DNA from: a virus
Direction: 5' to 3' (one strand)
IMG/VR virus record: IMGVR_UViG_3300000928_000478
Coordinates: 1-28,982 of that record
DNA length: 28,982 nucleotides
Positions 1 to 28,982 of this stretch are shown piece after piece (position 1 is the stretch's first letter; each line of letters starts with the position of its first letter). The position numbers and the translations under genes are program-made. Below the pieces are notes generated by a model. The model worked only from the letters and a program-made list of their open reading frames with translations. It had not been told where the DNA came from and did no database searches.

Positions 1-23
1 CAGGCAGCCGCCGGAATTGACGG
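1..23. repeat. Terminal direct repeat, left copy (assembly overlap)
   Basis: The first 23 bases are identical to the last 23 (28960-28982). The reading frame entering the left end continues exactly the frame leaving the right end, so this is best read as the overlap of a circular assembly, not a biological repeat. Confidence 0.9.
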
Positions 24-798
24 ATTTGCTTTGGGACTTGGCGGAGGATCCGCGACCGGATTTGGAATGATCGACGCAATTGCCGCCGTTGGATCAACAT
101 TGGTTTCGTCGGCGCAAAGAATGATTTCAGACGCCGCAAAGACATTAAAAGAAGCAAAGAATCAATTGAATGATTTGTTTTCGCAATACGGATTTAATAT
201 TGACAAAATTACAATGAGTCGATCGTTAACCTTGGCGCAATACAATGAAAGGATTCAAGAATTGAAAAAATTAATGTCTCAATATAATTTTGGGACCGAG
301 GCAAATTTACAACGGGCAATTATAATTTTAAATAAATCAACAAGAGGCGCAAATGGATATGTTTCGAGTTTAAGAAATGGAGGTAATTTAACAAAAATTA
401 ATTTCGGGGATGAGGTCAATCGGTGGTCAAGTCGAAATCGAATTGTTTCAACCGAGGAATTTGTCAAACGATTCGGATCCGCCGTTGACGAAGCAAACAA
501 CCATTTGTCAACAATGATTCATGAAATGGCGCATGTAATGGCAAGATCAAATGATCCAAGACATCGAGAATTTTTTAATAAATTAAAAGAAATAAGAGTT
601 TCATATCGCGCGGATATTGCAAAATATCAACAAGCCAACAATTATAAGGCGTACAACGAAATATATTTGGGACGATACGCAAATCATGACATTGACGAAT
701 TTTTGGCCGAGGGTTGGACCGAATATCGTTTGAGTTCAAATCCGTCACAATATGCGCGTTTAATTGGCGAATTGATTGATCAAAACTTTAAATCTTAA
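1..798 (+). CDS. MuF-like minor head protein, C-terminal part with HExxH zincin domain
   Basis: Continuation of the gene begun at 28192, in the same frame across the circular join. The first residues finish the MuF domain; a Gly-rich linker (GLGGGSATGFG) follows, then about 140 mostly helical residues. Near the end is IHEMAHVMA, an HExxH zinc-metallopeptidase motif (bases 520-534, about residues 430-434 of the joined protein). Some 55 residues later DEFLAEGWTEYR offers acidic residues for the third zinc ligand, as in gluzincin-like toxin domains. MuF proteins with variable C-terminal enzyme domains are known as phage polymorphic toxins. By inference this tail could be an injected or packaged protease, or it could process head proteins. 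No signal peptide is visible. An immunity gene is not obvious, though a small gene follows 3 bases later. Confidence 0.8.
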   Translation, partial: QAAAGIDGFALGLGGGSATGFGMIDAIAAVGSTLVSSAQRMISDAAKTLKEAKNQLNDLFSQYGFNIDKITMSRSLTLAQYNERIQELKKLMSQYNFGTEANLQRAIIILNKSTRGANGYVSSLRNGGNLTKINFGDEVNRWSSRNRIVSTEEFVKRFGSAVDEANNHLSTMIHEMAHVMARSNDPRHREFFNKLKEIRVSYRADIAKYQQANNYKAYNEIYLGRYANHDIDEFLAEGWTEYRLSSNPSQYARLIGELIDQNFKS

Positions 799-801
799 AA
801 A

Positions 802-990
802 ATGAGTAGTCCAAAAGAAAAAACATTCATTTGCAATAATTGCAAACATTTGCGTTTAATTTCCGGGGGTTGCGACGCATTCCCAGGAGACATTCCGTTC
901 GGAATGGGCGTTTTGTTTATGCACGACAAGCCAATTCCAGGTCAAAAGAACAATATTGTCTTTGATCGAGGCGAGGCAAAAATGGAGTAA
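802..990 (+). CDS. Small Cys-containing conserved protein, function unknown
   Basis: A 62-residue protein starting at the ATG three bases after the MuF gene stop. It has a CNNCKH pair near the N terminus, a third Cys in GGCDAFPGDIP, and later HDKPIPGQKNNIVF. This pattern (CxxCxH, then CxAFPxxIP, then HxxPxPGQ) resembles a family of small bacterial proteins of unknown role that I recognise by pattern only. The three Cys and the His could bind a metal. The tight spacing implies cotranscription with the MuF gene. It might be an immunity partner for the zincin tail, but nothing in the sequence shows that. Confidence 0.75.
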   Translation: MSSPKEKTFICNNCKHLRLISGGCDAFPGDIPFGMGVLFMHDKPIPGQKNNIVFDRGEAKME

Positions 991-1003
991 TTTTTAAAAT
1001 TTG

Positions 1004-1025
1004 TATATTTACAAAAATTTTTATC
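1004..1025 (+). promoter_or_regulatory. Late-type leader: TATATTTAC box plus ATTTTTATC next to ATG
   Basis: TATATTTAC at 1004-1012 is followed by an A-run and ATTTTTATC (1017-1025) directly abutting the protease ATG. The same arrangement recurs at 4941 and 26427, and the second half also at 3516. It resembles the Bacteroidota -7 box but ends TTTAC instead of TTTG. A promoter or translation role is inference. Confidence 0.45.
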
Positions 1026-1715
1026 ATGAATCAAATATTATACAAAGCGGCGCCCGTTGGCGAATTAATTGACGCGGACGAAAAGGCCGGAATTATAAAA
1101 GGTTACGGAAGTTATTTCGGGAATAAAGACTCGGACAATGACGTGATCATGAAAGGAGCGTATAAAAAAACAATTGCAGAAAACGGCGATCGAGTTAAAT
1201 ATTTGTATCAACATGACATGAATCAACCAATTGGAAAAATGACGGAGTTATACGAGGATGACAAAGGTTTGGTTTTTGTTGCAGAAATTGCAAAAACACA
1301 ATTGGGAAAAGACGTTGTTGAATTAATGAAGTCCGGAGTTATTACAGAAAATTCGGTTGGTATAATGCCAATTCAAAAAACAAACAAAGACGGATTTCGT
1401 GAGATCAACGAAGTTAAACTTTACGAAATTAGCGCCGTTACATTGGCCGCAAATGATCAAGCCAAGATTTTGGATGTCAAGGGAAATATTGACGTTGAAA
1501 AACTTGCAAAAAGATATGATAATTTATCAAAACTAATAAGAAAAGGAGAAATTTCCGACGACATGGGATTCGCCATTGAAGCGGAAATATTAAAGTTAAA
1601 ATCATTATTTATTGAATTCACAAAGCCGACGGAAATCGTCACTTTGCCGAATGTTGAAATAAAAAACAATGATTCGGAAGTGTTAAACTATTTATTAAAT
1701 TCATTAAAAAATTAA
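1026..1715 (+). CDS. HK97-family prohead protease
   Basis: Capsid maturation serine protease (peptidase family U35 / HK97 gp4-like), 229 residues, which cleaves the scaffold part of the capsid protein and itself during head assembly. The core has the typical order: KGYGSYFGNKDSDNDVI near residues 25-41, then the His region YLYQHDMNQPIGK (catalytic His63), the Ser region GVITENSVGI (catalytic Ser110), and EVKLYEISAVTLAAN with Glu134. Length and placement just upstream of the capsid gene fit the family. The 60 or so C-terminal residues are helical and charged and probably serve assembly. The start lies directly behind an AT-rich leader ending TTTTTATC. Confidence 0.92.
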   Translation: MNQILYKAAPVGELIDADEKAGIIKGYGSYFGNKDSDNDVIMKGAYKKTIAENGDRVKYLYQHDMNQPIGKMTELYEDDKGLVFVAEIAKTQLGKDVVELMKSGVITENSVGIMPIQKTNKDGFREINEVKLYEISAVTLAANDQAKILDVKGNIDVEKLAKRYDNLSKLIRKGEISDDMGFAIEAEILKLKSLFIEFTKPTEIVTLPNVEIKNNDSEVLNYLLNSLKN

Positions 1716-1719
1716 AAAA

Positions 1720-2904
1720 ATGGACGATAAAATGAAAGACCAATTGGATTCAATAAGCAAATCCATTGATCAAAAAATTGAAACGAGTAATATTGAGATC
1801 GTTGAAACTTTAGTTGCAAAAACAAATGACGTTGTTGCGACAGAGGTTAAATCAATTAGCGACAATATTAATCAAAGACTTGATGCGATAGAAGTATCAA
1901 ACAAAAAGAATTTCAGTTCGCCAAAGAGAGCAACGTTTAAAAATGCTTTAAAAGAAGCATTGGACAACGGCGCAATTGAGGGACTGCAAAAGGGATTGGA
2001 TTCCAACGCGAGATTTGTTGTAAAAGCAAACATGACGACGGGAGCGGATTTTACCGGAGAAGTAATTCCGGCGAGTAGAGTTGACGGATATAAATTTGAT
2101 CCAACAAGTCCAACGCACATAAGACAATTATTGGCACAAGGAAGCACACAAAGCGACGTTGTTCGTTACGTTAAAGAATCGTCGTATTCAAACGGATCAG
2201 CAGCAAAAGCAGAGGGAGCGGAATTGAATCAAAGTGACTTTGATATGACGGCGGTTGACGCAAACGTTAGAAAAATCGGGACTTATTTCCGAATTTCTGA
2301 AGAAATGTTAGCAGATACTCCACAATTGACAAGTTATATTTCAGCAAGAGCGCCGGAAAAACTTATGCAAGTTGAGGACGATCAAATATTGAACGGAAAC
2401 GGATCATCGCCGAATTTATCCGGAATTATTACGGACGCGGCGTCATTTAGTGCCGGAGATTTAGCAAATTCTGTTGAAAGTGCAAATGAATTTGATGTTA
2501 TTGTTGCAGCGTTAAACCAATTAGCAGCGTCTAATTATGAAGCCGATACAATTTTATTAAATCCAAGCGATTTTCACAAAATACTATTGTTAAAAGATTC
2601 GTCAAACAACTATTTAAAAGACCAAGTTTATAACGGCATTTCGCCGGTATTTATGGGCGTTAAAGTTGTTCTTAATACTGCAATCTCGGCCGGAGATTTC
2701 CTAATCGGAAACTTTGGTGTTGGGACTCAATTGTGGGTTAGAGACGGAATCAACGTTGAGTTCTTTAAAGAGGACGGAATCAACGTCAGAGAGGGATTTG
2801 TAACAATCCGCGTTTCTGAAAGAGTTGCATTGACCAACTATTTACCGAACGCATTCGTTGCCGGAGATTTCACAACTGCAAAAGCAGCATTGGAGACTCC
2901 ATAA
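1720..2904 (+). CDS. Major capsid protein, HK97 fold
   Basis: 394 residues. The first 65 or so form a charged helical coiled coil (delta-domain-like scaffold, probably removed by the upstream protease). The mature shell protein follows, with the signature region ADFTGEVIPASRVDG, an E-loop-like segment rich in Ser and Gly around AEGAELNQSDFDMTAV, then VRKIGTYFRISEEMLAD, LNGNGSSPNLSGI and the C-terminal REGFVTIRVSERVALTNYLPNAFVAG. These are characteristic of the HK97-type phage capsid family. The gene starts four bases after the protease stop, so the two are cotranscribed, and a strong terminator follows at 2929. This ends the head operon, while the neck genes begin 2 kb later. Confidence 0.95.
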   Translation: MDDKMKDQLDSISKSIDQKIETSNIEIVETLVAKTNDVVATEVKSISDNINQRLDAIEVSNKKNFSSPKRATFKNALKEALDNGAIEGLQKGLDSNARFVVKANMTTGADFTGEVIPASRVDGYKFDPTSPTHIRQLLAQGSTQSDVVRYVKESSYSNGSAAKAEGAELNQSDFDMTAVDANVRKIGTYFRISEEMLADTPQLTSYISARAPEKLMQVEDDQILNGNGSSPNLSGIITDAASFSAGDLANSVESANEFDVIVAALNQLAASNYEADTILLNPSDFHKILLLKDSSNNYLKDQVYNGISPVFMGVKVVLNTAISAGDFLIGNFGVGTQLWVRDGINVEFFKEDGINVREGFVTIRVSERVALTNYLPNAFVAGDFTTAKAALETP

Positions 2905-2928
2905 ATTCGGGATCAAAACCATGAAATG

Positions 2929-2962
2929 GGGATCGCATTAATTTGCGGTCCCTTTTTTTTTG
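2929..2962 (+). terminator. Terminator after the capsid gene
   Basis: GGGATCGC (2929-2936) pairs with GCGGTCCC (2945-2952), 8 bp with one G-T wobble and an 8-base loop, followed by a run of ten T. Confidence 0.9.
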
Positions 2963-2988
2963 ATTAAATAAAAATTCATTATCTTTGC
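2960..2988 (+). promoter_or_regulatory. Bacteroidota promoter for the first RNA candidate
   Basis: TATCTTTG (2981-2988) fits the -7 consensus TAnnTTTG. TTTG at 2960-2963 gives a -33 element with a 17-base gap. Transcription would start near 2993, exactly where the outer helix of the downstream RNA begins. Confidence 0.75.
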
Positions 2989-2992
2989 ATTG

Positions 2993-3122
2993 AACGTGTT
3001 GATCGGATCCGTTGTTGGAGTTTCCGGTCTTAGTTTTCCCAACTCAAGCCACGTTCACTTGAAAATCCTGGTTGGCCATTAATTTGGCTTTAATCGGGAT
3101 TTTCTTCTTTTATTCCCTTTTA
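2993..3122 (+). ncRNA. Candidate structured small RNA 1 (about 125 nt)
   Basis: No convincing ORF lies here. Just after the promoter, GAACGTG (2993-2999) can pair with CACGTTC (3050-3056) to close a domain. Inside it, GATCGG (3001-3006) can pair with CCGGTC (3024-3029), and GTTGG (3014-3018) with CCAAC (3039-3043). These two helices interleave, so an H-type pseudoknot is possible. GAGTT (3018-3022) with AACTC (3041-3045) is an alternative. A terminator-like hairpin follows: AAAATCC (3062-3068) with GGATTTT (3097-3103), holding an inner GCCA/TGGC hairpin, then a T-rich tract. I do not recognise an Rfam family. Promoter, closing helix and terminator together support a free-standing RNA; its role is unknown. 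Confidence 0.6.
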
Positions 3123-3152
3123 ATTATAACTATTCACTATTTATTTTTTTTG

Positions 3153-3160
3153 TATATTTG
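3153..3160 (+). promoter_or_regulatory. Bacteroidota -7 box for the second RNA candidate
   Basis: TATATTTG matches TAnnTTTG. No clear -33 TTTG is visible at the usual distance. It lies directly before the second structured region. Confidence 0.65.
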
Positions 3161-3162
3161 CA

Positions 3163-3385
3163 GAGTTCCGCCGAGTGGCTTGTCTTGTCAAAGAGGGCAT
3201 TTCCGGCACGAAAATCCTCTTGTTTTCCGGCGGAGTAAAGTTTTGGAGTTAGAATCGTTAATGGCTTTGCAATGCAAATTGTACGGCCGCGATATTGTTT
3301 TGGGAGCGCCTTAAAATGTTCTCGAAACTTGTCAAATGCGATTTTGACTCCATTACGATTTTATAATGAGATCGGTTTTTTTTTC
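3163..3385 (+). ncRNA. Candidate structured RNA 2 (about 220 nt)
   Basis: A GC-richer island in AT-rich surroundings with several helices. TCCGCCG (3167-3173) pairs with CGGCGGA (3228-3234), enclosing AGAGG (3192-3196) with CCTCT (3216-3220). A second domain is closed by AATCGTTAATGG (3253-3264) with CCATTACGATT (3350-3360), 11 bp with one bulge. It holds TTTGC/GCAAA near 3266-3278, a GC-rich helix near 3285-3310, and GTCAAA/TTTGAC (3331-3348). The end is a hairpin plus nine T (3356-3384). It is not a tRNA: the 68-base first domain lacks T- and D-arms. The chance 80-codon ORF across it (3072-3314) has unusual composition and was rejected. The rest of the intergenic stretch, 3386-3450, is AT-rich with no feature I can support. 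Confidence 0.6.
3356..3384 (+). terminator. Terminator of the second RNA candidate
   Basis: CGATTT (3356-3361) pairs with AGATCG (3369-3374), loop of 7, then nine T. Its 5' arm overlaps the 3' arm of the long-range helix (3350-3360), so the two folds compete. Confidence 0.65.
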
Positions 3386-3451
3386 TACAAAACAACACGT
3401 TGATTTCCAGGAGGTTAAATAAAAATTGAAAAAATATTTTAAAAAAAACTA

Positions 3452-3465
3452 AAAAAATTCTTTTA
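3452..3465. repeat. AAAAAATTCTTTTA element, copy 1
   Basis: The same 14 bases occur twice more, at 23824 and 23855, before another monocistronic gene. All three lie at or just upstream of a promoter, suggesting an operator or UP-like element. AT-rich chance matching is possible. Confidence 0.4.
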
Positions 3466-3482
3466 AAAGTCAATAATGTTCT

Positions 3483-3490
3483 TATCTTTG
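3483..3490 (+). promoter_or_regulatory. Bacteroidota -7 box before the 135-residue gene
   Basis: TATCTTTG matches TAnnTTTG and lies 34 bases before the ATG at 3525. The leader ends ATTTTTATC (3516-3524) against the start codon. Confidence 0.75.
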
Positions 3491-3524
3491 CATCAAACAA
3501 ACATTAATAATTAAAATTTTTATC

Positions 3525-3932
3525 ATGCAAACATTAAACGAAACAACTCAAAAAGAAATCAGAACATTCAAAAAGAACGTATTATCAAATCTTGAAAGAT
3601 CAATGATCGGAGATTTAAAAACAATCATTGACGTTGTGAGATACAACGACACAAATCATTCATTGATCAACGCGTCAAATGTATCAACAAACTTTAACAG
3701 ATTAGAAAATTTCATTTGCGGAATTTATGACGGGTTTTTATACAACAAAGGAATCAACAAGGAAATCAAAACAATCGAAGATTTTTTCAGATCAAACGAA
3801 ACGGACGAAAAAGTTATGTTGTATCGAGTATTTTCAAGCGTTGAAAACCTTGTTAAAACAATAAACAATCGTTTGGATGAAATGCCAGGTTTTGAGATTT
3901 CAGAAAACGACGCACATGCGCAAAACTTTTAA
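3525..3932 (+). CDS. Unknown 135-residue helical protein with its own promoter
   Basis: Not recognised. The product is charged, predicted mostly helical, without signal peptide or membrane segment, and has one Cys. Near the N terminus is EIRTFKKNVLSNLERSMIGD, and near the C terminus a helix with ENLVKTINNRLDEMPGFEIS. It forms a single-gene unit, with a -7 box 34 bases upstream and a terminator 15 bases after its stop. That arrangement, between capsid and neck genes, is what one expects of a moron-type insertion. Its promoter region shares a 14-base element with the gene at 23912, so the two may be co-regulated. The codon pattern resembles the rest of the phage. Confidence 0.8.
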   Translation: MQTLNETTQKEIRTFKKNVLSNLERSMIGDLKTIIDVVRYNDTNHSLINASNVSTNFNRLENFICGIYDGFLYNKGINKEIKTIEDFFRSNETDEKVMLYRVFSSVENLVKTINNRLDEMPGFEISENDAHAQNF

Positions 3933-3946
3933 AAAAAACATTAATC

Positions 3947-3973
3947 AAAGGGATCAAATTTTTGGTCCCTTTT
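3947..3973 (+). terminator. Terminator after the 135-residue gene
   Basis: AAAGGGATCA (3947-3956) pairs with TGGTCCCTTT (3963-3972), 10 bp with one wobble and a 6-base loop. The T tract is short (TTTT). Confidence 0.8.
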
Positions 3974-3986
3974 AAATAAAATCAAA

Positions 3987-4154
3987 ATGGTTACAAGAAA
4001 CAATTTAACAATTATACATGAAAAAGTAAAAGGATCAAAAACAATCCATGTTCATGTTTACACAAAAGAACAGATCGAAAATCACAACGCAAAAAACAAA
4101 TTCAATCGTTTGTTTGAAAACTTATTGTCGGCGTTTAATATAAAGGGCGTTTAA
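3987..4154 (+). CDS. 55-residue basic microprotein
   Basis: ATG follows an AT-rich leader (TAAATAAAATCAAA). The 55-residue product is basic and begins MVTRNNLTIIHEK, with IHVHVYTKEQIENH in the middle and a helical C terminus. It is a possible small beta-plus-helix domain, but I recognise no family. It lies 14 bases after the terminator at 3947, so expression needs read-through or an unseen promoter. The in-frame stop is followed 36 bases later by another small gene, which supports a run of real microproteins. Confidence 0.5.
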   Translation: MVTRNNLTIIHEKVKGSKTIHVHVYTKEQIENHNAKNKFNRLFENLLSAFNIKGV

Positions 4155-4190
4155 AGCGTTTTAAGAGGTTTAATTTAAAAAGATATACAA

Positions 4191-4316
4191 ATGGATTACT
4201 TAAATTATTTAGATCCGGCAAACGAGCCGGAGTTTGAATGTAGCGTTTGCGGACGTCCAATGAGCGAGGACAAGGGAGTTTGCTCAAATGTTTGTTTTGA
4301 AGCCGATATGTTATGA
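4191..4316 (+). CDS. 41-residue zinc-ribbon-like microprotein
   Basis: Short ORF starting MDYLNYLDPANEPEFE and then CSVCGRPMSEDKGVCSNVC. The four Cys in CxxC-x10-CxxxC spacing fit a small treble-clef or zinc-ribbon fold of the kind seen in many phage and bacterial microproteins. The stop TGA overlaps the next ATG (ATGA at 4313-4316), which supports real translation and coupling. Function is unknown; nucleic-acid or protein binding would be a guess. Confidence 0.6.
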   Translation: MDYLNYLDPANEPEFECSVCGRPMSEDKGVCSNVCFEADML

Positions 4317-4453
4317 ATCAAAAACATTTAAAATATTTAATCGCCGGATCAATGATCTATTTTGGATTAAGACAATTCGTTTTGTTTTATGATTGGTATT
4401 GTACAATTTATTTATTATTTATTGCGTTTTGCGTTTTAAGAGTTAAAGATTAG
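4313..4453 (+). CDS. 46-residue small membrane protein
   Basis: Overlaps the previous stop as ATGA. After a short basic start (MNQKHLKYL) come two hydrophobic stretches, roughly residues 9-25 and 30-43 (TIYLLFIAFCVL), ending in basic VRVKD-like residues. It looks like a tiny inner-membrane protein with one or two spans. It could be a superinfection or holin-like factor, but nothing specific identifies it. A terminator follows 22 bases downstream. Confidence 0.5.
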   Translation: MNQKHLKYLIAGSMIYFGLRQFVLFYDWYCTIYLLFIAFCVLRVKD

Positions 4454-4475
4454 TTTTATTTATGTTGTTTGATCG

Positions 4476-4505
4476 AGCGTCCGTTTTTATGGGCGCTTTT
4501 TTTTT
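4476..4505 (+). terminator. Terminator after the microprotein cluster
   Basis: AGCGTCC (4476-4482) pairs with GGGCGCT (4491-4497), 7 bp with one wobble and an 8-base loop, followed by T-run to 4505. Confidence 0.85.
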
Positions 4506-4509
4506 GTTG

Positions 4510-4517
4510 TACCTTTG
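4510..4517 (+). promoter_or_regulatory. Bacteroidota -7 box before the nuclease gene
   Basis: TACCTTTG matches TAnnTTTG, only 4 bases before the ATG at 4522. The transcript would be leaderless or nearly so. Confidence 0.6.
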
Positions 4518-4521
4518 ATTT

Positions 4522-4881
4522 ATGACCACGAACATAATTGGTTGTATTGCCGAGTACAAATTTGCAGTTTTTGCAATGGAGCGCGGACTCCAAGTTTCAT
4601 TCCCTTTATTAAATACGTCGCCTTATGATTGTATTGTCGAATCGAAAACCGGACTTTATAAAATACAAATTAAATCAGTCAAGAAAACCAGGAAAAACAA
4701 TCGCGTTTTTTTAAGACATGCAGACGGAAAATCTTATAAAAATAAAGACGTTGATTTTTTTGCGGTTTATTTTGAAAGAATGAATGGTTTCTTTATTTTC
4801 AGATATGCAGACGTCAAACAATCCGTCAAATTAGATTCAAAGAAATATTTAAAAAATTTTAATAACTTTGCATTACTTTAA
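4522..4881 (+). CDS. Small PD-(D/E)XK endonuclease-like protein
   Basis: 119 residues with the compact restriction-endonuclease-like core: Glu11 in GCIAEYKFAVFAMERG, Asp36 in SPYDCIV, and Gln49-Ile-Lys51 in YKIQIKS. The order E...PxxD...QxK fits the group I intron endonuclease / Holliday-resolvase-like PD-(D/E)XK families. It probably cuts or resolves DNA in the cytoplasm. It is an isolated unit, with a terminator and -7 box just upstream and a terminator 27 bases downstream, set between head and neck genes. A free-standing homing-type nuclease, a resolvase for packaging, or an anti-competitor nuclease are all possible. Family-level call is good; role is not known. Confidence 0.8.
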   Translation: MTTNIIGCIAEYKFAVFAMERGLQVSFPLLNTSPYDCIVESKTGLYKIQIKSVKKTRKNNRVFLRHADGKSYKNKDVDFFAVYFERMNGFFIFRYADVKQSVKLDSKKYLKNFNNFALL

Positions 4882-4908
4882 ATGTTTTCATATTTGTTTT
4901 GATTAAAA

Positions 4909-4941
4909 AGGCGTCAAATTTATGTTTGGCGCTTTTTTTTT
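4909..4941 (+). terminator. Terminator before the neck operon
   Basis: AGGCGTCAAA (4909-4918) pairs with TTTGGCGCTT (4925-4934), 10 bp with wobbles and a 6-base loop, then a T-run. Confidence 0.8.
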
Positions 4942-4963
4942 ATCTTTACAAAAAATATTTATC
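4941..4963 (+). promoter_or_regulatory. Late-type leader: TATCTTTAC box plus ATATTTATC next to ATG
   Basis: TATCTTTAC at 4941-4949, A-run, then ATATTTATC (4955-4963) directly against the ATG. Nearly the same as the leaders at 1004 and 26427, so it probably starts the neck/tail operon. Confidence 0.45.
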
Positions 4964-5170
4964 ATGAAAGTAAAATGTAAAACCACAATTTTAAGAGACG
5001 GAAAACGATTTGAAGCCGGAGACAAAATTGATTTACCGGTTGCAATTGCTGCAAGTTGGATCAAAAAAGGTTTGGCGGAAAAAATATCCAAAAAACAAAA
5101 TAAAGATCAGATCGAAACCAAGGAATTAAAGGTCGAACATGTTGAAATAAAAAGCGATGACGGAAATTAA
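4964..5170 (+). CDS. Small head-region protein, unknown function
   Basis: 68 residues, starting at the ATG behind the late-type leader; an upstream in-frame ATG at 4922 lies inside the terminator loop and is unlikely. The N-terminal half reads KVKCKTTILRDGKRF, EAGDKIDLPVAIAASWIKKG, then LAEKI. This pattern (entry strand, pGD, alanine-rich helix, KGLAE) recurs in small phage proteins encoded between capsid and connector genes. The C-terminal half is a charged tail. The stop overlaps the next gene by 14 bases, implying coupling. A head-assembly accessory is likely from context only. Confidence 0.75.
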   Translation: MKVKCKTTILRDGKRFEAGDKIDLPVAIAASWIKKGLAEKISKKQNKDQIETKELKVEHVEIKSDDGN

Positions 5171-5666
5171 AATCACACAAACCGGGAGCGTTGTCGTCGA
5201 GTTATCAGAAATCAAAAATTATTTAAGAATTGATTTTGATTATGACAACGATTTATTGGAGGCGATTTTATGGCAATCAACAATTTTTTGTGAAAATTAT
5301 ATTTCAAAAGATATTGTTGAAAAAACAAGACTTTTATTTTTAAGCGAAACCGAAAAAAATATTCTTTTACCATTTGGACCGGTTAAACAAATTATTTCAA
5401 TAGTTGACGAAAACGATGTCAACATTCCTTTTCAAATTTTAGGAATTAACAAAGAAAATATTGAATTTGATTCGCCAAAAAAAAATGTTTTTGTTAAATA
5501 CGAAACGGAGGGGATCCGAAATTCATTAACAAAACAATCAATTTTGCAATTTGCCGCGACATTGTACGAAAACCGAGCGGATTTTGATCAAGATTCAAAA
5601 AGCGTCCAGGAAATACCAACAAAAGTCAAAACACTTTTGACATCACTTAAAACAATGTTTATTTAA
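5157..5666 (+). CDS. Head-tail connector protein (HK97 gp6-like)
   Basis: 169 residues, matching the gp6-like adaptor family that forms a ring under the portal. Features are the early segment VVELSEIKNYLRIDFDYDND with a following helix LLEAILWQSTIFCENYISKDI, then a beta region (LPFGPVKQIISIVDENDV) and a closing helix SILQFAATLYENRADF. That order is typical of the family. The gene overlaps its neighbours at both ends (14 bases upstream, TAATG downstream), showing a translationally coupled neck operon. Confidence 0.88.
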   Translation: MTEIKITQTGSVVVELSEIKNYLRIDFDYDNDLLEAILWQSTIFCENYISKDIVEKTRLLFLSETEKNILLPFGPVKQIISIVDENDVNIPFQILGINKENIEFDSPKKNVFVKYETEGIRNSLTKQSILQFAATLYENRADFDQDSKSVQEIPTKVKTLLTSLKTMFI

Positions 5667-6010
5667 TGCAGCCGGGAAACTTAAATAAAAAAGTTTATTT
5701 TTTTAAATTCATAAAACAAAGCGATAATTTCGGAGGTTTTAAGAATACAAGAAGTTTTTATCTTGAATTATGGGCCAACGTCAATCATAAAGGCGGCGAA
5801 ATTGTTGATACATTCGGCAAACGCGAAATTGATCGACAAGTTGAAATCATTTTGCGAAATGATCCCGGAGATTCTTATAATATAAATATCGGGGATGTTG
5901 TTAATTTGAGCGCGTCAGATTCAAAATTTGATTACAGAATTAACGAGGTTTTTTTAATAAAAGACGATAATTATTTAATAATAAAAGGAACGCAAGGATC
6001 AAAGGAATGA
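5666..6010 (+). CDS. Head closure / head-tail joining protein
   Basis: 114 residues of the phage head-tail joining family (SPP1 gp16-like stopper). It begins MQPGNLNKKVYFFK, and has FYLELWANVNHKGGEIVD, then VEIILRNDPGDSYNINIGDVV, DYRINEVF and a last strand YLIIKGTQ. The series of short strands with 'ANV' and 'GDVV' is the family hallmark. It starts on the A of the previous stop (TAATG) and ends with ATGA shared with the next gene. Confidence 0.87.
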   Translation: MQPGNLNKKVYFFKFIKQSDNFGGFKNTRSFYLELWANVNHKGGEIVDTFGKREIDRQVEIILRNDPGDSYNINIGDVVNLSASDSKFDYRINEVFLIKDDNYLIIKGTQGSKE

Positions 6011-6438
6011 ATATAAAAATAAATCAATCGGATCTTGGCGCCTTAAAAAATAAAATGGACAAATTAAGGGCATTCAGCGGACAAAAGTTGGCGAATGAAA
6101 TTGGTCGAACGGGTTTGGAAATTGTCGGAATGGCAAAATCACAAGTTCCCGTTGATACCGGTAAATTAAAACAATCAATAAAAGCAGAAAAAAAAGGAAA
6201 AAAAGTTGAAATCGTTGCGGCGCAAGATTACGCGCCTTATATTGAATTCGGGACCGGGGGAAATGTAGATTTTGACGATATGATCCAACTTGGAATTCCG
6301 GCAAGTTATGCATCACAATTTAAAGGTCAAAGGCCTGGAAATTTGAAGCCAAGGCCGTTTTTCTTTGGATCCGTTAGAGTTGGATTTAATAACATGTTAA
6401 ATCGATTAAAAAACAATTTAAACAATACTATCAAATGA
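6007..6438 (+). CDS. HK97 gp10-like tail completion protein
   Basis: 143 residues. The middle has the family signature AKSQVPVDTGKLKQSIKAE, followed by DYAPYIEFGTGG and, near the end, KPRPFFFGSVRVGF. These identify the gp10-like neck/tail component, which joins or completes the tail at the connector. It lies between the stopper and the tail terminator and overlaps both neighbours by four bases (ATGA). Confidence 0.9.
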   Translation: MNIKINQSDLGALKNKMDKLRAFSGQKLANEIGRTGLEIVGMAKSQVPVDTGKLKQSIKAEKKGKKVEIVAAQDYAPYIEFGTGGNVDFDDMIQLGIPASYASQFKGQRPGNLKPRPFFFGSVRVGFNNMLNRLKNNLNNTIK

Positions 6439-6869
6439 GGTCATCAATGCGATTTATACGTCAACAAATTATTTCAGCGCTTACAAATCAAGTTGTTGTC
6501 AATAGTCAAACAATTGGCGTTTATAATCGAATTCCGTCAGACGCAAATTATCCGTTGATTCGGGTTTATTCGGTTTCATTAAATGAATCGGACCAAAATC
6601 AATCGTCATTTATTACGCAAGGAATTACAAGAATTGAAGCGATTGCGAGATACGAGTCCGACGACGGAGGGGATCTCGATGTTAATTTAATGGTTGATCA
6701 AATTTTAAGCATTGTCAGATCAAGGCCGCAAATGTTTACGCAAGGAAATGATTTTAATATTTTTACAAGCGTAAACAATGGAGTCAAGTATTTAATTGAC
6801 GATTTAAAAGATCGCACATATTACCGGGCAATTATAGAAATACAAAATAAAGTCGAACAATTAAATTAA
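6435..6869 (+). CDS. Probable tail terminator protein
   Basis: 144 residues. The start reads MRFIRQQIISAL; then come GVYNRIPSDANYPLIRVYSV, a middle helix DVNLMVDQILSIVRSRP and a final strand RAIIEIQNKV. This is the usual fold order of tail terminators (DUF3168/gpU-like), which cap the tail tube, and it sits in the expected slot after the gp10-like gene. Direct sequence motifs are weak, so the assignment rests largely on synteny. Usually the major tail protein comes next, but here a lysis and fibre cassette intervenes. Confidence 0.7.
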   Translation: MRSSMRFIRQQIISALTNQVVVNSQTIGVYNRIPSDANYPLIRVYSVSLNESDQNQSSFITQGITRIEAIARYESDDGGDLDVNLMVDQILSIVRSRPQMFTQGNDFNIFTSVNNGVKYLIDDLKDRTYYRAIIEIQNKVEQLN

Positions 6870-6886
6870 TTAGAAAAAAATATCAA

Positions 6887-7039
6887 ATGACAGATCTAAA
6901 AGTTTACGCGTTAAACGCGTTTTCGCTTGTTGTTTCTTTTACGCACATTGAAAATTCATTAAAAATAATTTTATTAATTGCGTCAATAGTTTACACAATT
7001 CAAAGAATAAAACAAGAAAATAAAAACAAAAAAAATTGA
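6887..7039 (+). CDS. Small membrane protein, possible holin
   Basis: 50 residues. Two hydrophobic segments, roughly residues 6-19 (YALNAFSLVVSFTH) and 26-39 (KIILLIASIVYTIQ), are followed by a strongly basic Lys/Asn-rich tail. This suits a small class II holin with both ends cytoplasmic. It directly precedes the amidase, and its stop TGA overlaps the amidase TTG start (TTGA at 7036-7039), so the two are coupled. A second, larger holin-like gene follows the amidase, so one of them may be a regulator. Confidence 0.65.
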   Translation: MTDLKVYALNAFSLVVSFTHIENSLKIILLIASIVYTIQRIKQENKNKKN

Positions 7040-7461
7040 GGGAAATCAATAAAATAATAATTCATTGTTCGGCCACAAGAGAGGGACAAGAAATGAGCGT
7101 TGAAACGATCAGATCTTGGCATTTAAAAAGAGGTTTTTCGGACATTGGTTATCATTACTTAATCCATTTAAACGGATTGATTTCTTATGGCCGAAACATA
7201 AAAAGAAGCGGCGCACACACAAAGGGACAAAATAAAAATTCAATTGGAGTTTGTTATGTTGGCGGAGTGGAGTCAAAGAGAGGCGCAAATGGAAAATTTA
7301 TTGCTAAAGATACAAGAACGCCGGATCAAAAATTGGCGCTTTTAGATCTATTAAAAACGCTTAAAAGATTAAGTCCAAACGCGACAATCCATGGCCACAA
7401 TGAATTCGCCGCAAAGTCATGTCCATGTTTTGACGTTAAAAATGAATATTGTAATATTTAA
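7036..7461 (+). CDS. Endolysin: N-acetylmuramoyl-L-alanine amidase (T7 lysozyme type)
   Basis: 141-residue zinc amidase that cuts the bond between MurNAc and L-alanine in peptidoglycan. The zinc ligands of the T7-lysozyme/PGRP family are visible: His10 in KIIIHCSATREG, His121 in IHGHNEF, and Cys129 in KSCPCFDV, with catalytic Lys127 just before. Tyr residues in SDIGYHYLIHLNG and SIGVCYVGG are also typical. There is no signal peptide, so release needs a holin. The start is TTG at 7036 overlapping the upstream stop; no ATG is available before the catalytic His. Confidence 0.93.
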   Translation: MREINKIIIHCSATREGQEMSVETIRSWHLKRGFSDIGYHYLIHLNGLISYGRNIKRSGAHTKGQNKNSIGVCYVGGVESKRGANGKFIAKDTRTPDQKLALLDLLKTLKRLSPNATIHGHNEFAAKSCPCFDVKNEYCNI

Positions 7462-7464
7462 AAA

Positions 7465-7941
7465 ATGCCTGGAGACTACAAAAAAAAGAATGGAACAACG
7501 AGAGTCGGAGACGCGATCCGTTGGTTGGTAAACCAAGGAAAAAACGTTGCGCCGGAAATTCTTGACATTGCCGGATCAATAACCGGAATCGAGGGATTAA
7601 ATATTTTAAGCGACAAAATAAAGTCAGACGGAAAATTGTCAGATAAGGACAAAGAAATGTTGTTGGCAGAGTTGCAATTTGATATGATCGAAATGCAAGA
7701 GTTGACAAAACGTTGGATCTCGGACAATTCCGCGTCATGGTGGACAAGAAATATTCGGCCCATGACATTGGCATTTTTGACCGCAAATTTATTTATTTAT
7801 ATTATACTCGATTCGTCGTTAACAGATTTTTCGATCAATGAAAAATGGATTGATCTTTTATCAAGTGTTTTATTATTGGTTTATGGCGGTTATTTTGGCG
7901 CCAGGTCCGCGGAAAAAATCGTCAAGTCTTTAAAGAAATAA
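7465..7941 (+). CDS. Holin, 3-TM (GTA-holin-like) family
   Basis: 158 residues. The first 85 are cytoplasmic and charged (helices around EGLNILSDKIKSDGKLSDKDKEM). WWTRNIRPMTLAFLTANLFIYIIL then opens the membrane part, and a second hydrophobic pair, WIDLLSSVLLLVYGGYFGARSAEKI, closes it. The motif 'W-T-RNIRP' ahead of the first span is common in 3-TM phage holins. It starts three bases after the amidase stop. With the amidase it forms the lysis unit. Confidence 0.82.
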   Translation: MPGDYKKKNGTTRVGDAIRWLVNQGKNVAPEILDIAGSITGIEGLNILSDKIKSDGKLSDKDKEMLLAELQFDMIEMQELTKRWISDNSASWWTRNIRPMTLAFLTANLFIYIILDSSLTDFSINEKWIDLLSSVLLLVYGGYFGARSAEKIVKSLKK

Positions 7942-7982
7942 TTCTATTTTTTAAATATTTACAATCTTTTTTTTAAATTTTG

Positions 7983-7990
7983 TATTTTTG
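7983..7990 (+). promoter_or_regulatory. Bacteroidota -7 box before the fibre gene
   Basis: TATTTTTG matches TAnnTTTG and lies 18 bases before the ATG at 8009. Confidence 0.6.
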
Positions 7991-8008
7991 CGATAAATCT
8001 TTTAAAAT

Positions 8009-9361
8009 ATGTCAATTAGAAACGACGCCTTTTTTTATTTTAAACCGAGCGCATACAAACAAGGAAAAATTTATACACAAATCCCAATTTCGGGACAAGC
8101 GGATTTGGACGTTGAACGCGAAACCTATAAAAATAGACTTGCAAAAGGCCAGGTTTTACAAAACATGGATCAAAGTGTTCCGACATTATCTTATATTAAA
8201 AAGGAGCGCAATTTATACGGAAAACCACAATCATGTCCCGTTTTAAATATTGAGGAACAAAAATTTAATTATCAATATAATTCACATGATCAAAATACCG
8301 GGACTTATTCTTATAGTGGAACGAACGTTGATTTTAATGCTAAAAGATTTATTGACGGATCTAAAATTGCAACCTTTGTCGAAAACTTAAATTCAAGTTC
8401 ACATGTTAGATCGGATTTTGAATTTTTATCGGAGCAATTTTCAACGAGTTTCACATATTCGGGATATGTTAAAAATCATAAAACATCAAAATTCTTTTAT
8501 GTTAATATTACAACACAAAGCGAAGATGCCGATTTTCTTTTGAATATTGATTCATGTAATGTTGAATCAGTAAAACATTCAAGCGGTATAAAAGCGGGTG
8601 CAAGAATTTACACAATAGACGAGGAAAAAACGCAAGACGTAAAGCAAGACGGCGTGACTCCAAATCCATGGATGCGTTTTGAATGTACAATTGAATTTCC
8701 GAACAATCAATATTCGTTTAATCCGATTCCGGTCCGAATTTTAATGAAACCAAAATTTGACAATCTGAATCAACTTGAAGATTTAACTCCTGGCGCAACG
8801 TGTTTTTATAATGGGTTTCAATGGGAAAACGATTTGTTTGCGTCAAGTTTAATTAGATCAAATAATTCGGCCGGTTTTAGAGGTCAAGACAATATTTATA
8901 AAGAATTTTCCGGCGTAGAATTAAGGCCACAAACAACAATTTTTGCGGATTTTAAGCCGTCAAGATTAATCGATAACAAACAAGGATCATATTTCAGCAT
9001 AGCAAATTCAAACGGACAAGAACGATTTGATATTTGGGTTTCCTGGAAATATCGAGTTTATTTCCGAAATATAAGAAACGGAAATCAATACTATTCAATT
9101 TATGGAGATTTTGATCCGGACCAAAGATTGCGTTGCGTCTTTACAATGGAATCCGGACGTTGTGTTTTATACATGAACGGCCGCAAGATTTACGAAAAAA
9201 ATTCATGCGAGATTCCGCTCGGAACAAGACATGTTTCATTTCAAAATCACACCTTAACAAATAGGGAAACAATATTTAAAGGCGATGTTCATGAATTTTT
9301 TGCTTTGCCGTATGTTGTGACAGAAAATCAAGCGATTAATTTAACACAATACAATCCTTAA
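8009..9361 (+). CDS. Probable receptor-binding / tail fibre protein with LamG-like C-terminal domain
   Basis: 450 residues, rich in aromatic and Asn/Ser residues, predicted mostly beta. The N terminus (DAFFYFKPSAYKQGKIYTQIP) may attach to the tail. The C-terminal 160 residues look like a concanavalin/LamG jelly roll: TTIFADFKPSRL, QGSYFSIAN, ERFDIWVSWKYRVYFRNI, LRCVFTMESGRCVLYMNGRKI, then FKGDVHEFFALPYVVTENQAI. The 'LYMNG' segment and the final 'V-E-F-A-L' strand are typical of this fold, which often binds glycans. The gene has its own -7 box and stands between lysis genes and the major tail protein, an unusual place for a fibre. Family call is by fold pattern, not by a named homologue. Confidence 0.65.
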   Translation: MSIRNDAFFYFKPSAYKQGKIYTQIPISGQADLDVERETYKNRLAKGQVLQNMDQSVPTLSYIKKERNLYGKPQSCPVLNIEEQKFNYQYNSHDQNTGTYSYSGTNVDFNAKRFIDGSKIATFVENLNSSSHVRSDFEFLSEQFSTSFTYSGYVKNHKTSKFFYVNITTQSEDADFLLNIDSCNVESVKHSSGIKAGARIYTIDEEKTQDVKQDGVTPNPWMRFECTIEFPNNQYSFNPIPVRILMKPKFDNLNQLEDLTPGATCFYNGFQWENDLFASSLIRSNNSAGFRGQDNIYKEFSGVELRPQTTIFADFKPSRLIDNKQGSYFSIANSNGQERFDIWVSWKYRVYFRNIRNGNQYYSIYGDFDPDQRLRCVFTMESGRCVLYMNGRKIYEKNSCEIPLGTRHVSFQNHTLTNRETIFKGDVHEFFALPYVVTENQAINLTQYNP

Positions 9362-9384
9362 AAAACAATAAAATATTTATTTCG

Positions 9385-9392
9385 TATATTTG
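9385..9392 (+). promoter_or_regulatory. Bacteroidota -7 box before the major tail protein
   Basis: TATATTTG matches TAnnTTTG and lies 33 bases before the ATG at 9426, as expected for a highly expressed gene. Confidence 0.7.
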
Positions 9393-9425
9393 AAGAAAAT
9401 TAATAAACTTTAAAAAAATTATAAA

Positions 9426-9833
9426 ATGGCTACAACCGGAGTATTTAATGGAACAGATTTAGTTCTTGAAATTGAGGGAAACGTTATTGGACACACAACA
9501 AGTTGTTCATTATCATTATCACTTGACACACCAGAGGCAACAACAAAAGATTCGGGAGGATTTTCGGAATTTATCGGAGGCGTTAGAGGCGGCGAAATCT
9601 CATTCGAGGGACTCGTTGCATACGACGACACTTTAAATGCCGTAGAATTAGCGGATTACTTATTAAACAGAACAAGAATAACCGCAGTATTTGGAACGTC
9701 CGAAAGTGGAGACGTAATTTATACGGCAGAATCTTTTTTATCGAGCGTTGAAGTTTCGGCAGAAATGGAAGCGGCGGTTTCTTATTCGGGAAGTTTAACA
9801 ATTACCGGAGCGATCGTAAAATCTACCAACTAA
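9426..9833 (+). CDS. Major tail protein (tail tube)
   Basis: 135 residues of the TP901-1-type major tail protein family, forming the stacked rings of the tail tube. It starts MATTGVFNGTDLVLEIEGN, followed by TSCSLSLSLDTPEATTKDS and SEFIGGVRGGEISFEGLV, then AVFGTSESGDVIYTAESFLSSVEV and a last GSLTITGAI. The strand order and 'ATTKDSGG-F' region are characteristic. It has its own promoter upstream and a strong terminator 26 bases downstream, so it is expressed as a single unit; the chaperone and tape measure genes follow. Confidence 0.92.
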   Translation: MATTGVFNGTDLVLEIEGNVIGHTTSCSLSLSLDTPEATTKDSGGFSEFIGGVRGGEISFEGLVAYDDTLNAVELADYLLNRTRITAVFGTSESGDVIYTAESFLSSVEVSAEMEAAVSYSGSLTITGAIVKSTN

Positions 9834-9859
9834 AAGAAAAAAAGTTTATTAAAATATTC

Positions 9860-9895
9860 ATGCCGCCGTCAATTTTGGCGACGGCATTTTTTTTT
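9860..9895 (+). terminator. Terminator after the major tail protein
   Basis: ATGCCG (9860-9865) pairs with CGGCAT (9881-9886) and, past one mismatch, CGTC with GGCG; 6-base loop, then a T-run of about ten. Confidence 0.85.
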
Positions 9896-9915
9896 ATCAA
9901 TTTAATCTTAAAATA

Positions 9916-10290
9916 ATGGCAAACAAAAAAAGAGGTTTCATCGATTTACAGATCGGAGGCAAAAAAAGAACATTACATTTTTCAATGAATTTTTGGTCGG
10001 AATTTACCGAGCAAATGAATATTCCTTTGCAAGACATTGGATCAGCATTTGAAAAGGGAATTTCATTAAAAGGAATTAGAGCGTTAATTTATTCGGCGAT
10101 GTTGGCGAATGATCAAGAACAAGGAAACGTAATTGATTATACACTTTTTAGCGTTGGAACATGGTTGGACAACCTGGATTCCGAAAAAATTAATGACATT
10201 GTTCAAACAATGCTCGAATCGAAGATTTTAGGAATATCAATGTCCGAAAATGTAAAACCGGGAAAAGCGAAGCCGTCAAAAGCAAAATAA
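9916..10290 (+). CDS. Tail assembly chaperone G (short product)
   Basis: 124 residues, the unshifted product. It begins MANKKRGFIDLQIGGKKRTLHFSMN with FWSEFTEQMNIPLQDIG, a common opening for tail chaperones that coat the tape measure during tail assembly. The helical middle (GIRALIYSAMLANDQEQ) fits too. The last residues are Lys/Pro-rich (KPGKAKPSKAK) and overlap a second open frame entered by -1 slippage at 10260. It lies in the classical slot between major tail protein and tape measure. Confidence 0.85.
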   Translation: MANKKRGFIDLQIGGKKRTLHFSMNFWSEFTEQMNIPLQDIGSAFEKGISLKGIRALIYSAMLANDQEQGNVIDYTLFSVGTWLDNLDSEKINDIVQTMLESKILGISMSENVKPGKAKPSKAK

Positions 10291-10622
10291 ATTTCCTAAA
10301 ATTAACCGAATATTATATCGGATTAATCGGTTTAAAACCGGACGATTTTTGGCGGCAAACATGGAGGGAAAACGCTTTAATGGCCGAGGCATATCATAAC
10401 AAAACGAATCTTGAATGGGAACAAACAAGATATATTTCCGTCATGATTTATAATTCACAATGCAAGAAAAAATCGCAGATGTTAAAACCGCATCAATTGT
10501 TTAAATTACCTATTGACGAAAAGCGAAAACAAAAAAGATTGATCCCACAATCGACAGAAAAAAGAAAAAACGAATTTTTAAAAAAATACAATTCAATGAC
10601 AAAGAAAACGACGCTAAAATAA
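9916..10622 (+). CDS. Tail assembly chaperone GT (-1 frameshift product)
   Basis: The -1 frame is open through the end of G to 10622. A ribosome slipping at GGGAAAA (10260-10266) would read 117 codons of G and then 118 codons starting AGC GAA GCC. The added domain includes LTEYYIGLIGLKPDDFW and RQTWRENALMAEAYHNK, then a basic C terminus. 'GLKPDDFWRQT' is typical of the T part of tail chaperones, which contacts the tape measure and tube protein. No good independent start exists for this part; the ATG at 10380 falls inside the conserved helix. The stop lies in the loop of the terminator hairpin at 10610. Confidence 0.82.
10260..10266 (+). other. Programmed -1 frameshift site GGGAAAA
   Basis: G GGA AAA in the zero frame is a canonical X XXY YYZ slippery heptamer and lies 21 bases before the zero-frame stop. 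Slippage moves from the frame of 9916 to the open -1 frame. A weak AACCGA/TCGGTT hairpin lies about 40 bases downstream and may not be relevant. Confidence 0.85.
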
Positions 10623-10639
10623 AAGCGTCTTTTTTTTTG
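10610..10639 (+). terminator. Terminator after the chaperone genes
   Basis: GACGCT (10610-10615) pairs with AGCGTC (10624-10629), loop of 8 that contains the GT stop codon, then a run of T. Confidence 0.8.
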
Positions 10640-10647
10640 TATTTTTG
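10640..10647 (+). promoter_or_regulatory. Bacteroidota -7 box before the tape measure gene
   Basis: TATTTTTG matches TAnnTTTG, directly after the terminator T-run and 26 bases before the ATG at 10674. Confidence 0.65.
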
Positions 10648-10673
10648 TTTCAAGAAATTTTAATTATAACACC

Positions 10674-13472
10674 ATGTCAAGCCAGGAATTAAGAGTCAAT
10701 TTAACCGGAAATTCGTCAAAATTAACGAGCGCATTATCAAGCGCGTCGGGAAAATTGGACGCATTCGGATCCAAAATGAAAAGTGTTGGATCAAGTATGA
10801 CGGCGTCTTTGACTTTGCCTTTGGTTGCAGTCGCCGGAGCGGCCACAAAAATGGCTTTTGATTTTGACAAATCAATGGGCCAAATTGAATCGTTGGTTGG
10901 AATTGCCGGGGACAAGGTCAAACAAATGGGCGAAACGGCCAAAACAATGGCCGTCAATACCGGCAAAAGCGCAAATGAAGCGGCCGAGGCGTTGTTTTTT
11001 ATAACGTCCGCCGGATTAAGAGGCGCAGACGCAACCGATACTTTAAACATGTCTTTAAAGGCGTCCGCAATAGGACTTGGAGAGACAAAACAAATTGCAG
11101 ATTTAGCGACGTCCGCAATGAATGCTTATGGCGTTGAAAATATGAGCGCGTCCGCAGCAACCGACATAATGGTTGCAGCCGTTAGAGAGGGAAAATTGGA
11201 GGCGTCAGAGTTGGCCGGAGCAATGGGAGGCGTTATTCCGATTGCGTCAAACATGGGAGTTTCATTTGACGAAGTCGGCGCAGCAATGGCCGCAATGTCA
11301 AAAACCGGAACAAATGCAGCAACCGGAGCAACACAATTGACCGCAATTTTAGCGAGTATAAAAAAACCAACGGCAGAAGCCGAGGCGGCATTCAATAAAA
11401 TGGGATTGTCAACGCAAGACGTTCAAGCGTCGTTGGCGGATCAAGGTTTAATGTCAACACTCGAAATGCTGCAACAAGGTTTGCAAAAAACCGGACAAGA
11501 TACAACCGCAATTTTTCCAAATATTAGAGCATTAAAAGGAGTTTTGGATTTAACGGGAAAAGGGATCGAGGACAACAAAAAAGTTTTTGACGCATTGTCT
11601 CAATCAATGGGCGCAACCGATACCGCGTTTGAAAAAACGGCACAAACGGCGTCTTTTAAAATGGCCAAGGGAATGAATGCAATGAAAGAATCTTTGCATT
11701 CAGTCGGTCAAACAATCTTGACGTCAGTCGCTCCGACAATTGAAAAGTTAGGAAATTTTTTCACATCATTATCCGATAAATTTAAAAGTTTATCGCCGGA
11801 GACGCAAAAATTAATTATTGGTTTTGCCGCAGTCGTTGCAGCAATTGGACCGATCTTGGTCGTTTTGGGAACGCTTATGACAATGGCTCCGGCAATAGGC
11901 GCGGCAATCACAATGGCAACCGGTCCCGTTGGTTTGTTGGTTATAGCATTGGCAGCAGTTGCGGCCGTAATTGCTAAAAATTGGACTCCAATAAAAGCGG
12001 CATTGGTTAAAGTTGCTAATTATTTTATTGAGTTATACAATAACGCTTTGCCGGTCAAATTGATCGTTCAAGCGTTGATCATGCAATTTAAAAATACTTT
12101 AGCAACCGGAAAATTTGTTTTTAAAACTTTAGTCACAATATTAAAAGCATTCGGAAACGCTGCAATGGGTATTTTGGGAAGTTTAGGAGACATTTTAATG
12201 GGTATTTTTACCCTTGACATGGGCAAAATAAAGTCCGGTTTTTCCGGAATTGGAGACGCATTGTCGAGCAATTTATCAAAAGCATTTGACGAAATCGGAC
12301 AACATGCGTCGGATCTTGGATCAGATGTTGCCGGAAATTTTAATGATGCATTAAATGCCGGTAAAATTGACAAAATAAAACTTGAAACCGAAACAAGCGA
12401 AAAACAAACAACCGAAGTTGAAACAAGTACAACAACAGACGCGCCGAGTACAACTCCAGGATCAACAGATTACACCATAAAACCGGCGATTGATCCGGAT
12501 GCAGCCGCAAAAATTGCAGCGGTTCAACAAGAAATCAACAACGCTTTAGTCACAAACGACGCGGCCGCCTATGTTGCAAGAAAAGCCGAAGCGACAAAAT
12601 ATTACGACGATTTAATTGCTCAAACAACGGAGGGATCCGCGCAAGAAATTGCATTGCAACAAGCAAAATCGGCGACATTGGGACAATTAGAAGCCGACGA
12701 AAACGCCCGAATGTTGGACGTTAAACAACAAATTCTTGATGCAACAAACGCGTCAGAGGAACAACAACAAGCGCTTGAAAAGGAACGCATTGCATTGCAT
12801 TACGAGGAATTACGAGCAATGGCCGAGGAAAACGGATTAATGACCGCAGAAATGAGAGCGGAATTTGACGAAGCCGAAAAGGAGGCACAAATGGCCGTTT
12901 ATGAGGAAAAAAAGGTCATGTTTATGGGATTTATGATGACGATGTCAGAGGCCGAAACATTGATGCAAGGAATCGGAACGCAAATTGACGGCGCGTTTGG
13001 ACAAATAGGAAATTCAATTACGAACGCTTTAGGAGGCGCAGAATCCGCAATGGGCGCTTTTGTTGGTACACTTGCAAAAGATGCTTTAAAAATAATCGGA
13101 CATAATTTATCGGTTTCCATGACCAACTCAATAACGGGAGCAACCGAATCCGCGAAATCATTCGGACCGGCGGCGGCCTTTGTTTTACCGGCATTAATTG
13201 CCGGAGCAACGGCGTTGATTTCAAGTTCGTTTTCAAAATTTGCGGCCGGTGGTATTGTTAGCGGTCCGACAATGGGACTTGTTGGAGAATATCCAGGAGC
13301 AAAATCAAATCCGGAAGTTATTGCGCCATTAAATAAATTGCAAGGAATGTTGGCAGATAATGGAGGCGGCGGAGGTGGTCAAGTGAATATTGTTGGCGAT
13401 GTTAGACTTGACGGGCAAGATCTTTTGATTGCGTTTGAAAGAGCAAACGAAACGGCCGAAAGAATATATTAA
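10674..13472 (+). CDS. Tape measure protein
   Basis: 932 residues. It sets tail length and is carried in the tail lumen. The N-terminal 230 residues match the TP901-type tape measure core: FDKSMGQIESLVGIAGD, then ANEAAEALFFITSAGLRGAD, MNAYGVENMSASAATDIM and ELAGAMGGVIPIASNMGVS. A hydrophobic stretch around residues 380-435 (GFAAVVAAIGPILVVLG and on) could cross the host membrane on DNA entry. A Thr/Ser linker and a long charged helical region follow. The C terminus has FAAGGIVSGPTMGLVGEYPG and NPEVIAPLNKL, the usual tape measure ending. By the usual rule of about 0.15 nm per residue the tail would be near 140 nm. It has its own -7 box. Confidence 0.93.
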   Translation: MSSQELRVNLTGNSSKLTSALSSASGKLDAFGSKMKSVGSSMTASLTLPLVAVAGAATKMAFDFDKSMGQIESLVGIAGDKVKQMGETAKTMAVNTGKSANEAAEALFFITSAGLRGADATDTLNMSLKASAIGLGETKQIADLATSAMNAYGVENMSASAATDIMVAAVREGKLEASELAGAMGGVIPIASNMGVSFDEVGAAMAAMSKTGTNAATGATQLTAILASIKKPTAEAEAAFNKMGLSTQDVQASLADQGLMSTLEMLQQGLQKTGQDTTAIFPNIRALKGVLDLTGKGIEDNKKVFDALSQSMGATDTAFEKTAQTASFKMAKGMNAMKESLHSVGQTILTSVAPTIEKLGNFFTSLSDKFKSLSPETQKLIIGFAAVVAAIGPILVVLGTLMTMAPAIGAAITMATGPVGLLVIALAAVAAVIAKNWTPIKAALVKVANYFIELYNNALPVKLIVQALIMQFKNTLATGKFVFKTLVTILKAFGNAAMGILGSLGDILMGIFTLDMGKIKSGFSGIGDALSSNLSKAFDEIGQHASDLGSDVAGNFNDALNAGKIDKIKLETETSEKQTTEVETSTTTDAPSTTPGSTDYTIKPAIDPDAAAKIAAVQQEINNALVTNDAAAYVARKAEATKYYDDLIAQTTEGSAQEIALQQAKSATLGQLEADENARMLDVKQQILDATNASEEQQQALEKERIALHYEELRAMAEENGLMTAEMRAEFDEAEKEAQMAVYEEKKVMFMGFMMTMSEAETLMQGIGTQIDGAFGQIGNSITNALGGAESAMGAFVGTLAKDALKIIGHNLSVSMTNSITGATESAKSFGPAAAFVLPALIAGATALISSSFSKFAAGGIVSGPTMGLVGEYPGAKSNPEVIAPLNKLQGMLADNGGGGGGQVNIVGDVRLDGQDLLIAFERANETAERIY

Positions 13473-13482
13473 AAATAAAAAA

Positions 13483-15816
13483 ATGGGTTATCAAACAAAA
13501 TATCGTCTTGATTTTTCAGATGTTGACGGAAATCCGTATCGTCTTGAAATATTAAAAAAGGATTATTTATCGACGGAAGTTTTTCCGCTTATTGGAGGTA
13601 AAGATCCGATAAAAATATCCTGGCAATCGTCAGACGATTATTATAAACCAATAATCGGATCTAAATGCACAATTCAATTATTAGAAACCGAATCAACAAA
13701 TTATGACGAATTTTATAAATTTGACGAAAGAGAATATAAAGTCAATGTTTATTACGGAAAATCAATTGCAACAAGTTTTGAAAATCGCGTTTTTTCAAAC
13801 GATACAACGATTGAATCATTGGGATGCATTGACGACGTTTTAAATTATGACTCTTTTTATAGTTTTTTCGCAAATCGAGTAAATCAAGATCTTGGAGTAA
13901 TGGAGGGCGATTTATGTTGGAAATCACAATTAACGGATTACAAGATTGTTGATTACGATCTTTATTGGACCGGTTTCATGGTCGTTGACAGATACAAGGA
14001 AAAACTCCAGGCCAAACCATACAAAATTCAATTAAATGCATTTGACGGACTCGGAACGCTTAATGATTTTGACGCGCCTTATTACGAAACATTTGATCAA
14101 CAAAATGATCTTGGCGCATTAAACGACATTCAAAGAATTTATAAAATTATTGACGATTTAGATCTTGAAATTCCAATTGCATTTCAACAAGACATTGGAA
14201 CAATTGCTTTATTTGGATTAAGTTATCCGGTACCGGCGCCATTTCCACAACGTTTTCCGTATCATTCAAGCGCTTTTGGTCCGGATGCGGAATTTACCGC
14301 AAAATTCGACAACTATTCGTCAAAAAAGACTTTAGAGGCGTTATTTACTTTAAATAATATGAGAATTTTTCAATCATTTGGGAAATTTTATGTCACACAA
14401 CATTCAAATTTATTTGATATAAGTCTTAAAAATGAAATTAAAGACGAGGTTTCAACGTCAAATCCAACAACAATTCCAACGGAAATTCGAGACAAAATAA
14501 CACTATTAACGCAGCAACAAAACAACGAAAGATTTTTGACCGAAGTTTTTTCCGGGGACAATTATACCGGCGCTTATTTACCAATTTCATTGACAAATGA
14601 TTACGTTTCAATTTCAGCGCCCGAAAGATTAATTCCCGTCTCTAAAAACTTACAAGCGGAATATTTACAACCTTTTGATAAAGTGACAATAAAATGGCAA
14701 AGAGGCGATACAATTTTCCCTTTTTACAATTCCGGATTTGAATACAATAAAGATTTAGCCGGGACAATTATTCCGATTCAATACGAGCAATACAATACAT
14801 TGACAACTTTAATGACGCAAGAAAATCCAAAAGCCGGAAATTGGTGCGTTAGAATTCAACCAGGTTTTGACGTTACGACGGCAACGCCGTTGACAATGTT
14901 TAGGATCCCAAAAATCGGACAATTTACATTTCCGTCCGGAGATTTAAGGCCAAAATCAATTGACGAAGTCGGCGATTATGGTTTTAACATGAGTGTTTAT
15001 AATAAATTTAACACAAACAATTCACAAATCGGCGGAACAATTTTTGCAAATTTTAGGGTTTCAATGTCAATTAACTGGAACGGACCGACAACATACGTCA
15101 CAGATTTTTATTATTGGAATCAAGTTGACAAAAAATGGGTGCAAACGTCGTCATCTCTTACAACATACGTTTTAATGACAAGCGTCAATGAGTATTCAAA
15201 CGTAAAAATTAAATTCAATACACAAGGAATACAACGACGTGACAACCAGGAGGACGCGCAAGGTAATTTGTCAAATGTTGGCACGATTAATTTGACGCCT
15301 TTTTTAATGACTCCAACGTGTAATGATGTTGATTATAATACAACGTTTTATGACAATGTTACTTTAAACGTTCCGGAACGAGTAAATCCGCCGGACATTG
15401 AAAAAACTTATATCACAAAAATAAATTCGCCAGGAGTTAAAACAACCAAAAAAGAGTTTAAGATTGATTTTGGGGTTTCATTATATCCAAAATACAGATC
15501 AAGAGACAATAACATTGGTACCGGGTTTTTTCCAATTGGCGATTTGTGGAAAGATCCGATACTTTTAAAATCGCAAATTATTGCAAACGATTACAGAGAA
15601 TTTGTCACACGTTACGACGGCAATTTTAAAAACAAAAACAAAAAACCAATTGGATTTCACAATAAAGTTTGGATTGATTACGGCAATTTATTGCAAGAAA
15701 AACAATCGTCAATAATTGACGGAATGACTTTTAATGTGAAACAAAATAATTATAAAATAAAAGCACACGTCCCAAATGACGACGACGACGTTGCAGTTAC
15801 AACAGATATTCAATAA
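13483..15816 (+). CDS. Tail tip / baseplate protein
   Basis: 777 residues from the ATG at 13483, 10 bases after the tape measure stop; the longer frame to 13429 overlaps that gene and is less likely. The first 200 residues are Dit-like in layout: YRLDFSDVDGNPYRLEIL, then PIKISWQSSDDYYKPIIGS, YDLYWTGFMVVDRYKEK and PYKIQLNAFDGLGTL. Similar openings are common in Bacteroidota phage tail proteins. The rest is a long beta-rich part with no catalytic motif I can name. Position after the tape measure suggests that it joins the tail tip or baseplate hub. It is the last structural gene before a terminator; no separate Tal or fibre gene follows, as the probable fibre is at 8009. Confidence 0.72.
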   Translation: MGYQTKYRLDFSDVDGNPYRLEILKKDYLSTEVFPLIGGKDPIKISWQSSDDYYKPIIGSKCTIQLLETESTNYDEFYKFDEREYKVNVYYGKSIATSFENRVFSNDTTIESLGCIDDVLNYDSFYSFFANRVNQDLGVMEGDLCWKSQLTDYKIVDYDLYWTGFMVVDRYKEKLQAKPYKIQLNAFDGLGTLNDFDAPYYETFDQQNDLGALNDIQRIYKIIDDLDLEIPIAFQQDIGTIALFGLSYPVPAPFPQRFPYHSSAFGPDAEFTAKFDNYSSKKTLEALFTLNNMRIFQSFGKFYVTQHSNLFDISLKNEIKDEVSTSNPTTIPTEIRDKITLLTQQQNNERFLTEVFSGDNYTGAYLPISLTNDYVSISAPERLIPVSKNLQAEYLQPFDKVTIKWQRGDTIFPFYNSGFEYNKDLAGTIIPIQYEQYNTLTTLMTQENPKAGNWCVRIQPGFDVTTATPLTMFRIPKIGQFTFPSGDLRPKSIDEVGDYGFNMSVYNKFNTNNSQIGGTIFANFRVSMSINWNGPTTYVTDFYYWNQVDKKWVQTSSSLTTYVLMTSVNEYSNVKIKFNTQGIQRRDNQEDAQGNLSNVGTINLTPFLMTPTCNDVDYNTTFYDNVTLNVPERVNPPDIEKTYITKINSPGVKTTKKEFKIDFGVSLYPKYRSRDNNIGTGFFPIGDLWKDPILLKSQIIANDYREFVTRYDGNFKNKNKKPIGFHNKVWIDYGNLLQEKQSSIIDGMTFNVKQNNYKIKAHVPNDDDDVAVTTDIQ

Positions 15817-15849
15817 TAAATAAATACTAACTTTTTTGTTTTGTTTGCC

Positions 15850-15895
15850 GACGCCAATTTGGAGATTCTTTTTTTCCTTTTTGGCGTCTTTTTTT
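15850..15895 (+). terminator. Terminator separating late and early regions
   Basis: GACGCCAA (15850-15857) pairs with TTGGCGTC (15881-15888), 8 bp perfect around a 23-base loop, followed by seven T. Confidence 0.85.
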
Positions 15896-15926
15896 AAAAT
15901 ATTTTTTTTTATTGCAAATTATTTTT

Positions 15927-15934
15927 TATTTTTG
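15927..15934 (+). promoter_or_regulatory. Probable early promoter, -7 box
   Basis: TATTTTTG matches TAnnTTTG, 24 bases before the first early gene. The region upstream is T-rich with no clear -33 TTTG. Confidence 0.6.
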
Positions 15935-15958
15935 CATTAAATCAAAATATTTAAAGAC

Positions 15959-16249
15959 ATGTTTGAAAATCTATTCGTCGCACAAATGAAGCGATTAAAA
16001 TTAAAGCGTTATGATGTTTGTAAATTGCTAAAATGCACAATGCCAACATTAAAATCAAGACTCCAAAATCCAACAACATTCACAATTGGCGAGGCCATTA
16101 TTTTGGCCGAAAACGGGTTTTATTTAAACGCGATCATGGACTCAATTTTTGAAGTCTATGAAGTGGAATTTCCGCAATTATTAAAAGGAATTTCAAAGGA
16201 AAAGAGTAAATTTTTTATTAATTCAAAACAAGAAAATGAAAACAATTAA
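15959..16249 (+). CDS. Small HTH-like DNA-binding protein
   Basis: 96 residues. The segment LKRYDVCKLLKCTMPTLKSR, followed by LQNPTTFTIGEAIILAENGF, has the helix-turn-helix layout of Cro/CI-type regulators: helix, turn at KC, recognition helix MPTLKSRL, then the support helix. The C-terminal third is acidic, then Lys-rich. As the first gene behind the early promoter and the late terminator, it may be the early regulator or an autorepressor. No lysogeny genes accompany it, so a prophage repressor role is unlikely. The end overlaps the next gene by 14 bases. Confidence 0.65.
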   Translation: MFENLFVAQMKRLKLKRYDVCKLLKCTMPTLKSRLQNPTTFTIGEAIILAENGFYLNAIMDSIFEVYEVEFPQLLKGISKEKSKFFINSKQENENN

Positions 16250-16736
16250 CATCAAAGGGAATGATTATATTCCCGTAAATCAAAGATTGATTTATTTCAG
16301 ATCAACGGCCATTTATAAAAATTGGCAGATCAAAGAAAACATTGTTTCGATCAATGAATCGGAGGCAATTTTTAAAGTTACAATTTTAAACGAAAATTCA
16401 ATTGAAATTGTTTCAGCGCATTCGCAAGAATATCGAGATTCAAGTTATATCAATAAAACATCATTTGTTGAAAATGGTTTTACATCGGCACTTGGTCGCG
16501 CATTGGGTTATCTTGGAATCGGAATTGACACATCAATTGCATCAAAAGAGGAAATTGACAACGCTAAAAACAACCAGGATCAAAATATTGAATCAAAGGA
16601 TTCGCGACCATGGTTGACCGAAACTCAACTTGTTGCAACATTAAAGGGACAAAAAAGTCAAGCGGAAAATGTTCTTGCCGCTTACAAAATGAAAAAAGAA
16701 TTTAGAACAAAAATAAAAACAAAGTTTAATTTATAA
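16236..16736 (+). CDS. Putative ssDNA annealing / recombination protein
   Basis: 166 residues. It begins with NDYIPVNQRLIYFRSTAIY, and the central signature is YINKTSFVENGFTSALGRA followed by LGYLGIGIDTSIASKEEI. Phage proteins with 'N-TS-VEN-ETSAxGRALG-LGIGI' occur beside SSB and RecE/lambda-type exonucleases and are taken as Erf/Rad52-like annealing or ssDNA-binding proteins. Here one Glu/Thr of the usual ETSA is replaced (GFTSA). The neighbours, an SSB-like protein and a RecE-like nuclease, fit a recombination module. The family pattern is clear but biochemical activity is inferred. Confidence 0.6.
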   Translation: MKTINIKGNDYIPVNQRLIYFRSTAIYKNWQIKENIVSINESEAIFKVTILNENSIEIVSAHSQEYRDSSYINKTSFVENGFTSALGRALGYLGIGIDTSIASKEEIDNAKNNQDQNIESKDSRPWLTETQLVATLKGQKSQAENVLAAYKMKKEFRTKIKTKFNL

Positions 16737-16746
16737 AAACAAAATC

Positions 16747-17046
16747 ATGAGCAAAAAAACAATTTACGTTGACGGAATAAGATTTTTCCCAAAAGGCGAA
16801 ACATCAAACGAAAACATTTTGGCAAATGGAGTAATTACTCCGAACAAATTAATTGAATGTTTAAAAAGAGACGATGTTGTTGACGCAAAAAGCGAATACA
16901 ACGGAGACGTTCAGTTTAAATTCACTCTTTGGAGTAATGACGACGGAGGCGTTTCAATGAGTTTTAACACCTACAAACCGAAAGAAGTGTTGGAGGAAAA
17001 AACAAGTATTTCGCCAAAAAACAACGATGACGATTTACCTTTTTAA
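16747..17046 (+). CDS. SSB-like single-stranded DNA-binding protein
   Basis: 99 residues, small and likely one OB-like beta barrel (KTIYVDGIRFFPKGE, DVQFKFTLWSNDDGGVSMSF). The C terminus is an acidic tail ending DDDLPF, equivalent to the DDIPF tip by which bacterial SSB recruits partner proteins. The body is shorter than cellular SSB (about 110-residue core plus linker), so it is a divergent phage form. It lies between the putative annealing protein and the exonuclease, and a strong terminator follows 20 bases later. The call rests on the tail and on context. Confidence 0.7.
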   Translation: MSKKTIYVDGIRFFPKGETSNENILANGVITPNKLIECLKRDDVVDAKSEYNGDVQFKFTLWSNDDGGVSMSFNTYKPKEVLEEKTSISPKNNDDDLPF

Positions 17047-17066
17047 TTAAAAATCAATGATCAATC

Positions 17067-17102
17067 AAGGCGGTTTCAATTTATTTTGGAATCGCTTTTT
17101 TT
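17067..17102 (+). terminator. Terminator after the SSB-like gene
   Basis: AAGGCGGTTTCAA (17067-17079) pairs with TTGGAATCGCTTT (17086-17098), 13 bp with three G-T wobbles and a 6-base loop, ending in a T-run. Confidence 0.85.
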
Positions 17103-17174
17103 AAAGTTTTTTTGCAAATCGAAATAATTTCTTTAAATTAGTGTTTTTATTATTAACATTTAAACATTTAAAGC

Positions 17175-17363
17175 ATGTCACATTTAAACAATCAAGCATC
17201 CGGATTTTTGTATTTAAGGACCAAAGCAATGGAAACAGAAATTGAACGATTAAAGAAAAAAATTCAAAAGCAAAGTTTTAAAAAAAACAAACTTGAATTA
17301 AAGATCAGAAAACAAAAACAAGTAATTGACGAACAAGTTGATTACATTTTAAATCAAAATTAA
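17175..17363 (+). CDS. 62-residue coiled-coil protein
   Basis: Unrecognised. After about 17 residues, the rest is one continuous Lys/Glu/Gln-rich helix (ETEIERLKKKIQKQSFKKNK and onward) with heptad-like hydrophobics, very likely a coiled coil. It is strongly basic. The gene begins 76 bases after a terminator, with no perfect -7 box, and stands 10 bases before the exonuclease, so it may be the leader gene of that unit. A role as a partner of the exonuclease or a DNA-binding helix is only a guess. Confidence 0.6.
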   Translation: MSHLNNQASGFLYLRTKAMETEIERLKKKIQKQSFKKNKLELKIRKQKQVIDEQVDYILNQN

Positions 17364-17373
17364 AAATCAAAAC

Positions 17374-18129
17374 ATGAAAACAAAATTTGACACAAATGAA
17401 ATTTATCATTCGTCGCCAGGAATAAGCGCGTCCGGATTAAAATCAATTTACAAAAAATCGGTTTATCATTTTTTAAATCAAAAACCTTTTGAATCGCCGT
17501 CAATGGCATTTGGAACGGCCGTTCATGGTGCAATGTTGGAATCCGAAAAATATTATAATGATTTCCACGTCATGCCAAAAATTGATCGCAGAACAAAAGC
17601 CGGAAAAGAACAATTTGAAATTGAACAAAAAAAAGCCGAGGGAAAACAATTGGTATCTTTTGACGATCATTCAAGGATTACAAAAATTCTTGACAATTTC
17701 AGAAACCACGAATTAGCAAAAAAATATTGTCAAGGCGAAATTGAATTATCACATTATAAAAAATTTGAAAATATTGACGTTAGAATAAGACCGGACGTTT
17801 TGAATAGAGTTGGCGATTATATTTCAGACGTCAAAACATGTCAAGACAATTCGCCAATTGCATTCAAAAGAGATATTTATAAATATTCCTATCATTTACA
17901 AGCGGCGTTTTACATGGATCAACTCGGGATCAACAATTTTAAATTTATCGCCGTTGAATCAAATTATCCTTATTCAATTGAGGTTTACACATTAAGCGAT
18001 GAATTTTTGGATCAAGGCCGTCGCGCATGGAAAAAAGCGTTTGCAGATTATAAATTGTATAAAGAAAACGGAATTGTTTCCGGTTATAATTGGAACGATT
18101 TTGGCGATGACGGAAGTTTAATATTATAA
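17374..18129 (+). CDS. RecE-like PD-(D/E)XK exonuclease
   Basis: 251 residues, resembling the nuclease domain of exonuclease VIII and phage exonucleases of the DUF3799 group, which resect dsDNA ends for annealing recombination. The N terminus has YHSSPGISASGLKSI and the core includes His51 in FGTAVHGAMLE, then Asp141 in RPDVLN, the Asp152-x-Lys154 of DYISDVKT, and the YHLQAAFY helix (residues 173-180). This is the complete catalytic layout. Together with the annealing protein (16236) and SSB-like protein (16747) it forms a RecET/Red-type set. Confidence in the family is high. Confidence 0.87.
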   Translation: MKTKFDTNEIYHSSPGISASGLKSIYKKSVYHFLNQKPFESPSMAFGTAVHGAMLESEKYYNDFHVMPKIDRRTKAGKEQFEIEQKKAEGKQLVSFDDHSRITKILDNFRNHELAKKYCQGEIELSHYKKFENIDVRIRPDVLNRVGDYISDVKTCQDNSPIAFKRDIYKYSYHLQAAFYMDQLGINNFKFIAVESNYPYSIEVYTLSDEFLDQGRRAWKKAFADYKLYKENGIVSGYNWNDFGDDGSLIL

Positions 18130-18141
18130 AAATTTAATAAA

Positions 18142-18615
18142 ATGAAAAAAATTATTTATTGGTTTAAAAACCTTTTTAAAAAACAATCAAAACAAGTGGA
18201 AAAAATTGTAATTATTAAAGAATATGACGATCCGTTTCAAGAGTTAAACGAATTGATCGTTAAAGTTGACAAACATTTTAATTGTGACATCAGTCAAAAC
18301 ACACGTCAAAGGGAAATCGTAATGGCACGAGGCGCGTTTTTTTGGTTGGCAAGAAATACAACTTTTTATTCTTTGGCAAAAATTGGAAAATCAGTCAAAA
18401 GAGATCATTCGTCGGTCGTTTATGCTTTGAAACATTTTCAATCCTGGATTGATCAAGATGTTGTTTTTAAATCGAATTTTGAATCTTTGAAAAAAAATAT
18501 TTTAAGCGGATTTGAGGAAAAATTTATGACAAATGACGAATTATTATATCAATATAATTCTTTAAAGATTGAAAACGATATATTAAAAAAAGAATTAATC
18601 AAGTTGAAAAAATGA
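18142..18615 (+). CDS. Orphan DnaA domain IV (DNA-binding) protein
   Basis: 157 residues. A short basic hydrophobic start (KKIIYWFKNLFKK) is followed by a region matching DnaA domain IV: TRQREIVMARGAFFWLARN, then YSLAKIGKSVKRDHSSVVYALKHF. The basic loop plus 'RDHSSVVYA' corresponds to the DnaA signature RDHTTV-HA, which contacts DnaA boxes. No ATPase (AAA+) domain is present. The C terminus is a helical coiled coil (YNSLKIENDILKKELIKL). It may bind the phage origin or host DnaA boxes and recruit or block initiation. It lies between recombination and replication genes and overlaps the next ORF by ATGA. Confidence 0.8.
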   Translation: MKKIIYWFKNLFKKQSKQVEKIVIIKEYDDPFQELNELIVKVDKHFNCDISQNTRQREIVMARGAFFWLARNTTFYSLAKIGKSVKRDHSSVVYALKHFQSWIDQDVVFKSNFESLKKNILSGFEEKFMTNDELLYQYNSLKIENDILKKELIKLKK

Positions 18616-18740
18616 GCAAATATTTGAATTACTTAAATGATAATTATTTTAGGGAAATAAATTTTATATTAATAAAAAGCAAAATGAATGAAAAAACCAT
18701 AATTGCAAAAAAACGAAAAAATGAAAATAAAAAAAGATAA
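18612..18740 (+). CDS. 42-residue basic microprotein (tentative)
   Basis: Begins with ATGA overlapping the DnaA-like stop and reads MSKYLNYLNDNYFREINFIL followed by a strongly basic Lys/Arg-rich tail. It overlaps the next gene by 20 bases in another frame. The coupling makes translation plausible, but composition (A-rich DNA gives Lys and Asn by chance) makes it uncertain. Without it, 105 bases here would be non-coding. Function unknown. Confidence 0.4.
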   Translation: MSKYLNYLNDNYFREINFILIKSKMNEKTIIAKKRKNENKKR

Positions 18741-18951
18741 TAGAGTTCCGGATTATTATATTGGAACAAACAAAAAAAGAAATTATCAAGCGCGTTTTGT
18801 TGTTAGCGATTTTGATTGTACTTACAATGTAGGTACGGCCGTCACTTATTTATTAAGGAGTCCGCGAAAACATGAAAAACCAATTGACGACATTAAAAAA
18901 GCAATTGCGCATTTAGAGTTTGAAATCGAAAAATTAAATGAAAAAAATTAA
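18721..18951 (+). CDS. DUF3310-like protein
   Basis: 76 residues from the ATG at 18721; the TTG at 18703 in the same frame is less likely. The core FDCTYNVGTAVTYLLRSPRK followed by HEKPIDDIKKAIAHLEFEIE matches the pattern of phage DUF3310/SaV-like proteins, in which 'F-x-GNAVKYLLRxxxK--PxxDLxKAxxYL' is conserved. These are small helical proteins of unknown or nucleotide-related function, common in phage replication regions. The neighbours fit that context. Confidence 0.7.
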   Translation: MKIKKDNRVPDYYIGTNKKRNYQARFVVSDFDCTYNVGTAVTYLLRSPRKHEKPIDDIKKAIAHLEFEIEKLNEKN

Positions 18952-18953
18952 AA

Positions 18954-19100
18954 ATGTTTGACGGATTAGAGATCACAATTAAAAAAGTTAAAAAAGATCA
19001 TTATATTTTAGTAATAATTAAAGGCGATCAAAAGTTTTCCGAAGTTTTGGAAAAATCACAAATTCGATATTTGATCGGAAAATTAGACAACGAAATTTAA
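18954..19100 (+). CDS. 48-residue small protein, unknown
   Basis: ATG two bases after the previous stop; the stop is one base before the next ATG. This tight packing supports a real gene. The product looks like a small beta-beta-alpha domain: LEITIKKVKKDHYILVIIKG, then a helix with EVLEKSQIRYLIGKL. I recognise no family and no catalytic motif. Confidence 0.6.
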   Translation: MFDGLEITIKKVKKDHYILVIIKGDQKFSEVLEKSQIRYLIGKLDNEI

Positions 19101-19101
19101 A

Positions 19102-19473
19102 ATGAAAAAAAATCCATTTGATAAATATTTAAAAGGCGAGGATCTTTTACAAAGGGCCGTCATGAATTATATTGAGTTACAATATCCGGGTACTATTTAC
19201 ACTCATCCAATGAACGAGGGCAAGAGATCCAAATTTGAACAATACAAAATGAAATATCTTGGCGCAAAACCTGGAATTCCGGATCTTTTAATATTTACAC
19301 CGAATGGAATTTTTAATGGTTTAGCGATTGAATTAAAGTATAAGTACAACAAACCGACAGAGAATCAAAAAAAGTGGCTTAAATGGCTTGAAAAGTGCAA
19401 TTGGAGCGTCCATTGTCATAATGATTTTGACGATTGCGTCGAAACGATTAATAAATACTTTAACAAAGAATAA
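19102..19473 (+). CDS. VRR-NUC domain nuclease
   Basis: 123 residues, a complete minimal VRR-NUC protein (PD-(D/E)XK superfamily). Visible motifs: EDLLQRAVMNYIELQYPG with Gln17, then KPGIPDLLIF (Asp61), LAIELKYKYNKPTENQKKW (Glu77, Lys79, and the trailing Glu87 and Gln89). Stand-alone phage versions are proposed structure-specific nucleases, possibly Holliday-junction resolvases. It sits between replication-associated small genes and the replication initiator region, so a role in resolving branched replication or recombination DNA is likely. Confidence 0.9.
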   Translation: MKKNPFDKYLKGEDLLQRAVMNYIELQYPGTIYTHPMNEGKRSKFEQYKMKYLGAKPGIPDLLIFTPNGIFNGLAIELKYKYNKPTENQKKWLKWLEKCNWSVHCHNDFDDCVETINKYFNKE

Positions 19474-19478
19474 AAAAA

Positions 19479-19721
19479 ATGAAATATAATTCAATATATT
19501 TTGACGAAATTAATCAAAAGGTCCGTTGGACTAAAGATCTTAAAAAAACAAAAAATAAATATAATTATATCGGCGAAGCAACGCGAGTTGAATTTGATCT
19601 TTTAATTGAATTACTTTGGTATAAATACGAGGACGAAAATATTCCTTTATTAGAATTCAAGTCGGTTTTTGACGAATTAAGAATTTTTTGCGACAAAATA
19701 AAAAACAATTACAATATTTAA
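19479..19721 (+). CDS. 80-residue hypothetical protein
   Basis: Unrecognised acidic-to-neutral small protein. It opens SIYFDEINQKVRWTKDLKK, then has helices EFDLLIELLWYKYEDEN and FKSVFDELRIFCDKIKNN. No membrane segment, signal peptide or catalytic motif is seen. It starts five bases after the VRR-NUC gene and is the last gene before the promoter at 19724, so it is probably cotranscribed with the nuclease. Confidence 0.7.
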   Translation: MKYNSIYFDEINQKVRWTKDLKKTKNKYNYIGEATRVEFDLLIELLWYKYEDENIPLLEFKSVFDELRIFCDKIKNNYNI

Positions 19722-19723
19722 TT

Positions 19724-19731
19724 TATTTTTG
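19724..19731 (+). promoter_or_regulatory. Bacteroidota -7 box before the replication leader RNA
   Basis: TATTTTTG matches TAnnTTTG, directly after the 80-residue gene and just before a GC-rich hairpin. Confidence 0.6.
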
Positions 19732-19737
19732 ATCATT

Positions 19738-19816
19738 GCGTCGCGGCAATAAATAAGATTAAAAATTCTCCATTAATGAAGCGACCGCGACCGCCAAATT
19801 TTTGGGGTTTTTTTTT
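19738..19816 (+). ncRNA. Candidate short structured RNA or attenuator before the replication genes
   Basis: About 80 bases start just after a -7 box. GTCGCGG (19740-19746) pairs perfectly with CCGCGAC (19785-19791), enclosing an A/T-rich loop of 38 bases. Just downstream, CCAA (19794-19797) pairs with TTGG (19802-19805), then GG and nine T, as a weak terminator. It may be a free small RNA, or a leader whose terminator limits transcription into the replication genes at 19834. No riboswitch class is recognised. Confidence 0.45.
19794..19816 (+). terminator. Weak terminator or attenuator
   Basis: Four-pair CCAA/TTGG hairpin with nine T (19808-19816), just after the 7-bp GC-rich stem ending at 19791. 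The two may stack. It lies 18 bases upstream of the replication protein ATG. Confidence 0.5.
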
Positions 19817-19833
19817 CAACAAAACAAAACAAA

Positions 19834-20739
19834 ATGAAAGTCAATAAAATTTATAAACCAAAAAAGTTTTCGAGATTTACAATAATTCCGAATTCAATAT
19901 TTAGAAACAAAGGAATTTCAGCAGCCGCAACCGGACTTTATTGTTGGCTTTTTTCACATACCGACGACGCGGAAATTTGTATCAAATTCATTTGCGGCCA
20001 TTTTAAGGAGGGAAAAGACGCAATTAATAAAAGGATCAAGGAATTGTCAGATCTTGGATATTTGGATCGCCAGGAGGTCCGAAACAAGGGAAAATTTGCC
20101 GGTTACAATTATTATTTAAGCACAAAACCAAGTTTAACCGCAACCGGAAAAACCGCAGCCGCAAAAACCGCGACGGAAAAACCGGCGCCGGTAAATCCGC
20201 AACAAAGTAATACTATTAATAAAGAAATAATAAAAGAAGTAAAAGACAATAAAACAAAATCGCCAATTTATAATGATAATTTAAAAAAGGCGTTTCCGTT
20301 TTTTGTCGATTTATTTCCAAAACAATATCAACCAAAAACAAAAAATCAAATTAACAAATGGATTGATTGTCTTGATAAAATTGAAAGACTTGATAAATAT
20401 AATTTAAAGGATGTTTATATTGTTTCAAAGAATTTAAGAAATGATCAGTTTTGGCAAAAGAATTTTTTATCAATTTTAAAATTTAGGAATATAGATAAAA
20501 ACGGGATTAAATACATTGATCGTTTTATGCTTGATCATAAATCAAAACAAAAACCGATTGCATTTGAAAAGATTAAAAACTTGGTTGATTTTTTTGTTTA
20601 TAGAAGTCCAACAACGGGCGAAAAAGAAATCGGAGCAAATACAAAATCCGGAAAAATTCATGAGTTTAATATTAAACAAACATTGCAATCAAATGAATTT
20701 GACGAATTAAAAAATTGGATCTTAAATGGAAATAAATAA
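19834..20739 (+). CDS. Replication protein with winged-helix domain
   Basis: 301 residues. The first 95 form a winged helix-turn-helix of the kind in phage and plasmid replication initiators: SRFTIIPNSIFRNKGISAAA, GLYCWLFSHTDD, then helices ending AINKRIKELSDLGYLDRQEV and a wing. A Thr/Ala/Pro-rich linker (residues about 97-130) leads to a helical C-terminal region containing FPFFVDLFPKQYQPKTKNQI and FWQKNFLSILKFRN, as in DnaD-like or helicase-loader proteins. It lies directly upstream of a nuclease and the primase-helicase. The start is preceded by CAAAACAAAACAAA. Origin recognition is inferred. Confidence 0.8.
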   Translation: MKVNKIYKPKKFSRFTIIPNSIFRNKGISAAATGLYCWLFSHTDDAEICIKFICGHFKEGKDAINKRIKELSDLGYLDRQEVRNKGKFAGYNYYLSTKPSLTATGKTAAAKTATEKPAPVNPQQSNTINKEIIKEVKDNKTKSPIYNDNLKKAFPFFVDLFPKQYQPKTKNQINKWIDCLDKIERLDKYNLKDVYIVSKNLRNDQFWQKNFLSILKFRNIDKNGIKYIDRFMLDHKSKQKPIAFEKIKNLVDFFVYRSPTTGEKEIGANTKSGKIHEFNIKQTLQSNEFDELKNWILNGNK

Positions 20740-21235
20740 AAATTATTATTTAAACAAAACGGAACAAGAAATTGTCAAGATCATTTCACAAATGAGACAA
20801 GATAACAAAGTCAAAACCGGTTGGAATGGTCATGGTTGTTTGACTGAAAATGGCTTTAAAAGAAATTTGATCGGTTTTGGCGCCGAATTCATATTCGCCA
20901 GGGAGCAAAATTTATTTCTTGATATTGAAATCAAAAATACATCAAAGAAAAAAAAGACCGACAATTTCGATTGTAATTTTAAAGGAATGTCCGTTGACGT
21001 AAAAGCAGCAACAAGGGATCGTCAATTAATGATCCAAAAAACAAACGTTTCAAGCGTTGATTGTTTTGCTTTTTTCATTTGTGAAAAGTTTCCAAAATAC
21101 AAATTTAAAGGATATGCAACCAATTACATGATCTTTAAAGAATCAAATATTAAAAAAACAAAGGTTTTGTCATATTGCATCGATCAAAATAATTTATTAA
21201 ATGACGAACAATTGATTTTCTTAAAAAATATTTAA
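20726..21235 (+). CDS. PD-(D/E)XK nuclease-like protein
   Basis: 169 residues. The sequence shows a helix with Glu54 in GFGAEFIFAREQNLFLD, an Asp82 in DNFDCNF, and Asp91-x-Lys93 in MSVDVKAA, the E...D...DxK order of the restriction-nuclease fold. A basic loop (NTSKKKKTDN) lies between. It overlaps the replication protein by 14 bases and precedes the primase-helicase, so it probably works during replication, for example on branched DNA. It resembles the 119-residue protein at 4522 only in layout. Confidence 0.7.
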   Translation: MEINKNYYLNKTEQEIVKIISQMRQDNKVKTGWNGHGCLTENGFKRNLIGFGAEFIFAREQNLFLDIEIKNTSKKKKTDNFDCNFKGMSVDVKAATRDRQLMIQKTNVSSVDCFAFFICEKFPKYKFKGYATNYMIFKESNIKKTKVLSYCIDQNNLLNDEQLIFLKNI

Positions 21236-21258
21236 AAAATTTTTTTACATTTACGAAT

Positions 21259-21282
21259 CAAAACAAAACAAAACAAAACAAA
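21259..21282 (+). promoter_or_regulatory. CAAAA tandem leader before the primase-helicase
   Basis: Five-base units CAAAA are repeated nearly five times up to the ATG at 21283. A shorter form lies before 19834. Unstructured A-rich leaders stand in for Shine-Dalgarno sites in Bacteroidota, so this is probably a strong translation leader. Confidence 0.5.
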
Positions 21283-22956
21283 ATGAAAACTTTTAACGAT
21301 TTCGGAATTGACGTTGGAAATAAGTCAACCGGAAAAATCAAAACAAAATGTCCAAAATGCAGCCATACAAGAAAAAACAAACGTGACAAATGTTTGTCCG
21401 TTGATCTTGATCAAGGTTTGTTCAATTGTCACAATTGCGGATTTAGTGGAACAACAAAATTTCAAGTCAAGCCGGAATTTATTAAACCGGTTGAAATAAA
21501 AATTAATTTATCCGAAAAAATAATTAATTGGTTTTCCAAAAGAGGGATTTCAAAATCAACTTTAATCAATTGGAAAATTGGCGAATCAATTGAATATTTT
21601 CCGCAAGTCCAGGAAAAAAGAAATTGTATAAATTTTAATTATTATAGAGACAACAAATTGATTAATGTAAAATATCGAGACGGACAAAAAAATTTCAAAA
21701 TGGTTTCGGGAGCGGAGTTGATTTTTTATGGAATTGACAATGTTAAAGCAATGGACAAGGTTTTTATTGTAGAGGGCGAAATGGATGCTTTGTCTTTGCA
21801 TGAGTCCGGAATTTATTCGGTTTGTTCGGTCCCAAATGGAGCATCAAAAGGAAATCAAAGACTTGAATATCTTGACAATTGTTTTGAATATTTTAAAAAT
21901 AAAAAAGAAATAATTCTTTGCACAGACAACGATTCTCCAGGAATTGCGCTCCGAAATGAATTGGCAAGACGATTTGGATCCTATCGTTGCAAATACGTTG
22001 ATTTCGGCGATTATAAAGATCCGAACGAGGTTTTGATTAATCTTGGTCCGGAAAAGTTAAGAGACGTTTTAAAATCGGCCAAAAATTTTCCAATGGAGGG
22101 CGTTTTGAGCGTCAATGATATTTGGAACGATGTTTTGTCTTATAATGAAAACGGCGTTAAAAATTACTCAATTGGTTTGCCGAATTCCGATAGTTTTTTC
22201 AAAATGGAATTGGGACAATGGTCCGTCGTTAGTGGAATTCCAAATTCGGGAAAATCGGACGTCATGGATCAAATATGTTGCAACCTGGCGACGCGGTACG
22301 ATATGCGTTGCGCAATGTTTGCTCCGGAGTCGTTTCCATACGAGGGCCACATTAAAAGAATTGCAAATAAATTAAATGAAACAAATTGTAAAAACGATCA
22401 ATTAAACCAAACAAAAGATTTCATTCAAGATCATTTTTATTGGATAAAAATTGACTTGGAAAATTTAACGTTAAACGGAATATTAAACGCCTTTAAAGAA
22501 TTAGTATTTCAAAAGGGAATTAATGTTTGCGTCATTGATCCTTGGAATATGCTTGATCATTCAGCGCAAAGAGATCATTCTTATATCGGAAAAGCGTTGT
22601 CACTAATTACACAATTTTGTCAGCAAACAAATACACATTTATTTTTAATTGCACATCCAAGAAAAATCGAATCGGAAAACGGATCTTATAAAAAGCCGAC
22701 ATTGTACGACATAAGCGGATCCGCGGATTTTTTTAATAAAGCATACAACGGATTAATTGTTTATCGTTGTATCGGTCAAAAAACAAAATTCGATTCGGAC
22801 ATTGTTAAAATTTATGTTGAAAAGGTAAAACGAAAAGAAAATGGACAACTTGGCGAATTTGACATTGCTCCGGATTTTACAAATGGCGGCGTTTATAAAG
22901 ACATCGAATTGGCGACGTCAAATTTAAAAGTTTATAAAGATCAAGTTCCTTTTTAA
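21283..22956 (+). CDS. Primase-helicase (T7 gp4 / Twinkle-like)
   Basis: 557 residues with three parts. A zinc-binding domain: Cys23 and Cys26 in KCPKCSHT, Cys49 and Cys52 in FNCHNCGF. A Toprim primase fold: FIVEGEMDALSLHESG (Glu165) and CTDNDSPGIALRNE (Asp215, Asp217). A RecA-like DnaB-family helicase: Walker A GIPNSGKS (318-325), then MFAPESFPYEGHIKRI, CVIDPWNMLDHS, and LFLIAHPRKI. It should unwind DNA and make primers at the phage fork. The C terminus ends DQVPF. It is the central replication enzyme; no DNA polymerase is encoded, so the host polymerase must be used. Confidence 0.94.
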   Translation: MKTFNDFGIDVGNKSTGKIKTKCPKCSHTRKNKRDKCLSVDLDQGLFNCHNCGFSGTTKFQVKPEFIKPVEIKINLSEKIINWFSKRGISKSTLINWKIGESIEYFPQVQEKRNCINFNYYRDNKLINVKYRDGQKNFKMVSGAELIFYGIDNVKAMDKVFIVEGEMDALSLHESGIYSVCSVPNGASKGNQRLEYLDNCFEYFKNKKEIILCTDNDSPGIALRNELARRFGSYRCKYVDFGDYKDPNEVLINLGPEKLRDVLKSAKNFPMEGVLSVNDIWNDVLSYNENGVKNYSIGLPNSDSFFKMELGQWSVVSGIPNSGKSDVMDQICCNLATRYDMRCAMFAPESFPYEGHIKRIANKLNETNCKNDQLNQTKDFIQDHFYWIKIDLENLTLNGILNAFKELVFQKGINVCVIDPWNMLDHSAQRDHSYIGKALSLITQFCQQTNTHLFLIAHPRKIESENGSYKKPTLYDISGSADFFNKAYNGLIVYRCIGQKTKFDSDIVKIYVEKVKRKENGQLGEFDIAPDFTNGGVYKDIELATSNLKVYKDQVPF

Positions 22957-22957
22957 T

Positions 22958-23191
22958 ATGGCAAAAAAGAAAAAATTATTGTTTCCAACGGATCGTCATT
23001 ATAAGGCGATTCAATGGTGCATTAATAACAACATAAAAGTTGCAGTACATCCAACGAGGGCCGGTTTAAAAGTAGTTATTGACGAAAACGGACTGAAATC
23101 AATGTCTCCGGGGACTTACTCGAACAATGAAGCCAACGACAAAGTTTGGGAATTATATTTGTATCTTTACGACAAATATTGGAAAGTATGA
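22958..23191 (+). CDS. 77-residue hypothetical protein
   Basis: Starts one base after the helicase stop. It begins MAKKKKLLFPTDRHYKAIQW and includes NNIKVAVHPTRAGLKVVIDE, then SPGTYSNNEANDKVWELYLY and YLYDKYW. I have seen this type of small alpha-beta protein beside phage replication genes but cannot name it. The basic start and aromatic C terminus are notable. The stop overlaps the next ATG (ATGA). Confidence 0.7.
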   Translation: MAKKKKLLFPTDRHYKAIQWCINNNIKVAVHPTRAGLKVVIDENGLKSMSPGTYSNNEANDKVWELYLYLYDKYWKV

Positions 23192-23382
23192 GATTAAATT
23201 TTAACACGTCAATTTATAATATTATCGGAGTAGTTTTTGGAATAAATTATTGGTCGTCATCAATGGACGATGAATTTTTAAACGAGGCAACAATTTCCGG
23301 CGAAGTTGAACACGAATTGCAATTCTTTTTATTAGTTGTTGGTTTTTCTTTTACATGGTACACTTTAAAGGAAAATGACTAA
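23188..23382 (+). CDS. 64-residue hypothetical protein with hydrophobic C terminus
   Basis: Starts at ATGA overlapping the upstream stop; the frame extends upstream to 23146 but that start lies inside the previous gene. It reads NTSIYNIIGVVFGINYWSSS, an acidic middle (DDEFLNEATISGEVEHELQ), and FFLLVVGFSFTWYTL. Two moderately hydrophobic stretches could be membrane segments. The end overlaps the ParB-like gene by 8 bases. Function unknown. Confidence 0.6.
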   Translation: MRLNFNTSIYNIIGVVFGINYWSSSMDDEFLNEATISGEVEHELQFFLLVVGFSFTWYTLKEND

Positions 23383-23815
23383 TTGGATTAATATAAAATT
23401 AATTAAAGAAACTCCGGGAAATCCGAGGTTTATTTCAGATCCTAAATTCAAAAAATTAATAAAATCAATCAAAGATTTTCCCAAAATGTTGGAAATCCGT
23501 CCGATTGTTGTTGACGAAAATATGGTTATTTTAGGCGGAAACATGCGTTTAAAAGCATGTAAAGCGGCCGGAATGTTTGAAGTTCCAATTCAAATTGAAA
23601 AGGGATTGTCGGAATCTGAAAAAAAAGAATTTATAATTAAAGACAATTCGGGGTTTGGCGCTTGGGATTGGGACATCCTGGCGAATGAATGGGACGCAAA
23701 AGATCTTGTTGATTGGGGGGTTGACATTCCGTCTTTTGATATTGATCAAGACGATCAAGACGAAAACGAAACAAAAACAGACGATTCGGATCTTTGCGAA
23801 TTATGCGGAAAATAA
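23375..23815 (+). CDS. Stand-alone ParB-like domain protein
   Basis: 146 residues. The ParB/Srx fold is clear: IKLIKETPGNPRFISDPKFK, then EIRPIVVDENMVILGGNMRL followed by KACKAAGMFEVPI, then EFIIKDNSGFGAWDWDILANE. 'GGNMRLKAC' corresponds to the ParB nucleotide-binding motif GxRR. In many phages this domain is fused to a DNA methyltransferase; here it ends after an Asp/Glu-rich stretch and a final CELCGK (CxxC). Phage ParB-like proteins of this size occur alone, so this is probably not a truncation. Partition, DNA nicking or modification are open options. Confidence 0.85.
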   Translation: MTNWINIKLIKETPGNPRFISDPKFKKLIKSIKDFPKMLEIRPIVVDENMVILGGNMRLKACKAAGMFEVPIQIEKGLSESEKKEFIIKDNSGFGAWDWDILANEWDAKDLVDWGVDIPSFDIDQDDQDENETKTDDSDLCELCGK

Positions 23816-23823
23816 TATTTTTT

Positions 23824-23868
23824 AAAAAATTCTTTTAATTTTATGTTGTAATTGAAAAAATTCTTTTA
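23824..23868. repeat. AAAAAATTCTTTTA direct repeat pair
   Basis: Copies at 23824-23837 and 23855-23868, 31 bases apart (about three helical turns), the second running into the -7 box. The same 14 bases stand at 3452. Spacing and placement suggest an operator. Confidence 0.45.
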
Positions 23869-23874
23869 TATTTG
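23846..23874 (+). promoter_or_regulatory. Bacteroidota promoter before the 262-residue gene
   Basis: TATATTTG (23867-23874) with TTG at 23846-23848, an 18-base gap. One of the clearest promoters here, giving a leader of about 30 bases. Confidence 0.75.
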
Positions 23875-23911
23875 TCTTGTTGCAATGAAGCAACGATCAA
23901 ATATTTACAAC

Positions 23912-24700
23912 ATGAAAAACACAAAACAAATCATCGAAACAACGTCAAACCAGGTATTAAAAGCGGTTTTGACTTTAATGCACGATCAAATTATTGCAAG
24001 AAAAAACGAAACAATTGCATTTGAGGAAAAGATCACAAAAAGAAAAGTTTCTGAATTTGGAAAAGAAATAATTGAATTATCATTGATTCATGATCTTTGC
24101 AAATCTGTAATTGTTTATACAAATGACAATGACGTTGTTAAAGAATTCACATCGGGAATTTCAGCAAAAGGAAATTTTGAAATTTACGGAACAATCACAA
24201 GAGACGGACAAGATTATTCATTTTCAACGGAAGCAATATTTGCCGGAGGTTATAATATTCAACGTTTACATATTCGATACATAACAAAAACAAAATTGCC
24301 AAAAGCAAAGAATCTTTTAATTGCTGCACAAATTAAAACGGAATTAAAAAGATTAAACAAGATCCAAAGAATTGAAAAGGAAATTGAAAGATTAGAATTG
24401 CAAATTAATAAATACAACGATCAAATTGCAGTTTATTCAAATTATACGGAACAACAATGGGTTGATTTTTGTAATTCAAAAAGAGATCATAAACTAATTA
24501 CAAACCGATTCACAAAAGAAACATTCGAGCCGTTTAATTCATTTAAAACATTTCAAGAATATTCAAATTTTGTAATTGAAGCAAATGAATCGACAATCGG
24601 TTACGCAAAAAAACATTTTATTGAATGGCCAAAAACATGGATGTCAAGAAGCAAAGAAAGTTTGATCAAAGAAAATAAAAAATTAAAATTAGCAATATAA
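23912..24700 (+). CDS. Unknown 262-residue protein with its own promoter and terminator
   Basis: Starts at the ATG at 23912 behind the leader; an earlier TTG at 23852 lies within the promoter and is rejected. Not recognised. The N-terminal third is helical (TTSNQVLKAVLTLMHDQIIA, EFGKEIIELSLIHDLCKSV). A beta part follows (NFEIYGTITRDGQDYSFSTE and YNIQRLHIRYI), then a long coiled coil (TELKRLNKIQRIEKEIERLE) and a C-terminal domain with EWPKTWMSRSKESL. No enzyme motif or membrane segment is seen. A single-gene unit between the replication and packaging operons, sharing an upstream element with the gene at 3525. Confidence 0.8.
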   Translation: MKNTKQIIETTSNQVLKAVLTLMHDQIIARKNETIAFEEKITKRKVSEFGKEIIELSLIHDLCKSVIVYTNDNDVVKEFTSGISAKGNFEIYGTITRDGQDYSFSTEAIFAGGYNIQRLHIRYITKTKLPKAKNLLIAAQIKTELKRLNKIQRIEKEIERLELQINKYNDQIAVYSNYTEQQWVDFCNSKRDHKLITNRFTKETFEPFNSFKTFQEYSNFVIEANESTIGYAKKHFIEWPKTWMSRSKESLIKENKKLKLAI

Positions 24701-24705
24701 ACCAC

Positions 24706-24733
24706 AAGGCGGCGTAAAAACCGCCTTTTTAAA
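24706..24733 (+). terminator. Terminator after the 262-residue gene
   Basis: AAGGCGG (24706-24712) pairs perfectly with CCGCCTT (24721-24727), loop of 8, then T. Confidence 0.85.
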
Positions 24734-24743
24734 CACTTTTATA

Positions 24744-24863
24744 ATGAATAAGATAATAAACATGATCTTAAAGTTAAAGTCCATTAAACCGCAATCAAAA
24801 CGCTTGAAACTAAAGATCCAAAGACTACAACAACAACTTAATTCCGAAACCGCTAATCAATAG
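24744..24863 (+). CDS. 39-residue basic microprotein (tentative)
   Basis: ATG behind the A/T-rich leader CTTTTATA, between two terminators. The product MNKIINMILKLKSIKPQSKR continues as a basic helix (LKLKIQRLQQQLN). Its stop codon TAG lies in the 3' arm of the next terminator hairpin. It would need read-through of the terminator at 24706. It may be a real small helical protein or a chance frame in an A-rich spacer. Confidence 0.35.
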   Translation: MNKIINMILKLKSIKPQSKRLKLKIQRLQQQLNSETANQ

Positions 24864-24875
24864 CGGTTTTTTTTT
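24847..24875 (+). terminator. Terminator before the terminase promoter
   Basis: AAACCGCTA (24847-24855) pairs with TAGCGGTTT (24861-24869), 9 bp perfect, loop of 5, then T-run. It isolates the packaging operon. Confidence 0.9.
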
Positions 24876-24899
24876 GTCATTTATTTTTTTATATTTTTG
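24873..24899 (+). promoter_or_regulatory. Bacteroidota promoter of the terminase operon
   Basis: TATTTTTG (24892-24899) with TTTG at 24873-24876, a 15-base gap. The ATG at 24904 is only 4 bases after the -7 box, so the transcript is probably leaderless. Confidence 0.7.
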
Positions 24900-24903
24900 C
24901 ATT

Positions 24904-25254
24904 ATGGCAACAAAAACCAACATATTAAAAAAGAGTTTGATCGAAGCATTGGAAAAATCCTTGGGCGTTGTGACAACCGCTTGTAAAATTGTTGATTGCA
25001 ATCGATCAACGTTTTATAAATATTATAATAATGATTCAAAGTTTAAAGCAGCCGTTGACGAATTACAAGACATGACATTGGATTTCGTTGAATCTCAATT
25101 GCATAAACAAATTAAAAACGGAAACACGACCGCGACGATCTTTTATTTAAAAACAAAAGGAAAAAAGCGTGGGTTTGTTGAGCGCCAGGAAATCCAAATG
25201 AATGGCGAAATCGAATCAAAAATTATTGAATGGACTCCGGCAAAGGAAAAATAA
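24904..25254 (+). CDS. Terminase small subunit
   Basis: 116 residues from ATG 24904; an upstream TTG (24874) lies inside the promoter and is rejected. The N-terminal DNA-binding HTH reads KSLIEALEKSLGVVTTACKI, VDCNRSTFYKYYNNDSKF; then DMTLDFVESQLHKQIKNGN, TTATIFYLKTKGKKRGFVER. The 'NGNTTATIFYLKTKGKKRG' segment is typical of phBC6A51-type small terminases, which recognise phage DNA and load the large subunit. The gene overlaps the large subunit by 25 bases. Confidence 0.9.
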   Translation: MATKTNILKKSLIEALEKSLGVVTTACKIVDCNRSTFYKYYNNDSKFKAAVDELQDMTLDFVESQLHKQIKNGNTTATIFYLKTKGKKRGFVERQEIQMNGEIESKIIEWTPAKEK

Positions 25255-26408
25255 AAGAATATTGTAATATTCAATTTTATCAAACATTAAATTCAAAGGC
25301 GCGGATCAAGGTGCATCAAGGCGGAACAAGGTCCGGAAAAACTTATGCAATTGTTCAATACTTAATTTATAAGATGACAACAACAACGGATCCAATTACG
25401 ATCTCAATTGTTCGTCAAACATTGCCGTCTCTTAAAAGGTCCGTCATGCGCGATTTTATTTCAATAGCGACAAAACTTGGAATATATTACAAAGGGATCC
25501 ACAACAAGGCCGACAATACTTTTAAATATAACGGATCAACGATTCAATTCTTATCAACCGACGATCCGCAAAAAATTAGAGGTGCAAAACACAACATTTG
25601 TTTCTTAAATGAAAGTAATGAATTATTGTTTGAATCTTTTCGACAATTAAACATGAGAACAATTGACGAAATGATCATTGACTTTAATCCGTCGGATCCA
25701 ATACATTGGTTGTACAATGAAGTAATTGAAAGAGACGATTGCGATCTTTTTATAACAACATACAAAGACAATCAATTTTTGCCGTCCGAATTAGTTAAAG
25801 AGATCGAACGAATTAAAGATCGAGATCCGGATTATTGGCGCGTTTATGGTCAAGGACAAAGGGCCGTTTTTTCACAACGACAAATTTTTGGTAATTGGAA
25901 ATCAATTCCTTTTGATCAGTTTCCACAATTTGACGAAATTACGCTCGGACTTGATTTTGGTTTTACAAATGATCCGGCGGCGATTTTATCAGTTGGACGA
26001 ATTAAAGACAAATTGTTTGTACATGAATTGTTGTATAAAAAAGGAATGACAAATCGAGACATTGCAAACTTTTTAAAAGAAAACAACCTGGATCAAACGT
26101 TGTGTTATTGCGATTCGGCCGAGCCAAAGTCGATCGAGGAATTGCGACAAATGGGAATTCTTGCAAAGGGAGCGATTAAAGGACCGGGATCAATAAACGC
26201 CGGGATCAGTATGTTAAAAGAATACGAAGTTTTTATTTCAAACGAATCAACAAATTTAAAACGCGAACAATACTCATATTATTGGCAGCAATTAAAAGAC
26301 AATACAATAATAAACAAGCCGATTGACAAGAATAATCATTTAATCGATTCGTTGAGATATTGCGTTTATTCTAAATTTAAAAACCGAACGGATTTTTTTG
26401 TAATTTAG
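25230..26408 (+). CDS. Terminase large subunit
   Basis: 392 residues, Terminase_3 (PBSX/SPP1-like) packaging motor: ATPase plus nuclease. Walker A is GGTRSGKT (31-38) and the Walker B with catalytic Glu is NICFLNES (122-129, Glu128). The 'DFNPSDPIHW' and DYWRVYGQG segments follow. The nuclease part has the three metal-binding acids: Asp242 in GLDFGFTNDPAA, Asp295 in CDSAEP, Asp373 in HLIDSLRY. It is complete and of normal length. It begins 25 bases inside the small subunit gene. Confidence 0.96.
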   Translation: MDSGKGKIKEYCNIQFYQTLNSKARIKVHQGGTRSGKTYAIVQYLIYKMTTTTDPITISIVRQTLPSLKRSVMRDFISIATKLGIYYKGIHNKADNTFKYNGSTIQFLSTDDPQKIRGAKHNICFLNESNELLFESFRQLNMRTIDEMIIDFNPSDPIHWLYNEVIERDDCDLFITTYKDNQFLPSELVKEIERIKDRDPDYWRVYGQGQRAVFSQRQIFGNWKSIPFDQFPQFDEITLGLDFGFTNDPAAILSVGRIKDKLFVHELLYKKGMTNRDIANFLKENNLDQTLCYCDSAEPKSIEELRQMGILAKGAIKGPGSINAGISMLKEYEVFISNESTNLKREQYSYYWQQLKDNTIINKPIDKNNHLIDSLRYCVYSKFKNRTDFFVI

Positions 26409-26418
26409 AAACAAAATT

Positions 26419-26426
26419 TATTTTTG
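26419..26426 (+). promoter_or_regulatory. Bacteroidota -7 box before the portal gene
   Basis: TATTTTTG matches TAnnTTTG, just downstream of the terminase stop and immediately upstream of the TATTTTTAC leader. Confidence 0.5.
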
Positions 26427-26449
26427 TATTTTTACCGAAAATTTTTATC
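26427..26449 (+). promoter_or_regulatory. Late-type leader before the portal gene
   Basis: TATTTTTAC (26427-26435), a short spacer and ATTTTTATC (26441-26449), 8 bases before the ATG at 26458. It corresponds to the leaders at 1004 and 4941, though the last motif does not abut the start here. Confidence 0.4.
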
Positions 26450-26457
26450 TTTTACAA

Positions 26458-28188
26458 ATGGCGTCAATCCTGGATCGTTTTACCAATTTATTAAAAAAAA
26501 ATACACAACAAACCGCAGCCGATTATAACAAATCGATTTATAATTGGTTAGGTAATTCAATCGTTTGGAATACTGAAAACGACAATTCTTATATTACCGA
26601 GGGTTATCAAAAGAATTCAACGATTTATTCTTTAATCAATTTAATTACAAAGGCAGCAACAACAATTCCGTTCCAGGTTTACGAAAAGACAAACGAAAAC
26701 GATTATAAAAGATACAAGGCATTGACGTCCGGGATCATGGATTCGTCAACAATACAAAAAGCGGCAATGCTGCAAAAAAGATCGTTGATTGAATTACATG
26801 AAACGGAATTACATAAAATATTAGAACGACCAAATCCGGCGCAAAGTTATAATTCGTTTATGACTGAATTGATCGCGTTCGGTAAATTAACCGGGAATCG
26901 TTACATTTATGGAATAGGACCGGAAACCGGATCAAATACAAAATATTCCGAATTATACGTCATGCCGTCTCAAATAATGGAAATCGTTTCCGGAGGGATC
27001 ATGAAGCCGGTTGATCATTATACTATCGAATATAACGGACAACATAAAATCCCGGCGGAATCAATTTGTCACATAAAAGATTTTAATCCGCATTATGACG
27101 GGAGCGGATCTCATTTATACGGACAATCGCCATTGAGGGCCGGTTTACGATCATTGACAACAAACAATGAAGCCGTTCAAACCGGAGTTAAATATCTACA
27201 AAACCAAACGGCGAGGGGATTATTAATGTCCGACGAGGGCGATATTAATGAAGTTCAAGCGAAACAACTAAAAGAAAAATTCAAACAACAACATCAAGGA
27301 TCAAACAATGCCGGAGATATTATTATAACTCCGAAAAAATTATCATGGGTAAATTTTGGATTAAACGCGTCGGACGTTTCTTTGATTGAGCAATACAATG
27401 CGAGTATTAAAGATTTATGTAATATTTACAACGTTCCCGTTCAATTGTTAAATAATACCGATTCAAGTTCCTATAATAACATGAAAGAGGCGAAAAAAGC
27501 ATTGTATCAATCGTGCGTTATTCCCGAATTGTTAAAGATTAAAGACGAATTAAATCGTTGGTTGGCGCCAAAGTATGGCGAAAATCTTTGTATTGAATTT
27601 GATTTTTCAGTTATTCCGGAATTGCAAGAGGAAACGGACAAGATCGTTGATCAGTTATTAAAGGCCTGGTGGATTACGCCAAACGAAAAAAGGGCCGCAA
27701 TGAATTACGGACGTGATGACGAAAATATAAATCTTGACGATTATTATATTCCGTCAAACTTAATTCCGGTCAAAGGGATCGACGAATTGGAAATCCCGGT
27801 TGAATCAATCGACGTTGACGTTGATAAATTTTTCAGCAAAAAAGAAACAATAATAAAAGATCAAACGTTTGACAATTATCCGCAAACCGCAACAAACAAC
27901 GCCAAAAGGATGATCGAATGGCGTGAAAAATACAAAGACGAAGTCAAGGCGGGAACGCCAACGGGTTGGAGACGCGCAACAATGTTGTCGAATAGAGATC
28001 CTTTGACGATTGAAATGTTAAATCGAGTTAAATCATTTTTTTCGAGACATGACGGGAATCAAGTTATTTCGGATCAGTACAAGGAAACGCCATGGAAAGA
28101 CAATGGATTTGTTTCCTGGAATCTTTGGGGAGGGACTGCAATGAAAATTTGGACCGAAAAAACATTGGACAAGATAAACAAAGAATAA
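26458..28188 (+). CDS. Portal protein with C-terminal extension
   Basis: 576 residues. The first 430 or so are an HK97/SPP1-type portal (dodecameric DNA channel at the capsid vertex): YSLINLITKAATTIPFQVYE, LIAFGKLTGNRYIYG, ELYVMPSQIMEIVSGG, ICHIKDFNPHYDGSGSHLYG, SPLRAGLRSLTTNNEAV, then IYNVPVQLLNNTDSSSYNNM and the ending NEKRAAMNYG. The last 110 residues form a separate domain with TATNNAKRMIEWREKYKDEV, RRATMLSNRDPLTIEML, RVKSFFSRHDGN and SWNLWGGTAMKIW. Domains of this 'RA-x-L-SN-ls...FFxRH...LWGG' type are found appended to various phage head proteins; their function is unknown. Confidence 0.93.
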   Translation: MASILDRFTNLLKKNTQQTAADYNKSIYNWLGNSIVWNTENDNSYITEGYQKNSTIYSLINLITKAATTIPFQVYEKTNENDYKRYKALTSGIMDSSTIQKAAMLQKRSLIELHETELHKILERPNPAQSYNSFMTELIAFGKLTGNRYIYGIGPETGSNTKYSELYVMPSQIMEIVSGGIMKPVDHYTIEYNGQHKIPAESICHIKDFNPHYDGSGSHLYGQSPLRAGLRSLTTNNEAVQTGVKYLQNQTARGLLMSDEGDINEVQAKQLKEKFKQQHQGSNNAGDIIITPKKLSWVNFGLNASDVSLIEQYNASIKDLCNIYNVPVQLLNNTDSSSYNNMKEAKKALYQSCVIPELLKIKDELNRWLAPKYGENLCIEFDFSVIPELQEETDKIVDQLLKAWWITPNEKRAAMNYGRDDENINLDDYYIPSNLIPVKGIDELEIPVESIDVDVDKFFSKKETIIKDQTFDNYPQTATNNAKRMIEWREKYKDEVKAGTPTGWRRATMLSNRDPLTIEMLNRVKSFFSRHDGNQVISDQYKETPWKDNGFVSWNLWGGTAMKIWTEKTLDKINKE

Positions 28189-28191
28189 ATT

Positions 28192-28982
28192 TTGGAAATA
28201 AACCGCGACAAATGGCAAACGGAGTTTGAAAAAAACTTGGACAAAGCGGAACGAAAACAAATTTCAAAGGTCAAACGCTTTTATAAAAAAGAATATGACA
28301 AAGGAATTCAATCGTTTGTTTCGCAAGGTCAAACGTCTTTTAAATTATTGTTTGACGAAAAGGATCTTTTAAAAATTTATAGAGATCTATATCAAGAAAC
28401 CGGATTGCAATTCGCAAAATGGTATTCCGGAAACTTTAAAAAATTCATTAAAAAATCATTTGACAAAAATCAAATTGATATTTGGAAAAATGCGTTTGGA
28501 TCTTTTGGATCCGCAATGGGAGCGCAACGCGTGACGTTAGTAAAAGGGACCGCATTAAAAACGTTGCAAAGAATTACGCAACAATTAATTTCGGATCCGG
28601 AATTCATGACAATGGGATCGTCACAACAAGCCAGGATTTTAAGAAATCAATTTTCTTTATATTCACAACAACAAGCCGAAAGATTGGTCCGAACGGAAAC
28701 AACCGCGGCCGCAAATTTTGCACAAAAAGAGGCAGCAAATTCAATTTTTCCAGGCGTACAAAAAGACAAGGTTTGGATCGCGGCATTCGATGACCGCGTT
28801 CGCGATAGTCATGCAGCCGCAGACGGACAACAAGTCAAGGAAAACGATCTCTTTATTGTAGGAGGTCAACAAATGGCGTTTCCTGGAGATCCGGCCGGAG
28901 GCGCGGCCGAAGTTATAAATTGCCGTTGTTCGCATTATTACGTCCCAAGACAAGACGCCCAGGCAGCCGCCGGAATTGACGG
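28192..28982 (+). CDS. MuF-like minor head protein, N-terminal part (gene continues at base 1)
   Basis: Phage head morphogenesis protein of the SPP1 gp7 / Mu gpF family, a few copies of which sit inside the capsid near the portal. The diagnostic region encodes RLVRTETTAAANFAQ followed by WIAAFDDRVRDSHAAADGQ and, near the end, INCRCSHYY, as is usual for MuF domains. The only plausible start is TTG at 28192, three bases after the portal stop codon, since no ATG lies upstream in this frame and the first in-frame ATG (28513) is well inside the domain. The gene runs off the window at 28982 and resumes in frame at base 1. The joined product is about 521 residues: 256 from here before the overlap, then 265 ending at 798. 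Its position directly after the portal is the standard one. The family call is firm; the exact start is less sure. Confidence 0.9.
   Translation, partial: MEINRDKWQTEFEKNLDKAERKQISKVKRFYKKEYDKGIQSFVSQGQTSFKLLFDEKDLLKIYRDLYQETGLQFAKWYSGNFKKFIKKSFDKNQIDIWKNAFGSFGSAMGAQRVTLVKGTALKTLQRITQQLISDPEFMTMGSSQQARILRNQFSLYSQQQAERLVRTETTAAANFAQKEAANSIFPGVQKDKVWIAAFDDRVRDSHAAADGQQVKENDLFIVGGQQMAFPGDPAGGAAEVINCRCSHYYVPRQDAQAAAGID
28960..28982. repeat. Terminal direct repeat, right copy (assembly overlap)
   Basis: Exact copy of bases 1-23, lying inside the MuF-like gene. Removing one copy leaves about 28,959 unique bases and an uninterrupted gene. Confidence 0.9.

Follow-up and report, generated by a model that had tools for sequence, protein, structure and literature searches.

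Selection on two structured plus-strand RNA candidates in a lineage-specific insert behind a phage capsid gene

What does a phage keep behind its capsid gene in an interval that offers no credible protein gene? The window analyzed here is a whole stretch of viral DNA of 28,982 nt (IMG/VR record IMGVR_UViG_3300000928_000478), which represents a ~29 kb phage genome with Bacteroidota-type promoters. Its bases 1–23 are repeated at 28960–28982, and the genome is therefore probably complete, as a circular assembly. The phage genes include an ordinary large terminase (25230–26408), a portal (26458–28188), a head protease, and an HK97-type capsid protein. Downstream of the capsid gene, whose end is at 2904, an intrinsic terminator (2928–2961, plus strand, identified by a strict terminator scan) forms the upstream border of the insert. 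The next credible gene, ORF 3525–3932, lies behind its own TATCTTTG box (3483–3490, plus strand), the downstream border. This promoter is homologous to the one located immediately behind the capsid terminator of other phages, and the ORF itself was found only in the window's own lineage.

A sequence-only reading of the DNA had proposed two adjacent, GC-rich structured RNA units between these borders. Both are present within 2980–3385, each combining a −7 box and several helices with a hairpin that ends in a U-rich tail. The GC content reaches 47% in the unit 1 core and 55% in the first domain of unit 2, against 34% for the window, and the −7 boxes, previously placed at 2981 and 3153, now map to 2980–2987 and 3153–3160 on the plus strand. 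The unit 1 promoter (2959–2987) comprises TTTG at 2959–2962, a spacing of 17 nt, and the box TATCTTTG; the unit 2 box reads TATATTTG, and no clear −33 element is seen ahead of it. The box motif TANNTTTGC is not commoner than chance in the window (10 observed vs 8.6 expected). In Flavobacterium psychrophilum the −7 box spans −12 to −5 (PMC9723704). By that spacing, transcription of unit 1 is predicted to start at 2992, where its outer helix begins, and that of unit 2 at 3165, one base ahead of its first helix. Unit 1 closes with a terminator-like hairpin of 18 pairs (3061–3104, plus strand) whose U-rich tail, broken by a C, extends to 3112, and unit 2 with a weak stem (3356–3374, plus strand) and a T9 tail ending at 3384; about six pairs of the latter can still form in L003, the diverged copy of the region described below. 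The unit 1 promoter and the unit 2 −7 box are kept in L003, and the strict scan flags the capsid terminator only, so that neither unit's terminator passes it. Past the unit 2 T-run, ~40 non-coding bases (3385–3425) are identical in L003 despite variable flanks.

A capsid search of IMG/VR returned 80 loci, among which L001 and L002 carry an identical region and L003 a diverged copy. Both blastn and covariance searches find the insert absent from the other 77 capsid relatives. In most loci of sufficient length for a judgement, the capsid terminator (letters changed, yet present in nearly all capsid relatives) is followed by a close promoter and then by varied small ORFs. This absence and the varied ORFs mark the region as inserted into an accessory slot of variable content. 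Conservation among relatives, the lack of which the sequence-only reading had named as evidence against itself, is thus divided, with the units kept in one lineage and missing from 77 other loci. In L004–L080, different small ORFs occupy the stretch from the capsid terminator to a conserved small gene (MKTKTGLTIIHDGNRVNVYT...), as in a hypervariable accessory slot, and L075 holds ~230 extra bases without a clear ORF, ~60–310 bases past its capsid gene, which are possibly another RNA or a remnant.

Wider searches did not extend this distribution. Covariance models run over the 77 relatives recovered only the window's lineage, and two unit 2 models run over the whole records of 26 relatives found no homologue beyond it. 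Among the weak matches to the unit 1 model (E 0.0007 to 1), those inspected are ordinary terminator hairpins of other genes. In phage and plasmid records, blastn retrieved nothing above chance level, and two further unit 1/unit 2 patterns returned this lineage and chance matches only from IMG/VR. An S1 pattern (GATCGG...CCGGTCTTA) proved too loose, with 120 IMG/VR loci and no real relative beyond the lineage, and L085, from a unit 2 17-mer scan of IMG/VR, is a chance match within a coding gene of an unrelated phage. A capsid search in genomes yielded only the contig L213 (PBPJ01000031.1), and no named host genome with a close relative; the genome search around that contig ran without a positive control. 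The contig is labelled a Woesearchaeota MAG, encodes a phage capsid that is 55% identical, and is probably a misbinned Bacteroidota phage contig.

Translation of one short frame would give the insert a coding role. The largest frames, of 80 aa, lie on both strands (3072–3314, plus; 3258–3500, minus), and a 25-codon GTG frame falls within the nearly invariant domain of unit 2. Small proteins are nonetheless highly unlikely, as both 80-aa frames run across a promoter or terminators and are shifted or shortened in L003, no frame is common to the window and L003 over its full length, indels of 1–2 bases break the frames, and the plus-strand 80-aa frame has no Pfam match. The earlier view that the interval lacks a credible protein gene therefore stands. 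That neither unit resembles a tRNA, tmRNA, or riboswitch also agrees with the searches: nothing in the whole window reaches the Rfam gathering threshold (the relaxed best match, E 0.52, falls far below it), and no tRNA or tmRNA was found.

The comparison with L003 provides the main evidence that the units are folded RNAs. Identity between L003 and the window is 84% over unit 1 and 90% over unit 2, compared to 94–95% in the otherwise collinear genome. Across four structured blocks, 93 of 94 pairs stay standard in L003 despite 34 substitutions; randomized placement of the same substitutions keeps a mean of 80.7 pairs, and 0 of 20,000 trials reach 93. Twelve of the 13 variable pairs are kept and four are double-changed; elsewhere in the two genomes, the corresponding fractions among variable predicted pairs are 36% (still standard) and 1.7% (double changes). 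The four double changes, against a random mean of 1.2 (374 of 20,000 trials reach four), are distributed among the pseudoknot helix (one), the unit 1 terminator (two), and the second domain of unit 2 (one), and the unit 1 terminator has two additional one-sided changes that keep the pair. Only two distinct sequences are known, so the covariation amounts to a single comparison, and the helices counted were partly hand-chosen; the case is thus good for structured RNA generally and modest for the pseudoknot. Compensatory changes, which had been named as a sign in favor of the RNAs, do occur in this one comparison. At the level of sequence, the comparison shows selection on plus-strand RNA structure and no encoded protein.

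Strandedness bears on two other readings. Eight pair changes are tolerated only through plus-strand G-U pairing and would break a minus-strand structure, and the 116-nt stretch over the second domain of unit 2 has a folding energy of −47.1 kcal/mol as plus strand vs −18.8 as minus strand. A minus-strand RNA is rejected on account of these eight changes and of the plus-strand stability. The same two observations, together with the relatives that lack the insert, render very improbable an element acting as DNA rather than RNA (a packaging or replication site or a cruciform), even with a location within the structural gene region and many inverted repeats to suggest one.

The unit 1 core (2992–3056, plus strand) is predicted, from folding and the L003 comparison, to form an outer helix around an H-type pseudoknot. 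The outer helix exists as proposed, with its 5′ strand shifted by one base (2992–2998 rather than 2993–2999, pairing with 3050–3056), and the two interleaved helices were located exactly where they had been described, S1 at 3001–3006/3024–3029 and S2 at 3014–3018/3039–3043. In L003 both sides of S2 are changed, from G-C to A-U. This double change and one pair gained in L003 constitute the support for the pseudoknot, which the earlier reading had offered as a possibility and which comparative evidence now modestly supports. The nested unit 1 hairpins that a folding program predicts as competitors in the window are lost in L003, and the pseudoknot helix is kept. The core has a moderate fold z-score of −2.6, and its terminator hairpin a strong one of −6.4. 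The inner loops diverge strongly (AUCCGUU in the window has the counterpart GCAAGUA in L003), with all helices kept.

Unit 2 has two domains, as anticipated. The first (3165–3235, plus strand; a weak fold by z-score, −1.5) consists of P1 (3167–3173/3228–3234) and two hairpins (3176–3179/3187–3190 and 3191–3197/3215–3221). With 75 of its 76 bases identical in L003, it barely varies, which leaves covariation uninformative on its fold, and the constraint could have a cause other than folding. The second domain (3244–3352, plus strand) is modeled, on the basis of folding and the L003 comparison, as a three-way junction of P1 (3244–3257/3339–3352), P2 (3263–3266/3285–3288 and 3268–3273/3278–3283), and P3 (3291–3294/3330–3333 and 3297–3308/3317–3328). 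Its z-scores are strong, −6.5 for the window sequence and −7.6 for that of L003, and it is more stable than 960 of 960 control windows of the genome. Relative to L003 it shows a C-G to U-A double change, six one-sided changes that keep the pair, and one lost pair; the loop of the long hairpin is unchanged.

The layout of the region might also be explained by stacked insulators or attenuators, whose hairpins would block late transcription into the next operon and whose RNA products would have no job of their own. The region is indeed flanked by a strong capsid terminator on one side and the next promoter on the other, and it contains further U-tailed hairpins. Other relatives, however, make do with one terminator, the selection detected is on non-terminator parts (internal helices and the three-way junction), and a promoter is predicted for each unit, all of which makes insulation improbable as the function of the insert.

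The best explanation, held with moderate confidence, is that the units are a pair of phage sRNAs specific to this lineage, part of the accessory cargo behind the capsid gene and acting in trans as folded protein-binding RNAs. Transcription by host RNA polymerase would begin, in each unit, at a sigma-A promoter of the Bacteroidota type and end at the hairpin with its U-rich tail. The predicted unit 1 transcript, of ~120 nt (2992 to ~3112), would contain a helix closing the H-type pseudoknot and then the terminator hairpin, and that of unit 2, of ~220 nt (3165 to ~3384), a compact near-invariant domain and then the three-way junction. The 5′ ends of both RNAs would be closed by a helix or lie one base from it. 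The folded RNAs may bind a protein, either a host factor or a defence component; such binding in trans and a benefit to the phage are conjectural. That unit 1 keeps its helices and changes its inner loops points to a folded RNA recognized by protein rather than to a conserved antisense seed.

Regulation by base pairing is the other way in which two sRNAs could act in trans, with conserved single-stranded stretches (e.g., the unit 2 loops) contacting host or phage mRNAs and the helices providing stability. Phage sRNAs that control mRNAs in this manner are known (reviewed in PMC12197685), and the nearly unchanged first domain and unchanged long-hairpin loop of unit 2 make such a role possible for that unit. 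As an account of both units it is somewhat unlikely. Duplex energies with phage translation starts are no better than those of shuffled controls (one exception above the shuffles, a GC-rich stretch at a contig edge, is not a real start), no duplex is found with the replication leader described below, and the unit 1 loops are not conserved.

The genomic position, a slot that holds small proteins in sister phages, may hint at host interaction or counter-defence. A more specific and rather doubtful proposal is that the units are RNA-only counter-defence or host-takeover genes, that is, pseudoknotted protein-binding RNAs in a slot of small proteins. Independently of that proposal, the locus indicates that RNA genes can take up cargo space that sister phages devote to small proteins. 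Structured RNA genes of Bacteroidota phages appear to be little described, and gene finders skip regions of this kind.

One further stretch, the sole other match in the window to part of the query, led to a GC-rich leader RNA (19737–19809, within the region 19724–19833) directly before the gene at 19834, which encodes an HTH_36 protein with a likely role in replication. This leader is separate from the two capsid-side units and better supported than they are. A pattern scan of IMG/VR recovered 37 genuine further copies, which together with that of the window bring the total to 38, in 24 distinct sequences (alignment A6, including L245, L246, L255, L256, L271, and L280); L252 and L283 come from the same lineage as the window. 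In the window, GUCGCGG, the 7-base loop of hairpin 1 (19737–19749), forms a kissing-loop pairing with CCGCGAC, the apical loop of hairpin 2. The loop pairs covary in six versions: GUCGCGG/CCGCGAC, GUUGCGG/CCGCAAC, GUAACGG/CCGUUAC, GUCGUGG/CCACGAC, GUCAAGG/CCUUGAC, and GUCGAGG/CCUCGAC. In the alignment, 99.1% of cells are paired and nine pairs are double-changed, and none of 500 shuffles matches it on four of five measures. A TAnnTTTG box ends 8–10 bases ahead of the hairpin 1 loop in 37 of the 38 copies, a distance from which hairpin 1 is predicted to begin at or near +1; no antisense box of this type occurs on the other strand nearby (19601–19950). The same gene lies downstream in 37 of the 38 copies, and in the remaining one the contig ends. 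On the 3′ side of hairpin 2, a U-rich stretch is followed by the start codon 17–33 bases past the motif. The leader has no Rfam match, and in layout it resembles the pseudoknotted leaders by which plasmid rep genes are controlled. It is a candidate for a conserved regulatory RNA family before a phage replication gene and is directly testable.

Several known systems share features with the two capsid-side units. ToxI, the small antitoxin RNA of type III systems, forms an H-type pseudoknot and is encoded as tandem repeats beside its toxin gene, and phage copies of ToxI-type RNA can neutralize a host defence toxin. Unit 1 is likewise a predicted small RNA with an H-type pseudoknot; it differs from ToxI in having an outer helix that encloses the pseudoknot, with no tandem repeats, no toxin gene seen nearby, and no Rfam match. 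The prohead RNA (pRNA) known from phi29-like phages, whose packaging system has no ordinary terminase, is also a structured phage RNA of 100–200 nt, and proximity to the head genes would fit a packaging RNA of that kind. The units differ from it in coexisting with an ordinary large terminase and portal, in being absent from 77 relatives with the same capsid type, and in lacking an Rfam match, and because of the terminase and of the related phages without the RNAs, a packaging role is extremely unlikely. RNA anti-CRISPRs are comparable as phage non-coding RNAs that could mimic a host defence RNA, with the difference that no CRISPR-repeat-like sequence is evident in the present units. Compared to the reviewed phage sRNAs (PMC12197685), the units stand apart in their Bacteroidota host phylum, in their arrangement as two adjacent RNAs behind a capsid gene, and in matching no Rfam family, and they resemble them in being short non-coding units, each with a putative promoter and a terminator-like hairpin of its own.
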